From Terriglobia bacterium (lineage in GTDB: Bacteria; Acidobacteriota; Terriglobia; Acidiferrales; UBA7541): a DNA stretch of 64,000 bases. Under the pieces are notes generated by a model. That model worked only from the letters and a program-made list of their open reading frames with translations. It ran no database searches and had not been told where the DNA came from. Position numbers and translations under genes: made by a program. The first letter of the stretch is position 1. Each line of letters begins with the position of its first letter. Of this stretch, positions 1 through 64,000 are shown one piece after another. Location: NCBI GenBank assembly GCA_020073485.1, contig JAIQFB010000015.1, positions 1 through 64,000 on the forward strand, written 5' to 3'.

Positions 1-274
1 TGTTCCGCGCGAGAAAACCGCTGAGAATGCTCAGCGTTCCCGGAGGAAGCACGATGCGCAAGCGTTCGATGATGCCCTGCAGGGCCTGCCGGAATGCGGC
101 GGATCCCGCGAAAGCGCCCAGAACGACCAGGATCATGGGCGAAAAGGCGAGAAACATGTTGAAGGCGACGGCCTGCGTTTGCGTCACGCAATCCGGGACA
201 ACGCGGCGCGCGGACCGGTAAAACCGGTGAAGGAAGATCGAAATTTTGGCTGGCTTCAATGTTTTCGTAGTCAA
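1..274 (-). CDS. YihY/BrkB-family inner membrane protein, N-terminal part (cut by window edge)
   Basis: The reverse strand has an open frame that enters from a stop near 290 and runs off the left edge. It reads a basic amphipathic start (KISIFLHRFYRSARR), then TQTQAVAFNMFLAFSPMI and a hydrophobic VVLGAFAGSAAF stretch. This is the usual N-terminal layout of the YihY/BrkB (formerly 'ribonuclease BN') family of polytopic inner membrane proteins, whose biochemical role is not settled. No ATG lies upstream; TTG at 274 or 259 are the plausible starts, so the 5' end is uncertain. Only about 90 residues of roughly 300 are present. Confidence 0.7.
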   Translation of the reverse strand, partial: MTTKTLKPAKISIFLHRFYRSARRVVPDCVTQTQAVAFNMFLAFSPMILVVLGAFAGSAAFRQALQGIIERLRIVLPPGTLSILSGFLARN

Positions 275-500
275 GAACCACGCCAGAATAGCCTAATTTC
301 CGTCCTTTAGGGATATTGTCCGCAAAATTCTGAAGCTGCAGGGCCTCCGCGTGCCGATTGACCTTTTGCGGAGAGATTGACAGTGGGCCACTAAAAGGTG
401 TATCGCATGTGCTGAAAATTCAATTGCAATGAGGGAATTCCGAAGCGGGCACATGCGGACGCCCAGGACCGTTCACGAATCGATCGCCAAGGAGTAGGCA
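275..500. other. Intergenic region between divergent genes
   Basis: This stretch separates the leftward YihY-like gene from the rightward aldolase-like gene and must hold both promoters. An AAGGAG ribosome-binding site lies just before the ATG at 501. I see no convincing promoter pair, operator or RNA. Confidence 0.5.
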
Positions 501-1367
501 ATGGACAAAATAGAATTGGGCAAGATGGGATTCGGCCGCCGAGGCTTTCTGTCCGGGTCCAGTCTATTGCTGACGGGCGCCTTGCTGGGCGCGTCCGAGG
601 AGATGGATGCGCATCCTACGCCCCTTGCCGTCACGCCGCTTGCCGAGCCTCCGCAGGACGCGCCGCAGGACAAGGATACGCTGCTGGCGGACCTGGTGAC
701 GGCAAATCATATTTTGCAGGACCAGGGAGTGGTGGATGGCTATGGCCACATCAGTGTTCGGAATCCAGCCAACCCGAATCACTTTTGGATTTCGCGCTGG
801 CTGGCGCCGGACCTGGTGACGCCCAGCGACATCGTGGAGCTGGACCTGGATTGCGTTCCCGTGAATGGCGACACGCGGAAGCTCTACAGCGAGCGCTGGA
901 TCCATAGCGAAATTTATCGCGTGCGGCCGGACGTCAAATCCATCGTTCACACGCACGCGCCGACCGTGGTGCTGATGGGCGTCATCAACGAGCCGCTCCT
1001 GCCGGTCTACCACATGGGCGGATTTCTCGGCACGGGTCTGCCTACGTTTGATATTCGCAAATCTTTCGGGATGACAAATATGCTGATCAACGACGCGGCG
1101 AAAGGAAAAGCGCTGGCGCAGACGCTAGGAGACAAGCCGGGAGCCTTGATGCGCGGGCACGGCGGGATCACAGTGGGAAACAGCATCATGCATTCAGTGG
1201 GCCGCAGCGTGTATCTGAAGGTCAACGCGGAAATGCATATCATGGCGGGCGGCCGGAAGATCGAGACGCTGGCGCCGGAAGAGGCGCATCAGGCCGAAGT
1301 CGGCAATCAGGAGTTCCCGAAGGATTGGGATTTGTGGAAACGGCAGGTGATGGGCAAGAAGTCTTAA
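501..1367 (+). CDS. Class II aldolase/adducin-family protein with Tat-type signal
   Basis: This 288-residue protein belongs to the class II (zinc) aldolase/adducin fold. The metal-site histidines are visible at H150 and H152 in IVHTHAPTVV and at H220 in RGHGGITVG; the GHISVRNP motif is also typical. The N-terminus carries GRRGFLSGSSLLLTGALLG, a twin-arginine-like signal, so the protein is probably exported folded. Most family members are cytoplasmic, so export is unusual. The start at 501 follows an AAGGAG site. The substrate cannot be predicted; secreted acidobacterial homologues are generally only called 'class II aldolase'. It stands just upstream of the pyrimidine genes without clear functional linkage. 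Confidence 0.8.
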   Translation: MDKIELGKMGFGRRGFLSGSSLLLTGALLGASEEMDAHPTPLAVTPLAEPPQDAPQDKDTLLADLVTANHILQDQGVVDGYGHISVRNPANPNHFWISRWLAPDLVTPSDIVELDLDCVPVNGDTRKLYSERWIHSEIYRVRPDVKSIVHTHAPTVVLMGVINEPLLPVYHMGGFLGTGLPTFDIRKSFGMTNMLINDAAKGKALAQTLGDKPGALMRGHGGITVGNSIMHSVGRSVYLKVNAEMHIMAGGRKIETLAPEEAHQAEVGNQEFPKDWDLWKRQVMGKKS

Positions 1368-1456
1368 GTTAGGGCAGGCTTCAGCTTGTCGGTTTTCGCC
1401 TGTCGGACTGTGGTTGCCGTTCTCCTATAAAAGCGACAGGCTGAAGCCTGTCCTAC
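1368..1456. repeat. Dispersed inverted repeat, family A
   Basis: This is an inverted pair of GGCAGGCTTCAGC-type and GACAGGCTGAAGCCTGTCC-type arms separated by about 50 nt. It starts one base after the TAA of the aldolase gene. The same element recurs at 6504, 16046, 20455, 22843, 26026, 40657, 42005, 46439 and 50250. Confidence 0.85.
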
Positions 1457-1568
1457 CGGTTCCCCATCGCTTTATTGAACACCACCCACGCTTCAAACCA
1501 CGCGCCGAACTTGTCGCCTGACGCCGCTGCAGAGTACACTCGCAGGGCAGTTTCCGCGGAGGTGCGGC

Positions 1569-2471
1569 ATGGCTCGAATGGTTCGGTGTGGCCTCATCCA
1601 GGCGCATTGCGAATGGTCCCCCACAAAATTCTCGCTGGCGCAGATCAAGGAAAAAATGATCGCCAAGCACGAGAAGCTGATCGCGAACGCGGCCAAGCGC
1701 AAAGTGCAGATCCTGGGACTGCAGGAACTTTTCTACGGGCCGTATTTTTGCGCCGAGCAGGAGCAAAAGTGGTACGGCCTCACCGAGCCGGTGCCGGGCG
1801 GCCCGACAACCACGCGCATGCAGAAATTGGCGAAAAAATACGGCATGGTGATGGTCGTGCCGGTGTATGAAGTCGAGATGGCGGGCGTCTATTACAACAC
1901 CGCCGCGGTGTTCGACGCCGACGGAAAATATCTCGGGAAATACCGCAAGCATCACATTCCGCATTGCCATCCCGGATTTTGGGAAAAATTTTATTTCACG
2001 CCGGGAAACGCGGGGTATCCGGTGTTTGAAACGCGTTTCGGGCGCGTGGGCGTGTACATCTGCTACGACCGGCATTTCCCCGAGGGCGCTCGAATCCTGG
2101 GGCTGAACGCCGCCGAGATCGTGTTCAATCCCTCTGCGACGGTCGCGGGACTTTCCGAATATCTCTGGGAACTCGAGCAGCCGGCGCACGCCGCGGCCAA
2201 CGGCTATTTCATGGCCGCGTCCAATCGCGTGGGCATCGAAAAACCCTGGCAGATCGGCGAATTTTACGGGAAGAGCTATTTCTGCAATCCGCGTGGCAAA
2301 ATCATCGCGCAGGCCAGCCGGGATAAGGACGAATTGCTGGTCGCGGACCTGAATCTGGACGAGATCCAGGAGGTGCGCGAAATCTGGCAGTTCTACCGCG
2401 ACCGCCGCCCGGAAACCTACGGCGAGATCACGCGCACGCAGGCCGCCGGGAGCGCGCAGGCCGCGGACTAG
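1569..2471 (+). CDS. Nitrilase-superfamily N-carbamoyl-beta-alanine amidohydrolase (beta-ureidopropionase)
   Basis: The protein (300 aa) hydrolyses N-carbamoyl-beta-alanine (or the beta-aminoisobutyrate analogue) to beta-alanine, CO2 and ammonia, the third step of reductive uracil/thymine breakdown. The carbon-nitrogen hydrolase triad is intact: E53 in LQELFYGP, K127 in YRKHHIPH and C165 in YICYDRHFPE. The length fits the family. A GGAGGT site lies six bases before the ATG at 1569. The assignment is strengthened by dihydropyrimidinase, PreA/PreT and an NCS1 permease within 10 kb. Related amidases (N-carbamoylputrescine amidase) share the fold, so the exact substrate comes partly from context. 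Confidence 0.88.
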   Translation: MARMVRCGLIQAHCEWSPTKFSLAQIKEKMIAKHEKLIANAAKRKVQILGLQELFYGPYFCAEQEQKWYGLTEPVPGGPTTTRMQKLAKKYGMVMVVPVYEVEMAGVYYNTAAVFDADGKYLGKYRKHHIPHCHPGFWEKFYFTPGNAGYPVFETRFGRVGVYICYDRHFPEGARILGLNAAEIVFNPSATVAGLSEYLWELEQPAHAAANGYFMAASNRVGIEKPWQIGEFYGKSYFCNPRGKIIAQASRDKDELLVADLNLDEIQEVREIWQFYRDRRPETYGEITRTQAAGSAQAAD

Positions 2472-2480
2472 GAATTCGGA

Positions 2481-2643
2481 ACCACGGATGAACACGGATA
2501 GAAAGGAAGAAAATGAATCCCTGTCCTGAATTCTCGCAAGGATCTCATTTCTTCTCTGAGTCCTCTGTGTTCTCCGTGGCCTCTGTGTTAAATCCCTTGA
2601 ATTTGGTTTTTATCCGTGTTCATCCGTGTGCATCCGTGGTTAA
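2481..2643. repeat. Composite dispersed repeat, family D
   Basis: An inverted pair frames this intergenic region: ACCACGGATGAACACGGAT at 2481 and ATCCGTGTTCATCCGTG around 2611, followed by CATCCGTGGTTA. Between them lies TCCTCTGTGTTCTCCGTGGC, another widely scattered motif. A second copy of the composite is at 17276-17469. Confidence 0.8.
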
Positions 2644-2655
2644 AAGGATCTTTTC

Positions 2656-3969
2656 ATGACGACGCAGCCCAAGGAAACGACGCGCAGCGAAGAAGTGATA
2701 CGTAAGCATAAGGAATATCTGTGGCCGGCGGTCACCAATTTCTACAAGCAGCCGCTGGTGGCCGACCACGCCTCGATGCAGTACGTCTGGGACGTCGAAG
2801 GCCGTAAGTATCTCGACTTCTTCGGCGGCATCCTAACCATTTCCGTGGGCCACGCGAATCCGAAAATCACGGGCCCGGTAAAAGCGCAGGTGGACCGCCT
2901 GCAGCACCTCTCAACGCTGTATCCCAACGAGCAGATCGTCGCGCTGGCCGAGAAAGTCGCGCAGATCACTCCCGGCGCGCTGCAGTCAAGCTTTTTCACC
3001 AGTTCCGGGACCGAGGCGAACGAAGCCGCGATCATGCTGGCGCGAATGGCCACCGGCTCATACGACATCGTGGCGCTGCGCCACGCCTATTCGGGCGGAT
3101 CGGCGCTGGCCAAGAGCGTGACGGCCCAAGCGCCGTGGCGGAAATCCGCGGTGATCAGCGTGGGCGTCGCACATGCCATCAACCCGTATTGCTACCGCTG
3201 CCCGCTGGGTCTGAAATATCCCGACTGCGAAGTGGCCTGCGCCAAGGACGTCGAAAATCTGATTCAGACGGGCACCAGCGGCCAGATCGCCGCCTTCATT
3301 GCCGAACCCATTCAGGGCGTCGGGGGTTTTATCACACCGCCTCCCGAATATTTCAAGATCGTCTTTAACGCAGTGAAGCGGTACGGCGGCCTGTTCATCT
3401 CCGATGAAGTGCAAACCGGATTCGGGCGCACCGGAAAGAAATGGTTCGGCATCGAACACTGGGAAGTCACGCCGGACATCATGACCTGTGCCAAGGGCAT
3501 GGCCAACGGGGCGCCCATCGGCGCGACCATCACCACCAATGAGCTGGCCGCTTCCTTCCAGGGACTGACGATTTCCACCTTTGGCGGAAATCCGGTGACC
3601 AGCGTCGCGGCCAAGGCGACCATCGAATTCATCGAAGAGGAAAAACTTCTCGAAAATTCACACACCGTGGGCGCCTATTTCCGCGGCAAACTCGAGGAAC
3701 TACAGGAAAAATATCCCATCATCGGCGACGTGCGCGGCAAAGGACTCATGATCGGCTTGGAACTGGTGAAGGACCGCCAGACGAAGGAGCCAGCTCCCGA
3801 GGCTACCAACCAATTGCTGGAACGTACGCGCGATCACGGGCTGCTGATCGGCAAGGGCGGCCTTTATGGTAATGTCATCCGACTCTCGCCGATGCTGAAT
3901 ATCGGCAAGGCGGACGTGGACGAGGCCGTTCGGATCCTCGATCAATCGCTGGGCGAGGTTCGCGTCTAA
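2656..3969 (+). CDS. Class III PLP aminotransferase (AGXT2-like; beta-alanine/pyruvate type)
   Basis: This 437-residue class III (omega) aminotransferase has the family signature FISDEVQTGFGRTG and the PLP lysine K280 in TCAKGMANGAPIG. Such enzymes move the amino group of beta-alanine, beta-aminoisobutyrate or 4-aminobutyrate to pyruvate or 2-oxoglutarate. Placed right after the beta-ureidopropionase gene, it is best read as the step turning beta-alanine into malonate semialdehyde. Overall similarity in pattern is to alanine-glyoxylate aminotransferase 2. The internal Cys-rich stretch YCYRCPLGLKYPDCEVAC is typical of this subgroup. An AAGGATC site precedes the ATG. Substrate identity is inferred. 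Confidence 0.85.
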   Translation: MTTQPKETTRSEEVIRKHKEYLWPAVTNFYKQPLVADHASMQYVWDVEGRKYLDFFGGILTISVGHANPKITGPVKAQVDRLQHLSTLYPNEQIVALAEKVAQITPGALQSSFFTSSGTEANEAAIMLARMATGSYDIVALRHAYSGGSALAKSVTAQAPWRKSAVISVGVAHAINPYCYRCPLGLKYPDCEVACAKDVENLIQTGTSGQIAAFIAEPIQGVGGFITPPPEYFKIVFNAVKRYGGLFISDEVQTGFGRTGKKWFGIEHWEVTPDIMTCAKGMANGAPIGATITTNELAASFQGLTISTFGGNPVTSVAAKATIEFIEEEKLLENSHTVGAYFRGKLEELQEKYPIIGDVRGKGLMIGLELVKDRQTKEPAPEATNQLLERTRDHGLLIGKGGLYGNVIRLSPMLNIGKADVDEAVRILDQSLGEVRV

Positions 3970-4037
3970 CTTGCACGCAATTTTATTGGGCGTCCTTGAC
4001 GAGGCCGCCCGGATACAAAAGCTACATACAAAAATAA

Positions 4038-4589
4038 ATGGCAACCACACCCAGCCTTTTTCCGGACCCTACGAGAGAAATATTTTTCGACATCGAAACG
4101 CTGCGCCTTTCGCACGAAGTGGAGGGCGGGTGGTCGAACATCGCGCGATTTGGCCTGGCCGTCGCGGTCACCTGGGATGCGCAAAGCGGATTCCGGCGCT
4201 GGTTTGAGCCGGACGCGAAGGCGCTGATCACCGAGATGGCGCAGTTTGACCGCATCGTTTCATTTAATGGCGATCGATTCGATTTCGAGGTGCTGCGCGC
4301 CTATCATCCCGTAGACCAGTTGATGAAAAAATCCTTCGATCTGCTGGTGGATCTGCATCGCCGGCTGGGACACCGAATCAAGCTGGACGATCTGGCGCGG
4401 GAGACCCTCGGAAAACAGAAGACCGGCGACGGCCTGGAAATCGTGCAGTGGTGGCGCGCCGGCCGCAAGGAAGATGTGTGCAAGTATTGCGAGAATGACG
4501 TGCAGTTGCTGGTGGATTTGATGGATTTTGCGCGGAAGAAGAAATATGTGGTCGTGAAATCGCGCCAGTTGCCCGTGGATTGGCCGTGA
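4038..4589 (+). CDS. RNase H-like DEDDy 3'-5' exonuclease-fold protein (YprB-like)
   Basis: The 183-residue protein shows the three exonuclease motifs of the DEDD superfamily: D18-x-E20 in FFDIETL, the NGDRFDFEVLRAY block, and YCENDVQLL near the C-terminus, giving the DEDDy arrangement. It is a stand-alone ribonuclease H-like domain as in YprB, without a helicase partner here. It probably trims DNA or RNA 3' ends, but the substrate is unknown. The ribosome-binding site is weak. It sits inside the pyrimidine island without an obvious metabolic link. Confidence 0.75.
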   Translation: MATTPSLFPDPTREIFFDIETLRLSHEVEGGWSNIARFGLAVAVTWDAQSGFRRWFEPDAKALITEMAQFDRIVSFNGDRFDFEVLRAYHPVDQLMKKSFDLLVDLHRRLGHRIKLDDLARETLGKQKTGDGLEIVQWWRAGRKEDVCKYCENDVQLLVDLMDFARKKKYVVVKSRQLPVDWP

Positions 4590-4633
4590 GCGCCGGGCGT
4601 GTTAAGGGTGGATTTCCAGTGCTGAGAGTGGCG

Positions 4634-5062
4634 ATGAAACGCGGAGGATTCGTGGCGGTGCTGCTCCTGGCGCTGTCGGTGCCCGCATTCTCGGCCGATA
4701 AAATCGTCTGGAAGCCGATTCCCGATGCGATCCTGCAGATTGACGAGCGGCCGGTAAAGATCTGGAATCTGTTTCAGGCCGGGAAAAAGATCGACCCTCT
4801 GCTTCTGCAACTGGGCGCTCGCTCGCTGGTGATCTACGTACGCAATCAGCAGGTCTACGAAATCAAGCCCGAGCAACTCGAACACAAAGGGGAAGACCTC
4901 GTGTGGCGTGAGTCGGACAAACCAGCAAAACCGCTAGCGACTTCCGATTGGAGCACGCGCGATATCGGCTCGGCCACGCGCATTCGCGTGAGGCTGACCG
5001 GGGAAGGCCGCTTGATCGAAATTCAAATTCCTCAGCTGCCCGATCTGCGCGGACTCTACTGA
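4634..5062 (+). CDS. Secreted hypothetical protein
   Basis: I place the start at the ATG at 4634, giving 142 residues that begin MKRGGFVAVLLLALSVPAFSA, a clean Sec signal peptide with an AFSA cleavage site. An in-frame TTG at 4580 would overlap the previous gene and push the signal inward, so it is less likely. The mature part is a beta-rich domain with no motif I recognise. The stop lies three bases before the next ATG, so it may be co-transcribed with the permease. Confidence 0.65.
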   Translation: MKRGGFVAVLLLALSVPAFSADKIVWKPIPDAILQIDERPVKIWNLFQAGKKIDPLLLQLGARSLVIYVRNQQVYEIKPEQLEHKGEDLVWRESDKPAKPLATSDWSTRDIGSATRIRVRLTGEGRLIEIQIPQLPDLRGLY

Positions 5063-5065
5063 ACG

Positions 5066-6508
5066 ATGGCCCCGCCCCAACATCCCGACCAAGCCGGAAT
5101 CCATTCCGGCGCGCTCGATTCCGAGACCATTCGCTCGAGTTCGCTCTATAACGAAGACCTCGCTCCGATTCCAGCTTCGCGCCGAAGCTGGAACACGTAC
5201 AACTACGCGGCCCTGTGGATCGCGATGAGCGTCAACATTCCCACGTACATGCTGGCAAGCGGCATGATCGCCGGAGGAATGAGCTGGCGTCAGGCGATTT
5301 TCACCGTGTTTCTCGGCAACGTGCTGGTCCTCGCGCCGATGCTGCTCAACGCGCACGCCGGAGCGAAATACGGAATTCCCTTCCCGGTGTTCGCCCGGGC
5401 CTCGTTCGGCGTGCTGGGCGCGAACGTTCCGGCGGTGTTGCGCGCGCTGGTGGCCTGCGGCTGGTTCGGCATCAATACGTGGATCGGCGGTGGAGCCATC
5501 AACGCCATGCTCGTGGTGCTGTTCCCGGCCTGGCGGAATTATGCGGCCGGGGTTTGGATTTGTTTTGCCGGATTTTGGCTTTTGCACGTCATCGTGATCA
5601 TGCTGGGGATTCGGACCATCCAATTCTTGCAAGGTGTTACCGCGCCGTTTCTTTTGATCATTGGCATGGCCCTGCTTGCCTGGGCGGTGGTTAAGGCCGG
5701 CGGATTCGGGCCCATGCTCTCCACGCCGTCCAAATTCCAGACGTTTGGAGATTTCTTTCATTTTTTTGTGCCGTCGCTGACCGGCGTGGTGGGCTTCTGG
5801 GCCACGGTGGCGCTGAACATTCCCGATTTCACGCGCTACGCCCGCAGCCAGCGCGCGCAAGTGGTGGGCCAGGCCCTCGGCTTGCCCGCTACCATGACTT
5901 TGTATTCGTTCATCGGTGTCGCGGTTACTTCCGCGACCGCGATTATTTTCGGGCAGGCGATCTGGGATCCCGTGCAAGTTCTCGCGCGGCTCGGAAATCC
6001 GTTCGCCGTGGTGATCGCCATGCTGGCCTTGCTGCTGGCTACGCTGAACGTCAACGTCGCGGCCAATCTGGTTTCGCCCTCCAATGATTTTTCCAACCTC
6101 TCGCCGCGCCTGATCAGTTTCCGGACCGGCGGCCTGATTACCTGTGTGGTGGGCGTGGTTGTGTTTCAGCCGTGGAAATTGCTGGCCAATTACAGCAGCT
6201 ATATTTTCGGCTGGCTGGTGGGCTACTCCGGATTTCTCGGGCCGATCGCGGGCGTGATGATTTGCGATTATTTTGTGATCCGCAAGAAAATCCTGCTGGC
6301 CGAGGATTTATACCAGCGGGGCGGATTCTATGAATTTTCGGGCGGAGTCAACTGGCGCGCCATCGCGGCGCTCTCGGCCGGGGCAGGGGTGGCGTTTGTC
6401 GGTTTGATCGTGCCGTCGCTGCGCGGTCTCTACGATTACGCCTGGTTCGTTGGGTTTGCCGCGAGCTTCATCGCGTATTGGGCGCTGATGAAGAGGCCGA
6501 ACCAGTAG
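5066..6508 (+). CDS. NCS1-family nucleobase (cytosine/uracil/allantoin type) permease
   Basis: This 480-residue protein has about twelve hydrophobic segments and the NCS1 hallmarks: RRSWNTYNYAALWIAMSVN at the start of TM1, GIPFPVFARASFGVLGANVP and a PDFTRYAR motif. NCS1 carriers import nucleobases, hydantoins or allantoin with sodium or protons. Beside the uracil/thymine-degrading enzymes it is probably the uptake step. It starts three bases after the preceding stop. Its TAG stop (6506-6508) is supplied by the adjoining family A repeat, reading CAG TAG GAC AGG. Confidence 0.88.
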   Translation: MAPPQHPDQAGIHSGALDSETIRSSSLYNEDLAPIPASRRSWNTYNYAALWIAMSVNIPTYMLASGMIAGGMSWRQAIFTVFLGNVLVLAPMLLNAHAGAKYGIPFPVFARASFGVLGANVPAVLRALVACGWFGINTWIGGGAINAMLVVLFPAWRNYAAGVWICFAGFWLLHVIVIMLGIRTIQFLQGVTAPFLLIIGMALLAWAVVKAGGFGPMLSTPSKFQTFGDFFHFFVPSLTGVVGFWATVALNIPDFTRYARSQRAQVVGQALGLPATMTLYSFIGVAVTSATAIIFGQAIWDPVQVLARLGNPFAVVIAMLALLLATLNVNVAANLVSPSNDFSNLSPRLISFRTGGLITCVVGVVVFQPWKLLANYSSYIFGWLVGYSGFLGPIAGVMICDYFVIRKKILLAEDLYQRGGFYEFSGGVNWRAIAALSAGAGVAFVGLIVPSLRGLYDYAWFVGFAASFIAYWALMKRPNQ

Positions 6509-6603
6509 GACAGGCTTTTACCCTGAACGCGGTGAAGGGCAACCTGTCGGGTTTCCGCGCCTGCAAGAAAAATCAATAGCGAGAGGCTGAAGCCTGTCCT
6601 ACT
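6504..6603. repeat. Family A repeat supplying both stop codons of a convergent gene pair
   Basis: The two inverted arms each begin CAGTAGGACAGGCT on their own strand. The left arm provides the TAG of the NCS1 permease and the right arm, on the reverse strand, provides the TAG of preA. The spacer is about 60 nt. Confidence 0.9.
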
Positions 6604-7870
6604 GTCTTGCCGCGCGCATTTTCCAGCTCTCGAACGGTTTTCCCTCATCGATTTGTTTCATCGAAATGCATTGATCCACCGGGCAAACCAGCGCGCAGAG
6701 ATTGCAACCGACGCATTCGTCCTCGATGATGCGCGGCACGTGCACGCCCATTCCATTCGGATTCTTCTTGCCGTTGCCGGCCACCGTGTAGGGCTCGATG
6801 CACTGGTGCGCGCCGTCTTCGCAGGCCACGTAGCACAACTGGCAGCCGATGCACAGGTCCTGCCGGATATCCGCGACGATTTTGTAATTCAGGTCCAGGT
6901 CGCCCCAATCCTTTATGTTGGGCACGGCGCGTCCTCGGAAATCTTCCGTCGAGCGGAATCCGTGATCGTCCATGTACCCGGAGAGGCCGTCGATCATGTC
7001 TTCCACGATGCGGAATCCATAATGCATCGCCGCCGTGCAGACTTGCACCACCGACGCGCCCAGCGCGATGTGCTCGGCGGCGTCGGTCCAATATCCCACG
7101 CCGCCGATTCCGGCGATCGGAATCTTTACCGCTTTCGCCACGCTCGACACCATGTGCAGCGCGATCGGTTTGATGGCCGGGCCGCAATAGCCGCCGTGCG
7201 CCGACTTCCCTCCCACATTCGGCCGCCCGGAAAAAGTTTCCAGGTCCACGCCCATCAGCGAATTGACGGTATTGATCAGGCTGACGGCGTCCGCGCCTCC
7301 CTTTTCCGCGGCCAGCGCCACGCGCGTGACTTCCGTGACGTTCGGCGTCAGCTTCACGATCACGGGCGTTTTCGCCGCTTCCTTCGCCCACCCCGTGATC
7401 ATCTCCGTGTACTCGGGCACCTGCCCCACCGATGAGCCCATGCCGCGTTCGCTCATGCCGTGCGGGCAGCCGAAATTCAGTTCCAGCGCGTCCGCGCCCG
7501 CATCCTCCGCGCGGCGCACAAATTCGTGCCATGTTTCGCGCTTCGACTCCACCATGAGCGACGCGATCACCAGATTCTCCGGATAGCGCTTTTTTACTTC
7601 CGCGATTTCCCGAAAATTGTCCTCGGGCGGGCGGTCGCTGATCAGCTCGATATTGTTGAAGCCCATAAGCTTTGCGCCGTTGTAGTCGATCCCGCCGTAG
7701 CGCGACGACGTATTCGTGATCCGCTCGCCAATCGTCTTCCACACCGCGCCGCCCCAGCCGGCGTCAAACGCGCGCATCACCTGCCCGGCCGTGTTGGTCG
7801 GCGGCCCAGAGGCCAGCCAGAAGGGATTGGGCGATTCGATGCCGCAGAATTTTACGCGCAGATCAGCCAT
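6599..7870 (-). CDS. preA: NAD-dependent dihydropyrimidine dehydrogenase, catalytic subunit PreA
   Basis: PreA (423 aa) reduces uracil and thymine to the dihydro forms with PreT. The N-terminal three quarters is a dihydroorotate-dehydrogenase-like FMN barrel with ALELNFGCPHG, where C135 is the expected active-site cysteine. The C-terminus holds two 4Fe-4S clusters: CIGCQLCYVACEDGAHQC and CVGCNLCALVCPVDQC. A GGAGG site precedes the ATG at 7870. The gene is on the strand opposite to the permease and downstream of preT, with a small membrane-protein gene between. The stop TAG comes from the family A repeat. Confidence 0.95.
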   Translation of the reverse strand: MADLRVKFCGIESPNPFWLASGPPTNTAGQVMRAFDAGWGGAVWKTIGERITNTSSRYGGIDYNGAKLMGFNNIELISDRPPEDNFREIAEVKKRYPENLVIASLMVESKRETWHEFVRRAEDAGADALELNFGCPHGMSERGMGSSVGQVPEYTEMITGWAKEAAKTPVIVKLTPNVTEVTRVALAAEKGGADAVSLINTVNSLMGVDLETFSGRPNVGGKSAHGGYCGPAIKPIALHMVSSVAKAVKIPIAGIGGVGYWTDAAEHIALGASVVQVCTAAMHYGFRIVEDMIDGLSGYMDDHGFRSTEDFRGRAVPNIKDWGDLDLNYKIVADIRQDLCIGCQLCYVACEDGAHQCIEPYTVAGNGKKNPNGMGVHVPRIIEDECVGCNLCALVCPVDQCISMKQIDEGKPFESWKMRAARQ

Positions 7871-7948
7871 GCTGGGCCTCCGTTTCAGTGACCATTGACT
7901 CGTGACTGGTGATTCGTAATTCGTGTCTTCGAAGAATCAATTTTGACT

Positions 7949-8515
7949 TCATGGTTTCTGCCAGGAGCGCCAAGCAAACCAGGCGACCGTTCCCAACATG
8001 CCCATCCAACCTAGGATGCGGAACGTCGCGCCGATTTGCGTGTCGTGTTCGAGCAATCCCGAATGCGAGAACAGATAAAACCAGTCGTGGATTACGTCGT
8101 CGGAGTCGCCTACCGTCAGCAGCGGCAACTCTTGCGCTCGCGCGTCGGCCATGTAGATGCCGATCGGGATGAACTGCTCGAAGAAAAAGAAGGCGCAGAA
8201 GGCTGTGCCGGGAGTTTGCCGCTGGAAGGCAAACCAAGCCGCCAGAGCGAACGGAACGAATAGCTGAAGGAACGTTCCTCCCGCGACGGAGATCCATTCG
8301 CCGAAGATCCGGAACAGCAGATGCCCGCCTTCGTGAATGGGAATAAAGACCAGATCGAACAACTGCAGCAAATGGCCGCCCATGGCTGCATTTCCAATCA
8401 GCAGGACGTAGAATGCGAGCCATCCCCAGAACGCGGGTCGCGAAACCGGCAGCCAGCTTTCCTCGAGCGCGTCGAGAAACGGAAACCGTTCGCTGAGCGA
8501 TTCGGGGATGTCCAT
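7949..8515 (-). CDS. Small polytopic membrane protein with HEGGH motif
   Basis: This 188-residue protein has about five hydrophobic segments and the sequence FIPIHEGGHLLFRIFGEW. HEGGH resembles the HExxH zinc motif of intramembrane M50-type proteases, followed by charged EW residues that might complete a metal site. No PDZ or LDG motif is evident, so it may be a degenerate or distinct family. It lies between preT and preA on the same strand, starting 7 nt after the preT stop, so it is probably co-transcribed with them. A link to pyrimidine breakdown is not evident from the sequence. Confidence 0.7.
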   Translation of the reverse strand: MDIPESLSERFPFLDALEESWLPVSRPAFWGWLAFYVLLIGNAAMGGHLLQLFDLVFIPIHEGGHLLFRIFGEWISVAGGTFLQLFVPFALAAWFAFQRQTPGTAFCAFFFFEQFIPIGIYMADARAQELPLLTVGDSDDVIHDWFYLFSHSGLLEHDTQIGATFRILGWMGMLGTVAWFAWRSWQKP

Positions 8516-8521
8516 GGGAGG

Positions 8522-9898
8522 TCAATTCTCCCTGCGAGCGGCGCCGGAAGTTTCCTCCAGCCAGGCATCGATGCCGCGCGCGGCAGCCATGCCTTCGGCG
8601 ACGGCGTCCACCACTTCGCTGCCGCCGTTCACGCAGTCTCCGCCGGCAAAATATTTTTTATTCCCGGTCTGGTGATGGGCGTCGGCGACCACCGTGCCGT
8701 TCTTGCGCAGTTCGATTCCCTGCACCGCGCGCAGAAAATCCGTGACCGGCTTCTGCCCTACCGCGCGAACCACCATGTCCACGTCGATGGTGAATAGGCT
8801 GTCCGGGATGGGTTCCGGTGAGCGCCGCCCGCGCGCGTCCGGCGGTCCGAGCACAGTGCGGATGCATTCGAGGCCAGTCACCGCGCCACTATCGCCGAGG
8901 ATTCGTACCGGCTGCGTCTGCCAGAGAAAAATCACTTCGTCATTTTTCGCTAGCTCATGTTCATAAGGGAACGCCGACATCTCCTTCTCGCTGCGCCGGT
9001 AAACCAGATACACGGTCTCCGCACCCAGGCGCCGTGCGGCGGTGACCACGTCGATCGCCGTATTGCCCGCGCCGATGCACGCGATGCGCTTCCCGATGGA
9101 GACCTGCGGAAACGGCAATACTTTGGTGCGCTCGATGAATTCCATCGCTCCACAAACACCTTCCAGTTCTTCGCCCTCAATATCCATGGCCCAGGTTTCG
9201 CCGAGGCCCACGCCGATAAAAATCGCGTCGAACTCCTTTTCCAGTTGCGCAAAACTGATGTCGCGGCCGATTTCCACTTTTTGCTTAAACACCACGCCCA
9301 GCGATTTCACCATTTCCACTTCGCGCAGCGAATCCGAAACGCGCGTCTTATATGCGGCGATTCCGTAGGTGCTCAATCCGCCGGGTAGCTCGGCGCGATC
9401 GAAAATGGTTACCGCATACCCTTTTCTTGCCAGCGCCGCCGCGCAGGAAAGCGACGCGGGGCCTGACCCGATACAGGCCACGCGCCGTCCATTCGGCGAG
9501 CCCGCATGAAAAAGGCGTATGTTGCGGTCGAGTACATGATCGACGGCATAGCGCTGCAAGCGTCCTATCTCGATGGCCTCCTCGCCCTTCTCGACCATCA
9601 CGCACGCGCCTTCGCACAGCGCTTCGGTGGGACAGACGCGCCCGCATGTCTGGCCCAGAATATTCGCTTCCAGGATCACGCGGGCCGCGCCCCGCGTGTT
9701 CCCCGTCATGATCCGCTTGATGAATCCAGGGACGTCGATGCGCGTGGGGCAGGCGATCGTGCACGCCGCATCAAAACAGTACAGGCAGCGCGCCGCCTCG
9801 ATGGCGGCCTGGCGCGCGTTCATGCGCGGCGTGATATCCGCAAAACTTTCCTCGTATTGCTCGGGCGTCAATTTCGGCGCCGTCTCGCGAAGGGGCAT
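8522..9898 (-). CDS. preT: NADH-dependent dihydropyrimidine dehydrogenase subunit PreT
   Basis: PreT (458 aa) is the flavin/NADH-using partner of PreA. It starts with a GltD-like iron-sulfur domain (RCLYCFDAACTIACPTRID, then QTCGRVCPTEALCEGACV), followed by an FAD-binding GSGPASLSCAAALARKG motif and an NAD-binding GAGNTAIDVVTAARRLGA motif. The C-terminal FAD block GGDCVNGGSEVVDAVAEG is present. A GAGGAG site precedes the ATG. It is the first gene of the leftward preT-membrane protein-preA unit. Glutamate synthase small subunit is the nearest alternative, but preA next door decides the call. Confidence 0.93.
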   Translation of the reverse strand: MPLRETAPKLTPEQYEESFADITPRMNARQAAIEAARCLYCFDAACTIACPTRIDVPGFIKRIMTGNTRGAARVILEANILGQTCGRVCPTEALCEGACVMVEKGEEAIEIGRLQRYAVDHVLDRNIRLFHAGSPNGRRVACIGSGPASLSCAAALARKGYAVTIFDRAELPGGLSTYGIAAYKTRVSDSLREVEMVKSLGVVFKQKVEIGRDISFAQLEKEFDAIFIGVGLGETWAMDIEGEELEGVCGAMEFIERTKVLPFPQVSIGKRIACIGAGNTAIDVVTAARRLGAETVYLVYRRSEKEMSAFPYEHELAKNDEVIFLWQTQPVRILGDSGAVTGLECIRTVLGPPDARGRRSPEPIPDSLFTIDVDMVVRAVGQKPVTDFLRAVQGIELRKNGTVVADAHHQTGNKKYFAGGDCVNGGSEVVDAVAEGMAAARGIDAWLEETSGAARREN

Positions 9899-10301
9899 TG
9901 GTTCTCCTCAACTGCGGCGGCTGCCCTGAAATGCGCAACCCGGTGGATATGTTTTCCACCGGGCGTCAGGGCCAGATTCCACGCGCCATTCTAGCATCGC
10001 AGCGCGGGGGCAATCGCAAACGAAATTGCTTATGTGGCGCAAAAACCGCATCATTCCCGAAGTTGCTCGATTCGCTTCCAATCAAGGTTCCAGTAGGACA
10101 GGCACTCTTGCCTGTCCGGTTTAGACTTTCATCGCCGCGCGCCAAAGTGGACCGGCAGAGTGCCTGTCCTACAAAATACGCCACGCAGCGCACGTTGTTT
10201 CACCTAGAACATCAACCATGAACGGAATGACGGCGTTTTTTATTTTTCCGCAGCCTGCTAAGATGCCAACTTGTTTGGAATTCTTCGTCACCGGGGGAAC
10301 C
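9899..10301. other. Intergenic region between preT and dihydropyrimidinase genes
   Basis: The region lies between divergent genes and must hold their promoters. Apart from the inverted repeat at 10093-10172 I see no clear promoter, operator or RNA element. An ORF start at 10218 is probably not used, because the dihydropyrimidinase homology starts at 10302. Confidence 0.5.
10093..10172. repeat. Dispersed inverted repeat, family A variant
   Basis: Arms read GTAGGACAGGCACTCTTGCC and, inverted, CAGAGTGCCTGTCCTAC. The outer ends match family A but the inner part has CACTCTTGCCTG in place of CTTCAGCCTG. A related copy is at 33823-33920. Confidence 0.75.
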
Positions 10302-11699
10302 ATGGGCTTTGACACGATCATCCGCAACGGCACCATTGTCACGGCAACCGATACATACGCCGCCGACATCGGCATCACCAGCGGCCAAATCGCCGCCATC
10401 GCCAAGGATCTCCCCGTGGAGAACGCCACCAAACTTCTCGACGCCAAGGACTGCATTGTGATTCCAGGCGGCATCGATGTGCACACGCATCTGGACATGC
10501 CCTTCGGCGGCACCACCAGCGCGGACGATTTTGAAACCGGCACACGCGCTGCCGCGTACGGCGGCACCACAACGTTGATCGATTTCGCCATCCAGTACAA
10601 AGGCCAATCGCTGCGCCACGCGTTCGATACCTGGATGAAAAAAGCCGAGGGCAAAGCCGTCGCGGATTACGCGTTTCACTGCATCATCACGGAATTAGGC
10701 AATTCGCAGCTGGAAGAGATGGGCGCGCTGGTCCGCGAAGGCGTGTCCTCGTTCAAATTGTTCATGGCCTACCCCGGCGTTTTCATGTTGGATGACGCCT
10801 CGATTTTTCGCGCCATGCTGCAGGCCGCGAAGCACGGCGGCATGATCTGCATGCACGCGGAAAACGGCGGCGCCATCGACGTCCTGGTGCAGCGCGCGCT
10901 GGCCGAAGGAAAAACCGCGCCGAAATATCACGCGCTCACTCGCCCGACCACGGCCGAGGGAGAAGCCACCTCGCGCGCAATTGCGCTCGCGGAAATAGCC
11001 GGCGCGCCCGTCTACATCGTGCACCTTTCCTGCAATGACGCGCTGGAGAAAGTGCGCGAGGCGCGCGACCGCGGCTTGCCCGCGTACGCGGAAACATGTC
11101 CGCAGTATCTTCATCTCTCTTTGGAAAATATGGATGTGCCCGGCTTTGAGGGGGCGAAATACGTTTTCACTCCCCCGCTGCGCGAAAAATGGAACCAGGA
11201 AAAACTCTGGCAGGGCCTGGCTCGCGACACGCTGCAAGTGGTCTCGACCGATCACTGCCCTTTCTGTTTCAAGGAGCAAAAGGAATTGGGCAGGGACGAC
11301 TTCACGAAAATTCCGAACGGCGGACCCGGCGTCGAGCACCGCCTCAGCCTGATTTATTCCGGCGGCGTGCACGGCGGAAAATTCTCGGCGAATCGCTTCG
11401 TGCAGCTGGTTTCGACCGCGCCCGCGAAACTGTTCGGCCTGTATCCGCGCAAAGGCACCATCGCGATTGGCTCGGACGCGGACCTGGTGATTTTCGATCC
11501 CAACGCCGAACAGGTGATCAGCGCCAGCACGCACCACATGCGCGTCGACTATTCCATGTTCGAGGGGATGCGGGTGAAAGGAGTGACGAAAACCGTGCTC
11601 TCGCGCGGCCGCGTCATCATTGAGAACGGGAAATTCACCGGCAAGGCCGGCTCCGGGGAATTCCTGCGGCGGAAGACGTACACAGGGAAGCCTTCGTAA
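10302..11699 (+). CDS. Dihydropyrimidinase (D-hydantoinase family)
   Basis: The enzyme opens dihydrouracil or dihydrothymine to N-carbamoyl-beta-amino acids, step two of the reductive pathway. With the ATG at 10302 the protein is 465 residues, the normal family size; the upstream ATG at 10218 would add 28 unrelated residues. The binuclear metal site is intact: H61 and H63 in GIDVHTHLD, the carbamylated lysine K152 in SSFKLFMAYPG, later histidines in CMHAENG and IVHLSC, and the aspartate of VSTDHCPF. Allantoinase and hydantoinase are relatives, but the neighbouring preA/preT and ureidopropionase favour dihydropyrimidinase. Confidence 0.93.
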   Translation: MGFDTIIRNGTIVTATDTYAADIGITSGQIAAIAKDLPVENATKLLDAKDCIVIPGGIDVHTHLDMPFGGTTSADDFETGTRAAAYGGTTTLIDFAIQYKGQSLRHAFDTWMKKAEGKAVADYAFHCIITELGNSQLEEMGALVREGVSSFKLFMAYPGVFMLDDASIFRAMLQAAKHGGMICMHAENGGAIDVLVQRALAEGKTAPKYHALTRPTTAEGEATSRAIALAEIAGAPVYIVHLSCNDALEKVREARDRGLPAYAETCPQYLHLSLENMDVPGFEGAKYVFTPPLREKWNQEKLWQGLARDTLQVVSTDHCPFCFKEQKELGRDDFTKIPNGGPGVEHRLSLIYSGGVHGGKFSANRFVQLVSTAPAKLFGLYPRKGTIAIGSDADLVIFDPNAEQVISASTHHMRVDYSMFEGMRVKGVTKTVLSRGRVIIENGKFTGKAGSGEFLRRKTYTGKPS

Positions 11700-11726
11700 A
11701 TCCATAAGGCGCTCCCAAAACCATTC

Positions 11727-12314
11727 CTATTCGCGAAATACACCATACACCCAGGGAATACTGAACTCGCCCTTCTGCATCTGGATAATGATGTCGTCAT
11801 GCGGCTGGAAGCGGTCGTAATCGTTTTGATCGACCGCGATGCGCTCGACGCGGCGCCCGTACCGCCAGGAAGTTACGACGAGGCGGCGGCTGCGCGGCAA
11901 GCCGCCGGTAGCGAATTTTCCGACCACCGTGGCCGGGATTCGCACTGGGCGCGAGGTGTCCAGTTTTCCGTTCAGAAACAGCAGCCCAGCGAAAATCCAG
12001 GGCACCGGGATCATGCCGAAATAGATTCGCTTCACGATCTCAATTTCCTGATGCTTGCGCGCGCGAAAATCGATCCAATAGCCGAGCGCGAGCGAAAGAA
12101 AGAAAACCAGCCCCGCGAAAATCAGAATGGTATCGATTTCCAGAGGGGGAAACACCTGGCTGGCGGCGACAAATACGATAATCCCGACGAGAAATATTGC
12201 GGTTCGCCGCACCAGCCGCCGCCGCACGACCAGCTCGGCCGCGGCGGAAGTCAGCCCGCAGGCCAGGCACTGATCCGACGTGCGCTCGGAACCGCAATCC
12301 AGGCAGTGTGTCAT
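11727..12314 (-). CDS. Zinc-ribbon membrane protein, unknown function
   Basis: This 195-residue protein starts with a CLDCGSERTSDQCLACGL zinc ribbon (two CxxC pairs), then has three or so hydrophobic segments and a C-terminal soluble part. I do not recognise a family beyond 'zinc ribbon plus transmembrane'. Its ATG overlaps the stop of the upstream PilZ gene (ATGA at 12311-12314), indicating translational coupling. Confidence 0.65.
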   Translation of the reverse strand: MTHCLDCGSERTSDQCLACGLTSAAAELVVRRRLVRRTAIFLVGIIVFVAASQVFPPLEIDTILIFAGLVFFLSLALGYWIDFRARKHQEIEIVKRIYFGMIPVPWIFAGLLFLNGKLDTSRPVRIPATVVGKFATGGLPRSRRLVVTSWRYGRRVERIAVDQNDYDRFQPHDDIIIQMQKGEFSIPWVYGVFRE

Positions 12315-12649
12315 TTAGTAGGCAGCGCCGCCAGAAGGTCTTCGAGCTGCTTTTTGCCGCTCTCCTCTGGAATAGAAAAGCTGACGGCAATTCCCTTTTC
12401 CGGCTCGACACGCATCACCGTGCAATCCAGCAGCAGGACGGGCTGCAGGGCGAGGCGGCCCACAAACCTCGCGCCCAGCCAGAGCGGCGGAGTGAGTTCA
12501 ATGAACAAGCCGGAAGGGCCAATGTCGCGTACTATCCCCTCGAGGATGGCGGATCCCCATTCGATCTCAATCTTTCCGCTGAATTTCCGGCGCTGCGCAT
12601 GGCGGCGCTCCGTCTTGGAGGGCATCTCCGCCAAGGGCGTGGTTGTCAT
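12311..12649 (-). CDS. PilZ-domain protein
   Basis: Starting at the ATG at 12649 (112 aa; an upstream in-frame ATG at 12685 adds 12 residues), the protein opens with KTERRHAQRRKFSGKIEIEW, the RxxxR region of PilZ domains, and continues with IVRDIGPSGLFIELTPPL, the D/NxSxxG block. PilZ domains bind cyclic di-GMP. With the glycine-rich block reading DIGPSGLF, binding is plausible. It is the upstream partner of the zinc-ribbon membrane protein, with a 4-nt overlap. Confidence 0.75.
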   Translation of the reverse strand: MTTTPLAEMPSKTERRHAQRRKFSGKIEIEWGSAILEGIVRDIGPSGLFIELTPPLWLGARFVGRLALQPVLLLDCTVMRVEPEKGIAVSFSIPEESGKKQLEDLLAALPTK

Positions 12650-12773
12650 TCGCTTATTCCCCCCGCAGGATGCTAAGTGCCGCATGGCAGGGTGTCAAGG
12701 TTCGATTCGGTTTCCAATTCCCTTCCCGTACGCGCTTATCCAATGAGGTTCTTCTTCCTTCCTTTCGAATCGC

Positions 12774-13553
12774 CTAGCATTGTTCCTGACGATCCCGGCG
12801 AGCAAGTTCTTGCTGCAGCTCTTCGCGGATGCCTGCAGAAAGGTGCGTCAGGCCAAGCAAATCCTCGATGTCGCGGCGGGGAAGATCTGAAGCGAGAGCG
12901 GAGGCGTAGCCGGCCGGCGCGTGCGCATGGCGCAGCAACACCACTCTCACATTAATTAGCTTCGACCATTTCTCATGCTTCGCGACGCTGGCCACGGTCC
13001 GAGCTGTAAGGGATTGCTTGGACAGCGTCTTCAGAAGCTGGGATTCATTCAGAAACGGGTTGTCGAGCGCGACCCGCGCCACATTTTCAGGCCCATGCAG
13101 GATGAGTCCCGCGGCGACTCGGGCCGAGCCGCGCCGGGCCAGCATCAGCCTTTGCCCCAGCGGCAATTGCGGCAATTGCACGAGCACGCGTTCCTCGGCC
13201 AGGCGCCGGAGTTCCCCGGAAGAGGCGGGCAGCAGGCTGACGCGCACCAGGTCCATCAAGTGCAAATCGCGCAGCACGCGCACGGCGATCAAACGCGGCG
13301 TGTGCGGGTGAGCTGCCAGAGAGCGCCGCACACGGTAAATTCCCCGCCACGTTTTTCGCTTGGCGATTTCTTCAATCAGTGAGCCCGGCAGGTCTTTCCG
13401 CTCCAGCAGCAGACAGACGTGCGTTTCGTCGAAAGACGGATTTTCGATCAGATGGCGGAGTTCCGCTTCTCCGCATGACAGGAGCAGCCCGGGAATATCC
13501 TCCAGGGGAGCCGTGCGAAGGTCTTCGGTGCCGGTGCGTTCTTCAGCCGCCAT
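12774..13553 (-). CDS. Alpha-helical repeat protein of unknown function
   Basis: I set the start at the ATG at 13553 (259 aa), which overlaps the end of the upstream sugar-kinase gene by 11 nt; longer frames reach 13685. The sequence is a run of short amphipathic helices such as ELRHLIENPSFDETHVCLLL and NVARVALDNPFLNESQLLKT, resembling HEAT/DUF2336-style repeats. There is no catalytic motif, signal peptide or membrane segment. It is probably a cytoplasmic scaffold co-expressed with the kinase. Confidence 0.65.
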   Translation of the reverse strand: MAAEERTGTEDLRTAPLEDIPGLLLSCGEAELRHLIENPSFDETHVCLLLERKDLPGSLIEEIAKRKTWRGIYRVRRSLAAHPHTPRLIAVRVLRDLHLMDLVRVSLLPASSGELRRLAEERVLVQLPQLPLGQRLMLARRGSARVAAGLILHGPENVARVALDNPFLNESQLLKTLSKQSLTARTVASVAKHEKWSKLINVRVVLLRHAHAPAGYASALASDLPRRDIEDLLGLTHLSAGIREELQQELARRDRQEQC

Positions 13554-14487
13554 GAGTCGCAACTTGCGAGGATGATCCCGCCAGCCGCGCGGCGATGCGC
13601 GCCGCACCGACGGCCGGAGAGATTTCGAGTTGAGAAATTCTTGCGCGCGGAGCGCCGCTGCGGAGCACCGAGTCGAGCAGCGCATCGAGCGTCTGGCACC
13701 GCCCGAACACGCCTCCGCATTTCACCAGCGGAAAATCCTGATCGCGCAAATCCAGGCGGCGCACCACGGTCATGGCCAGATTTCCCAGGCCAATGGCCGC
13801 GGTGAACAGGATTTCCTTCGCCGCGCTGTCCTCGGCATTGGCCGCCTCCACCACAGCGGGAAAAAGTTTCGGAAAAACATCGTCCGGATTCTTCATGATG
13901 CGCTGCATCAGGTCGTCCCAGTCCGGGGTTTCCAGTGCGGCGGGAATCATTTCCGCCAGCAAGGTTACCGGAGCGTCCATGTCGCGCGTCCGCGCCACGG
14001 CGGCGACCGCGCGGCGGCCGATGTCATACGCGCTTCCTTCGTCCCCGATGCGCGGCCCATAACCGCCGGAGCGCGCCGTCTCGCCTTTGGCATTTCGCCC
14101 ATAGGCTGCCGATCCCGTCCCGGCAATCAGCACCACTCCGGGGCCGGAACCCGCCGCGGCCTCCAGCGCAATTTCGTGGTCCGTAGTGACCTTCACCACC
14201 GCGTGTGAAAATTCGTGAGTGAGGAAAACAATCATGCGGCGGACAACGCTTCGCTGGCCGGCTCCTGCAAGACCCGCGCAAACGCCCTTCACATCGCCCG
14301 GCTGCAGGTTCGCGGCGCGAAGCGCTTCCGCGGCAGCCTGGCCAAGCGACACAAACGCGGCATCAAACCCGGCGCGAAGCGCGTTCGCGGGCCCGCCGCG
14401 CCCGGTGCTGACGATCTCCTGTGCCGCATTGAGGACGACGCAGTCCGTCTTGGTGCCGCCGCCGTCAAATCCCAGCCAATACGCCAT
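13543..14487 (-). CDS. BadF/BadG/BcrA-family sugar kinase, probable MurNAc/GlcNAc kinase (MurK-like)
   Basis: The 314-residue protein begins MAYWLGFDGGGTKTD, the ATP phosphate-binding motif of the N-acetylglucosamine/BadF kinase family, followed by GVCAGLAGAGQRSVVRRM, TTDHEIAL and VVLIAGTGSAAYGRN. The ATG at 14487 is chosen because the homology begins there. Bacterial members phosphorylate GlcNAc or MurNAc. With a sodium-solute symporter divergently beside it and murQ, namZ and nagZ genes downstream of that, MurNAc 6-kinase activity (like MurK of Tannerella and Clostridium) is the best reading. Sugar specificity is inferred. Confidence 0.8.
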   Translation of the reverse strand: MAYWLGFDGGGTKTDCVVLNAAQEIVSTGRGGPANALRAGFDAAFVSLGQAAAEALRAANLQPGDVKGVCAGLAGAGQRSVVRRMIVFLTHEFSHAVVKVTTDHEIALEAAAGSGPGVVLIAGTGSAAYGRNAKGETARSGGYGPRIGDEGSAYDIGRRAVAAVARTRDMDAPVTLLAEMIPAALETPDWDDLMQRIMKNPDDVFPKLFPAVVEAANAEDSAAKEILFTAAIGLGNLAMTVVRRLDLRDQDFPLVKCGGVFGRCQTLDALLDSVLRSGAPRARISQLEISPAVGAARIAARLAGSSSQVATHGG

Positions 14488-14574
14488 GTTCCCTCGTTGA
14501 TTGCCTAACTGCAGATCTCCGCAGGCGCGCTTGACGCCAACTGTATGCGCCCCTATGATCGCCACGCCCGCGTC

Positions 14575-16050
14575 ATGCGCCTGACTTCTCTGGACCTCAT
14601 CCTGATCGCCGTTTATCTGGCCGGAATCACTGCGTTCGGCATCGCGCTGCGCAGAGGCCAGAGCACGGTCCGCGACTACTTTCTCGGCGGCCGCACGGCG
14701 CCCTGGTGGGCCCTGGCGTTTTCAATCGTCGCCACGGAAACTTCCACCCTCACCATTGTTGGCACTCCCGCGCTTGCGTTTGCGGGCAACCTGACATTCC
14801 TGCAACTGGTGCTCGGATACCTCGCGGGCCGTGTGGTGATTGTCCTGGTCTTCCTGCCCCGCTACTTCCGGGGAGAATATTATACGGCGTACCAGTTGAT
14901 GGAAAGGCGTTTTGGCGCAAAGGTAAAGGCGGTCGCGGCGAGCACGTTCCTGGTCACACGCGCCCTGGCCGAAGGCGTGCGCATTGCTGCCATCGGGTTC
15001 GTCATCAAGGCCGCATTTGGCACCGGGCAGCGCACTTCGGTCCTGCTGATCGTGGCGCTGGTGCTGATCTATACGTTCGAGGGCGGCATGAAAGCCGTGA
15101 TCTGGACCGACGTGGTGCAATTCCTGCTCTATTTTTCGTGCTCGATTGCTTCCTTCTTCCTGCTGCTTCACGCCATTCCCGGTGGCTGGACCACGGTGAT
15201 GCACGCGGCCTCGACCACGGATAAATTCCGCATGTTCGATTTCTCCTTCAGCTTCACGAATCCCGCAAAGACCTACACGTTCTGGTCGGGCATGATTGGC
15301 GGGACATTCTTGACCATGGCAAGCCACGGAACCGATCAAACCATCGTGCAGCGGTTACTGGCCGCGAAATCCGAACGCGAGAGCAAGATCGCGTTGCTGG
15401 CCAGCGGCGGGATCATTCTTTTTCAGTTTGCACTATTTCTGGTGCTGGGCGTGATGCTCTATGCTTGGCACGGAGCGCCTGTCGTCCATGCGGGCGTGAG
15501 CTACGATTCGGTGCTTCCCGATTTCATCGTCACCGCCATGCCCTCGGGGATGCGCGGCTTGATGATTGCCGCGATTCTGGCCATCGCCATGTCCAACGCC
15601 AGCGGTTCGCTCAACTCCCTGGCCGCGTCCAGCGTCCTCGATTTCCAGGAATTACGCGGGCGCGACTTGTCTTCTCAGGTCCACGAAGGCGAGCCCGCTG
15701 GAGACGAAAAATCGAGACCAAGCGGCACGCCACGCGATTTTTTTCGCTTTTCGCGTGGCATGACGCTGGTCTGGGGCGCGCTTCTCGCTCTGCTTGGCAC
15801 GCTGAATTGGGGCCCGATGCTCGAGGCAGGGTTGACCATCGCCTCGATCACGTTCGGTATCTTGCTCGGGCTTTTCCTGCTGGCGTTTCTGTTTCAGCGT
15901 GCGACTGCGCGCGGAGTGCTCGTCGGGATGTTCACGGGACTCGCTGGAATTCTCTACATTCACTTCCGTACGCCGCTGCTGTGGACGTGGTACGTTCCGG
16001 CTGGGACGTTCATTACGTTTCTCGCGGGAGCGATGGGGAGCTATCTGTAG
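14575..16050 (+). CDS. Sodium:solute symporter family transporter, possible MurNAc/amino-sugar importer (MurT-like)
   Basis: This SSS-family protein (491 aa from the ATG at 14575) has about thirteen hydrophobic segments. It shows RDYFLGGRTAPWWALAFSIVA and ATETSTLTIVGTPALAF near the N-terminus, typical of the family. The start leaves an 87-bp divergent promoter space to the kinase gene; an ATG at 14545 is also possible. Given the surrounding cell-wall sugar genes, it may import MurNAc or GlcNAc like MurT of Tannerella. The TAG stop is contributed by the adjoining family A repeat (CTG TAG GAC AGG). Confidence 0.8.
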   Translation: MRLTSLDLILIAVYLAGITAFGIALRRGQSTVRDYFLGGRTAPWWALAFSIVATETSTLTIVGTPALAFAGNLTFLQLVLGYLAGRVVIVLVFLPRYFRGEYYTAYQLMERRFGAKVKAVAASTFLVTRALAEGVRIAAIGFVIKAAFGTGQRTSVLLIVALVLIYTFEGGMKAVIWTDVVQFLLYFSCSIASFFLLLHAIPGGWTTVMHAASTTDKFRMFDFSFSFTNPAKTYTFWSGMIGGTFLTMASHGTDQTIVQRLLAAKSERESKIALLASGGIILFQFALFLVLGVMLYAWHGAPVVHAGVSYDSVLPDFIVTAMPSGMRGLMIAAILAIAMSNASGSLNSLAASSVLDFQELRGRDLSSQVHEGEPAGDEKSRPSGTPRDFFRFSRGMTLVWGALLALLGTLNWGPMLEAGLTIASITFGILLGLFLLAFLFQRATARGVLVGMFTGLAGILYIHFRTPLLWTWYVPAGTFITFLAGAMGSYL

Positions 16051-16120
16051 GACAGGCTTCAGCCTGTCGGTTTTATTACTCGTACAGACTGGAAACCAGA
16101 CAGGCTGAAGCCCGTCCTAC
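16046..16120. repeat. Family A repeat supplying both stop codons of a second convergent pair
   Basis: The left arm (TGTAGGACAGGCTTCAGCC) gives the TAG of the symporter gene. The inverted right arm gives the TAG of namZ on the other strand (AAG TAG GAC GGG). Confidence 0.9.
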
Positions 16121-17382
16121 TTATTGTCGTACAGCAAATATTTCGCACGTGTCCTGCGGAACGCCGCGAGGTCTTTGTCCCAACTCGCAATGATCGCGGT
16201 GGGGGCATCGCCGTTCTTGAGGCGTTCGATCGTCGTTGCATTCCCGGCCAGCGCAATCATTTTCGCGGCATCGAATTTTCCTGGATAAAGCTGCGCCAGT
16301 GTGGAGGCAATCTCCATCCCCATGCGCATGGATTGGAACGCCGCGCGATTCGTGACCATCACTCGAGCGCCCTGGCACAACTCTCCCTTGTACAGCCCCG
16401 AATCCGGCGTGAATCGGTCGGGCTCGAACCGCGCGCCGGGAATCGCCCGTCGATTCAAGGCCTCCGCAAATTCCTCGGCCCGAATCCACGGCGCGCCCAG
16501 ACGTTCCAGCGGTTTGTCGGTCCCACGGCCGACTGATACCCCACCCGCTTGCAGAATTTCGAGGCCCGGATACAGGATTCCAGCCTCACTGGAACGCAAA
16601 TTAGGCGATGGGTTCACCCACGGCAGGCCGGTCTGGTCGAAGTATTCGCTCCTCGGCCAATTCTGCATTCGAATGACGTGCAGGACGCAGCCGATCTTTT
16701 TTTCAACGTTGAACATTTTCGCCATCTCGCCAAGCGTCATGCCCATTCGAACGGGCATGGGAAAGTAGGCGGTGAAACTCGTAAGGTCGCGATCGAGCAT
16801 GGGCCCTTCGATGCGCTCTCCACCGAGCGGATCGGGCCGGTCCAGCACGAAGTAGGCAAGATGATGGCTCGCCGCCGCTTCCATCGTGTATCCCATCGTG
16901 GTGATGTAGGTGTAAAAGCGCACACCGGCGTCCTGAATATCGAAAACCAGGGCGTCGAGGCCCAAGAGCATCGCGTCGGTTGGCCGCTCGGTTTCTCCGT
17001 AGAGGCTGTAAACCGGCAGCCCGGTGGCCGCATCGGTCGTGGACGAAACGCGCTCATCAAGGACCCCGCGAATCCCGTGCTCGGGGCTGAACAGGGCTAC
17101 CAACTTCACTCCCGGCGCGTGAGCAAGCAAATCGATGGTACTGCGCCCGTTGCGGTCGACGCCGGTCTGGTTGGTAATCAACCCGATGCGCTTCCCTTTG
17201 AGCGGCGCAAAATCCTGCGCCTCGAGCACGTCAATCCCGGTCCAGGTTTGCGGCGCCGCGAAAGCCGGATTTAAAAACCACGGATGCACACTGATGAACA
17301 CGGATAAAAATAGGATGGATTTCAAAAACCGAATGGCACTCGGGGGTACAACCCTTTTCACGCGGTTGGGCATTGGAATCAT
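16117..17382 (-). CDS. namZ: Exo-beta-N-acetylmuramidase NamZ (DUF1343), exported
   Basis: The DUF1343 protein (about 421 aa from ATG 17382) contains the family blocks KRIGLITNQTGVDRNG, LFSPEHGIRGVLDE, VFDIQDAGVRFYTY, WVNPSPNLRS and GGVSVGRGTDKPLE. NamZ removes MurNAc from the non-reducing ends of peptidoglycan fragments. A signal peptide precedes an AFAAPQ cleavage site. Its hydrophobic core (SILFLSVFISVHPWF) is encoded by a copy of the family D dispersed repeat, so the N-terminus may be recently altered. ATG 17373 and 17484 are alternative starts. It converges on the symporter gene and is divergent from the nagZ fusion. Confidence 0.85.
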   Translation of the reverse strand: MIPMPNRVKRVVPPSAIRFLKSILFLSVFISVHPWFLNPAFAAPQTWTGIDVLEAQDFAPLKGKRIGLITNQTGVDRNGRSTIDLLAHAPGVKLVALFSPEHGIRGVLDERVSSTTDAATGLPVYSLYGETERPTDAMLLGLDALVFDIQDAGVRFYTYITTMGYTMEAAASHHLAYFVLDRPDPLGGERIEGPMLDRDLTSFTAYFPMPVRMGMTLGEMAKMFNVEKKIGCVLHVIRMQNWPRSEYFDQTGLPWVNPSPNLRSSEAGILYPGLEILQAGGVSVGRGTDKPLERLGAPWIRAEEFAEALNRRAIPGARFEPDRFTPDSGLYKGELCQGARVMVTNRAAFQSMRMGMEIASTLAQLYPGKFDAAKMIALAGNATTIERLKNGDAPTAIIASWDKDLAAFRRTRAKYLLYDNK

Positions 17383-17469
17383 CGCAAAATAAAATTTCCG
17401 GCGGATCCATCTTATACCTGTCTTTTCATCGTTCTTTATCCGTGTTAATCCGTGTGCATCTGTGGTTAC
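17276..17469. repeat. Composite family D repeat overlapping the namZ 5' end
   Basis: Inverted arms AACCACGGATGCACACTGAT (17276) and ATCCGTGTTAATCCGTG (about 17441) frame the segment, as at 2481-2643. The left arm is read in frame as part of the NamZ signal peptide. Confidence 0.8.
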
Positions 17470-17545
17470 ATTCGCGTTTGTCATGCCACGATGCGGGTGC
17501 TATAAATAATTGCAGCATGCAGGCGACAATTCTGGAATCCGCGCG

Positions 17546-20458
17546 ATGCGAAAAGTAAGCCGCTGGATTCCGCTGCTCGCTGTCTTCTCATTAATGGCTA
17601 CCACAAGCCGCACGCAAAAACCTCCAAGCAAGCCCGCTGCGGCAACCCCGGCAAAACTTTCTCCCGAATCCGAACGCTGGGTCGCGCAAACACTCAAGAA
17701 AATGTCGCTCGATGAAAAAATCGGGCAGGTCTTCGCCGTGTGGGCCTACGGCTCCTTTATGTCCACCGAGAGCCAGGATTACCGCGACCTGCTTCACGAC
17801 GTCGAGCAAAATCATATCGGTTCGTTCGCCATCCAGACGCAAAGCTCGCCCCTGGGCATCGCGCGCAGCCAGGTGTATCCCACGGCGGTCCTGGTCAACA
17901 CGCTGCAAAGCCACGCCAATGTTCCCTTGCTGGTGGCCGCGGATTTTGAGCGCGGCACGTCCATGCGCGTTGAGGAGGGCTCTTCGTTCCCTCATGCCAT
18001 GGCCGTCGCCGCCACGGGACGTCCCGAGGACGCCTACACCATGGGAAAGATTACGGCGCTGGAGGGGAAAGCGGTAGGGGTTCCCTGGATTTTTGCGCCG
18101 GACGCGGACGTGAACAGCAACCCCGATAACCCGATCATCAACACGCGTTCGTTCGGCGAGGATCCTGAGCGCGTTTCAGAATTTGTCGCCGCATTCATTC
18201 GCGGCGTCGAGGAAAATGGCGGCCTGGCCACCGCCAAGCATTTTCCCGGCCACGGCGATACCAGCACGGATTCGCATCTCGATCTGCCGACGGTCACCAG
18301 CGACCGCGCGCACCTGGACAGCGTCGAACTGGCTCCGTTCCGCGCAGCCATTGCCGCCGGAACGAGCACGATCATGACCGGCCATCTCGCCGTGCCCGCG
18401 CTCGAACCCAATCCCGACTTGCCGGCCACGATGTCGCCCAGAATTTCCACCGACCTTCTTCGCAAGCAGATGGGCTTTCAGGGCCTGGTGGTGACCGATG
18501 CTCTCGATATGGGCGGCGTGACAGTGCGCTATCCACCGGGCGAAGTCGCGGTGCAATCCATCCTGGCTGGCGCCGATGTTCTGCTTGTGCCGCCCGTTCT
18601 GGACGCCGCGCTCGCAGCCGTACGCGATGCGATGGCGTCCGGCCGCATTCCGATGTCGCGCCTGGACGAAGCCGTAACGCGCGTGCTTCGCGCCAAGGCC
18701 AAACTCGGCTTGAACAAGTCGAAACTCGTGGACCTAGACACGCTCGCCGCCAACTTCGACCGGCCGGAATTCGACCGCGCGGCGCTGGATATCGCCGACC
18801 GCGGCGTCACGCTTCTGCGCGACGACCAGCACATTCTTCCGCTGGATGCAACCAAGCCCCAGCGCGTCCTTCTGGTCGGAATTTCCGGAGACAACGATCC
18901 CTACCCGGCCGGAAACCTGGAAAATGAAATTCGCTGGCGTGTGGATTCACTCACTGCATTGCGCATGGACACACGATTCGTGCGCGCGGACATGGTCAAG
19001 CTGCCGCCGCCGGATACTTACGATGTCGCCATCGCAGCCGTTTATGTTCGCGTCGCCGACCGCAAGGGCAGCATCGGCCTGCCTGACGACGAAGCGGTGG
19101 TGGTGGACCGCCTGCTCGCCGCGGGAAAACCCGTCGTCGTTGCCTGTTTTGGCAGCCCCTATCTGGCCGAGCGATTCCCTGCCGCGAAGACGTGGATCGC
19201 CGCGTTCAGCACGGTGGATGTCGCGCAAAGAGCCATGGGCCGCGCGCTATTTGGACAGACAGCCGTTGGCGGCCGCCTTCCCGTGCACATCCCAGGAGTC
19301 GCCACGCTTGGCGCGGGGCTCGATCTGCCTGCCAATCTTATGGAATTGCGCGAGGCGGGCACGAAATCAGAAGACAAATTGCAACCCGCGTACGACGTGC
19401 TCAATCGCGCCGTCGCCGATCATGCATTTCCCGGCGGCGTGCTTGCGGTTGGCTACCGCAACGAACTCATCGTGCATGAGTTCGGCCGGCAAACGTATGA
19501 TGCGAAATCGCCCGCCGTGAACGTGGATACGATTTACGACACCGCTTCGCTGACCAAGCCGGTCGTGACCGCGACGCTAGTGGCGATGCAAGAGGAGGCC
19601 GGGCGCATCACGCTGGATTTGCCCGTGGCGCGCTACGTTCCGGAGTGGAATTCCGGCCCCAATCCCGAATGGCGCAAGGCCGTGACCATCCGCCATCTGC
19701 TCACCCACTCTTCCGGCCTCGCCGCACATAGAGATTATTTCCTTACGCTGCGCTCCCAGCGTGAAATCGTCGCCGCCATTTGCAAGGAGCCGCTGGAATA
19801 CGCGCCGGGCTCGAAGACGGTCTACTCCGATCTCGGTTTTATCCTGCTCGGCGAAATTCTCCAGCGCACCACGGGAAAATCCGTCGATCAACTGGCGCGC
19901 GAACGGATTTTTGCGCCTCTTACGATGGCGAATACTTTTTTTAATCCGGCGAAAACGCTGGCCGCGCGTATCGCTCCCACGGAAAATGACACGACGTTTC
20001 GCAAGCGCCTGCTACAGGGCGAAGTGGACGACGAAAACGCGTTCGCCATGAGCGGCGTGGCCGGCCACGCCGGGATGTTTTCGACCGCTTCCAACCTCGC
20101 GGCCTTCTGCCAGATGCTTCTCAACGGCGGCATTTATGACCACACGCGCCTGCTGACCCGCGCGACGATTTCGCAGTTCGTAGCGCCCCAGCCGCTGGCC
20201 GCCGGCACGCGCACTCTGGGCTGGATGACACCCACTCCGAACTCCTCGAGCGGCCGCTATTTTCCCGCTCGCAGTTTCGGGCATCTCGGCTTTACGGGAA
20301 CTTCTATCTGGATCGATCCCGACCGGCAGTTGTTCGTCATCCTTCTCACCAACCGCGTGAATCCTACCCGTGATAACGACAAGATTACGGCCGTGCGCCC
20401 GGCCGTGCATGACGCGGTGATCGAGGCGCTGGGATTGGCCCCGGGCGAAAAAAAATAG
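17546..20458 (+). CDS. Exported NagZ beta-N-acetylglucosaminidase fused to a serine beta-lactamase-fold (AmiE-like) domain
   Basis: From the ATG at 17546 the protein is 970 residues, with signal peptide MRKVSRWIPLLAVFSLMA. The GH3 half (about 40-600) has K231-H232-FPGHGDTSTDSH, the NagZ His/Asp dyad loop, and the nucleophile D318 in VVTDALDM. The second half (about 620-960) is a class C beta-lactamase/penicillin-binding fold with S668-LTK671, Y760-SD and H913-LG motifs, matching AmiE-type N-acetylmuramyl-L-alanine amidases. In Bacillus these are separate neighbouring genes (nagZ-amiE). The product should cut GlcNAc and then the peptide from muropeptides outside the cytoplasm. The stop is TAG of a family A repeat. 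Confidence 0.88.
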   Translation: MRKVSRWIPLLAVFSLMATTSRTQKPPSKPAAATPAKLSPESERWVAQTLKKMSLDEKIGQVFAVWAYGSFMSTESQDYRDLLHDVEQNHIGSFAIQTQSSPLGIARSQVYPTAVLVNTLQSHANVPLLVAADFERGTSMRVEEGSSFPHAMAVAATGRPEDAYTMGKITALEGKAVGVPWIFAPDADVNSNPDNPIINTRSFGEDPERVSEFVAAFIRGVEENGGLATAKHFPGHGDTSTDSHLDLPTVTSDRAHLDSVELAPFRAAIAAGTSTIMTGHLAVPALEPNPDLPATMSPRISTDLLRKQMGFQGLVVTDALDMGGVTVRYPPGEVAVQSILAGADVLLVPPVLDAALAAVRDAMASGRIPMSRLDEAVTRVLRAKAKLGLNKSKLVDLDTLAANFDRPEFDRAALDIADRGVTLLRDDQHILPLDATKPQRVLLVGISGDNDPYPAGNLENEIRWRVDSLTALRMDTRFVRADMVKLPPPDTYDVAIAAVYVRVADRKGSIGLPDDEAVVVDRLLAAGKPVVVACFGSPYLAERFPAAKTWIAAFSTVDVAQRAMGRALFGQTAVGGRLPVHIPGVATLGAGLDLPANLMELREAGTKSEDKLQPAYDVLNRAVADHAFPGGVLAVGYRNELIVHEFGRQTYDAKSPAVNVDTIYDTASLTKPVVTATLVAMQEEAGRITLDLPVARYVPEWNSGPNPEWRKAVTIRHLLTHSSGLAAHRDYFLTLRSQREIVAAICKEPLEYAPGSKTVYSDLGFILLGEILQRTTGKSVDQLARERIFAPLTMANTFFNPAKTLAARIAPTENDTTFRKRLLQGEVDDENAFAMSGVAGHAGMFSTASNLAAFCQMLLNGGIYDHTRLLTRATISQFVAPQPLAAGTRTLGWMTPTPNSSSGRYFPARSFGHLGFTGTSIWIDPDRQLFVILLTNRVNPTRDNDKITAVRPAVHDAVIEALGLAPGEKK

Positions 20459-20530
20459 GACAGGCTACAGCCTGTCGGTTTTGATTGTGCTCGCCATTTG
20501 CCAAACCCGACTGGCTGAAGCCTGTCCTAC
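20455..20530. repeat. Family A repeat supplying the nagZ-fusion stop codon
   Basis: The left arm TAGGACAGGCTACAGCC begins with the stop codon of the upstream gene (AAA TAG). The right arm GGCTGAAGCCTGTCCTAC is inverted. Confidence 0.88.
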
Positions 20531-20614
20531 TGGAACCCCTTACTAACTAAGCGATTCTGCGAGGATTCGCCGCAGCGAAATGAGTTGCGCGCGTGCGATG
20601 ATGGATGGCGAAGC

Positions 20615-21568
20615 ATGCCCAAGAAAACGCCGAAGGCAACCGAACAGCGCAATCCCCGCACGCGCGGGCTTTCCTCGAAATCCGCGAGCGAAATCGTGCG
20701 CGCGATTCATCGCGAGGACGCGAGCGTGACGAAAGCCGTCGCCAAATCTCTTTCCGCGATTTCGCGCGGCGTCGGGGCCCTGGTTCATGCACTTAATTCC
20801 GGCGGGCGTATTTTTTACATTGGCGCGGGAACCAGTGGGCGCCTGGCGGCCCTCGATGCGGCGGAGCTTCCGCCAACTTTTGGCACTTCCCCGCGGTTGG
20901 TGCAGGCCGTGATCGCGGGAGGCCGCCGCGCGCTCACGGGCGCCGTGGAGGGCGCGGAGGATGACCGGGCGCAGGGCGCGCGCGACCTTGCGGCGCGCGG
21001 CCTCGGCGCGAAAGACGCCGTCGTGGGCATTGCCGCTAGCGGTTCCACACCCTATGTTCTGGGAGCCTTGGAGTTCGCGCACCGCAAAGGGTGTACGACC
21101 ATTGGAATCACGTCGAATCCTCGGACGCCGATGACGCGCCTGGCGCGGATCAGCATCGTCACCCCCACCGGGCCAGAAGCCATCACCGGGTCCACTCGCA
21201 TGAAAGCCGGCACCTCCCAGAAAATGGTCCTTAACATGCTCTCTACCGCCACGATGGTTCGGCTGGGCCGCGTGCATGACAACTGGATGATCGGCGTGGC
21301 GCTGACGAATCGTAAGTTACGGGAACGCGGCCTGCGAATCCTGATGGAGGCGTCCGGGGCCACCGTGGCTGATGCGACACGCGCCCTGCGTCTTTCCGGA
21401 CACGACATGGGCGTCGCGTTCATTATTCTAATGACAGGAGCAAGCGCGCAACAGGCCAAGCAGCGATTGCGCGATACCCACGGAAATGTCCACGACGCTA
21501 TCCAATCTGCAAAACAAGGCGCAAGAGGCGCCGCAGGCACAAGAGGCGCAATCCCGACACATGGATAA
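20615..21568 (+). CDS. murQ: N-acetylmuramic acid 6-phosphate etherase MurQ
   Basis: MurQ splits MurNAc-6-phosphate into GlcNAc-6-phosphate and D-lactate in the cytoplasm. The SIS-domain motifs are clear: RIFYIGAGTSGRLAALDAAE with the catalytic glutamate E84, GIAASGSTPYVLGAL, GITSNPRTP and ITGSTRMKAGTSQKMVLNM. The start at 20615 gives 317 residues (the family is about 300) and follows the cluster's other genes on the same strand. Its 3' end overlaps the murA start by 8 nt. Confidence 0.93.
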   Translation: MPKKTPKATEQRNPRTRGLSSKSASEIVRAIHREDASVTKAVAKSLSAISRGVGALVHALNSGGRIFYIGAGTSGRLAALDAAELPPTFGTSPRLVQAVIAGGRRALTGAVEGAEDDRAQGARDLAARGLGAKDAVVGIAASGSTPYVLGALEFAHRKGCTTIGITSNPRTPMTRLARISIVTPTGPEAITGSTRMKAGTSQKMVLNMLSTATMVRLGRVHDNWMIGVALTNRKLRERGLRILMEASGATVADATRALRLSGHDMGVAFIILMTGASAQQAKQRLRDTHGNVHDAIQSAKQGARGAAGTRGAIPTHG

Positions 21569-22832
21569 ACTGCTGATTGAAGGCGGAAGGCCCCTGGAAG
21601 GATCGGTGCGAATCAGCGGGGCGAAGAATGCCGCGCTGCCGGCGATGGCCGCGGCGCTGCTGACCAGCGACCGCGTCGAACTGACCAACGTGCCGCACGT
21701 GCGCGATATCATCACCATGGGGAAGCTGCTGGCGCACATGGGCGCGATTGTCGAGACGCCTGAACTCCCGCCCACGTCCATGACCATTCAGGCCGAGCAA
21801 GTCAACGGCGCCGAAGCTCCCTATGAACTGGTGCGCACGATGCGCGCCTCGATCCTCACGCTGGGCCCGCTGGTCGCACGCACAGGCTCCGCGCGCGTAT
21901 CTTTGCCGGGAGGCTGCGCGATCGGCGCGCGCCCGGTGGACCTGCACCTGAAGGCGCTCGAGCAAATGGGCGCGGAAATCGGCACCTCGCACGGTTACGT
22001 GGAAGCGCGCGTCCCCGGCGGAGGGCGCCTGCCCGGCGGGAGCGTATTTTTCGATAAGATCACCGTTACCGGTACCGAAAACGTGCTGATGGCCGCGGCC
22101 TTGGCCGAGGGCGAAACGCAAATCGGCAACGCCGCGCAGGAACCGGAGATCACCGACCTGGCCGACCTACTGATCAAGATGGGCGCGGAGATCGAAGGCG
22201 CGGGAACATCCACGATTCGCGTGCGCGGGAAAGAGCAACTCTACGGCGCGACGCACCGGGTGATCCCGGACCGCATCGAAGCCGGCACATTCTTGGTGGC
22301 CGGAGCCATCACCAACGGTTCGCTGGAGTTGACCTACTGCGAGCCGGAACACCTGCGCTCGATCATCGCCAAGCTGCGCGAGACCGGCGTCGAAATCCGC
22401 GAAACCGCTCCCGGCACATTATCCGTACGCGGCGCCAGAAAGCTGATCGCCGCCGACGTGCGCACCGAGGAGTATCCGGGATTCGCCACCGACATGCAGG
22501 CGCAGTTCATGGCGCTGGCCACGCAGGCCAGGGGAACTTCCGTCATCACTGAAACTATTTTCGAGAATCGCTTCCTGCACGCCAGCGAAATGATCCGCAT
22601 GGGCGCCAACATTTCCATCGAAGGCCGCCGCGCCGTGGTCCACGGCCCCACCGAGCTTTCCGGCACCGGCGTCATCGCTTCCGATTTGCGCGCGAGCGCT
22701 TCCCTGGTCCTGGCCGGGCTCGTCGCCAAGGGCGAAACCCTGATCGACCGCGTGTATCACATCGACCGCGGGTACGAGCGCATCGAGGAAAAACTTTCTT
22801 CGGTCGGCGCGCGCATTCGCCGCGTGCAGTAA
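21561..22832 (+). CDS. murA: UDP-N-acetylglucosamine 1-carboxyvinyltransferase MurA
   Basis: MurA (423 aa from ATG 21561) transfers enolpyruvate to UDP-GlcNAc, the first committed step of peptidoglycan synthesis. The start is set by MDKLLIEGGRPLEGSVRISG and the KNAALP motif. The active-site cysteine is C119 in PGGCAIGARPVDLHL, the position targeted by fosfomycin in sensitive enzymes. An upstream ATG at 21486 adds 25 low-complexity residues and is unlikely. The 8-nt overlap with murQ couples cell-wall sugar salvage and synthesis in one transcript. Confidence 0.93.
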   Translation: MDKLLIEGGRPLEGSVRISGAKNAALPAMAAALLTSDRVELTNVPHVRDIITMGKLLAHMGAIVETPELPPTSMTIQAEQVNGAEAPYELVRTMRASILTLGPLVARTGSARVSLPGGCAIGARPVDLHLKALEQMGAEIGTSHGYVEARVPGGGRLPGGSVFFDKITVTGTENVLMAAALAEGETQIGNAAQEPEITDLADLLIKMGAEIEGAGTSTIRVRGKEQLYGATHRVIPDRIEAGTFLVAGAITNGSLELTYCEPEHLRSIIAKLRETGVEIRETAPGTLSVRGARKLIAADVRTEEYPGFATDMQAQFMALATQARGTSVITETIFENRFLHASEMIRMGANISIEGRRAVVHGPTELSGTGVIASDLRASASLVLAGLVAKGETLIDRVYHIDRGYERIEEKLSSVGARIRRVQ

Positions 22833-22842
22833 TCCGCATTCA

Positions 22843-22913
22843 GTGGCGCAGGCTTCAGCCTGCGGGGTTTGGCCCACCTCGGACAAAAATCCGCAGGCTA
22901 AAGCCTGCGCCAC
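22843..22913. repeat. Dispersed inverted repeat, family A (GTGGCGCAGG variant)
   Basis: Arms GTGGCGCAGGCTTCAGCCTG and GCAGGCTAAAGCCTGCGCCAC face each other about 30 nt apart, 11 nt after the murA stop. Confidence 0.85.
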
Positions 22914-23008
22914 TAAGATCCGTCCTCGGTGGTTTTTCTTAATCCCGCTCTGAATTGAATAATGTGTGCATTCGCGCCGCAGTGATTGACTCGCACCAAC
23001 CCCAAACC

Positions 23009-23096
23009 GTCATTCCGAGCGAAGCGAGGAATCCCTCTTGGTCGTTGCCAGTCGAGGAGAAAAGAAGGAGGGATTCCTCGCTTCGCTCGGAATGAC
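23009..23096. repeat. Dispersed inverted repeat, family B
   Basis: Arms GTCATTCCGAGCGAAGCGAG and, inverted, CTCGCTTCGCTCGGAATGAC flank GAATCCCTC / GAGGGATTC. Other copies are at 28780, 48346, 57102 and 60610. With the neighbouring family A copy and a terminator it fills the 22833-23205 gap. Confidence 0.88.
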
Positions 23097-23110
23097 AACT
23101 AAATGCAGAA

Positions 23111-23146
23111 ACAAAACGGGGAGGCGATTGTTCGCCTCCCCGTCCT
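23111..23146 (-). terminator. Rho-independent terminator after pnp
   Basis: A 10-bp perfect stem GGGGAGGCGA/TCGCCTCCCC with a four-base loop is followed on the reverse strand by GTTTTGTTT. It lies about 60 nt beyond the pnp stop. The other strand has CCTTTTG and might also terminate. Confidence 0.8.
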
Positions 23147-23205
23147 TTTGCTTTCCGATATCCAGCTAGCCTGGCGGCAGCACGCGATCAAACGATCGAT
23201 TGCCC

Positions 23206-25347
23206 TTAGCTCTGTCCGCCGGCCGCTTCCTTCATTTGTTTCTCGCGCGCTTCGCGCAGAATCGCCTTGCGCGAGAGGCGGATCTTGTTGCCCTCGATGG
23301 CCAGGACCTTGACCAGCACCTGGTCGCCCAGTTTCAGTTCGTCGCGAACGTCGCGGATGCGCTGCTCGGCGATTTCGCTGATGTGCAGCAAGCCGTCGGT
23401 GCCGGGGAAAATTTCCACGAACGCGCCGAAGTCCGCCAGGCGCACGACTTTGCCGAGGTAGGTCTTGCCGATTTCGGCGGAAGCCGTGACATCGCGAATC
23501 ATGCCCAGTGCGGCGTCGGCGGCCGTGCCGTTGTTGGCGAACACGTGCACTTTGCCGTCGTCCATCACGTCGATCTTGACGCCGGTGGCCTCAATGATTG
23601 AGCGAATCTTCTTTCCGCCCGGTCCGATGAGGTCGCGGATCTTGTCCACCGGAATCTGAAGCAAATAGAGCCGCGGGGCGTACACGGACATCTTGCCGCG
23701 CGCCTCGGAAAGCGTCTGGTCCATGATGTCCAGAATGTGCAGACGGGCGCGGCGAGCCTGCTCGAGCGCCTGCCGCATGAGAGGCACGCTGACGCCGCCC
23801 ACCTTGATGTCCATCTGCAGGGCGGTGATTCCAACGCGCGTTCCGGCAACTTTGAAGTCCATGTCGCCGTAGTGATCTTCGGCTCCAGCGATGTCCGTGA
23901 GGACAGCTGCCTTATCGCCTTCCACAACGAGTCCCATGGCTATGCCCGCGCACGCCGCACGGATCGGCACACCGGCATCCATCAGCGAGAGCGAACCGCC
24001 GCAGACCGTGGCCATCGATGAAGAACCATTTGATTCCATGATGTCGGAAACCAGGCGCATGGCGTAGGGGAAGTCGGCCTCGGGCGGAAGCAGGTTGAGC
24101 AACGCGCGTTCGGCCAGCGCGCCGTGCCCGATTTCGCGGCGGCCCGGTCCGCGCAGGAATTTCACTTCACCGACGGAAAACGGCGGGAAGTTGTAGTGCA
24201 GCATGAAGCGCTTGAAGGATTCTTCCTCGAACAGCAGGTCGAGGCGCTGCTTGTCTTCCTTCGTGCCAAGCGTGGTCACCGCAAGCGCCTGGGTCTCGCC
24301 GCGCGTGAATAGCGCCGAACCATGCGCCCTGGGAAGCACGCTCACTTCGCAGGTGATGTCGCGGATTTCGTCGAAGGCGCGGCCATCCGGACGGCGGTTG
24401 TGGTGCAGGATGTCGTCGCGGAAATAATTTTCGCGCAGGCGCTCGAAGGCGCGCATGGCCAGCGTGCGCTTTTCTTCGTCCTCTTCCGGGATCGACTCTT
24501 TAATCGCTTTCTTCACTTCGTCGATGCGGTGATAGCTTTCCTTCTTGGGATATTTCTTGGTGTCCAGCGCGTCGTGAAGCTGCGCGCCGAATTTCTGCTC
24601 GATTTCCTTGGCCAGCGCTTCGTCAAACGCAAACGGCGCAACGGTCGCCTTGTTGGGCTTGACCTTGTCGTGCAGTTCGCGAATGGCCGCGATGATGTGC
24701 TTGATCTGCTCGTGTCCGAATTGCAGCGCTTCGGCGACCTGATCCTCGCTCACTTCCACCGCGCCCGCCTCGATCATGACGATGGCCTGTTCGGTGGCCA
24801 CCACAATGATGTTCAGCAAGCTTGTCTTCTGCGCGGCCACGGTAGGGTTGGCGACCAGCTTACCTTCGACCAGCCCCACGCGCACCGCCGCCACCGGCGT
24901 GGTGAACGGCAAATCCGAAATAAACGCCGCCGCCGACGCGCCCGTGATCCCGATCATGTCCGGATCGTTTTCGCTGTCCGCCGAAAGCACCATGGCCACG
25001 ATTTGCGTTTCATTGCGCCACGCTTCCGGAAACAAGGGGCGCAGCGGGCGGTCGATCATGCGCGAAGTCAGAATTTCGCGCTCCGAAGGGCGCCCTTCGC
25101 GCTTGAAAAACCCGCCGGGAATTTTTCCGGCCGAGTACGTGTATTCGCGATAGTCCACGGTGAGAGGAAGAAAGTCCCGGTCATTCGCCTTGGTGTCCAT
25201 GCACGCCGTGACCAGCACGACGGTATCGCCGTACCGCGCCAGGACCGAGCCATTGGCCTGCTTTGCAATTTTTCCGGTCTCCAGAGTCAGCGTTCGTCCG
25301 CCGACCTCGACCGTTACGATGTGGGGAGCTGGACCTGCTTGCGACAT
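23206..25347 (-). CDS. pnp: Polyribonucleotide nucleotidyltransferase (PNPase)
   Basis: PNPase (713 aa) degrades RNA 3'-5' using phosphate and can also add tails. It has two RNase PH domains, with the catalytic second one around ETQALAVTTLGTKED and RREIGHGALAERAL, then a KH domain (IPVDKIRDLIGPGGKKIRSI) and a C-terminal S1 domain (GKVVRLADFGAFVEIFPGTD). Full length and motifs are normal. It lies 288 bp after rpsO, the classic rpsO-pnp order, with a terminator-like hairpin between them. Confidence 0.97.
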   Translation of the reverse strand: MSQAGPAPHIVTVEVGGRTLTLETGKIAKQANGSVLARYGDTVVLVTACMDTKANDRDFLPLTVDYREYTYSAGKIPGGFFKREGRPSEREILTSRMIDRPLRPLFPEAWRNETQIVAMVLSADSENDPDMIGITGASAAAFISDLPFTTPVAAVRVGLVEGKLVANPTVAAQKTSLLNIIVVATEQAIVMIEAGAVEVSEDQVAEALQFGHEQIKHIIAAIRELHDKVKPNKATVAPFAFDEALAKEIEQKFGAQLHDALDTKKYPKKESYHRIDEVKKAIKESIPEEDEEKRTLAMRAFERLRENYFRDDILHHNRRPDGRAFDEIRDITCEVSVLPRAHGSALFTRGETQALAVTTLGTKEDKQRLDLLFEEESFKRFMLHYNFPPFSVGEVKFLRGPGRREIGHGALAERALLNLLPPEADFPYAMRLVSDIMESNGSSSMATVCGGSLSLMDAGVPIRAACAGIAMGLVVEGDKAAVLTDIAGAEDHYGDMDFKVAGTRVGITALQMDIKVGGVSVPLMRQALEQARRARLHILDIMDQTLSEARGKMSVYAPRLYLLQIPVDKIRDLIGPGGKKIRSIIEATGVKIDVMDDGKVHVFANNGTAADAALGMIRDVTASAEIGKTYLGKVVRLADFGAFVEIFPGTDGLLHISEIAEQRIRDVRDELKLGDQVLVKVLAIEGNKIRLSRKAILREAREKQMKEAAGGQS

Positions 25348-25470
25348 ATCCTGTGTTCCTTTCCCTTTTCCGCCGCGCCCCGAACCATCGGGGACCGCGC
25401 GTACGGATAGATATTACGAGTGCGGGAGAATGCCTTCCCGTTTTGTTTGGAAGAGAGTGACGATTTCTAA

Positions 25471-25497
25471 GCCGGGCTCCAAGTAGAGCCCAGACCC
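25471..25497. repeat. Dispersed palindrome, family C
   Basis: The core is GGGCTCCAAGTAGAGCCC, a 6-bp perfect palindromic stem with a six-base loop, flanked by CAGACCC. Copies lie at 29671, 42209, 46203 and 50442. Confidence 0.8.
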
Positions 25498-25526
25498 GCT
25501 GCGAGAGGATTTGCGGAGATTGCCTG

Positions 25527-25562
25527 TAAAAAAAGCGGCCAGGCCTAAGGGCCAAAAGCCGC
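25527..25562 (-). terminator. Terminator or attenuator hairpin between rpsO and pnp
   Basis: On the reverse strand the nested stem GCGGC-TTTT-GGCC-CTTA-GGCC-TG-GCCGC is followed by TTTTTTTA. It lies about 75 nt after the rpsO stop and 180 nt before pnp, so it probably reduces read-through between them. Confidence 0.75.
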
Positions 25563-25635
25563 CTAGAAAGCTCCAGGACTCCGCGAAGGCTCGGAGATGT
25601 CGTTGCCACGAAAACAACCCGCGCTAACAGGGCGG

Positions 25636-25923
25636 TTACTTGCGCAAGCTAAGGCGTTCGACAATATCGCGATACCGATCCGGGTCCCGGCGGTTGAGAT
25701 AATCCAATAGCCGGCGGCGCTTGTTGACCATCATGATCAAGCCGCGTCGCGACGCATGGTCCTTCAGGTGCGACTTCAGATGCGTGGTCAAATAGTTGAT
25801 GCGCTCGCTAAGCAGCGCGATCTGAACTTCCGGCGAGCCTGTATCCTTCACATGCGCCCGGTACTGCTCGATCAACATTGACTTGGCTTCTCTCAAATCG
25901 CCCTCTCCGCCGAACCCATTCAT
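25636..25923 (-). CDS. rpsO: Ribosomal protein S15
   Basis: S15 (95 aa) binds 16S rRNA in the small subunit. The typical [42 protein letters not shown] and [10 protein letters not shown] blocks are present. The ATG at 25923 gives a slightly long N-terminus ([15 protein letters not shown]); the region [12 protein letters not shown] aligns with the usual first helix, so starting at the internal methionine would be too short. It precedes pnp on the same strand. Confidence 0.95.
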
Positions 25924-26025
25924 TTTCTCTCTCGTTTCGTCTTCTCTTCGACCTTAGGAGACTATCACACGCCCCCGTCAACATGCAAAATGTTTATGCT
26001 GAGGGTACGGGTTCAAATGAGGACA

Positions 26026-26096
26026 GTAGGACAGGCTTCAGCCTGTCGGCTTTTGATCCCAAATGCACAAAACCGACTGGCTGAAGCCTTTCTTGC
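26026..26096. repeat. Dispersed inverted repeat, family A
   Basis: The left arm AGTAGGACAGGCTTCAGCC is intact and the right arm (GGCTGAAGCCTTTCTTGC) is decayed. It abuts the folE stop. Confidence 0.8.
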
Positions 26097-26101
26097 TCAA
26101 A

Positions 26102-26731
26102 TTACTTGGCGCGGATCAGCGACAGAAACTCCTCGCGCGTCTGCGCGTTGTCCCGGAACGCGCCCAGCATGGCGCTCGTAACCGCCTGTGAGTTCTGCTT
26201 CTCCACCCCGCGCATCACCATGCACATGTGCCGCGCCTCGATCACCACGCCCACGCCCAGCGGGTTGATCTTCTGCTGGATGGCGCTGGCGATCTGATTG
26301 GTCAGCCGCTCCTGAATCTGCAGCCGCCGCGCGAACATGTTCACCAGCCGCGGAATCTTAGACAGCCCCACTACTTTCTTGTCCGGAATATACGCCACGT
26401 GGCACTTCCCGAAAAACGGCAGCATGTGATGCTCGCACATGCTGTACACCTCGATATCCTTGACCAGGACCATCTGGTCGTAGCAGACGCTGAACATCGC
26501 GCCGTTCAGCACTTTTTCCTGGTCCTGCTGGTAGCCGCTGGTCAGAAACCGCAGGGCTTTTTCAAAGCGCTCCGGGGTACGCCGAAGGCCGTCGCGCTCC
26601 GGGTCTTCTCCGATCATTTTCAAAATGCGCCGCATGAGATCCGCGATGGTTTCGGATCCTTCCGGCGATTCCTGCTCGGTCAATTCCAGCTCTTCGATCT
26701 GCTTCATTTTTGTGGCCGCTTTTTCGGTCAT
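26102..26731 (-). CDS. folE: GTP cyclohydrolase I
   Basis: FolE (209 aa) converts GTP to dihydroneopterin triphosphate, the entry to folate, biopterin and queuosine routes. The zinc/active-site block [20 protein letters not shown] and the [12 protein letters not shown] and [15 protein letters not shown] blocks are intact. Its ATG overlaps the upstream PTPS gene by 4 nt, so it is translated from the same polycistronic RNA as both PTPS paralogues. Confidence 0.96.
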
Positions 26732-27153
26732 TGGAGGCTCCCGTTATTCTCTCCCAGGTATTCAAAACTGTTCAGGCCGGTCTCTTCCAGGCGCACGCGC
26801 TCGAGTTTTGCCGCGGGGAAAGCGCGCAGGCGATGGAAAATCTCGATGCAGAGATTTTCCGTGGTCGGCACACGCTCGCGAAATTCAGCGACCTCTTCAT
26901 TCAGGTATTTATGATCGAACGGCTCGATCACTTCGCGGCCGACGAACGCGTCAAGATCGCCAAGATTCGCGATCATTCCCGTCGCGGGATCCGTGGGGCC
27001 GGAAACCGCAACTTCCACCACGTAGTTGTGGCCGTGGCCGTACGGGTTGTTGCATTTTCCGTAGACGCGCTGGTTCTCTTCCTCGCTGAGATGCGCGCTG
27101 TGCAGGCGATGCGAGGCCGAAAAAGAGTAGCGCCGCGTCAGATGTATTTTCAT
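26728..27153 (-). CDS. 6-pyruvoyltetrahydropterin synthase/QueD-family protein (paralogue 2)
   Basis: The 141-residue protein, from ATG 27153, has [18 protein letters not shown] with the catalytic cysteine C34 and zinc histidines, plus FDHKYLN and TTENLCIEI. It acts on dihydroneopterin triphosphate, making either 6-pyruvoyl-tetrahydropterin or 6-carboxytetrahydropterin. The CNNPxGHGHNY motif looks more like eukaryotic-type PTPS than E. coli QueD. It overlaps its upstream paralogue and downstream folE by 4 nt each. Confidence 0.88.
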
Positions 27154-27605
27154 CGCCGCGCTCCCGCCGTTTTGCCGGTCCCGTTGCCGGCGCCATTGCC
27201 CTCGCCGTAGCAATCCACAAAAAGATCGGGCGTTTCGTACAACCGCACGCGATAAAGTCTCCCGCGCGTAATTTTCGTTTCCAGCAACCGCCAGATAACG
27301 GCCGCAATGTTTTCACACGTCGGAATCTGCCCCGCCAGCTCCGGCACCTCATAATTCAGGAAGCGATGATCCATCCGGTCGCTTACCTCGCGCTGCAGGA
27401 TTTCCTTGAGTTCCTTCAGGTCCAGGACCATTCCTGTGGCCGGGTCGGGTTCCCCCGCCACGGTCACTTCGAGGACGTAGTTGTGCCCGTGCCCATGCGG
27501 ATTATTGCATTTGCCGAAGACGCGCCGGTTCTCTTCGGCCGAAAATGCCGGGTTGTGATAAAGATGCGAGGCCGAAAACTCGATTTTGCGTGTCAGATAG
27601 ACCAT
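27150..27605 (-). CDS. 6-pyruvoyltetrahydropterin synthase/QueD-family protein (paralogue 1)
   Basis: This 151-residue protein resembles its neighbour throughout: GKCNNPHGHGHNYVLEV with C33, MDHRFLNYEVPEL and PTCENIAAVIWRLLE. The C-terminal tail [16 protein letters not shown] is extra and low in complexity. It is the first gene of the tightly overlapping PTPS-PTPS-folE unit. Which of the two copies serves queuosine and which serves biopterin-like chemistry cannot be told from the sequence. Confidence 0.88.
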   Translation of the reverse strand: MVYLTRKIEFSASHLYHNPAFSAEENRRVFGKCNNPHGHGHNYVLEVTVAGEPDPATGMVLDLKELKEILQREVSDRMDHRFLNYEVPELAGQIPTCENIAAVIWRLLETKITRGRLYRVRLYETPDLFVDCYGEGNGAGNGTGKTAGARR

Positions 27606-27675
27606 GGCGCGAATGAAAAGGCTTTCAGCTAACTGAAAAGGATTGCAGCAACCACCGCACCGGACTTTTCACCAG

Positions 27676-28692
27676 TCACGAATCACGATTCACAGGAATT
27701 TTCCGGCCCTTCCAACCCACGCTGCCCTGCATATACAGCCGTTCCGAGACCAGAAGCGCCGCCGCATACATTGCCACCGCGGGCAAATAGTATATGGCAA
27801 AGGAGGCCGGAAACCCATTTCGCCGCAATTTCGCCGCGTAGGCGGCGTGCCGCCCGGCTAGCAGCACCACCCCGGCCGCACCCAAAATTAGATGCAGGGG
27901 CGCGAGCAGAAGTAGCAGGAAAGGTATCCACGGCACAGTCGATCTCAGTTCCCGCCCCACCTCGCGCGTCGAGCCGCACATCAGCGGATACAGATTCTTT
28001 GTCCAGCCTTCCCACATCGCGCCAAACGTGCGGTACATCCGCACGCGCATGATCCCATGCCCAGAAGCAAAAAGCAGCCGGACGCCCGCTTGCTTGGCCA
28101 GTTGCGACAGCGCCACGTCCTCCAACACTTCCCCGGCGACGGCTTTGTGGCCTCCGATGCGGACGTAATCCTCGCGCCGGATCATCAGATATTGCCCGCT
28201 GGCGGCCGCTGCAGGCGATTCGGGATCGTTCACCGCGCCGAAGGAAAATTTCTGCGCGAGCCGCACATAGACAAACGGAATCAGTGCGCGTTCCCACCAG
28301 GTGCGCGTTTCCTGTTCGGGCGAGTAAGAGACCAGCCCCGCGCCGCTTCCCGTCGCATCGGCCAGCGCCCGCGCCGTCGACCCCGGCAGGTGCACTCCAT
28401 CCGCATCGGTAAACAGCAGCCATTCGCCGGAGGCCTCGGCCGCCCCCAACGAAACCGCGTGGTTCTTCCCCACCCAGCCGGAAGGAATCTCCTTCGTCTC
28501 CAGAATGCGCAATTGCGGAAACCGCGAAGTGAGTTTTTCGAGTGCGGCGCCGGTACCGTCGGTCGACTGATCGTTGATGACAAAAATCTCGCCAATTTCC
28601 GGCTGCGCCGCCAGCGACTCCACCGCGGCGGCGATCGTAGCCTCTTCGTTGCGCGCCGGGACGATCGCTGAAACTGTCATGTGGGGAGTCAT
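27676..28692 (-). CDS. Family 2 glycosyltransferase with C-terminal membrane segments
   Basis: Starting at ATG 28692 (338 aa), the protein opens VSAIVPARNEEATIAAAVESL, the GT2 nucleotide-sugar fold, with the metal-binding DADG in LLFTDADGVHLPG and a later EDVALSQLAKQAG. The C-terminal 80 residues contain three hydrophobic helices. The pattern resembles HpnB/CrtQ-like glycosyltransferases that act on hopanoid or carotenoid lipids. No partner gene is nearby, so the acceptor is unknown. Longer frames start at 28773 inside repeat-bearing intergenic DNA. Confidence 0.78.
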   Translation of the reverse strand: MTPHMTVSAIVPARNEEATIAAAVESLAAQPEIGEIFVINDQSTDGTGAALEKLTSRFPQLRILETKEIPSGWVGKNHAVSLGAAEASGEWLLFTDADGVHLPGSTARALADATGSGAGLVSYSPEQETRTWWERALIPFVYVRLAQKFSFGAVNDPESPAAAASGQYLMIRREDYVRIGGHKAVAGEVLEDVALSQLAKQAGVRLLFASGHGIMRVRMYRTFGAMWEGWTKNLYPLMCGSTREVGRELRSTVPWIPFLLLLLAPLHLILGAAGVVLLAGRHAAYAAKLRRNGFPASFAIYYLPAVAMYAAALLVSERLYMQGSVGWKGRKIPVNRDS

Positions 28693-28779
28693 GGAATTGT
28701 TTTGTGATTGGATGAAGACGATGTTCAAACAAACCGAGCCATTCGCTGAACAACCCATCGCCGAACAACCCAAAAGTCC

Positions 28780-28859
28780 GTCATTCCGAACGGAGTGAGG
28801 AATCCCTCTTTCTTTTGGCGTTCAACCCAGGAGGGATTCCTCACTCCGTTCGGAATGAC
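28780..28859. repeat. Dispersed inverted repeat, family B
   Basis: Arms read GTCATTCCGAACGGAGTGAG and the inverse CTCACTCCGTTCGGAATGAC; both arms carry the same compensated changes relative to the 23009 copy. Confidence 0.88.
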
Positions 28860-28980
28860 GGCGTAACCAAACCTCTGCCCAACTTCATGAGCCCCATGCT
28901 AGCTACACCAAACCCGCCGCCAAATCGCCTCGCGCGAACCCCGCCGGAACAGGTATTATATAGGGGCCGGAGCGAAAACA

Positions 28981-29499
28981 TTGAAACATAAGATCCTGGG
29001 CCCCATCGGTCTGACCCTTGCCGCAATTATCCTGGGCGCGTTCGCCTTCCCCAGCTATCGCCAGGGCGAAGCGAGCCTGGCAGGCCGCAGAGCCAAAGAT
29101 TTCCAGATGCAGATTCCCGGCGCGTCGCATCTCTCCGACCTGCGCGGGAAAGTCGTCATCCTGAACTTCTGGGCTTCCTGGTGCCCTCCCTGCCTCGAAG
29201 AAACCCAATCGCTGAACCAACTGCAGCAGGCCATCGGGCAAAAGGGCGGGGTCGTCCTTGGCATCAGCGTGGATGAGGATAACGAAGCCTACAAGAAATT
29301 CCTTGTCGATAATCATGTCATCTTCCCCACCTACGATGATATGACCAAGAAAACCGCCACCGATTACGGTACGTCCATGTTCCCGGAAACTTATTTCATC
29401 GATCGCGAAGGGCGCCTGGCGCGCAAAGTGGTAGGCCCTCAGGATTGGCAGTCCCCCGAGATCATGCAGTCCATCGATATCCTGCTGAAGCAGAACTAG
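28981..29499 (+). CDS. TlpA-like thioredoxin-fold protein, membrane-anchored
   Basis: The 172-residue protein has an N-terminal hydrophobic anchor (ILGPIGLTLAAIILGAFAFP), then an AhpC/TSA-type thioredoxin domain with W-C68-PPC71 in FWASWCPPCLEET. It is probably a periplasmic disulfide reductase used in cytochrome maturation or oxidative repair. The start is a TTG at 28981 with GGAG ten bases upstream. MFPETYFIDREG is the cis-proline loop. It has no obvious operon partner; a GlcG pseudogene follows. Confidence 0.85.
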   Translation: MKHKILGPIGLTLAAIILGAFAFPSYRQGEASLAGRRAKDFQMQIPGASHLSDLRGKVVILNFWASWCPPCLEETQSLNQLQQAIGQKGGVVLGISVDEDNEAYKKFLVDNHVIFPTYDDMTKKTATDYGTSMFPETYFIDREGRLARKVVGPQDWQSPEIMQSIDILLKQN

Positions 29500-29541
29500 A
29501 TTCCCAATCTCACCAAGATTTGCACACTCCTAGGAGGAAAC

Positions 29542-29978
29542 ATGTCCGCCGTAAAACTGGAGGATGCGCGCCGGGTCATTGCCGCAGCCGAGAAAAAAGC
29601 AAAGGAAATCGGCCAGCCCATGAACATTGCCGTGGCCGATGAAGGCGGCAACATAGTGGCGCACGTCCACCGGGTGCGGGCTCTACTTGGGGCCTGCTGA
29701 GTTAAATGGATGGCGCGTGAATCGGGAGCATCGATAATTCCATGAAGAAGGCATACACGTCGCGGGCGTTCGACATCACCACAACAAATTTGGCGACTCA
29801 TTCCCAGTCGGGCGGACAGTTTTTTGGTATTCACGCGTCCAACGACGGAAAAATCATGATCTTTGCCGGCGGCATTCCGTTGAAGAAAGATGGCAAGGTG
29901 GTTGATGCGATCGGCGTGAGCGCCGAGTCAGGAGATCAGGATCACGCGGTCGCGGAATCTGGAGCCGCAGCTTATTAA
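29542..29978 (+). pseudogene. GlcG/HbpS (DUF336) family gene, disrupted
   Basis: A strong AGGAGG site precedes ATG 29542, and the frame reads VKLEDARRVIAAAEKKA and MNIAVADEGGNIVAHVH, the start of the GlcG/HbpS heme-binding-like fold. At 29671 a 35-nt family C palindrome interrupts it and introduces a frameshift and a stop (29698). Homology resumes at 29706 in another frame with MDGA, then a TGA where tryptophan is expected, and on through KKAYTSRAFD, GGQFFGIHASNDGKIMIFAG and AVAESGAAAY to 29978. Both the insertion and the nonsense codon make it non-functional. Confidence 0.85.
29671..29705. mobile_element. 35-nt family C palindrome inserted in a GlcG gene
   Basis: The interruption begins CGGGTGCGGGCTCTACTTGG and has a decayed right half (GGCCTGCTG). 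Removing exactly 29671-29705 restores the GlcG reading frame, which defines the element's likely ends. It matches the other family C copies in reverse orientation. Confidence 0.8.
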
Positions 29979-30075
29979 AAAGATTCACTCCTCAGAAATA
30001 ACGGAACCGCGCCTTTGCTCCAAAAAGGCTTGGTTCTCCCGATGATACACGGAGATCAGCGCTGAGAAAGCTGAA

Positions 30076-30552
30076 CTACCCGCCTGGAGTCGGCTGAACG
30101 TTTCCGCACGCTCCCGGACAATTTGGATTCGCTTTGCCGGGCATCATCTGCATCATTTTGCCCTGCTGCATCACGTGACTGCGCATCTGCTCGAGCAGCG
30201 CCTGATGCTTGGCAAGCTTGGACTTCAGTGCCGCCGGGTCCTTTTCGTTTTGGATGGCTTTCATGCTCTCCATCAGCTTATTCATTATCGTCGTCATTTG
30301 TGTGTGGTGGGTAGCCATCTGGCCCATCATCATTGGCGTGCCGCCGCCCATCATGCCTTGGTTCTCGCCCATCATTCCCTGGCCCTGGCCCATCATCCCT
30401 TGGCCCTGACCCATCATGCCCTGATTTGGTTGGCACGGTGCGGTCTGTTCCTTCTGAGCCTGGCCCGCTGAGCCCTCCTGCGGCAGCGCCTTGATCCCGA
30501 GGGTCAATAGTGACGCTACAAGTAAAAAACCGGTGAACAGTTTAGCTTTCAT
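30076..30552 (-). CDS. Exported Met/Gly-rich protein, possible copper-binding
   Basis: This 158-residue protein has a signal peptide (LFTGFLLVASLLTLGIKALP), then repeats of QGMMGQG type and GGGTPMMMGQMATHHTQM. A helical stretch with HQALLEQMRSHVMQQGKMMQ follows, and the end has CPGACGN. Methionine-rich motifs commonly bind Cu(I) in periplasmic proteins. It lies downstream of copA and csoR on the same strand, 208 bp from copA, which supports a copper role. No known family was recognised. Confidence 0.75.
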   Translation of the reverse strand: MKAKLFTGFLLVASLLTLGIKALPQEGSAGQAQKEQTAPCQPNQGMMGQGQGMMGQGQGMMGENQGMMGGGTPMMMGQMATHHTQMTTIMNKLMESMKAIQNEKDPAALKSKLAKHQALLEQMRSHVMQQGKMMQMMPGKANPNCPGACGNVQPTPGG

Positions 30553-30760
30553 GTTGTTCCCCCTACGCTAGTCCTCGCGCCGTGTGAACCTGCGCGAACT
30601 ACGAACCTCTAAGTGCGGACCTTACTCCTTCGTACCCAAAATTATTCTCGCAAATCACCCCGATACGGTCTGTGCTGTCTGTCACTCTGGATCGTGATCC
30701 CTGCCACATGGAGATTTCCGAAGATCAACCAAAAGAGAAGGGTGTGTACCGGAGGATGGA

Positions 30761-33304
<2,544 letters not shown>

Positions 33305-33310
33305 CGCTCT

Positions 33311-33670
33311 TTACCTCGACTGCATTTGCATCAGGTCCAGCAACTCTTCGTACATGGCTTCGGCGCGGCCCGGCGCGGTGTCGCGGATGGCGTCGGCGGC
33401 GCAATGGCGCAGATGATTTTTCATCAGCGCGCGCCCCACCGATCGCAATGCTTCCTGCACGGAGGAGATCTGCACCAGAATGTCCGCGCAATAGCGGTCC
33501 TCGGCCACCAGGCGCTGCAAGCCGCGAACCTGGCCTTCGATCCGACGCAGCCGCTTCAGATTGGCAGATTTGATTTCGGGATCGACCTGCAGAGCCTTGC
33601 GGTTTTTTTCGCGCGCGCCGCAGCCGCAGGCGGCCGATTCGACGCGTTGCTTCTGTTTCGTAATGGCCAT
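33311..33670 (-). CDS. csoR: CsoR-family copper-sensing repressor
   Basis: The protein (119 aa from ATG 33670) is a DUF156/CsoR helical repressor. The Cu(I) ligands C61, H86 and C90 keep the spacing (25 and 4) of mycobacterial CsoR, in RYCADILVQ and KNHLRHC. The GQVRGLQRLVAEDRYC block is typical. It precedes copA by 6 nt and should derepress the operon when copper binds. A CGCG-type N-terminal CGC pair (SAACGCGAR) is extra. GGGGAGAGG upstream serves as ribosome-binding site. Confidence 0.9.
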   Translation of the reverse strand: MAITKQKQRVESAACGCGAREKNRKALQVDPEIKSANLKRLRRIEGQVRGLQRLVAEDRYCADILVQISSVQEALRSVGRALMKNHLRHCAADAIRDTAPGRAEAMYEELLDLMQMQSR

Positions 33671-33708
33671 CGCCTCTCCCCGCCAGGAGTTCCCACGGCC
33701 AAATCCTA

Positions 33709-33729
33709 ACATACCCCCTCCCCCTATGT
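33709..33729. promoter_or_regulatory. Candidate CsoR operator
   Basis: The sequence ACATACCCCC-T-CCCCCTATGT has perfect inverted ends (ACATA/TATGT) around C-tracts, reminiscent of the TACCCC-type sites bound by CsoR. It lies 39 nt upstream of the csoR start, where an operator would be expected. Confidence 0.45.
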
Positions 33730-33756
33730 AAAGCGGTTCGGGGCGTTCCGCATGCT

Positions 33757-33822
33757 CAGGAAAGGAGCAGGTCCGGTGACGCCCCAGCAACCCTAGCCTC
33801 ACGGACTGCGGAAAAGTTGAGA
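33757..33822 (+). ncRNA. Structured element with an S-box-like core, unassigned
   Basis: The + strand can fold CTCA/TGAG around GCAGGTCCGGTGA/TCACGGACTGC (11 pairs, two bulged G). The inner sequence GTCCGGTGACGCCCCAGCAACC resembles the SAM-I riboswitch core, but the later GGTGCTAATTCC segment is missing. The next gene is a small hypothetical, not a methionine gene. It may be a relic or another RNA. Confidence 0.25.
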
Positions 33823-33920
33823 GCACAGTCAGGCTTGCCTGTGCGGTCTTGTGGACCGCGCACGATTCGTCGATCCGACCACGATCGCGAAAGGCACACA
33901 GGCAAGAGTGCCTGTGCTAC
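33823..33920. repeat. Dispersed inverted repeat, family A variant
   Basis: Arms AGCACAGTCAGGCTTGCC and, inverted, GGCAAGAGTGCCTGTGCT belong to the same variant as 10093-10172. Confidence 0.65.
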
Positions 33921-33963
33921 TCAAACCTGCCCTGCAACTACCTGCTGCTGGTATAATCGCGGC

Positions 33964-34209
33964 ATGACACTGATGGAGATTACCTACGAACTGCAATCGC
34001 CGCTGAATGCGGAGCAACTGCGGGCCCTGGGCCGCTTCGCCAATACCTACGGCCTGCGGCGATTCCGCGTGGATGAAAAAACCAACCGCCTGTCGTTTGA
34101 ATACGACGCTTCGCGGCTGAAAGAAACCGAAGTGGCGCACGTGCTGCGGCAGGCGCGCATTCCCGTAACCGGCCGCGTGGAACCGGTGGCCACGGTCTCG
34201 CAACTGTGA
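33964..34209 (+). CDS. Small conserved-looking cytoplasmic protein (81 aa)
   Basis: From the ATG at 33964 the frame gives 81 residues with the alternation EITYELQSPLNAEQLRALGRF ... RLSFEYDASRLKETEVAHVL, suggesting a beta-alpha-beta-beta-alpha-beta fold like heavy-metal-associated domains but lacking a CxxC pair. Codon use matches the surrounding genes. It is divergent from csoR, so a copper link is possible but not shown. The longer frame from 33817 runs through a repeat and is unlikely. Confidence 0.6.
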   Translation: MTLMEITYELQSPLNAEQLRALGRFANTYGLRRFRVDEKTNRLSFEYDASRLKETEVAHVLRQARIPVTGRVEPVATVSQL

Positions 34210-34941
34210 CCCGCGCAGTGAGCGTGTCCGGCGTGGATTCGTCAGGACGAAGGCACTGAGGAACTAACGAGGCCCCGAAAAATGGGAGCCCCAAAAGAGT
34301 ACGGGGCCCTTGCTTGGGAACAAGGGCCCCGAAAGACGCATTCCGTTTCCCGATCTTCTTTTTCTCGACCGGGGCGTGGGGTCATCCATCCTAGCTTCCC
34401 TCTCAGAGGCAGGTGGGAACGACCAGCACTCGTCCTGGAGCAAGCCCCTTCCCCCTCGCTCGAGGACTTGTGAAAGTCGTCTATCGGAATGCGTCCACGT
34501 TCTGCTAGCAATGCACGATGGGGACCAATCCCGCGCGCATTTCCATTTGCCGGATTCCCTTATTTTTGTTGATCATCCAAAGATATCCTCCCGCCGTGCG
34601 ATGTCTCATCGTTCGCCTTAATCCTGAATCGGGAGCGGGTTCTCCCGGCTCGGGAATTGAAGTGTCACCACATGTGCAATTCCCTTCCCGCGTTCTCAAT
34701 GCCTTCGATTTCGCTCAGCTGGAATACCCGAGGACGCTGTGGCATCGATGCATCGCTCCGGGACAACTCTTGCTCTCGATGCCGTGACCGGCGAAACCAG
34801 ATTGTCTCTGCGCACGGATTTGAAGACGGTGGGACCGCGTGATCCGAGACGCTCGCAAATACCATTTCGGAACAATAGGCACGCTCGCGGCACTGCGGCG
34901 CACTGGCCGTCTGCTGATTCGGCACAGCTTACCCTTCGCAT
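34210..34941. other. Long region without a recognisable gene
   Basis: Several short frames exist on both strands but none has a ribosome-binding site or a protein pattern I recognise. A perfect 10-bp inverted repeat GGGGCCCTTG/CAAGGGCCCC lies at 34303-34330 with an eight-base loop and no T-tract. The region leads into a decayed PilB gene, so it may be remnant DNA. Confidence 0.5.
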
Positions 34942-35437
34942 ATGGATATCGGCGAGCGGCGCGCGCCGCAGGGCGGGCGGTTCATGGTGGCGATCGGGCC
35001 GCACAAGATCGACTTGCGGGTATCCACGCTGCCCACGCAGTACGGCGAAAAGATTGTGATCCGCCTGCTGGAAACTTCGGGGCCGCTGCTGAGCTTCGCC
35101 AATCTTGGTTTCCCTCCGGAAATTTCCGAACGCATCACGACCCTTCTCGCTTTGCCGCAGGGCATGCTGCTGGTAACCGGGCCGACCGGTTCCGGCAAGA
35201 GCACGACCCTCTATTCCGCGCTCAACTTGCTGCGAAGACCGGCGGTCAATGCTGGAGGAGATTCTCCGCGTGGTCCCGGTGGAAAATGTGGCCTTATCGG
35301 AGTGCGCGGGATGCGGACACGAGCTTCTTCCGGCATTCCAGTTTTGTCCCTATTGCGGCCTCCCACGCAGTGCCGACACCAAGAGCCAAAAGCCAGGTTC
35401 GAGGCCCCCAGTTTCGGATGGAGTGCTCTCTTCATGA
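34942..35437 (+). pseudogene. Remnant of a PilB/GspE-type pilus assembly ATPase
   Basis: Residues after the ATG at 34942 read MDIGERRAPQGGRFMVAIGP, KIDLRVSTLPTQYGEKIVIR and MLLVTGPTGSGKSTTLYSAL, the middle of a type IV pilus/type II secretion ATPase up to Walker A. At about 35247 homology jumps, in another frame, to LEEILRVVPVENVALSECAG and a CGHELLPAFQFCPYCG zinc ribbon, the C-terminal tail of the same family. The N-terminal domain and the roughly 170 residues with Walker B are gone. The tail's stop overlaps the next ATG (ATGA), preserving the old operon join. Confidence 0.75.
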
Positions 35438-35799
35438 AGCGGACAAGATCCAAGCCGGAATACGATGCCCCTCGCAGCGAGCCCCGGTTTCAGCAGCTCA
35501 GCGAACTCCATCTGAGCTATGAAGGGGGAGGCGTCGATATACCGATTCGGCCACCGGATATCAGTGTCCAGGGCATGTTCGTAAACACTTCGACACATTT
35601 CCCGGAGGGCGCGGTCGTGATTCTGCGATTTCGCTTGACGCGGTCCAACATCGAAGTTCAGACTCGTGGTGAAGTACGCTATTGCCTGCCTGGTATAGGC
35701 ATTGGGGTGGAATTTATCGGTATCGGGCCAGAAGCAAAGCGCGCCATCGAAGAGGACCTCGAAGCCTCTTCCCGAGCCCGCCGCCCAAAAACCAGGTAA
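35434..35799 (+). CDS. PilZ-domain protein upstream of pilT
   Basis: The 121-residue protein has a C-terminal PilZ-like pattern: PDISVQGMFVNTSTHFPEGA, then VQTRGEVRYCLPGIGIGVEF. The RxxxR part is weak (PRSEPRFQQL), so cyclic di-GMP binding is uncertain; the xDISxxGMF form is common in myxobacterial/acidobacterial PilZ proteins. Its ATG overlaps the stop of the PilB remnant's zinc-ribbon tail. pilT follows 77 bp later, so it may be part of type IV pilus control. Confidence 0.75.
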   Translation: MKRTRSKPEYDAPRSEPRFQQLSELHLSYEGGGVDIPIRPPDISVQGMFVNTSTHFPEGAVVILRFRLTRSNIEVQTRGEVRYCLPGIGIGVEFIGIGPEAKRAIEEDLEASSRARRPKTR

Positions 35800-35876
35800 G
35801 AATACGTCGCAATGCTTGTAACTAACTGCAGATAAACCACTTCTGCTGAAATTGAAGAACATTCCAGGAGCTCTTC

Positions 35877-37067
35877 ATGGATTCGACGACTGTGCAGCCG
35901 CCTCCTCCCACTGTTGCCGCAGGTGAACCGGCAGCGGCCCCTGCCGCAGCACCCAGGGTATCTACAGCCGCCATAGTGGCCACAATGCTTCAGGTATCCA
36001 AGCAAGTGAGCGACCTAATCTTTTCGCCCAGCCGCGCTCCACAGGTCGAGCTTTCCGGGCAATTGAAAGAAGTGAATATAGCGGGGGTAGGCAAATTAAC
36101 GCCTGAAGCGACCCGCCGCATTGCCGTCGATCTGATTGGAAAGAATGAACTTGTGGCCGGCAAACTGGAGAAAGAGGGGTCTGCCGACCTCTCCTACAGC
36201 CTGCCGGGAATTGCGCGATTCCGCGTAAATGTATTCCGCCAGAGGGGAACCTACGCGATCGTCATGCGCGTTATCCCCCAGACCATCCCTGATTTCGCCG
36301 TGCTTGGGTTGCCGCCTCAACTGGGGGAGACCTCCGAACTGCGCAACGGAATTGTGCTGGTCACCGGCCCAACCGGATCGGGAAAATCGTCCACGCTTGC
36401 CGCTATCCTGAACAAAATAAACGAGGAAAAGGCCTACCACATCCTCACCATCGAAGACCCGATCGAGTTTCTCCACCTGCACAAGAAGTCGACCATCCAT
36501 CAGCGGGAGCTGCACAGCGATACGCCAAGCTTTGCGCTGGCCCTGCGCGCTGCCCTGCGCCAAGCCCCCAAGGTGATCCTAGTCGGTGAAATGCGCGACA
36601 AAGAAACCATCGAGATCGCTCTTGAAGCCGCGGAAACGGGCCACCTGGTCTTCTCCACCTTGCATACCATTGATGCCTCGAAAACGGTTGAGCGGATCAT
36701 CGGCGTGTTCCCGTTGGCTGACCAGCAGGCGATTCGCAGCCGTATCTCGAAGGCGTTTCGTTACATCATCTCCCAGCGCCTGATGCCTCGAAAAGACGGT
36801 TCCGGGCGCATCGCCGCCATCGAAATCCTGAAATCCACGATGCGTACGCGCGAATACGTGGAAAAAGGGGAGGGCGAGGGCAAGACCCTGGTCGATGCCA
36901 TGCGTGACGGCACCACAGAAGGAATGCAGCATTTTGACGGCGAACTTGAGCGTATGATCCGCGCTGGAATCGTGGACCTGGAAACCGGGCTGGGCTATGC
37001 CTCGAATGCCGGAAATCTGCGGCTGGAACTCTCGGATTTGGCGGAGTCCTCTCTGCCAAGCTCTTAG
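35877..37067 (+). CDS. Type IV pilus retraction ATPase PilT-like
   Basis: This 396-residue ATPase has Walker A GPTGSGKSSTLAAILN with K170, ITIEDPIEFLH-type Asp box (LTIEDPIEFLH), Walker B region VILVGEMRDKETIEIALEAA and the His box GHLVFSTLHTIDASKTVERI. These define the PilT/PilU branch that retracts pili. The N-terminal 45 residues are a Pro/Ala-rich extension. The partner PilB next door is only a remnant, so a working PilB must be elsewhere if the pilus is functional. Start ATG 35877 follows CAGGAG. Confidence 0.9.
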   Translation: MDSTTVQPPPPTVAAGEPAAAPAAAPRVSTAAIVATMLQVSKQVSDLIFSPSRAPQVELSGQLKEVNIAGVGKLTPEATRRIAVDLIGKNELVAGKLEKEGSADLSYSLPGIARFRVNVFRQRGTYAIVMRVIPQTIPDFAVLGLPPQLGETSELRNGIVLVTGPTGSGKSSTLAAILNKINEEKAYHILTIEDPIEFLHLHKKSTIHQRELHSDTPSFALALRAALRQAPKVILVGEMRDKETIEIALEAAETGHLVFSTLHTIDASKTVERIIGVFPLADQQAIRSRISKAFRYIISQRLMPRKDGSGRIAAIEILKSTMRTREYVEKGEGEGKTLVDAMRDGTTEGMQHFDGELERMIRAGIVDLETGLGYASNAGNLRLELSDLAESSLPSS

Positions 37068-37246
37068 CCATTTCTGATACCAAGTCTAACGCACTGAGAA
37101 TCATCTCGATAACGCACGTTTAAACCCTTTTAAACCTCGCGAAATCGCGTTCCTGAAGCCAGTACCGGTACGCCCAATACCCTGCTCCCAGCAAATCCCA
37201 TCCGTCGCACTATCGTTTGAAAAATGTTCGCGTTCCAGAATGATTC

Positions 37247-37564
37247 ATGAAAACGCGAACCGACCGCAGTAGATTCTCTCAGGCCGTTCGGACCTTGGTT
37301 CTCCTGGGATCGGCATCCGCCGCCGTCTTCGCCAGCCCATCGTCGACGCCGCTATCGAGCGCAAAGACACCGCTTTGCTACTGCCATTGCGAGCAGATGA
37401 ATGGAGGAAAGCAGTGCACTAAGATGTGCGAACTGCCGCAATACGAGAATCGCTGGTGGGCCAACTCCTGCCACAAGAAAAGCGCCATGGGGCCAAATGC
37501 ATCCGCGCCGGCTTCCAATTCCGGGTCGCGCAAGACGAATCGCACGGAAGAGGCCATGCGGTAG
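37247..37564 (+). CDS. Small secreted Cys-rich protein
   Basis: This 105-residue product starts with a signal-like segment (TLVLLGSASAAVFASPSS) and has six cysteines in CYCHCEQMNGGKQCTKMC...SCHKK, with a WW pair between. The regular CxC-x5-C spacing suggests a disulfide-bonded or metal-binding secreted domain. The tail is Ser/Asn-rich. I recognise no family. It stands alone between pilT and bioB. Confidence 0.55.
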   Translation: MKTRTDRSRFSQAVRTLVLLGSASAAVFASPSSTPLSSAKTPLCYCHCEQMNGGKQCTKMCELPQYENRWWANSCHKKSAMGPNASAPASNSGSRKTNRTEEAMR

Positions 37565-37815
37565 CCTCTTCTCGATCTTGTCCATCGGGTGAGAACCCCG
37601 CCACGGATGTTGCGCCGCATTTTTGGAATCCACTTCCCAAACGATTGCCACGTCTTGCCTTGCCCCTCCATACTTGAAGTTCACAAAGCCAATTTGTTTG
37701 GATCAAATGTTTGAATCACGAGGAAGGGCATTCGCCGCCAATCTGAGCTAGAATGCATTTTCTGTCGTGGAAGGGTTGCGGCGCACACAACAATGCTTGC
37801 TCTGGAGGAAATCCC

Positions 37816-38805
37816 GTGTCGGTGAATCAGATAGGCGCCTCGGAAAACAAGACAGTTCTGCGTCATGACTGGACGCGGGAAGAAATCCGGAATATCTACA
37901 GGCAACCCCTGCCGAATCTTCTCTACACGGCGCAGACGTTGCATCGCGAATTTCACGATCCCACGCGCGTGCAGTTCTGCCAGTTGCTCTCGGTAAAGAC
38001 CGGAGGATGCCCGGAGGATTGCGCCTACTGCCCGCAAAGCGCGCATTACACGACCGAGGTGAATCGCGGAGGCCTGTTGCCGGTGGATGAGGTGGTGGAA
38101 TTTGCCACGCGCGCGCGCAGCGAAGGCGCGACCCGCCTTTGCATGGGTGCGGCCTGGCGGCACGTGCAGGAGGGCGAGGATTTTGAAGCGGTTCTGGAAA
38201 TGGTTCGCCGGGTATCCAAACTAGGGATGGAAGTTTGCTGCTCGCTGGGAATGCTGGATGAAACGCAGGCGGAGCGCCTGGCGGAAGCCGGCCTGACGGC
38301 TTACAACCACAACCTGGACACTTCGCCGGAGTTTTACGGCCAGATCATCACCACGCGCAACTACGAGGACCGGCTGCGTACGCTGGCGTCAGTACGAAAA
38401 GCGGGCGTTACGGTCTGCTGCGGCGGCATCGTGGGACTGGGAGAGTCGGAAAACGACCGTATTGGCCTGCTGCAGCAGCTTTCCACCCTGCGTCCCCATC
38501 CGGAAAGCGTTCCGATTAATGCGCTGGCGCGCGTTGCGGGGACGCCGCTGGAAAATGTGGAGGCGCTTGACCCGCTGATCTTCGTGCGCACGATTGCAAC
38601 GGCGCGCATCCTGATGCCCGCATCGATGGTTCGTCTGAGCGCGGGGCGCCGCGCGCTTTCGCGCGAAGCGGTGGCGCTATGCTTTCTGGCGGGAGCAAAT
38701 TCGCTCTTCATCGGAGAAAAACTCCTGACCACCCCGAATCCGGAGCCCGAGCAGGATGCGGCCATGCTTCAGGCGCTGGGCCTTGAACCGCTGCAGCTGC
38801 GCTAA
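37816..38805 (+). CDS. bioB: Biotin synthase
   Basis: BioB (329 aa) inserts sulfur into dethiobiotin by radical-SAM chemistry. The 4Fe-4S site is C65/C69/C72 in [13 protein letters not shown], and the 2Fe-2S ligands lie in [15 protein letters not shown] and [12 protein letters not shown] choose GTG 37816 because GGAGG stands ten bases upstream; ATG 37753 would add 21 unrelated residues. It is the first gene of bioB-bioF-bioD-bioA. Confidence 0.95.
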
Positions 38806-38821
38806 CAATATCCACCCGCCG

Positions 38822-40009
38822 ATGAATCCACGCGCCATCAACGAACGCGTCGTTACTGATCGGATCGAGGCCGAGCTCGCTGCTCTGGAATCGTGCGCGC
38901 AGCTTCGGCACCTGGAAACTCCCGGCGGCATCGATCTCAGCTCCAACGATTATCTGGGCCTGGCCACCGATCCGCGCATGAAACAAGCCATCCTGCAGGC
39001 GGTGAATTCCGCGCCGCGCATCGCGTCCACCGGCTCGCGCCTACTTTCCGGGCATGATGAGGCGTGGACCGCGCTGGAAACGGAATTCGCGACCTGGGTG
39101 GGCGCGGAATCGGCGCTTTATTTCACCTCCGGATACGCCGCGAATGTGGGACTGTTGAGCGCCATTCTGCGCACCGAAGACGTGGTTTTTTCGGACAGTG
39201 CCAATCATGCCAGCCTGATCGACGGCATGCGCGTGGCAAAATGCAAGCGAGTCGTCTTTCCCCATCTGGATCTGAATTTCCTCGAAGACGAGCTTCGCCG
39301 CAATCCGTCCGCCGCCGGGGCGCGCGTGATTGTGGTGGAAAGCATTTTCAGCATGGAGGGCGATCGCGCGCCCCTCGCCGAACTAATCGAACTTGCAGAG
39401 CGGTACGGCGCGGAGTTGATCGTCGACGAGGCGCACGCCATCGGCGTGTGCGGCCCCGCGGGCGGCGGCTGTGTCGCGCAGGCTGGCCTTTCCGGGCGCG
39501 TGCTGGCCACGGTGTACACCTGCGGCAAGGCGCTCGCTGCCGCGGGTGCGTTCGTGTGCGGCTCGGGAAAATTGCGCGAGTTTCTGATCAACCGTGCGCG
39601 TACGTTCATCTTTAATACGGCGCTGCCGCCTTATTTTGCCGCGCAAGTCGCCGCGGGAATGCGCCTTGCCGCTGCAGCCGATGCCGAGCGCGCGCAGCTC
39701 GCCGAAAGTGCCGCATTCCTCAGAAATGAATTGCGGCAAAATGGCTTCGACACGGCCGGAAGCGATTCCCAAATCGTGCCCGTGATCCTGGGTGCCAACG
39801 AAACCGCGGTGAAATTTGCCGCGCAGCTTCAGTCGCGAGGGTTTGGCATTCGAGCGATCCGTCCTCCGACCGTGCCGCCGGGCACAGCGCGGCTGCGATT
39901 GTCGCTAACGGCAAAGATTTCCCGGGATACGCTGGCCGATCTGGTTCGCGCCATGGTCGATGCGCGCATCCAGAATTCACCGGAACGTTCCATATCCGCT
40001 CCCCGATGA
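38822..40009 (+). CDS. bioF: 8-amino-7-oxononanoate synthase
   Basis: BioF (395 aa) condenses pimeloyl-thioester with alanine. PLP-fold blocks are clear: DLSSNDYLGLATDPR, GSTGSRLLSG-like IASTGSRLLSGHDEAW, VDEAHAIGVCGPAGGG and the PLP lysine K236 in YTCGKALAAAGAFV. The start at 38822 lies 17 nt after bioB. It overlaps bioD by 4 nt. Confidence 0.94.
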   Translation: MNPRAINERVVTDRIEAELAALESCAQLRHLETPGGIDLSSNDYLGLATDPRMKQAILQAVNSAPRIASTGSRLLSGHDEAWTALETEFATWVGAESALYFTSGYAANVGLLSAILRTEDVVFSDSANHASLIDGMRVAKCKRVVFPHLDLNFLEDELRRNPSAAGARVIVVESIFSMEGDRAPLAELIELAERYGAELIVDEAHAIGVCGPAGGGCVAQAGLSGRVLATVYTCGKALAAAGAFVCGSGKLREFLINRARTFIFNTALPPYFAAQVAAGMRLAAAADAERAQLAESAAFLRNELRQNGFDTAGSDSQIVPVILGANETAVKFAAQLQSRGFGIRAIRPPTVPPGTARLRLSLTAKISRDTLADLVRAMVDARIQNSPERSISAPR

Positions 40010-40644
40010 TCGGCTCCTTCATAACCGGCACGGACACTCACGTGGGCAAAACCGTGCTCTCCGCGCTTCTGGTCGCCGCGCTGGACGGCATGTATTGGAA
40101 ACCGGTGCAAACCGGAACGTCCGAGGGCATGGACCGGGAATCGGTGCGCGCGTGGGCGGGAGTGCCGCAGGAACGAACCTGGCCGGAGCGATACCACTTC
40201 GATCCTCCTGTATCGCCGCATCTAGCGTCGCGCCTCGCGGAAGTTCGGATCGCGCTCGATGCGTTTGAATTTCCGGATGCTCCGGCGGGGTTGCCGTGGA
40301 TAGTCGAGGGCGCGGGCGGCGTGATGGTGCCGCTCAATGAGCGCGACTTAATGCGGGACCTCATGCGGAGGCTCGGTCTTCCCGTGGTCGTGGCCGCGCG
40401 CACGGCGCTGGGAACGATCAATCACACGCTGCTTACGCTAGCGGCGCTGCGCGAAGCGCATTTGCATGTTCGAGGAGTGGTCTTGATCGGTGAAGAAAAT
40501 GCGGAAAACCGCCGCGCCATCGAGCATTATGGGGATATCCGCGTTATCGGCCAGATTCCGATGATCGAGCGGATTCATCGCGCCGCGCTGCTCGAAGTGT
40601 TTGAAAAGCGATTCGATCGCGAGGCGTTTCTCACGGCACTGTGA
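40006..40644 (+). CDS. bioD: Dethiobiotin synthetase
   Basis: BioD (212 aa) carboxylates 7,8-diaminopelargonate with ATP. It has the P-loop FITGTDTHVGKTVLSA, the WKPVQTG substrate lysine, and IVEGAGGVMVPL. The ATG overlaps the bioF stop (ATGA). The family size is normal (about 220). Confidence 0.95.
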   Translation: MIGSFITGTDTHVGKTVLSALLVAALDGMYWKPVQTGTSEGMDRESVRAWAGVPQERTWPERYHFDPPVSPHLASRLAEVRIALDAFEFPDAPAGLPWIVEGAGGVMVPLNERDLMRDLMRRLGLPVVVAARTALGTINHTLLTLAALREAHLHVRGVVLIGEENAENRRAIEHYGDIRVIGQIPMIERIHRAALLEVFEKRFDREAFLTAL

Positions 40645-40656
40645 ATGTGCGCTTTT

Positions 40657-40684
40657 AGTAGGACAGGCTTCAGCCGGTCCTGCT
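40657..40684. repeat. Contracted family A repeat
   Basis: AGTAGGACAGGCTTCAGCC is fused directly to GGTCCTGCT, as if the spacer between the inverted arms were deleted. It lies between bioD and bioA. Confidence 0.7.
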
Positions 40685-40711
40685 AAAACCAGCTAGACCA
40701 CACAAACGATC

Positions 40712-42034
40712 ATGAGCGGATCCAAACTCCATCTCTGGCACCCCTTCACGCACCAGGGCGCGGAACCACCGCCGCCGACGATCCGGCGCGGCCATGGGGT
40801 GTTTCTCGAAACCAAGGACGGGCGCCAGATTCTGGACGCGATTTCGTCGTGGTGGGTGAATTTACACGGGCATTCGCATCCGGCCATCGCGGCGGCCATT
40901 GGCGAACAAGCCGCGCGGCTGGAACACGTGCTATTTGCGGGATTTTCGCACGAGCCGGCGGAAGAATTGGCAATGCGGCTCGGAAAAATCGTTCCCGCGC
41001 CGCTGCGGCACATTTTTTTCTCGGATGACGGATCGACGGCGGTGGAAGTCGCGCTGAAAATGGCCGTGCAATATTGGAGCAACCTCGGGCATCCGGAAAA
41101 GCGGCGCATCGTGGCGCTGGAACATGCATACCATGGCGACACCTCCGGCGCGATGTCGGTGAGCGACGATTCACCGTTTACCAGCGCGTTTTCGCCACTG
41201 CGGATTCCGATGCTGCGGACGCATTCGGCGTATTGCGCGCACTGCCCCGTGGGCCTTACGCGGGCGACGTGCAACATCGAGTGCCTCAATCAGCTGGAAA
41301 CTCTGCTGGCAAAGCGCGGCCACGAAATCGCCGCCATGATTGTCGAGCCGCTGCTGCAGGGCGCGGGCGGAATGATCGTGCATCCCGAGGAGTTTCTAGC
41401 CGGGGTCCGCCGCCTCACCGCCGCTCACGACGTCCTGCTGATTGCCGATGAAGTGCTCACGGGTTTTGGCCGGACGGGAAAGATGTTCGCATGCGAACGC
41501 GCGGGAGTCGTGCCCGATTTCATGTGCGTCGCCAAAGGCCTGACGGGCGGATTTCTTTCGCTCGCGGCAACGCTAACCACCGACCGCGTCCATGAAGGGT
41601 TTGCCGGGAGCGACGCGACGCACGCCTTCTATCATGGGCATTCCTATACGGCCAATCCGATCGCATGCGCGGCGGCCAATGCCACCTTGCAGATTTTTGA
41701 CACCGAGCCGGTATTTCAACGGATTGCCGCGATCGAACGCGTACATGAGGCGCGCCTTCCAGCGTTTGCCTCGGAGCCGTGCGTGAAGGACGTCCGCCAC
41801 ATCGGAACCGTGGCTGCCATCGAGCTGAAAGTCCCGGACGCCGGGTACCTGTCCTCGCTTCGGCCTAGACTGTATGAGTTTTATTTGAGTCGCGGGGTAT
41901 TGCTGCGCCCGCTCGGCAACGTGGTGTACATTTTGCCGCCGTACGTTATTACGCCGGAACAGCTGCACATGGTGTACGACACGATCCAGGATTCGCTGGG
42001 TCTGGTGGCACGGGCTTCAGCCTTTGGGGGTTAG
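40712..42034 (+). CDS. bioA: Adenosylmethionine-8-amino-7-oxononanoate aminotransferase
   Basis: BioA (440 aa) uses SAM as amino donor to make 7,8-diaminopelargonate. Motifs include LWHPFTHQG, ISSWWVNLHGHSHP, the GDTSGAMSV loop, IADEVLTGFGRTGKMFACE and the PLP lysine K275 in VAKGLTGG. The final residues (ARASAFGG) and the TAG stop are encoded by the left arm of the family A repeat at 42005, so the native C-terminus has been replaced or extended. Confidence 0.94.
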   Translation: MSGSKLHLWHPFTHQGAEPPPPTIRRGHGVFLETKDGRQILDAISSWWVNLHGHSHPAIAAAIGEQAARLEHVLFAGFSHEPAEELAMRLGKIVPAPLRHIFFSDDGSTAVEVALKMAVQYWSNLGHPEKRRIVALEHAYHGDTSGAMSVSDDSPFTSAFSPLRIPMLRTHSAYCAHCPVGLTRATCNIECLNQLETLLAKRGHEIAAMIVEPLLQGAGGMIVHPEEFLAGVRRLTAAHDVLLIADEVLTGFGRTGKMFACERAGVVPDFMCVAKGLTGGFLSLAATLTTDRVHEGFAGSDATHAFYHGHSYTANPIACAAANATLQIFDTEPVFQRIAAIERVHEARLPAFASEPCVKDVRHIGTVAAIELKVPDAGYLSSLRPRLYEFYLSRGVLLRPLGNVVYILPPYVITPEQLHMVYDTIQDSLGLVARASAFGG

Positions 42035-42090
42035 TTCAAGCGTGGTCGACCTAGCCGGGACTAACCCCCACTGGCTGAAGCCCGTGCCAC
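42005..42090. repeat. Family A repeat (GTGGCACGGG variant) overlapping the bioA end
   Basis: Arms GTGGCACGGGCTTCAGCC and, inverted, GGCTGAAGCCCGTGCCAC flank GGGGGTTAG / CTAACCCCC. The first arm is read as the bioA C-terminus and stop. Confidence 0.88.
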
Positions 42091-42208
42091 CGGACTCCCC
42101 GCTTGCGAGGGCGGCCTCCGGGACGCTATCCTTTGTCGGCTGTCTCCAGGACGAAAATCAACGTTCTTCAGCGATGGCAGAGCCAGGCCGCGGGCCCTAT
42201 TATTATCC

Positions 42209-42236
42209 GGCGGGCTGCAAGTACAGCCCGCGCCCG
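42209..42236. repeat. Dispersed palindrome, family C
   Basis: Core CGGGCTGCAAGTACAGCCCG keeps the stem with compensating changes (C to G and G to C) relative to the other copies, followed by CGCCCG. Confidence 0.8.
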
Positions 42237-42291
42237 TAATCCAAAGAAGCAGGTTTTGTGGCCGAATGTCAAGAAACACCGCCGAGGGTAT

Positions 42292-42933
42292 GTGATCAAG
42301 TTTTCGTTTATCGGAATGTCCGGCGCCGGAAAGTCTCATTGGGCCGAGAAACTGGCTGGGGCCGGATTTCGAGTGATCCGTGTGGACGATCGCATCGAGG
42401 AAAAACTCGCGCCGGAATTGGCCGGCGGGGGCTACAAAGGGATTGGGGGGGTCGCGGCATGGATGGGATGGCCCAACCAGCCGACCTATCGCGACCGGGA
42501 GCAAAAATATCTGGCACGTGAAGTGGAGTGCATGAACGAGGCGCTCGATGAAATGGAAACCGCGGGTGAAGAAGGAATGATCCTGGATACCACCGGGAGC
42601 GTGGTGTACACGGGCGACGAAATCTGCCGGCGCATGAAGAGCCTGACCGAGGTCGTGTATTTGGAGGCGCCCGCCGCCGAGGAAAGAATTCTGATTGCGC
42701 GATACCTTTCCGACCCCAAGCCCGTGCTGTGGGGCGATCAATTTGTTCCGCGCCCGGGAGAATCGGCGAGTGACACCGTCGCGCGCTGCTATCCCCGGCT
42801 GATCGCGCACCGCAAGAAGCTCTACGAAAAATACGCGCACCGCGTGGTTTCCATCGAGCGGTTGCGGAAGACGAATCCGGACGCGCGCGCATTTCTGGAG
42901 TACATCGACGCGCAGGCGCGGCCCGCGAGATGA
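42292..42933 (+). CDS. P-loop small-molecule kinase, shikimate-kinase-like
   Basis: From GTG 42292 the product is 213-214 residues with the ATP loop FIGMSGAGKSHWAEKLA, then VIRVDDRIEEKLAPEL and LDTTGSVVYTG. The fold suggests shikimate kinase, but the substrate-binding GEExFR and GGG motifs are missing, so the substrate is probably different. Its stop overlaps the thrC start (ATGA). That coupling hints at homoserine or another aspartate-family substrate, which is inference only. Longer frames read upstream repeats. Confidence 0.7.
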   Translation: MIKFSFIGMSGAGKSHWAEKLAGAGFRVIRVDDRIEEKLAPELAGGGYKGIGGVAAWMGWPNQPTYRDREQKYLAREVECMNEALDEMETAGEEGMILDTTGSVVYTGDEICRRMKSLTEVVYLEAPAAEERILIARYLSDPKPVLWGDQFVPRPGESASDTVARCYPRLIAHRKKLYEKYAHRVVSIERLRKTNPDARAFLEYIDAQARPAR

Positions 42934-44237
42934 AATATCGGAGCACACTGCGGCGCAGTCCGGAAGTCAGCTTGCGCGAAGCCGTGCTGCGCGGCTCAGC
43001 GCCCGACGGCGGCCTGTACATGCCGGTGGAAATGCCGCGATTGCCAGCCGATTTTCACGGTCGGCTGGCGAAGCTTTCGTTTCCGGAAATCGCGCAGGAA
43101 GTCGGCGGGCTCTTCACCGGCGGAGAAGTGCCTCCAGCGGTGCTGGCCAGGATCGTTACCGAGGCCTTCAATTTTCCCGTGCCGCTGGTCACGCTGAGCG
43201 AGCGGCTGCACATCCTGGAGCTGTTCCACGGGCCGACTCTGGCGTTCAAGGATTTTGGCGCGCGCTTCATGGCGCGCCTGATGGAATATTTCGTCCAGGA
43301 GTCGGGAAAACAGCTCACCGTCATCGTGGCGACGTCCGGCGATACGGGAAGCGCGGTGGCGCAGGCGTTTCTGGGGCTTCCGGGGATCCGCGTCGTAATT
43401 CTCTATCCTGCCGGGCGCGTCAGCGTCGCGCAGGAAAAACAGCTCACCACGCTGGGCCAGAATATTACCGCGCTGGAAGTGGCTGGATCGTTTGACGATT
43501 GCCAGCGCTTGGCAAAGCAGGCGCTGGTCGATCCGGACCTGGCCGCGAGGATCACGCTCACTTCGGCCAATTCCATCAACATCGGGCGGCTGATCCCACA
43601 GATTTTTTATTACTTTCATGCGGTTGCGCAGCTTCGCTTGCCGGAGATTCCGGCGATATTTGCCGTGCCCAGCGGGAACTTCGGGAATCTGACGGGCGGG
43701 CTGCTGGCCAAGCGCATCGGCCTGCGCGTGCCGCAATTCATCGCCACAACCAACGCCAACGACGTGTTTCCGGAATTCCTACGCAGCGGCAACATGATCC
43801 CGCGGGCCTCGCGGCACACGATTTCCAACGCCATGGACGTGGGAAACCCGAGCAATTTCGCGCGCATCGTCGATCTCTACGACAACGATTTGCAGGCCAT
43901 ACGCCACGACATCTGGGGCTGCAGCTTCAGCGACGAGGAAACGCTTCGCTGCATGCACGATGTCGACCTGCGGCACCAATATGTTCTCGATCCGCACACG
44001 GCCGTCGGGGTGCTCGGCTGGCAATGCTATGCCAAGCAGAATCCGGCGACCACCCAGGGCATCGTCCTGGCCACCGCGCATCCCGCGAAGTTCGCCGAGA
44101 CGGTCGCCCGGGCCACCGGCCTGCGTCCGGAGATGCCCGAGCGCCTGGCGGCGTTCCTGGGCCGCCCGAAAAAATCCATTCCGTTTCCCAACCGGTTTGC
44201 CGAGCTTCAGGAATTTCTACTTTCCACCAACTCCTGA
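42930..44237 (+). CDS. thrC: Threonine synthase
   Basis: ThrC (435 aa) converts O-phosphohomoserine to threonine. The N-terminal RGSAPDGGLYMPVEMP block, the PLP lysine K107 in GPTLAFKDFGARFM, ATSGDTGSAVAQAF and FAVPSGNFGNLTGGLLA are those of the E. coli/yeast-type ThrC. It is the conventional enzyme; a second, divergent threonine-synthase-like gene is at 54637. It overlaps the kinase gene by 4 nt. Confidence 0.95.
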   Translation: MKYRSTLRRSPEVSLREAVLRGSAPDGGLYMPVEMPRLPADFHGRLAKLSFPEIAQEVGGLFTGGEVPPAVLARIVTEAFNFPVPLVTLSERLHILELFHGPTLAFKDFGARFMARLMEYFVQESGKQLTVIVATSGDTGSAVAQAFLGLPGIRVVILYPAGRVSVAQEKQLTTLGQNITALEVAGSFDDCQRLAKQALVDPDLAARITLTSANSINIGRLIPQIFYYFHAVAQLRLPEIPAIFAVPSGNFGNLTGGLLAKRIGLRVPQFIATTNANDVFPEFLRSGNMIPRASRHTISNAMDVGNPSNFARIVDLYDNDLQAIRHDIWGCSFSDEETLRCMHDVDLRHQYVLDPHTAVGVLGWQCYAKQNPATTQGIVLATAHPAKFAETVARATGLRPEMPERLAAFLGRPKKSIPFPNRFAELQEFLLSTNS

Positions 44238-44261
44238 TATCTTTGCCTGCACGGAGAAGAC

Positions 44262-45404
44262 ATGAAACTGCTGGCCGCCATTGCGGGTCTCGTGCTTCTT
44301 TTCGCCACGCTCTGGGATGCGTTTGAGACCATTATTTTGCCCCGCCGCGTGACGAGGTCGTTTCGCATCGTCCGCGTGTTTTATCAGGTCACCTGGAAAT
44401 TCTGGGCCGGCGCCAGCAAAATATTTCGCTCGAAAAAATCGCGCGAGACGCACCTGAGCTATTACGGGCCGCTTTCGCTTCTGATGCTGTTCGCCACGTG
44501 GGCGCTGTTGTTGATGTTCACGTTTGCACTGCTGCACTGGGCCGCGGGATCGGGGATTACGATGTCGGGAACGGCGTCGACATTCCGAACCGACCTGTAC
44601 ATGAGCGGGACGACGTTTTTCACGCTGGGGCTGGGCGACGTCACACCGCGCACTTCCCTGGCGCGCGTGATCACGGTCGCCGAAGCGGGCATGGGCTTCG
44701 GGTTCCTGGCCATTGTGATTGCCTATCTCCCCACGATGTATGGAGCGTTTTCACAGCGTGAATTGAATATTTCATTGCTCGACGCACGCGCTGGCTCGCC
44801 GCCCACCGCCGCCGAACTGCTCCGCAGGCATTCGCATTTCGCCGACAACAAAGTACTCACGCAATATTTGCGCGACTGGGAAATCTGGTCCGCGCAGCTC
44901 ATGGAAAGCCACCTGTCCTACCCGGTGCTCTGTTATTTCCGTTCCCAGCATGACAATCAATCGTGGCTGGCGGCATTCACGGCGGTGCTGGACGTAAGCG
45001 CGTTGATGATCGCGTACGCCAAGGATGAGGCGAAGTGGCAGGCGCAATTAACGTTTGCGATTTCGCGCCACGCCGTGGTGGATTTGTGCGAGGTTCTGAG
45101 AGTCCGGCCCGCGAATCCCTCGCACGACCGGCTTCCGCCGGAAGACGCCGCGGAGGTCCGCGACCTGCTTGTGAAATGCGGCGCAACGGGCAATTGCAAC
45201 GAAGCCGGCGACCTGAAGCTGAAGCAACTGCGGGAAATGTATGAGCCCTACTTGAACGGATTGTCCCTGCGGCTGCTCATGCCCATTCCCTCCTGGGGCG
45301 TGGGCGCAAAGTTCGTGGAGAATTGGAAGCGATCGGCGTGGGGAAAGATTTCATCGGGCCCTTCGGGCCCCGGATCATCGGGCCGCGGATCGGATCATTT
45401 CTGA
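44262..45404 (+). CDS. Two-TM ion-channel-like membrane protein
   Basis: The 380-residue protein has an N-terminal helix, a membrane pair flanking a pore-like T121-LGLGD126 segment (FFTLGLGDVTPRTSLARVI), then a cytoplasmic C-terminal domain. The selectivity filter is GLGD instead of the usual GYGD of potassium channels, so ion preference may differ. The C-terminus is Gly/Ser-rich. A GGAGAAG site precedes the ATG, 24 nt after thrC. Confidence 0.78.
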   Translation: MKLLAAIAGLVLLFATLWDAFETIILPRRVTRSFRIVRVFYQVTWKFWAGASKIFRSKKSRETHLSYYGPLSLLMLFATWALLLMFTFALLHWAAGSGITMSGTASTFRTDLYMSGTTFFTLGLGDVTPRTSLARVITVAEAGMGFGFLAIVIAYLPTMYGAFSQRELNISLLDARAGSPPTAAELLRRHSHFADNKVLTQYLRDWEIWSAQLMESHLSYPVLCYFRSQHDNQSWLAAFTAVLDVSALMIAYAKDEAKWQAQLTFAISRHAVVDLCEVLRVRPANPSHDRLPPEDAAEVRDLLVKCGATGNCNEAGDLKLKQLREMYEPYLNGLSLRLLMPIPSWGVGAKFVENWKRSAWGKISSGPSGPGSSGRGSDHF

Positions 45405-45499
45405 GTGAGAATAGGGGGTCTTTCGACCGGACGAAGGAGTCCCGGGAGACGTTCCGCAGCCCGAAAATAAACTGATCCTGCGGAAAGGAAAATACGAAT

Positions 45500-45694
45500 C
45501 TAACTTTCCGGATCAGGGTCTGAAAAGTTTCCCTGAGGATCGTAAAGGGGGCCGGTCAGCGGTTCCATCAAGGGTTCCGCTTCGGACGGTCCGGCAAGTT
45601 TTTTTTGCGCGCGGCGTTCGGCCTTGGCGCGCTGCTTTTCCTGCCTTTTCATTTCTTTCTGGCGCTTTTGAAATGTCGACTTGGACGTAGCCAT
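45500..45694 (-). CDS. Small basic protein of unknown function
   Basis: The 64-residue product starts MATSKSTFQKRQKEMKRQEK and is rich in Lys, Arg and Gln, with an acidic C-terminal tail (PLYDPQGNFSDPDPES). An AAGGAG site lies seven bases upstream. It looks like a helical nucleic-acid-binding or ribosome-associated peptide of a type often found in this phylum, next to an RRM protein gene. No known function. Confidence 0.65.
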   Translation of the reverse strand: MATSKSTFQKRQKEMKRQEKQRAKAERRAQKKLAGPSEAEPLMEPLTGPLYDPQGNFSDPDPES

Positions 45695-45757
45695 CAGATC
45701 TCCTTAGATCGCGCAGCGATGCGCGCCAAACACAATGCGGGAAGTAGCCGCGGGAAA

Positions 45758-46177
45758 CTACCAGCGCGGCTCGCGAGGCTGCCGGGGGCTGTCGCGATAA
45801 TCTTCGGTCGAGAAACGGCCGCTCTTGGAATTGCCGCCACGGCCGCCACCGCCACCTCGGGGCCGGTCACGATCGCGGTCGCGGTCGAAACCTCCGCCGC
45901 CACCGCCACGCGGTCCGCCGCCTCCCGATGCGGACTTGGGACGAGCTTCGTTCACCTTCAGGTTGCGGCCACCGACTTCTTTTCCGTCGAGGCCGGCGAT
46001 GGCCTTCGCGGCTTCGGCATCATTGGGCATTTCCACGAATGCGAATCCGCGGGCGCGTCCGGTCTCCCGGTCCATCGCGATATGAACGCGTGTAACCTGA
46101 CCGAACGGCTCGAACAGCGCACGCAGTTCCGACTCTGACGTCTGGAAGCTCATGTTTCCCACAAACAAATTCTTCAT
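45758..46177 (-). CDS. RRM-type RNA-binding protein with Gly/Arg-rich tail
   Basis: The ATG at 46177 gives 139 residues. The single RRM has RNP2 in KNLFVGNMSF and RNP1 in RARGFAFVEM. The tail is Gly-rich with RDRDRDRPRGG repeats and RGG-like elements. Bacterial RRM proteins of this layout are commonly cold-responsive RNA chaperones. GAGAG upstream can serve as ribosome-binding site. Confidence 0.92.
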   Translation of the reverse strand: MKNLFVGNMSFQTSESELRALFEPFGQVTRVHIAMDRETGRARGFAFVEMPNDAEAAKAIAGLDGKEVGGRNLKVNEARPKSASGGGGPRGGGGGGFDRDRDRDRPRGGGGGRGGNSKSGRFSTEDYRDSPRQPREPRW

Positions 46178-46202
46178 GTTCGTCTCTCTTTCCATCTATT
46201 TT

Positions 46203-46232
46203 ACAGCGGGCTCCAAGTAGAGCCCGCACCCG
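46203..46232. repeat. Dispersed palindrome, family C
   Basis: GCGGGCTCCAAGTAGAGCCC with flanking ACA and CGCACCCG; an 8-bp stem GCGGGCTC/GAGCCCGC. This is the best-preserved copy, 25 nt upstream of the RRM gene start. Confidence 0.85.
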
Positions 46233-46438
46233 TGGAAATCTGCGTCCCGCGCACATGGTTAACGGCCGGATTCAGATCGCGTCGAGGCGACGTTGAGGAC
46301 CGGATGAAATCATGAGGGGCCTGCGTATTACAGCACCCGGAAGGATAAAGAAGGCAGCCTGCTTCCTTCCAACCCAGTCTAACTATAGCAGAGGTCCGGG
46401 GCATTTCCGAATAGATTTCCTGGGCGGGGGGATCTTCG

Positions 46439-46513
46439 CAGGACTGGCTTCAGCCTGTCGCTTGTTGGATGTGCCGGCAAGGGCACAAACGACAGGCTAA
46501 AGCCTGTCCTACT
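46439..46513. repeat. Dispersed inverted repeat, family A
   Basis: Arms CAGGACTGGCTTCAGCC and, inverted, GACAGGCTAAAGCCTGTCC face each other between the RRM gene leader and the dapD stop; 46178-46517 holds this and the family C copy and nothing else I can identify. Confidence 0.85.
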
Positions 46514-46517
46514 GGGG

Positions 46518-47375
46518 CTATCGCAGTAGATCCTCGAGCTGAATTTTCGCGTCGGTTTTGGAATCGCGGTACTTCACAATCACAGGCGTGTAGAGCGAAA
46601 TCCCCCACTCCTTGCCCATGCCGCGCGAGATGGCGCGCGAACCGGCGACGACTACGGCTTCCTCGGGCACGATCAGCGGCTCGGTTTCCGTGGCCGCGTA
46701 CACTTTGCCGCGCACAATGTCGTAAACGGGCGTGGACCGGTTCAGAATCGTGCCGGTGCCGAGGACGGCGCGGCGCTTCACAATCGTGCCTTCATAGACG
46801 CCGCAGTTTCCGCCGAGCAGGACTTCGTCTTCGATGATCACGGGCAGCGCGCCGACAGGTTCGAGAACGCCGCCGATTTGCGTGGCGGCCGAGATGTGAC
46901 AGTTGCGCCCGACCTGCGCGCAGCTCCCGACCAGGGCGTGCGAATCGACCATGGTGCCGTCACCCACGTAGGCGCCGGCGTTGACGAACATCGGAGGCAT
47001 GCACACGACATCGCGCCCGATGTAGCAGCCATCGCGGATGCTCGATCCGCCGGGAACAATGCGGACACCGTCGCCCGGCGCGAACCGTTTCACGGGATAC
47101 GTATCTTTGTCATTGAAAGGCTGCCGCGTGGCGTCGATGGACATATCCACGACTGTGCCCATGCGGAAGCCGACCAGGATTCCCTTCTTCACCCAGGCGT
47201 TGGTCCGCCAGCCGCTGGGCTGCGAAGCGTCGGGCTCGGCCGACCGCACGCGGCCCGCGTTCAGCTCCGCCTTGAACGCGCGGAATAGTTCGCGGTCCGA
47301 TTCGCTATAGCTCGCGGGCTTTTCCTGAAATAAAGCCTCGATCCGCTTTTCCAGTTGCTCAGCTGCGGTTGGCAA
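46518..47375 (-). CDS. dapD: Tetrahydrodipicolinate N-succinyltransferase
   Basis: DapD (285 aa) succinylates tetrahydrodipicolinate in the succinylase lysine/DAP route. The left-handed beta-helix is visible in hexapeptide repeats such as [20 protein letters not shown] and [20 protein letters not shown]. The start is a TTG at 47375 that overlaps the dapA end by 17 nt. It is the last gene of dapE-dapB-dapA-dapD. Confidence 0.94.
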
Positions 47376-48270
47376 CGTGCACCCTTTCCAGAAGCGCGAG
47401 GGACTCCAGCACGGCGCGAATCTTCGCGAGATTTTCGACGCGGGGCGGCACCAGTGGCAGGCGGAAGACGGGCTGGAGCAAACCCATTTCCGCCATGCCC
47501 GCTTTCACGGGCGTGGGATTGGTTTCGACAAAATTGACTTCCAGCAGCGGCAGCCACTTGCGCTGCATGGCGCGCGCGGCGGCGAAATCGCCCGAGACGC
47601 ACAGTTGCGCGAGTTGGGTCATCTCAGCGGGAATAATGTTGGACGCCACGGAAATAATTCCGCGCCCCCCCATGGCCGCGATCGGCAGCGTCAGCGAGTC
47701 GTCGCCCGAGAGAACGATGAAATCTTCCGGCACCTGCTGAATCACCTGCGTGATCTGCGCGAAGCTCCCCGAAGCTTCCTTGACGCCGATGATGTTCTCG
47801 ATTTCCGAAAGCCGCCGGACGGTCGCGGGATCGATGTTCACGTTGGTGCGCGGCGGCACGTTGTACAGAATGATCGGCAGCGAAATCGCGGACGCAATGG
47901 CTTTATAGTGATGGTAGAGGCCTTCCTGCGTAGGCTTGTTGTAATAGGGCGTGACCGACAGGATGCCGTCGGCGCCCATGCGCTCGATGGCGCGCGCCAT
48001 TTCAATCACGCCGTGCGTATCGTAGCCGCCCGCTCCGGCCAGCACGGGGACTTTCCCCTTGGCCTCTTCCAGCGTGATGGCCACCACGCGCAGGTGTTCG
48101 GCGTGCGAGAGCGTCGGACTTTCGCCGGTGGTGCCGCAGGGCACCAGAAAATTGATGCCCGCGGCGATCTGGCGGCGGATCAGCCGCCGCAGCGTTTCTT
48201 CATCGAGTGAGAAATCCTTTTGAAACGGCGTGACCATCGCCGTCCCGCATCCCGTGAATCCCTTGAACAT
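47359..48270 (-). CDS. dapA: 4-hydroxy-tetrahydrodipicolinate synthase
   Basis: DapA (303 aa from ATG 48270) condenses pyruvate and aspartate semialdehyde. Motifs: [34 protein letters not shown], the catalytic tyrosine in [14 protein letters not shown] and the Schiff-base lysine in [14 protein letters not shown] longer frame to 48333 has no support. A family B repeat stands between it and dapB. Confidence 0.95.
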
Positions 48271-48345
48271 GGCGCCACCTCTTTTTCTGGTATGCAAACA
48301 ATTTCCGATGCCCGCCAAAACTACTCGCCCCAAACTCTAAGCGTC

Positions 48346-48433
48346 GTCATTCCGAGGCGCGCTGCGCACTGAGGAATCCCTATTGCTCTTGGCCTTAGAA
48401 CCCGGAGCGATTCCTCGCTTCGCTCGGAATGAC
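48346..48433. repeat. Dispersed inverted repeat, family B
   Basis: Arms GTCATTCCGAGGCGCGCTGC and the inverse CGCTTCGCTCGGAATGAC; the left arm is more diverged. It lies inside the dap operon between dapB and dapA. Confidence 0.8.
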
Positions 48434-48487
48434 GAGCCTAAGGCTTATTCACGCGAACTGAGCAGTTCGAGCCCGCGGGATTAAAAT

Positions 48488-49216
48488 CTAATCCGCGGGC
48501 TGGTGCGCGGGTTTCGCGTCAACCGCGAAAATGACCTCTCCAAATTCGTGCAGGCCGCGCTTGCCGATCACCCACTGCGCGGCCTTGAGCGCGCCGCGCG
48601 CGAATCCTTCGCGGCTGCGCGCCGTGTGCCGCAGCGTGATGGTGTCGGCGGCCGAGTCAAATCCGATTTCGTGCGTACCGGGAATCGTGCCGGCGCGGTT
48701 GGAACTCACGTCGATGCGCCGCGAGTATCCTGCGCGCTGCATTTCCTCGACGAGTTGCAGCAGCGTGCCCGACGGCGCGTCCTTCTTCGCCGTGTGATGC
48801 ACTTCCCAGGCCCACGCGCCGTATTCCGGCTCGCCGGCCATTAGGCGCGCCGCCTCGGCCACCACGTGCCGGAACACATTCACGCCGATGGAATAGTTCG
48901 CGCTCCAGACGACGCCCACGCCGGAGATGTCCACAAATTCCCTGACGCGGCCCAGTTCGCCGTACCATCCCGTCGTGCCCACCACGGTCGGCACGCCGAT
49001 CGCGCACAGCCGCTCCAGATTCGCCACGGCCACGTGCGGGGTCGAAAACTCGATGGCCACGTCCACGCCGCGAAAATTTTCCGGCGTGATTCCCGCCTGG
49101 TTCACGTTCGTATCGATGTCCAGCTTCAGACCCACCGAAAATCCGGCTTCCGGGGCGAGCCGCTCGATCAGTTGCCCCATTTTCCCGTACCCGACGATGG
49201 CGAGATTCTTAGGCAT
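48488..49216 (-). CDS. dapB: 4-hydroxy-tetrahydrodipicolinate reductase
   Basis: DapB (242 aa) has the dinucleotide motif LAIVGYGKMGQLIERLAP, the EFSTPHVAVANLERL and GTTGWYGELG blocks, and HHTAKKDAPSGTLLQL with the catalytic His pair and Lys. Size is normal. It overlaps dapE by 8 nt. Confidence 0.94.
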   Translation of the reverse strand: MPKNLAIVGYGKMGQLIERLAPEAGFSVGLKLDIDTNVNQAGITPENFRGVDVAIEFSTPHVAVANLERLCAIGVPTVVGTTGWYGELGRVREFVDISGVGVVWSANYSIGVNVFRHVVAEAARLMAGEPEYGAWAWEVHHTAKKDAPSGTLLQLVEEMQRAGYSRRIDVSSNRAGTIPGTHEIGFDSAADTITLRHTARSREGFARGALKAAQWVIGKRGLHEFGEVIFAVDAKPAHQPAD

Positions 49217-50234
49217 GGTGGGCTTGTCCTCGGCTCAAGAGCGTCCGTGTCATGTTCGCGTAGGCATCGACTGCGTCGAGCAATTCACGCTTGGAAATTT
49301 TCTCCTGCGTGGTGTGCGCCACGTGAATACTGCCCGGCCCGAATAGGAACGGCTCGCCCCAGGCCGGCGCAAGGACCGGAATATCGGTGGTGAAGGCGAC
49401 GACCGAAGTGGGAAGGCCGTCGAGCGCCGCGAAGCGCATGGCTGGCAGCGTCAAAATCTCTTTCACCTCGACGCGATTGCCGACGGCGGCGCGCAGCGCC
49501 TGATCGATTTGCCGCCCGTCGCTGACCAGGCGAATCGCGAGTTCCGCCTTCGCCGCATCCGGAATAATGTTGGGCGCGCGGCCTCCGGAAATTGTGCCGA
49601 TATTCAGCGTCGTTTTCCCGAGGACAGCATCCTCGGGCAGCGGCATCCGCCGGACGACTTCGAGGGCATCGAGGAGTTTTTCGATGGCGGAATCACCCAG
49701 CTCCGGATACGCGGAATGCGCCATTTTACCCGTAGCGATGACTTCGCAGCGCAAAATCCCCTTGGAGCCCAGCGCCACTTTGCTCTCGGTCGGCTCGCCG
49801 TTGATCAGGTAGCGCGCGCCACGGGGCGATCGCGCGGCGACTTCCGCTCCGGCGCTATTGCGCTCTTCCCCGACGACAAACAGCAGGCCGAAGTTCCGCG
49901 TGCCGGCTTCAATCAATTTTTCGGCGGCGGCGATCATCGCGGCGATGATTCCCTTGGCATCGCACGAGCCGCGCCCGTAGATGTTGGAGTCATCCTCGCT
50001 CGATGCGAAGAACGGCGGCACGGTGTCCATGTGCGTCGAGAGCACGACGACGGGTTCGCCCCACTCGGCGTACACATTGAAGCGGTTGGGCGTCACCATC
50101 ATGGCTTCCACATTGCCGCCGGAACCCGCCGCCAGGCCGGAAAGGTAGTGAAGCAGGTAATCCCCCACCTGCTTTTCGTTCTCAGTGATCGACTCGATGT
50201 CGACCAGCGCGCGCGTCATTTCAAATGGATGCAT
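49209..50234 (-). CDS. dapE: M20-family deacylase, probable succinyl-diaminopimelate desuccinylase
   Basis: The 341-residue M20 metallopeptidase has VVLSTHMDTVPPF (first metal His and catalytic Asp), GRGSCDAKGIIAAMI (bridging Asp), VGEERNSAGAEV (catalytic Glu pair) and a late VAHTTQEKISK. M20 enzymes include DapE and ArgE; the dapB-dapA-dapD genes directly downstream favour DapE. It is the first gene behind the lysine-riboswitch-like leader. The second methionine at 50219 is an alternative start. Confidence 0.88.
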   Translation of the reverse strand: MHPFEMTRALVDIESITENEKQVGDYLLHYLSGLAAGSGGNVEAMMVTPNRFNVYAEWGEPVVVLSTHMDTVPPFFASSEDDSNIYGRGSCDAKGIIAAMIAAAEKLIEAGTRNFGLLFVVGEERNSAGAEVAARSPRGARYLINGEPTESKVALGSKGILRCEVIATGKMAHSAYPELGDSAIEKLLDALEVVRRMPLPEDAVLGKTTLNIGTISGGRAPNIIPDAAKAELAIRLVSDGRQIDQALRAAVGNRVEVKEILTLPAMRFAALDGLPTSVVAFTTDIPVLAPAWGEPFLFGPGSIHVAHTTQEKISKRELLDAVDAYANMTRTLLSRGQAHHA

Positions 50235-50249
50235 GCGTAATTGCCACTA

Positions 50250-50325
50250 GTGGCACAGGCTTCAGCTTGTTCGCCTTTCGAGCGTCCAATAGATCAAAAC
50301 CGCACAGGCTGAAGCCTGTGCCAAC
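50250..50325. repeat. Dispersed inverted repeat, family A (GTGGCACAGG variant)
   Basis: Arms GTGGCACAGGCTTCAGC and, inverted, GGCTGAAGCCTGTGCCA lie in the dapE leader between riboswitch and start codon. Confidence 0.85.
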
Positions 50326-50441
50326 AGACTCACCGTCAAATTCAGTCTATAGTTTAATCCTAAGGAAGGAACGGCGCGCAGGCAAAGGAGCGGCGCTCGC
50401 GAATATGCAGGGCGCCTCGCTCCTCGATAGCGCTCCATCCG

Positions 50442-50475
50442 TTTTACAGGCGGGCTCCAAGTAGAGCCCACACCC
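50442..50475. repeat. Family C palindrome abutting the riboswitch-like leader
   Basis: TTTTACAGGCGGGCTCC, then AAGTAGAGCCCACACCCG. On the reverse strand its CTCTAC can pair with GTAGAG at the 5' end of the aptamer. Confidence 0.82.
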
Positions 50476-50642
50476 GCCCTCAGGATGACAGTGAGCAGGT
50501 ATTAGCCTGGCCCCCCAGCCGCCCCGGCGTGACTGCCGTCGGCGGCTTCGGCGGAAGAAACTGCCTTGCACCTTTCGCCCGGGCCTCCGAAGTTCCTCGG
50601 AATCGCTGCCCGGCTACTCATTGCTTCCGCTCCTCTACCAAG
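50458..50642 (-). promoter_or_regulatory. Lysine riboswitch (L-box) candidate upstream of dapE-dapB-dapA-dapD
   Basis: Read on the reverse strand, the leader has the ordered L-box landmarks: GGTAGAGGAGCGGAAGC, ATGAGTAGCC, GAGGAACTTCGGAGG, GCGAAAGGTGCAAGG, CCGCCGAAGCC, GGCGGCTGGGG and ACTGTCATCC. These match the conserved junction, GAGTA, GCCGAAG and GGCTGG positions of lysine riboswitches. Location in front of a diaminopimelate/lysine operon fits exactly. The closing stem would use GTAGAG with CTCTAC from a family C palindrome. Folding was judged by eye only. Confidence 0.75.
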
Positions 50643-50799
50643 ACGCTGCAAAGATACCACCCCGGCGCGCGCGGGGTCAAACATCGGCCCGTGGCGGAAA
50701 AGCCGCGCGCATTGCGGGCCAAGTTCCCGGGTGATAGACTCCGCCCGCTAGATTTTCACCGGCCCAGGTCGACCACACTCGAAAAACGAAGGAGACGAC

Positions 50800-51264
50800 G
50801 TGAACACAAAGAATGCCTTATTGTGTATTTCCGTTTTTGTTCTCGCCCTGTCCGCCGGGCTTGGGGTGATTCAGGCGCAAACCAATTCCAAAGCAGACGC
50901 CGTTGCCGCGGTGACCAAGCTCGAGGGCGACAGCGTGAAAGCCGACCTGGCCAATGACAAGGCTTTCTACGCGAAGGTTCTGGCCGAGGATTGGACCGGA
51001 GGCGACAGCGGGGGCAAGTGGTTCACGAAGGCCGACATGATGAAAATGATGGACGACACGGCGCACAACAAAACGAACAGCGAAAAAATGACCGAGCTGA
51101 AAGTGCGCGTGTACGGCAACACGGCCATCGCCACGTACAAGGACACCTACGACGCCATGTTGAACGGCGAACATCGCTCGCGCACCGTGATCAGCACGGA
51201 CACTTTCGTCAAGATGGGCGGCGAATGGAAGCTTGTGGCGGGCCACGCATCGGAAGCGAAGTAG
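50800..51264 (+). CDS. Secreted SnoaL/DUF4440-like protein (NTF2 fold)
   Basis: From GTG 50800 (GAAGGAG upstream) the 154-residue product has a signal peptide (LLCISVFVLALSAGLGVIQAQ) and a domain with DKAFYAKVLAEDW, KVRVYGNTAIATYKDTYDAM and VFVK-like TDTFVKMGGEWKLVAGHAS. This ending is typical of DUF4440/SnoaL-like NTF2-fold proteins. The function is unknown; the fold often binds small ligands. Confidence 0.78.
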   Translation: MNTKNALLCISVFVLALSAGLGVIQAQTNSKADAVAAVTKLEGDSVKADLANDKAFYAKVLAEDWTGGDSGGKWFTKADMMKMMDDTAHNKTNSEKMTELKVRVYGNTAIATYKDTYDAMLNGEHRSRTVISTDTFVKMGGEWKLVAGHASEAK

Positions 51265-51756
51265 CGGCCGGGTGAACGGCGGCACCCGGCGGCCGGCCCA
51301 AAAGAAGTTTGCCGGCAAATAGCGGTTCCCGGACCGGCGGATCCTCGGGAGCTAGGATGCGCGCGAGGAGCGCGACCGCTCCACGGGCGTTCCGCGATTT
51401 GCACGGCGAATCTGCCGCGATTGCTGTACCGTCTCTTCTGGAAAAAAATCTTCGGCGCCAATGAATGAACGGCCGTTCTCACGAATTTCCGTGGAGAACT
51501 CTTACTGAGCGGCGAAAGCTGTTTGGCCGCACGTTACGGCGGATCTGGGCGCTGCCGCCACCCAAGTGGAGCACCACGATTGCCGTTGCGAAATCTGAAG
51601 CCGAAGAAGGAAGATGGAGGCAGTGTCTGAGAATTTGGCCAGGCGCCGGCAGGCGCGACGTATCCGACGGGCGAAAAATGGGCGGTTAGGCCTCTGCGAT
51701 TTCGCTCAGGCCTGCCCTTATGGCGAAATCAGTTGTGCCGAGGTCAACGGACACAT
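51265..51756. other. Intergenic region without a recognised gene
   Basis: Short frames (for example 51465-51689) have no recognisable protein pattern. I see no repeat of families A-D, no hairpin terminator and no clear promoter. It separates the SnoaL-like gene from the polytopic membrane protein. Confidence 0.5.
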
Positions 51757-53742
51757 ATGGCGCGCAATCCAGAGGTCCAAATCGAAAACTCCTGTTTCCG
51801 CCATGCGTTTCAACCGGAGAATGCCGATGAAGTAGAAGCGGGCCACGCACTTACATCGTTCGCGTCCAAAGTCTGGCGCACTTTGCTTCACACACTTTCT
51901 CGCAGCCCTGAGGAGAAACTCAATCGGCGCGACCTGACCTGCTTCCTGTGGATTCTGACATCGTTTGCGGTAGGCCTCGCCGCCTCCTGGCAACGCTGGG
52001 GAATTCCCGCAGTGGACAGCGGGCGCGAACTGAATGTCCCTCTGCGGCTGCTTCGTGGAGAAACGCTCTACTCGGATGTGGGATACATTTACGGCCCACT
52101 CTCTCCTTACCTCAACGCACTTCTGTATCGCATCTTCCACCCGTCCTTGTGGGTCCTGTGGGGTCACGGCATCGTGGCGGCTATGCTTATCCTCGCCTTG
52201 TGTTACTGGATAGCCCGGCAGATTGGCGGTCGGTTCGCCTCCACGCTTGCGTGCGTGGCCATTACCTGGTTGTGCGCGCTGAAATCCGAGGGAAATTACA
52301 TGATGGCCTACGCCTTCGGCGGGCTCGACGGCTGCGCGTTCGTGCTGGCGACCACCGCCCTGTCGATCGTTTTCTTGCGGAAGAAGAGGTCCGCAGTTCT
52401 GCTTTCCGCAGGCATTATGGCCGCGCTTGCGATTCTCTCAAAAACGGAATTCGGCGGAACTGCGGTGGGGACGGGCATCGTGGCAGCGACTCTCGCGGGT
52501 TTCCCCCGGATTCGCAGCATGGCGGCGTGGCTCGCGGCGTTTCTGCTTCCTGCCTTGGGAATTCCCGCTCTGATTTTTTCATGGCTCGCCGCATCGGTTG
52601 GCTGGCGGACCCTCATTGTTGACAGCCACCTGTTCTTCGGACACGTGCCCTGGCAACTGATGTACTTCAACGGGCTCCGGTTCGGATTTGGCCGCCCCTG
52701 GCATTCCCTGGGGTTGATGATTGCCTCCCTGGTTCGCCTAGTCGCCTTCGGAGGACTGCTGGTTTACGCCAGCACGTTGATCGAGATGCGGCCGGGCCGA
52801 ATTCCGCGGGAAAGCAAAGGCGCCGCGCCGAAAAAGAGATCGCGCGCCGTGGCGGGCCTGCTGATTTCCCTGGCTGCAATCATCGTTTCAGGGATCGGCC
52901 TGTCGGACCTGGGCCCGTTTATGCCCATGCCGTTTCTCTTGCTCATACTGCTTGCCGGGGGAGCCGGCGCGTTCGTGCAAGCCGATCGAACTGGTAACTC
53001 GACAAACCGTTTGCAGGCCGGCACGATGATTATTATCACAGCGTCCGCGCTTTTCAGTCTGGCGAGAATGGTTTTGCGCGTTTCCACCGGCGGAGCGCTG
53101 AGTTCATTCCTTCTGCCGGGGTCCGTAATTCTTTTTGTATATCTTTGGCTGGCGGTCTTCCCTCTGTTCATCGCCGATGGGGCCGTGCGCCATCGGACAG
53201 CGCAGATCGTCTCCATCGCCCTCGCCGCCAGCGTGCTTATCACCGCCATCACAATCTCGGTTCGGTATCACCGGAAATTCACATTTCCGGTGGTAACCGA
53301 CGTGGGCACGTGGCGCACATCGAACGAAATCGGAATTGCCTTTGCGCAAGCTTTGCAATTCATAGAAGAAAAGTCCGCGTCGGGCGATGCCATGGCCGTT
53401 CTGCCGGAAGGAACTTCGCTGGTGTTCTTGTCCGGACGCCGGAATCCCCTGCACGACGAAATCGTTACGCCGGGGTTTCTGGACCTGGCGGGTGAAGAAC
53501 GCGCCATCGAGAGCTTGAGCCAGTCGCATGCCCCTCTGGTGTTCGTCTCCAACCTGCCAACGTCAGAATTCGGAGAGACGACGCTCGGAAAGGACTACAA
53601 CCAGCACTTGATGTCCTGGATCGAACTGAATTATGAAATCTGTGGAGTTTTCGGGCCCCGGCACGACCCAGGGCTCCAGATCGGCGATCCGGTCTACTTC
53701 CTGCGCGCGTATTGTCTCGCCTCCACCGTTCCCCATCGATAG
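51757..53742 (+). CDS. Large polytopic membrane protein, glycosyltransferase-C-like
   Basis: The ATG at 51757 gives 661 residues. After about 60 soluble residues come roughly twelve hydrophobic segments, then a 150-residue C-terminal soluble domain. The first periplasmic loop has AVDSGRELNVPLRLLRGETL followed by YIYGPLSPYLNALLY, matching the acidic loop of GT-C (PMT/ArnT-like, 'family 39') glycosyltransferases. It probably transfers sugar from a polyprenyl carrier; donor and acceptor are unknown. No neighbour helps. Confidence 0.7.
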   Translation: MARNPEVQIENSCFRHAFQPENADEVEAGHALTSFASKVWRTLLHTLSRSPEEKLNRRDLTCFLWILTSFAVGLAASWQRWGIPAVDSGRELNVPLRLLRGETLYSDVGYIYGPLSPYLNALLYRIFHPSLWVLWGHGIVAAMLILALCYWIARQIGGRFASTLACVAITWLCALKSEGNYMMAYAFGGLDGCAFVLATTALSIVFLRKKRSAVLLSAGIMAALAILSKTEFGGTAVGTGIVAATLAGFPRIRSMAAWLAAFLLPALGIPALIFSWLAASVGWRTLIVDSHLFFGHVPWQLMYFNGLRFGFGRPWHSLGLMIASLVRLVAFGGLLVYASTLIEMRPGRIPRESKGAAPKKRSRAVAGLLISLAAIIVSGIGLSDLGPFMPMPFLLLILLAGGAGAFVQADRTGNSTNRLQAGTMIIITASALFSLARMVLRVSTGGALSSFLLPGSVILFVYLWLAVFPLFIADGAVRHRTAQIVSIALAASVLITAITISVRYHRKFTFPVVTDVGTWRTSNEIGIAFAQALQFIEEKSASGDAMAVLPEGTSLVFLSGRRNPLHDEIVTPGFLDLAGEERAIESLSQSHAPLVFVSNLPTSEFGETTLGKDYNQHLMSWIELNYEICGVFGPRHDPGLQIGDPVYFLRAYCLASTVPHR

Positions 53743-53762
53743 CGGGAAGCGAGAAGATTGGC

Positions 53763-54020
53763 TTAAGGTCTAGTCTCAACAATTGCGATAGTTGTGGGAA
53801 ATCGCCCCGTCGAAGCCACCCATGGCAATACCGTCAGGGCGCCCGTACTGGCATTCAAGGAGTAGCCGGAGAGCGTTCCGGCCAATTCATTGGTCACGTA
53901 TGCGAATTTCCCGGATGGCTCGAAAGCGAAGGAGGTAGGGCCCGTACCCGTCGCGAAGGGAGACCCGCTGATCGCCGAGAGATTGCCGTTGGTTGGATCG
54001 ATCGAAAAAACGGTCACAGA
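53763..54020 (-). pseudogene. C-terminal fragment of a YncE/lactonase-like beta-propeller protein
   Basis: The reverse strand reads GNSVTVFSIDPTNGNLSAIS, then GSPFATGTGPTSFAFEPSGK and FAYVTNELAGTLSGYSLNAS, the blade repeats of the lactonase-type seven-bladed propeller, ending at a stop at 53763. Only two blades remain. Upstream of GNSVT the same frame reads out-of-frame sequence of another gene, so the 5' part is lost. Confidence 0.7.
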
Positions 54021-54235
54021 ATTGCCAGGATAGAGCGATAGTCCGCGACGCGGCGCGCCAGGTCCTTCGGACCCCGGCCCGTGTAGTCTTTGACCAGCCA
54101 CGCGCGGAGTTCTTGCGCGCCATCCTCGGGCACGGTCTGGAATCGCGAGAGAACGTGATAGCCGCTGAACGCGAGCACAATGGCAACCACGGCCATCGCT
54201 TTCCAACCCGTCAATTCGATATGTGTTTCCGGCAT
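54014..54235 (-). pseudogene. N-terminal fragment of a single-pass membrane protein
   Basis: From ATG 54235 the frame reads MPETHIELTGWKAMAVVAIV, LAFSGYHVLSRFQTVPED and a charged helix ending at a stop (54014) seven bases into the propeller fragment. It looks like the start of a longer membrane protein cut off by a deletion that joined it to the propeller remnant. As a 73-residue product it could still be made. Confidence 0.55.
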
Positions 54236-54383
54236 GGCACAGCCTGCAAATCTCCGGGAAAGTTGGTTTAACACATACAATTTTCTCTCATTTCCGGGGA
54301 CAGGCGTCTCTGTCACGTTGCGGTTCGCTGAGTTGGTTAACAGAGGACAGTTCAGGGCGAAGGGTCCCGAGGGTAAAAACGCC

Positions 54384-54412
54384 TTGACACGGGGATAGGC
54401 TGAATCTATACT
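54384..54412 (+). promoter_or_regulatory. Sigma-70 promoter upstream of SAM-II leader
   Basis: TTGACA (54384-54389), a 17-nt spacer and TATACT (54407-54412) form a near-consensus promoter. Transcription would start near 54419, immediately before the riboswitch. Confidence 0.85.
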
Positions 54413-54423
54413 TTGTTCGCTGG

Positions 54424-54474
54424 ACACGTGGCGATTTAAGGCAACTTGCTCCACGTAAAAAACTGCTAAAGAGT
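54424..54474 (+). promoter_or_regulatory. SAM-II riboswitch
   Basis: The leader reads CGTGG, GATTTAAGGCAACTTGC, CCACG, TAAAAAACT and GCTAAAGAG. P1 pairs CGTGG (54427-54431) with CCACG (54451-54455); the GATTTAA, CTTGC and GCTAAA segments are the invariant parts of SAM-II aptamers. It starts right at the expected +1 and is followed by a terminator, then a threonine-synthase-like gene. SAM-II elements normally control methionine and SAM genes. Confidence 0.88.
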
Positions 54475-54502
54475 CGGACGAGCACTCAATCAGAAATTTT
54501 TG

Positions 54503-54540
54503 AGCCCTCCCCCTCTTTGGCGTGGAGGGTGTTTTATTTT
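54503..54540 (+). terminator. Rho-independent terminator, probable expression platform of the SAM-II riboswitch
   Basis: CCCTCC (54505-54510) pairs with GGAGGG (54524-54529), followed by TGTTTTATTTT. It lies 30 nt after the aptamer and about 97 nt before the coding start. Confidence 0.78.
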
Positions 54541-54636
54541 AGCCCCCTCGCGCCGCCCACCTGCAGCAGTTCATCCAGTCAGAACAAGATTCTTCATAGG
54601 TGGCCGCTGGATAGCCATCGAAAGCAGGAAGCCCTT

Positions 54637-55887
54637 ATGGCCGAACATTATCAGCTGAAGTGCCGTGAATGCGGGAAGTTGTGGGGAAATCAGGCGCGGT
54701 CGTTCTGCGAGGAGTGCCTCTCTCCCCTCGAAGTGGTCTATGATCTCGATGCCATCCGTCCCATTTTCACCCGTAAAAACATCGAGGCTGGCCCGAACAA
54801 TCTCTGGCGCTATAGCGCGCTGCTGCCCCTCCCGGAGGGCTACCAATGTACTCTCCCGACAGGGTTTACGCCACTGCTGCAGGCGCGGCGGCTGGGCAAG
54901 AAACTGGGCGCAAGCCAGCTGTACGTGAAAAACGACGCCGTGTGCTTCCCTACGCTTTCGTTTAAGGATCGCGTGGTGGCGACCGCCCTGGCTGCGGCGC
55001 GCCGGTTTGGTTTTCAGATCGTGAGTTGCTCTTCGACCGGCAACCTGGCCAACGCCGTGGCTGCGCAGGCCGCGCGCGAAGGGTTTGACGCCTGGATCTT
55101 CATTCCCGCTGATCTTGAGCCCGCCAAAATCACCGGCACGCAGGTATTCGGCGCAAAGCTGGTGCGCATCGCCGGCAACTACGACCAAGTGAACCGGCTG
55201 TGCTCGCAGATCGCCGAAAAATTCAACTGGGGATTCGTGAACGTGAATTTGCGGCCCTACTACGCCGAAGGCTCCAAAACCGTGGGCTACGAAATCGCCG
55301 AGCAACTCGGCTGGCGCCTGCCGGACAACATCGTGGTACCCATGGCCGGAGGCTCCCTGATCACCAAGATCCGCAAGGCCTTCAATGAATTGATTGCGCT
55401 GGGCCTGGTCGAGGAAAAGAAAGTGAAGTTCTTCGGCGCGCAAGCCACGGGCTGCTCCCCGATTTCCGACGCCGTGAAGCGCAATCTCGACCGATTCGAG
55501 CCGCAAAAGCCCGCCACGATTGCGCGCTCGCTCGCTATCGGGAATCCCGCCGATGGTTTTTACGCCTCGCGCGCCATCCGCGACAGCGGCGGCTGGGCCG
55601 AGGATGTTTCCGACGCCGATATCGTCAAGGGCATACAACTGCTGGCCGAAAACGAAGGAATTTTTACCGAAACGGCCGGCGGCGTAACCACCGGCGTGAC
55701 GCAAAAGCTGATCCAGCAGGGCTACATCAATCCCAGCGAAATCACTGTCGCCTGCATCACTGGAAACGGCCTCAAGACCATCGACGCGATTTCGCAGGAA
55801 TACACGCTGACGCCGGCGATCGAGCCGCGCCTATCCGTGTTTGAATCCTTCATCAACGACCGCATGGTCGCGGTCGCGGGAAATTAG
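54637..55887 (+). CDS. Threonine-synthase-like PLP enzyme under SAM-II control (possible homocysteine synthase)
   Basis: From ATG 54637 the protein has 416 residues: an N-terminal zinc ribbon (C9, C12, C24, C27 in LKCRECGKLWG and SFCEECLSP), then a fold-type II PLP domain with K110 in FPTLSFKDRVVATAL and phosphate loop SCSSTGNLANAVAAQAAREG. Usual ThrC has TGSFKDRG, so the lysine context differs. A SAM-II riboswitch upstream and a ThiS/MoaD-like gene 8 nt downstream point to methionine, not threonine, synthesis: perhaps O-phosphohomoserine plus carrier-bound sulfur to homocysteine. A conventional thrC is at 42930. Annotation pipelines would say threonine synthase. Confidence 0.85.
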   Translation: MAEHYQLKCRECGKLWGNQARSFCEECLSPLEVVYDLDAIRPIFTRKNIEAGPNNLWRYSALLPLPEGYQCTLPTGFTPLLQARRLGKKLGASQLYVKNDAVCFPTLSFKDRVVATALAAARRFGFQIVSCSSTGNLANAVAAQAAREGFDAWIFIPADLEPAKITGTQVFGAKLVRIAGNYDQVNRLCSQIAEKFNWGFVNVNLRPYYAEGSKTVGYEIAEQLGWRLPDNIVVPMAGGSLITKIRKAFNELIALGLVEEKKVKFFGAQATGCSPISDAVKRNLDRFEPQKPATIARSLAIGNPADGFYASRAIRDSGGWAEDVSDADIVKGIQLLAENEGIFTETAGGVTTGVTQKLIQQGYINPSEITVACITGNGLKTIDAISQEYTLTPAIEPRLSVFESFINDRMVAVAGN

Positions 55888-55894
55888 GAAAAAA

Positions 55895-56191
55895 ATGAAA
55901 ATCACCGTTGAAATCCCCACAGCGTTGCGCCGGTTCACCGACGGCGTGCAATCCATCGAATGCGGCTCGGCGACCTTACCTGAATTGATGGGCGAAATCG
56001 AGCAGCGATTTCCGGCCATCAGCAAGCACCTGCGCGACGATGCCGGACAGGTCCGGCGCTTCATCAACATCTACGTGAACGAGGAAGACATCCGCTTCCT
56101 TGGCGGCAACGAGTACAAGTTTCGTGAAGGCGACCGCGTGCTGGTGGTCCCCTCGATTGCCGGCGGAGCGCCCACAAATGCTTGTGGGTGA
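55895..56191 (+). CDS. ThiS/MoaD-like ubiquitin-fold sulfur carrier with extended C-terminus
   Basis: The 98-residue protein from ATG 55895 has the beta-grasp pattern: VEIPTALRRFTDG, LPELMGEIEQRFP, FINIYVNEEDIRFL and VLVVPSIAGG. Sulfur carriers end in Gly-Gly, which is converted to a thiocarboxylate; here the GG is followed by seven residues (APTNACG), so processing would be needed. It begins 7 nt after the PLP-enzyme stop and is likely its sulfur donor. Confidence 0.85.
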   Translation: MKITVEIPTALRRFTDGVQSIECGSATLPELMGEIEQRFPAISKHLRDDAGQVRRFINIYVNEEDIRFLGGNEYKFREGDRVLVVPSIAGGAPTNACG

Positions 56192-56243
56192 GGCAAATGC
56201 GGACACGGCGCTGCTGCATCCACACCGGCCCGCGAACTTTGGC

Positions 56244-56271
56244 TTGACAATATTGGCAGCTGATTTAATCT
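56244..56271 (+). promoter_or_regulatory. Promoter upstream of the siroheme-gene leader
   Basis: TTGACA (56244-56249), a 16-nt spacer and TAATCT (56266-56271) predict a transcript starting near 56278, only a few bases before an ATG at 56281. Confidence 0.6.
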
Positions 56272-56280
56272 ATACAGGAA

Positions 56281-56382
56281 ATGATAATTACCACTTCCAA
56301 GGGAATTACGATTATGACGCGCACCCCCAAGTGTATTGGGGCGGCGCGGACCCCCTTGGGAGCCAAGGATATGAAAGCGTAG
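56281..56382 (+). CDS. Short leader peptide (33 aa) before siroheme genes
   Basis: An ATG at 56281 opens a 33-codon frame ending at TAG 56380-56382. The product contains KGITIMTRTPKCIG and ARTPLGAKDMKA, with two RTP-x-GA-like units and one cysteine. Translation could be near-leaderless given the predicted +1. An internal ATG at 56314 gives a 22-residue version. Its RNA has competing hairpins (CCCCAA/TTGGGG, CCTTGG/CCAAGG, CCCAAG/CTTGGG) ahead of a terminator, as in transcription attenuators. Confidence 0.5.
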   Translation: MIITTSKGITIMTRTPKCIGAARTPLGAKDMKA

Positions 56383-56411
56383 CAAGAAATCCTTCCAGCT
56401 CTTAAGATGCG

Positions 56412-56445
56412 GCCCGCGAAGCTAACCAGCTCGCGGGCGTTTTTG
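56412..56445 (+). terminator. Rho-independent terminator in the siroheme leader
   Basis: GCCCGCG(A)AGCT pairs with AGCTCGCGGGC around AACC, followed by GTTTTTGTTT. It lies 30 nt after the leader-peptide stop and 58 nt before the coding start. Confidence 0.85.
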
Positions 56446-56502
56446 TTTATGGGCCGGAATTTCTGCAGAGGGATTGCGGATTGCACGCGAAAGAATGAAG
56501 CC

Positions 56503-57075
56503 ATGAGTCTATTTCCCATGTTCGTGAAACTCGAGGGCCGCCAGTGCCTGGTGGTCGGCGCCGGTACGGTGGGCGAGGCGAAGATCGAAAGCCTCCTGGC
56601 CACCGACGCCGCCGTGCGCGTGGTAGCGCCGCACGCCACGCCGCGCGTGCGCGAATGGGCGCGCGAAGGCCGCATCGAATGGCACGCGCGGGAATATTCG
56701 CCGGCGGATTTCGCGGGGGTTTTTCTGGTGATCGCCGCGACAAATTCTCCCACGCTGCATGACGACATCTATGCGGAGGCGAAAAGCCGCGGCGTGCTCT
56801 GCAACTGCGTGGACGAGCCCGTGCGCTGCGACTTCTACTTCCCTGCCGTGGTGCGCCGCGGAGAATTGCAGATCGCCATCTCGACGGGCGGGCTGAGCCC
56901 CGCGCTGGCGCAGCGGCTGCGCAAGGAACTCGAACAGCAATTCGGTCCGGAGTGGGAGCAGTGGCTCGCGCAGCTCGGCCGCACACGCGATGAGCTGCAG
57001 AGCATCCCCATGCCGCCGGAACAGCGCAAGCGTCTGCTGCACCAGTACGCAAGCCTGGACCCGAAACCGCAGTAG
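56503..57075 (+). CDS. Precorrin-2 dehydrogenase/sirohydrochlorin ferrochelatase (CysG-N/Met8 type)
   Basis: This 190-residue protein oxidises precorrin-2 and inserts iron to make siroheme. It has the NAD-binding CLVVGAGTVGEAKIESLL, VIAATNSPTLHDDIYAEA, CNCVDEPVRCDFYFPAVVRR and LQIAISTGGLSPALAQRLR blocks. ATG 56503 is chosen because upstream codons cross the terminator. Siroheme is the cofactor of sulfite and nitrite reductases, tying this gene to sulfur assimilation. Confidence 0.92.
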   Translation: MSLFPMFVKLEGRQCLVVGAGTVGEAKIESLLATDAAVRVVAPHATPRVREWAREGRIEWHAREYSPADFAGVFLVIAATNSPTLHDDIYAEAKSRGVLCNCVDEPVRCDFYFPAVVRRGELQIAISTGGLSPALAQRLRKELEQQFGPEWEQWLAQLGRTRDELQSIPMPPEQRKRLLHQYASLDPKPQ

Positions 57076-57101
57076 TGTTGTGGCGACGCACTGCTTTTTT
57101 C

Positions 57102-57179
57102 GTCATTCCGAGCGAAGCGAGGAATCCCTCTTTGCCTTTGCTCAAAGAAGGAGGGATTCCTCGCTTCGCTCGGAATGAC
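57102..57179. repeat. Dispersed inverted repeat, family B
   Basis: Near-perfect arms GTCATTCCGAGCGAAGCGAG and inverse between the two siroheme genes. Confidence 0.88.
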
Positions 57180-57214
57180 GGCGCATTTTAATTGAAAGAG
57201 GAACGACGACGGAA

Positions 57215-58036
57215 ATGCCGGGAAAAGTCTATCTCGTGGGGGCCGGGCCGGGCGATCCGGAATTGCTGACGCGCAAGGCGTGGCGCGTGCTGCAGTCCGC
57301 CGACGCCGTGCTGCACGACGACCTCGTCTCGAGCGACATTCTGAGGACTTTGCCGGCGACCGCTCTGGTATTGAACGTGGGAAAGCGTTGCGGCGCGAAA
57401 GGAATTTCGCAGCGGGAAATAAATGAACGAATGGTGGAGCTTGCCCGCGAGGGAAAAATCGTCGCGCGCCTGAAGAGCGGCGATCCGCTGCTGTTCGGCC
57501 GCGGCGGCGAAGAGATGGAAGCGCTGCGCGAGGCAGGCGTCGAGTTTGAAGTAATTCCGGGGGTCACGTCTGCACTGGGCGCGGCGGCTTCGGCCGGGAT
57601 TTCGCTGACCGACCGGCGGCACGCCTCGCGCGTGGTGTTTGTTACGGCGCACCGCGAAGGCGGCTCGGGCCTGGTTCACGAGCGCGATGTGGCCGGGGAC
57701 ACCACCTACGTGATTTACATGCCCGGCAACCGCTACGCGGCGCTTTCCGCCGAATTGCAGGCCGCGGGAATCGGCGCGGAGATTCCCTGTGTTCTGATTT
57801 CGCGTGCGACGTCGAAAGATGAAAAGGTTTTTCGCACGACCGTCGGAAAATTGCCCGGGTGTCCGGCGGCAATTTCGCCCTCGCTGATCATTGTTGGCGC
57901 GGTCGCGGGCGCGGCGCTCAGCAAAGAACCGGAAACGTCCGAAGGCGAGCTTTCGCCCGAGATTTACGAGAACATTTTGAGTCTTGCTCTGCAACATCCA
58001 TTTCATGATTCGTCGAGGGGGAGCGGTGTCGAATAA
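57215..58036 (+). CDS. cobA: Uroporphyrinogen-III C-methyltransferase (SUMT)
   Basis: SUMT (273 aa) methylates uroporphyrinogen III twice with SAM to give precorrin-2. Motifs: VYLVGAGPGDPELLTRKAWR, ADAVLHDDLVS, VARLKSGDPLLFGRGGEEM, EVIPGVTSALGAAASAGIS and TYVIYMPGNR. Siroheme use is favoured by the neighbouring dehydrogenase; cobalamin is possible. Its end overlaps the asd start. Confidence 0.93.
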   Translation: MPGKVYLVGAGPGDPELLTRKAWRVLQSADAVLHDDLVSSDILRTLPATALVLNVGKRCGAKGISQREINERMVELAREGKIVARLKSGDPLLFGRGGEEMEALREAGVEFEVIPGVTSALGAAASAGISLTDRRHASRVVFVTAHREGGSGLVHERDVAGDTTYVIYMPGNRYAALSAELQAAGIGAEIPCVLISRATSKDEKVFRTTVGKLPGCPAAISPSLIIVGAVAGAALSKEPETSEGELSPEIYENILSLALQHPFHDSSRGSGVE

Positions 58037-59132
58037 CAAAGTGCGGGTGGGAATTCTGGGCGCGACCGGAATGGTCGGCCAACGATTTGTGCAGATACTG
58101 GAACACCATCCGGGATTTGAGGTCACTGCGCTGGCGGCCTCGGACCGGTCGCAGGGAAAGCCGTACGCGGAAGCCTGTACCTGGCGGCTGGTGGGCGACA
58201 TGCCGAGCTTCGCGAGAGCGATGATCGTGCAGCAGCCGCAGCCGCCGCTGGATTGCGACGTGGTCGTGTCGAGTTTGCCCTCCGACGTGGCGCGCGCCAG
58301 CGAAGAAGCCTTTGCCCGCGCCGGCTATCCGGTCATCAGCAACGCTTCCAGTTTGCGCATGGACGAGGATGTACCCCTCCTGATTCCCGAAATCAATTCT
58401 CATCATCTCAATGTCCTGGAACGCCAGAAGCAGGAGCGCGGGTTCACCAGCGGCTACATTGTCACGAATCCGAACTGCTCGACGATCATCATGGCGCTGG
58501 CGCTGGCGCCGCTGCATGCGAAATTCGGCATCGAAGCCGTGATCGCCACCACGCTGCAGGCCGTTTCCGGCGCCGGCTATCCCGGCGTGCCGTCGCTCGA
58601 CGTGGTCGATAACGTGATTCCCTTCATCGGCGGCGAAGAGCCGAAGATGGAAAGCGAGACTCGGAAAATTTTGGGGAACCTGGGCCGCAATTCCTTTGAG
58701 AACGCTCCCTTCGCAGTCAGCGCGCAATGCCATCGTGTGAACGTCACCGACGGACACTTGGTTGCGGTGCGCGTAAAGCTCGCCAAGCGCGTCTCGATCG
58801 ATCAGGTGCGCGAGGCTCTGGCGTCGTACCGCTCCGTGCCGCAGGAACTGAAACTGCACACTGCGCCGAAGCATCCGGTCCTGGTGCGCAGCGAAGATGA
58901 CCGGCCGCAGCCGCGCCTGGACCGCGACGCGGGCGGCGGCATGAGCGTCACCGTCGGGCGACTGTTCCCGGACAGCGTGTTCGATTACCGTTTCGTGGTG
59001 CTGGGCCACAACACGGTTCGCGGGGCGGCCGGTGCGGCGATCTTGAACGCCGAACTGCTGCAGGCGCGCGGCCTGCTGACTGCTAACTCCGCGCCGGAAA
59101 CCGCGGGCGCCGCCAAAGCGAGGGTGCGATGA
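58026..59132 (+). CDS. asd: Aspartate-semialdehyde dehydrogenase
   Basis: Asd (368 aa from GTG 58026) reduces aspartyl-phosphate, feeding lysine, threonine and methionine. It has VGILGATGMVGQRFVQILE, the active-site cysteine C151 in VTNPNCSTIIMALAL, and SAQCHRVNVTDGH, marking the archaeal/fungal-type Asd. The start overlaps cobA by 11 nt and follows GAGGGGG. It overlaps lysC by 4 nt. Confidence 0.93.
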   Translation: MSNNKVRVGILGATGMVGQRFVQILEHHPGFEVTALAASDRSQGKPYAEACTWRLVGDMPSFARAMIVQQPQPPLDCDVVVSSLPSDVARASEEAFARAGYPVISNASSLRMDEDVPLLIPEINSHHLNVLERQKQERGFTSGYIVTNPNCSTIIMALALAPLHAKFGIEAVIATTLQAVSGAGYPGVPSLDVVDNVIPFIGGEEPKMESETRKILGNLGRNSFENAPFAVSAQCHRVNVTDGHLVAVRVKLAKRVSIDQVREALASYRSVPQELKLHTAPKHPVLVRSEDDRPQPRLDRDAGGGMSVTVGRLFPDSVFDYRFVVLGHNTVRGAAGAAILNAELLQARGLLTANSAPETAGAAKARVR

Positions 59133-60586
59133 GCCGTCCGATCCAGGTGATGAAATTCGGCGGCACGTCCGTGGGCGATGCCGGGCGCATTCGCAGCGCG
59201 GCGAAAATCGCGGCGGATACTTCCCGGGACCGCGCCGTCGTTGTGGTGGTTTCGGCCATGTCCGGAGTGACCAATACGCTGATCGCGGCGGCGGGAAAAG
59301 CGGCGGCCGGCGATGAAGGGGCGGCGGAAGCTCTGGCCAAGGCGCTGCAGGCCAAGCATCACGAGGCCATCGGCGAGTTGATCACCAACATCGAGCGGCG
59401 CCGCGAACTGCTCGCCGAAATCGACGCGCTGATCGAACGCGCGGCGAATCATTGCCGTGGTTGCGCGCTGCTCGGAGAACTTTCGCCGCGCGCGCTGGAC
59501 GTGATCGCCGGCACCGGCGAGCGGCTCACCGCGCGCATCACCGCGGCCGTGCTGCGCGAAATGGGCTATCGCGGCGTGGCCTTCGACGCGACCGATCTGA
59601 TCGTGACCGATGAGGTACACGGCGGCGCAAGGCCCCTGGCCGTGCCGACGCGTACGAAGACGCAGGCGGCGCTGCTGCCGTTGCTCGAAGCGGACGGGAT
59701 ACCGGTCGTCACCGGCTACATTGCCGCCACTGCCAAGGGTGTACCCACGACGCTGGGCCGCGGCGGTTCGGATTATTCCGCCACGATTCTGGGCGCGGCG
59801 CTGGACGCGAGCGAAGTCATCATCTGGACCGACGTAAACGGCGTGCTCACTGCGGACCCCAGGATGGTCCCCGACGCCGTCACGCTCGACGAAGTTTCCT
59901 ACGCCGAGGCGGGCGAGCTCGCATTTTTTGGAGCGAAGGTACTTCACCCGATGACGCTGCGCCCTGTGATTGAAAGCGCCATTCCCGTGTGGATCCGCAA
60001 CAGCTTCCAGCCGCAGCAGGCCGGAACCAAGATCACTCACACGGTGCGGCCCGCGCCCAAGGGCGTCAAGGCCGTGACGGCCACGCGCGATGTGGCCATG
60101 ATCTCGGTGGCCGGGCCGGGAATTATCGGCGTGCCGGACATTGCCGCGCGGATTTTCGGGGCCACCGCGTCGGTGCGCGCCAATATCGTGATGATTTCGC
60201 AATCGTCCTCGCAGGACAGCATTTGCTTTGTGGTGCAGGCCGGCGACGCAACGCGCACGGAAAAGGCGCTGCGCGATGCCCTGTACGAAGACGTTCACCT
60301 GCACGACCTGGAACACGTGAAGGTGAACCGCAACGTGGCCATCGTCGCAGCGGTCGGAGAAAATATGGCCGGAACCCCGGGCATCGCCGGCGCCGTCTTC
60401 AGCACCATGGGCAAGGAAGCGATCAACATCATCGCCATTGCGCAGGGCTCTTCCGAATACAACATTTCATTTCTGGTGGATTCCACCGGAATGGAAAAGG
60501 CCGTGAAGGCGCTGCACCAGGCGTTCGGCCTGGGCAAGCAGGAACTGGGCGGCGAAGCACGGCCGGTCGCGCAGGTGACTTCTTAA
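59129..60586 (+). CDS. lysC: Aspartate kinase with two ACT domains
   Basis: The 485-residue kinase phosphorylates aspartate, the first step of the aspartate family. N-terminal QVMKFGGTSVGDAGRIRSAA, GRGGSDYSATILGAALDA and WTDVNGVLTADPR are typical. Two C-terminal ACT domains (around VAMISVAGPGIIGVPDIAAR and VAIVAAVGENMAGTPGIAGA) suggest feedback control by lysine and/or threonine. No fused homoserine dehydrogenase is present. Confidence 0.94.
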   Translation: MSRPIQVMKFGGTSVGDAGRIRSAAKIAADTSRDRAVVVVVSAMSGVTNTLIAAAGKAAAGDEGAAEALAKALQAKHHEAIGELITNIERRRELLAEIDALIERAANHCRGCALLGELSPRALDVIAGTGERLTARITAAVLREMGYRGVAFDATDLIVTDEVHGGARPLAVPTRTKTQAALLPLLEADGIPVVTGYIAATAKGVPTTLGRGGSDYSATILGAALDASEVIIWTDVNGVLTADPRMVPDAVTLDEVSYAEAGELAFFGAKVLHPMTLRPVIESAIPVWIRNSFQPQQAGTKITHTVRPAPKGVKAVTATRDVAMISVAGPGIIGVPDIAARIFGATASVRANIVMISQSSSQDSICFVVQAGDATRTEKALRDALYEDVHLHDLEHVKVNRNVAIVAAVGENMAGTPGIAGAVFSTMGKEAINIIAIAQGSSEYNISFLVDSTGMEKAVKALHQAFGLGKQELGGEARPVAQVTS

Positions 60587-60609
60587 CTTTATTGATTGTG
60601 GTTTATGTT

Positions 60610-60698
60610 GTCATTCCGAACAAAGTGAGGAATCCCTCTTGGTTTGATGTCCAAAAGAAAGAGGGATTCCTCACCCGCAGGAGCGGGTTCGGAATGAC
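60610..60698. repeat. Dispersed inverted repeat, family B
   Basis: Arms GTCATTCCGAACAAAGTGAG and an inverse that carries a CCGCAGGAGCG insertion; between convergent lysC and a permease gene. Confidence 0.8.
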
Positions 60699-60724
60699 GA
60701 CACCTTAATTTTTCCTGCGTTGCG

Positions 60725-62248
60725 TTACCCCTTCCCCACCGTGCTCGCGGCGCTCTTCTCGGCGGCCTGAATTCGCAGGCGGCTGTGGCGAACGCCGTAC
60801 GTGAAATAGATCACCATACCAATGAAGAGCCAGACCACGAGCCGGACCCAATTTTCGACGGGCAAGGAAAACATCAGCAGCAGGCAGCTCAGGATACCCA
60901 GGACCGGCACGACCGGGCCAAGAGGCGCACGGAAGGGACGATGCACTTCGGGATGCGTACGCCGCATGATCATCACCGCCGCGCAGACGATCAGGAAGGC
61001 CAGCAGCGTGCCGATGTTCACCAGTTCGGCCAGGAAGCGCAGCGGCAGGAAAGCGCCCATGGTGGCGACGAAAACTCCGGTCATGATCGTCGATTTCCAA
61101 GGCGTGCGAAAACGTTCGTGCACCGCGGCGAAAAACTTGGGCGGCAACAAACCGTCGCGGGCCATGGCCAGGAAAATTCTCGGCTGGCTGAGCATCATGA
61201 CCAGCAGCACCGAAGTGATTCCGGCAACGGCGCCGACAGCAATCAAAAGTTGAGCCCACGGAAGTCCCACTTGCCGGAAGGCGTCTGAGACCGGAGCATC
61301 GATATTGATTTGGCTGTAGGGAACCATTCCGGTAAGCACGCCGGCGACGGCGATATACAGAATGGTGCAGAGGACCAGGGAGGTCATGATGCCGATGGGA
61401 ACGTCGCGCGAAGGATTCTTCGCCTCCTCGGCGTGTGTCGATATCGAATCAAATCCGATGTAGGCAAAGAAAACCAGCGCGGCGCCGGCGAGCATGCCTT
61501 GCGGCTTGCCGCCCGGCCCGGCCTGCCCCAGAACCGTGTGGCCGAAGAAGCTAAGGCCGCTCAGCCCAAACGGCGCGAAGGGATGCCAGTTGCCCGTATG
61601 CACGTAAAATGCGCCGACTCCGATCACGAAAAACACGATGGCGAGCTTCAGCATGACGATGGCGGCGTTCAGGCTGGCGCTTTCCTTGATTCCTTTTACC
61701 AGAACCACGGTCACCAGCGCGGCGATCACGATGGCAGGCAAATCAAACCACGTTCCCGTGAGAATGACGCGGCCTGCGGCCGGGTCCCAATCGAAGGGCG
61801 CATTGGTGAAAACATGCGGCAGGCCGACGTGGAAGAAGGAGAGGAAATCCTGAAAATAATGGGACCACCCATGCGCGACCGTGGCCGAAGCGACGGCATA
61901 CTCGAGGATCAGGTCCCATCCGATAATCCAGGCAAACAGCTCGCCGAGCGTCGCGTAGGCGTACGTGTATGCAGACCCGGCGACGGGAACCATGGATGCG
62001 AACTCGGCGTAACACAGCGCCGCGAAAATGCATGTCAGCCCGGAGGCGACGAACGAGAGCATTAGAGCCGGGCCAGCCAGATCGTGCGCCGCGACGCCCG
62101 TCAGGACGAAAATGCCCGTGCCGATGATCGCTCCCACGCCCAAGCTGGAGAGTTGCACGGGGCCCAGCACGCGGTGCAGCCGGTTTTCGCCGGCGAGTTC
62201 TTCGAGTAGCGCCTCGTGCGACTTTGTCTGGAACAATTGGTTTGCCAT
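60725..62248 (-). CDS. APC-superfamily amino-acid permease (cationic amino-acid transporter type)
   Basis: From ATG 62248 the protein has 507 residues and about twelve to fourteen hydrophobic segments. QLSSLGVGAIIGTGIFVLTG is the APC TM1 signature; AFFAYIGFDSISTHAEEAKN-like (VFFAYIGFDSISTHAEEAKN) and PRIFLAMARDGLLPPKFFA are typical of CAT-type transporters. Substrate is probably an amino acid. It converges on lysC and follows another permease on the same strand. Confidence 0.9.
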   Translation of the reverse strand: MANQLFQTKSHEALLEELAGENRLHRVLGPVQLSSLGVGAIIGTGIFVLTGVAAHDLAGPALMLSFVASGLTCIFAALCYAEFASMVPVAGSAYTYAYATLGELFAWIIGWDLILEYAVASATVAHGWSHYFQDFLSFFHVGLPHVFTNAPFDWDPAAGRVILTGTWFDLPAIVIAALVTVVLVKGIKESASLNAAIVMLKLAIVFFVIGVGAFYVHTGNWHPFAPFGLSGLSFFGHTVLGQAGPGGKPQGMLAGAALVFFAYIGFDSISTHAEEAKNPSRDVPIGIMTSLVLCTILYIAVAGVLTGMVPYSQINIDAPVSDAFRQVGLPWAQLLIAVGAVAGITSVLLVMMLSQPRIFLAMARDGLLPPKFFAAVHERFRTPWKSTIMTGVFVATMGAFLPLRFLAELVNIGTLLAFLIVCAAVMIMRRTHPEVHRPFRAPLGPVVPVLGILSCLLLMFSLPVENWVRLVVWLFIGMVIYFTYGVRHSRLRIQAAEKSAASTVGKG

Positions 62249-62296
62249 AGCCACCTTTTGCCCTTCGAGTGATTCACATCTGCCAGTCAATTCGTT

Positions 62297-63850
62297 TCAC
62301 GCGCTCACCGCCGTGCGGCGCGACCACAGCCAGTACACCGGCACGCCGATGAGCACGATCACCAGGCCGGGCCAGGTATCCTGCGTCTGGTACAAAATCA
62401 GGATCAGCATGATCAGCGAGGCCATGAGGATATACAGAACCGGGACGAATGGATATCCCCAGGCGCGGTACGGGCGTTCGGCGTCCGGGCGCTTGCGGCG
62501 CAGTACGAAAATTCCGCCGATGGTCAGAACGTAGAACATCAACGCGGCAAAGACGACGTAGTTCAAAAGAACGCTGTAGAGATTGCCGTAGGTGACGGCG
62601 CCGGTCGCGGAATTCACCAGGCGCGTCCTGAGCAGCACCAGGATTCCGCCCCACAGGCCCTGCAACAGCAGGCCCATCGCCGGAACATGACGTGCGTTGA
62701 GACGCCCGGTGCTGCGGAAAAAAAGTCCGTCATGGGACATTGCGTAATAGACGCGCGCTCCCGCCAGAATCAGTCCGTTCGCGCAGCCGAAAGTCGAAAC
62801 CATGATGGCCACGGCCATGAGCGTCGCACCGCTATTTCCGAAAATCACGCCCAGCGTCGCGGTCGCGACGCGATCGTCCGGCGCGGTTTGAATCTGGTGC
62901 AGCGTCAGCGCCGAAAGATAGCCCACATTCGCCAGGAAATAGAGCGAGATCACAATGCCGGTGCCGATGGCGAGCGACAAAGGAACATCGCGGCGCGGAT
63001 TTTTCACTTCCCCGGCCGTAAACGTGATGTTGTTCCAGGCATCGGCGGAAAAAAGCGAGCCCACCTGCGAGACTCCGAAGGCGATCAGCAAACCGAACAA
63101 GCCCGACGCCGCCGTCACCGACGGCAGGAAAGATTTCATCCAGTTTGCACCCGGCTCGATCGTTTGCGCATCTTGAATGGCCCAAAGGCTGGAAAAATTA
63201 GCGTGGATCGCGGTGGCGTTGCGCCCGAGGAAAACTCCAGCCAGGATCAGCCCGACCAGCCCCAGCGTCTTGGCGGAGGTAAAAACATTCTGAATCAGCT
63301 TGCCGAGTCTCAATCCGCGCGTGTTGAGCAGCGTCAGAAACGCGATCAGCAGCAGCGCCACAAATTGCTGCACCGAAAGACTGATGGCATATCCGGAAGA
63401 TAATTGGATGGGAGGAACGATCCAGGCGTTCGGCGAGATCGCCGGCCACAAGACGCCGAGAAATCTCGCAAAGCCGACGGCCACGGCGGCGATGGTTCCC
63501 GTCTGGATAACAAGAAACACCGTCCAGCCGTAGAGAAAACCCCAGAGAGGAGAATACGCTTCGCGCAGGTAAACGTATTGCCCGCCCGCCTTCGGCATCA
63601 TCGCGGCCAGTTCGCCATAGGAAAGAGCCGCGGCCACTGTCATGAGACCGGAGATGATCCATGCGGCCAGCAGGCCGCCGGTCGAGCCCGTATTCCGCGC
63701 GATGTCGGCGGATACGATAAAGATTCCCGAGCCGATCATCGACCCGACGACGATGGTAGTCGAATCAAACAGGTCCAGTTCGTGGACAAAGCCCGACGGC
63801 TTTGATTCGGAAAGCGCCGCGGTAGCCATGGGGGACTTCCCTTCGGACAT
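62297..63850 (-). CDS. APC-superfamily amino-acid permease (LAT/SteT-like)
   Basis: The 517-residue protein has FDSTTIVVGSMIGSGIFIVS (TM1), ELAAMMPKAGGQYVYLREAY (TM3) and GEVKNPRRDVPLSLAIGTG, the hallmarks of LAT-like APC exchangers. About twelve membrane segments. The ATG at 63850 and an internal one at 63829 are both possible. It ends 48 nt before the second permease gene, so the two may be co-transcribed. Confidence 0.9.
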   Translation of the reverse strand: MSEGKSPMATAALSESKPSGFVHELDLFDSTTIVVGSMIGSGIFIVSADIARNTGSTGGLLAAWIISGLMTVAAALSYGELAAMMPKAGGQYVYLREAYSPLWGFLYGWTVFLVIQTGTIAAVAVGFARFLGVLWPAISPNAWIVPPIQLSSGYAISLSVQQFVALLLIAFLTLLNTRGLRLGKLIQNVFTSAKTLGLVGLILAGVFLGRNATAIHANFSSLWAIQDAQTIEPGANWMKSFLPSVTAASGLFGLLIAFGVSQVGSLFSADAWNNITFTAGEVKNPRRDVPLSLAIGTGIVISLYFLANVGYLSALTLHQIQTAPDDRVATATLGVIFGNSGATLMAVAIMVSTFGCANGLILAGARVYYAMSHDGLFFRSTGRLNARHVPAMGLLLQGLWGGILVLLRTRLVNSATGAVTYGNLYSVLLNYVVFAALMFYVLTIGGIFVLRRKRPDAERPYRAWGYPFVPVLYILMASLIMLILILYQTQDTWPGLVIVLIGVPVYWLWSRRTAVSA

Positions 63851-63876
63851 TCGGCCGCTCCTTATCCCGAGTCCTG

Positions 63877-64000
63877 TTAGCCAGATGTAGCGGAAGCTGC
63901 CACCGCAAGATACTCGCGTGCGCGCGCGCCGGGATTTTCCGCTCGGATCAAATCGCTGATCACCGCCAGCGAATCCGCGCCGGCGCGGTAAACTTCCGCG
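63877..64000 (-). CDS. Thiamine-phosphate synthase-like C-terminus (cut by window edge)
   Basis: The reverse strand enters from the right edge and reads AEVYRAGADSLAVISDLIRA, ENPGARAREYLAVAAS and a stop at 63877. The AGADSLAVISDL segment is the C-terminal phosphate-binding part of ThiE-type TIM barrels. Only 41 residues are visible. Confidence 0.6.
   Translation of the reverse strand, partial: AEVYRAGADSLAVISDLIRAENPGARAREYLAVAASATSG

Follow-up and report, generated by a model that had tools for sequence, protein, structure and literature searches.

A candidate SAM-controlled operon for MetM/MetO-type homocysteine synthesis in Acidobacteriota

Introduction

Several bacteria are known to pair a dedicated sulfur carrier protein with a pyridoxal phosphate (PLP) enzyme. 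In Mycobacterium tuberculosis, the enzyme CysM and the carrier CysO make cysteine from O-phosphoserine. In the HcyS pathway of Wolinella, reportedly described by Krishnamoorthy and Begley in 2011, a ThiS-like carrier supplies sulfur for homocysteine, and the acceptor is said to be a MetY-type enzyme acting on O-acetylhomoserine.

A further example is the MetM/MetO route of Streptomyces albulus (Hasebe, Adachi, Maruyama and Hamano 2024, doi 10.1128/aem.01247-24), as cited in PMC12172450. By that citing account, MetM is credited with homocysteine synthesis from O-phosphohomoserine, and is accompanied by a carrier gene and an upstream SAM riboswitch. The citing paper also describes the use of Na2S as a sulfur source to mimic MetM activity, and a homologue from Microcystis (51.6% identity with MetM) that acted as a threonine synthase in vitro and failed to increase methionine in vivo. 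By analogy, the cyanobacterial activity warns against assuming strict specificity.

Herein, we describe an operon located within a 64,000-nucleotide stretch of DNA from a soil acidobacterium, which we call the window. Sequence features, conservation, clade structure, riboswitch classes and gene co-occurrence were computed, and from these we infer the substrate, the sulfur donor and the direction of switching. On this basis, we judge that the operon very probably encodes a homocysteine route of the MetM/MetO type under feedback control by SAM.

Results and Discussion

A threonine synthase-like enzyme and its sulfur carrier

The protein-coding features most relevant to this proposal are as follows.

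54637-55887, + strand: ThrC2, a MetM-like homocysteine synthase candidate (416 amino acids, threonine synthase fold, zinc ribbon)
55895-56191, + strand: MetO-like or CysO-like sulfur carrier of the ThiS family (98 amino acids, 7 nt after ThrC2)
42930-44237, + strand: conventional threonine synthase gene, thrC

The initial annotation had recognized ThrC2 as a zinc-ribbon, threonine synthase-like enzyme with a divergent lysine context, and these attributes are evident in cysteines C9, C12, C24 and C27 and in catalytic K110, which lies within TLSFKDRV. The protein matches threonine synthase with 164.6 bits versus 26.2 bits for CysM. It also scores 265.7 bits with the thrC equivalog model TIGR00260 (cut-off 167.1), a model that matches every ThrC2 gene too. 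The closest solved relatives are the threonine synthases 1v7c and 2c2b (22-34% identity), whose fold is shared by the predicted structure (pLDDT 88), with 2c2b as the best structural match listed (Z 44.5, rmsd 2.2 over 376 residues). The 50 VIA-align matches listed for this model include no CysM-type fold, an absence that excludes nothing.

Although the fold is shared, ThrC2 differs from these threonine synthases in its gene neighbours, its regulation and its substrate-site positions. The clade-invariant changes include Y209 (R160 in the Thermus thermophilus enzyme), L137 (T88), N204 and R206. Residues N154, S155 and R160 of T. thermophilus threonine synthase, which we take to form the phosphate site, correspond in ThrC2 to N202, N204 and Y209, such that the first is kept and the other two are replaced throughout the clade. 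The roles given to these positions are those of the corresponding residues in the T. thermophilus structure.

The adjacent gene, as previously noted, codes for a ThiS/MoaD-like protein, and its best PDB relatives are 4n6e (a ThiS/MoaD family protein) and M. tuberculosis CysO. Its C-terminus (...PSIAGG-APTNACG) extends seven residues beyond Gly-Gly. Terriglobia carriers (window positions 56168-56191 and relatives) carry from 1 to more than 20 poorly conserved residues past this point, and carriers end at Gly-Gly in Nitrospirota, Myxococcota, many Dadabacteria and other Acidobacteriota. A search of the window and the relatives' loci for M67/JAMM proteases gave matches in only two loci (L099 and L042) and tied no protease to the carrier tail. 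At three loci (L048, positions 8167-8679, and also L053 and L069), the carrier is fused to a C-terminal NIL domain.

The window pair shares with the S. albulus system a threonine synthase-like enzyme, a sulfur carrier gene and an upstream SAM riboswitch. It differs in that its aptamer is a divergent SAM-II, whereas an actinomycete proxy has SAM-I, in that its host is an acidobacterium lacking MetX and MetA, and in that its carrier bears a C-terminal tail. The ThiS-like carrier supplying sulfur for homocysteine is a point of similarity with the Wolinella HcyS pathway, but in the window the enzyme is of the threonine synthase type, in a genome without a MetX to supply acylhomoserine. With the CysM/CysO/Mec system the window has in common a close solved carrier and the clustering of a fold-type II PLP enzyme with a carrier. 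However, that system is not known to be under SAM control, and no Mec-type gene was found within the 64 kb window.

A divergent SAM-II-related aptamer and a predicted attenuator

Upstream of ThrC2, the following elements are arranged on the + strand.

54384-54412, + strand: sigma-70-like promoter (TTGACA at 54384, TATACT at 54407, 17-nt spacer)
54418-54489, + strand: divergent SAM-II (SAM_alpha) aptamer, from an Rfam covariance model match and a conserved core
Within the aptamer, + strand: P1 arms CACGTGG at 54425 and CCACGT at 54451, GATTTA at 54433 and GCTAAAG at 54465
54449-54527, + strand: predicted antiterminator, in which CTCCAC and GCTAAAGAG are paired with CTCTTTGGCGTGGAG
54505-54541, + strand: intrinsic terminator (CCCTCC at 54505, GGAGGG at 54529, then a T-rich run)

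The near-consensus promoter and the terminator of the initial annotation are both readily apparent. Its assignment of a SAM-II aptamer, for which it had proposed a covariance-model search, requires some refinement. When all 4227 Rfam families were searched, positions 54418-54489 matched SAM_alpha (RF00521) with 24.8 bits (E 0.0012), a score that falls below the gathering score of 36 bits, and therefore we term the aptamer SAM-II-related. Because of this score the default Rfam scan made no call, and the match was detected in e-value mode only. We judge the aptamer to be real mainly because its core, GATTTA..CTTGCTCCACGT..GCTAAAG, is near-identical in four relatives' loci (L002, L003, L029 and L040), where the flanks diverge and the identity of the ThrC2 proteins falls to as low as 67%.

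The P1 stem and the GAUUUA, CUUGC and GCUAAAG core of SAM-II are present, but L1 is short and the Rfam-consensus P2 pairing (CGGCC/GGCCG) is absent. Short alternatives for the P2 pseudoknot, formed by L1 with the 3' segment, can be found by eye among sequences that are near-identical and so offer no covariation. In PMC4239095 and PMC2864571, SAM-II types are listed from Alphaproteobacteria, Bacteroidetes and marine samples only, and the present example places a divergent member in Acidobacteriota.

The predicted antiterminator draws one half from CTCCAC (54449-54454), which is the P1 3' arm, and from GCTAAAGAG (54465-54473), which is the ligand-core segment, and the other half from CTCTTTGGCGTGGAG (54513-54527) inside the terminator. 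This 15-bp helix has a predicted stability of -19.6 kcal/mol versus a mean of -9.2 for 300 shuffled sequences, of which none was as good. Support is similar in the near-identical L002, where 2/300 shuffles were equally good, and is lower in L003, L029 and L040 (7 to 17 of 300). Since the helix excludes both the aptamer and the terminator, the arrangement is most naturally read as a transcription attenuator that SAM turns off. At low SAM concentrations, GCUAAAG and the P1 3' arm would pair with the terminator loop to allow transcription to continue, and SAM binding would favour formation of the aptamer and the terminator that halts transcription.

Two riboswitch classes associate with one gene

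Among the ThrC2 upstream regions of relatives, the SAM-II motif was not found beyond the four loci noted above. In other Acidobacteriota, ThrC2 is preceded by SAM-I (59-98 bits), a class also found at three additional loci (L048, L067 and L079) and in Nonomuraea (L159). A separate acidobacterial sample of 40 loci yielded SAM-I in 22, of which 18 are directly upstream of ThrC2 and 4 reside approximately 2.4 kb upstream, ahead of a ThiF-type E1 gene. Further Acidobacteriaceae loci, mostly from cultured isolates, exhibited SAM-I in 6/6 cases, in contrast with 0/4 at the loci carrying SAM-II. Given that the same gene in relatives sits behind an unrelated RNA, SAM control of ThrC2 has been retained while the riboswitch class has been exchanged.

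ThrC2 forms a distinct and widespread clade

A FastTree phylogeny places ThrC2 in a single clade apart from threonine synthases of the same phylum (long branch of 0.5, support 0.95-0.96), with hosts among the Acidobacteriota, Dadabacteria, Nitrospirota, Chloroflexota, Myxococcota and actinomycetes. The survey of ThrC2 and carrier genes that had been suggested earlier reveals a pair that is conserved across phyla, with the carrier adjacent or nearby in 75/80 first-pass loci, mostly directly after ThrC2 and within about 150 nt. MetH is present at 41 loci, running in the same direction as ThrC2 in most Acidobacteriaceae and on the opposite strand in Dadabacteria. ThiF-type E1 genes are near ThrC2 in 15 loci, and lysC in 17. 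One cluster (L048) has the order SAM-I, PALP enzyme, ThiF, ThrC2, sulfite reductase, TusA, ThiS-NIL and ThiF, and a PALP (CysM-like) gene also shares the cluster at L071.

The clade includes the SAM-I/ThrC2/carrier locus of Nonomuraea, whose protein groups with that of the window (55% identity) and serves as an actinomycete proxy rather than as S. albulus MetM itself. By clade membership through this proxy, by its carrier and by its SAM control, the window pair belongs to the MetM/MetO kind, and its biochemistry is proposed on these grounds. ThrC2 pairs are much wider in distribution than the citing paper PMC12172450 mentions, and the regulator is new.

In a basal subclade of 13, most members have neither carrier nor switch, and the function of this group may differ from that of the core ThrC2 group. 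In some of these genomes (G013:C159, G167:C76, G183:C6 and G159:C19), a second threonine synthase-like gene occurs in tandem, within about 2 kb of ThrC2.

MetX and MetA are rare in Acidobacteriota with core-clade ThrC2

The source genome has no MetX match above 90 bits (the best, at 86 bits, is an esterase-like protein) and no MetA was found in it, as would be anticipated from the original proposal. The candidate MetX at C34:9283 was rejected as an esterase-like member of PRK06489. The genome does encode MetH, a MoeZ-like E1-rhodanese and a second E1, and two PF01053 enzymes remain.

We surveyed 197 Acidobacteriota genomes, counting MetX at 200 bits or more. MetX or MetA is encoded by 1/36 genomes with a core-clade ThrC2 versus 63/148 without ThrC2 (Fisher p ~1e-6, a value that ignores phylogeny), and by 3/13 genomes with a basal-subclade ThrC2. 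Within the class of the source genome, the corresponding numbers are 0/17 with ThrC2 versus 5/6 without. Outside the phylum, MetX (277-478 bits) occurs alongside ThrC2 in 9/23 genomes, mostly of Dadabacteria. Thus, the exclusion is strong within Acidobacteriota but is not universal.

Proposed mechanism and alternative explanations

ThrC2, a PLP enzyme of fold-type II, appears to have evolved from a threonine synthase. Its most likely substrate is O-phosphohomoserine, from which it would eliminate phosphate and then add sulfur at the gamma carbon, rather than water at the beta carbon, to yield homocysteine for MetH. The C-terminal glycine of the carrier would be adenylated by a ThiF-type E1 and then thiolated, for which the MoeZ-like E1-rhodanese is a plausible contributor, before sulfur is handed over as a thiocarboxylate; free sulfide may substitute. 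The initial annotation had proposed this same chemistry, which is supported by its match to the MetM/MetO route as described in PMC12172450. Its suggestion that the route was new is not upheld, because by the same account the route had already been published (Hasebe et al. 2024).

With its threonine synthase fold, and with a thrC equivalog score above the cut-off, ThrC2 could simply be a second threonine synthase whose control by SAM balances flux through the aspartate family. The in vitro activity of the cyanobacterial homologue (PMC12172450) is in keeping with this explanation. Moreover, although 66/73 ThrC2 genomes contain a further ThrC match scoring at or above 209 bits, the other seven include five with weaker extra matches and two (G124 and G210) with none. 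Because these two have no other threonine synthase match, some ThrC2 members may also make threonine. For the window, however, we regard this function as very improbable. Threonine synthesis is covered by a separate thrC, as the initial annotation had pointed out, and the same is true of most ThrC2 genomes. Repression by SAM would be odd for threonine, and ThrC2 genes are linked to those for the carrier, E1, MetH, TusA and sulfite reductase. In addition, MetX and MetA are replaced in Acidobacteriota, and the phosphate-site Arg160 is lost clade-wide. Even more remote is the notion that ThrC2 makes cysteine from O-phosphoserine and a carrier thiocarboxylate in the manner of M. tuberculosis CysM/CysO. 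Among proteins of known structure, CysO is a close relative of the carrier, and a CysM-like PALP gene lies in the same cluster at two loci, but where present this gene comes in addition to ThrC2, which is far nearer to threonine synthase than to CysM. Furthermore, control is exerted by SAM rather than by cysteine, and MetH is adjacent.

Less easily set aside, although still unlikely in our estimation, is a version in which ThrC2 makes homocysteine from free sulfide and the carrier, being merely co-regulated, serves another enzyme. The basal members and a few SAM-I loci have no adjacent carrier, and Na2S was the sulfur source chosen to mimic MetM activity in PMC12172450. Nevertheless, no other neighbour is as well conserved across phyla as the carrier, and E1 and TusA genes occur in the same operons.

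If carrier-fed homocysteine synthesis from O-phosphohomoserine is indeed the function of this pair, proteins annotated as threonine synthases are probably homocysteine synthases, and the missing MetX/MetA step would be filled in the many soil Acidobacteriota to which automated tools would assign a methionine deficiency. We lean, with only modest confidence, towards a broader proposal in which this serves as the principal route to methionine in much of the Acidobacteriota and is distributed over six phyla or more, SAM-I was replaced by SAM-II in the lineage of the window, and its carriers acquired C-terminal tails whose removal must precede activation. The locus would also provide an example of one gene whose SAM control was retained through an exchange of riboswitch class.

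Additional features in the window

Siroheme genes, asd and lysC, which had been listed as neighbours, are all present downstream.

56503-57075, + strand: siroheme synthase N-terminal part (precorrin-2 dehydrogenase/ferrochelatase type), context
57215-58036, + strand: uroporphyrinogen-III methyltransferase-type gene, context
57984-59132, + strand: aspartate-semialdehyde dehydrogenase (asd), context
59129-60586, + strand: aspartate kinase (lysC), context

Between the carrier and the siroheme genes, positions 56244-56446 (+ strand) include a promoter-like TTGACA/TATACA, a structured RNA of approximately 170 nt (fold z -3.6) and a strong intrinsic terminator. This element has no Rfam match, is kept in L002 and L003 and was not seen in L029 or L040, and we consider it a candidate orphan RNA or leader. 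Elsewhere in the window, a lysine riboswitch (50420-50645, - strand, 59.7 bits) precedes genes of the M20-peptidase and dapB types, also on the minus strand.
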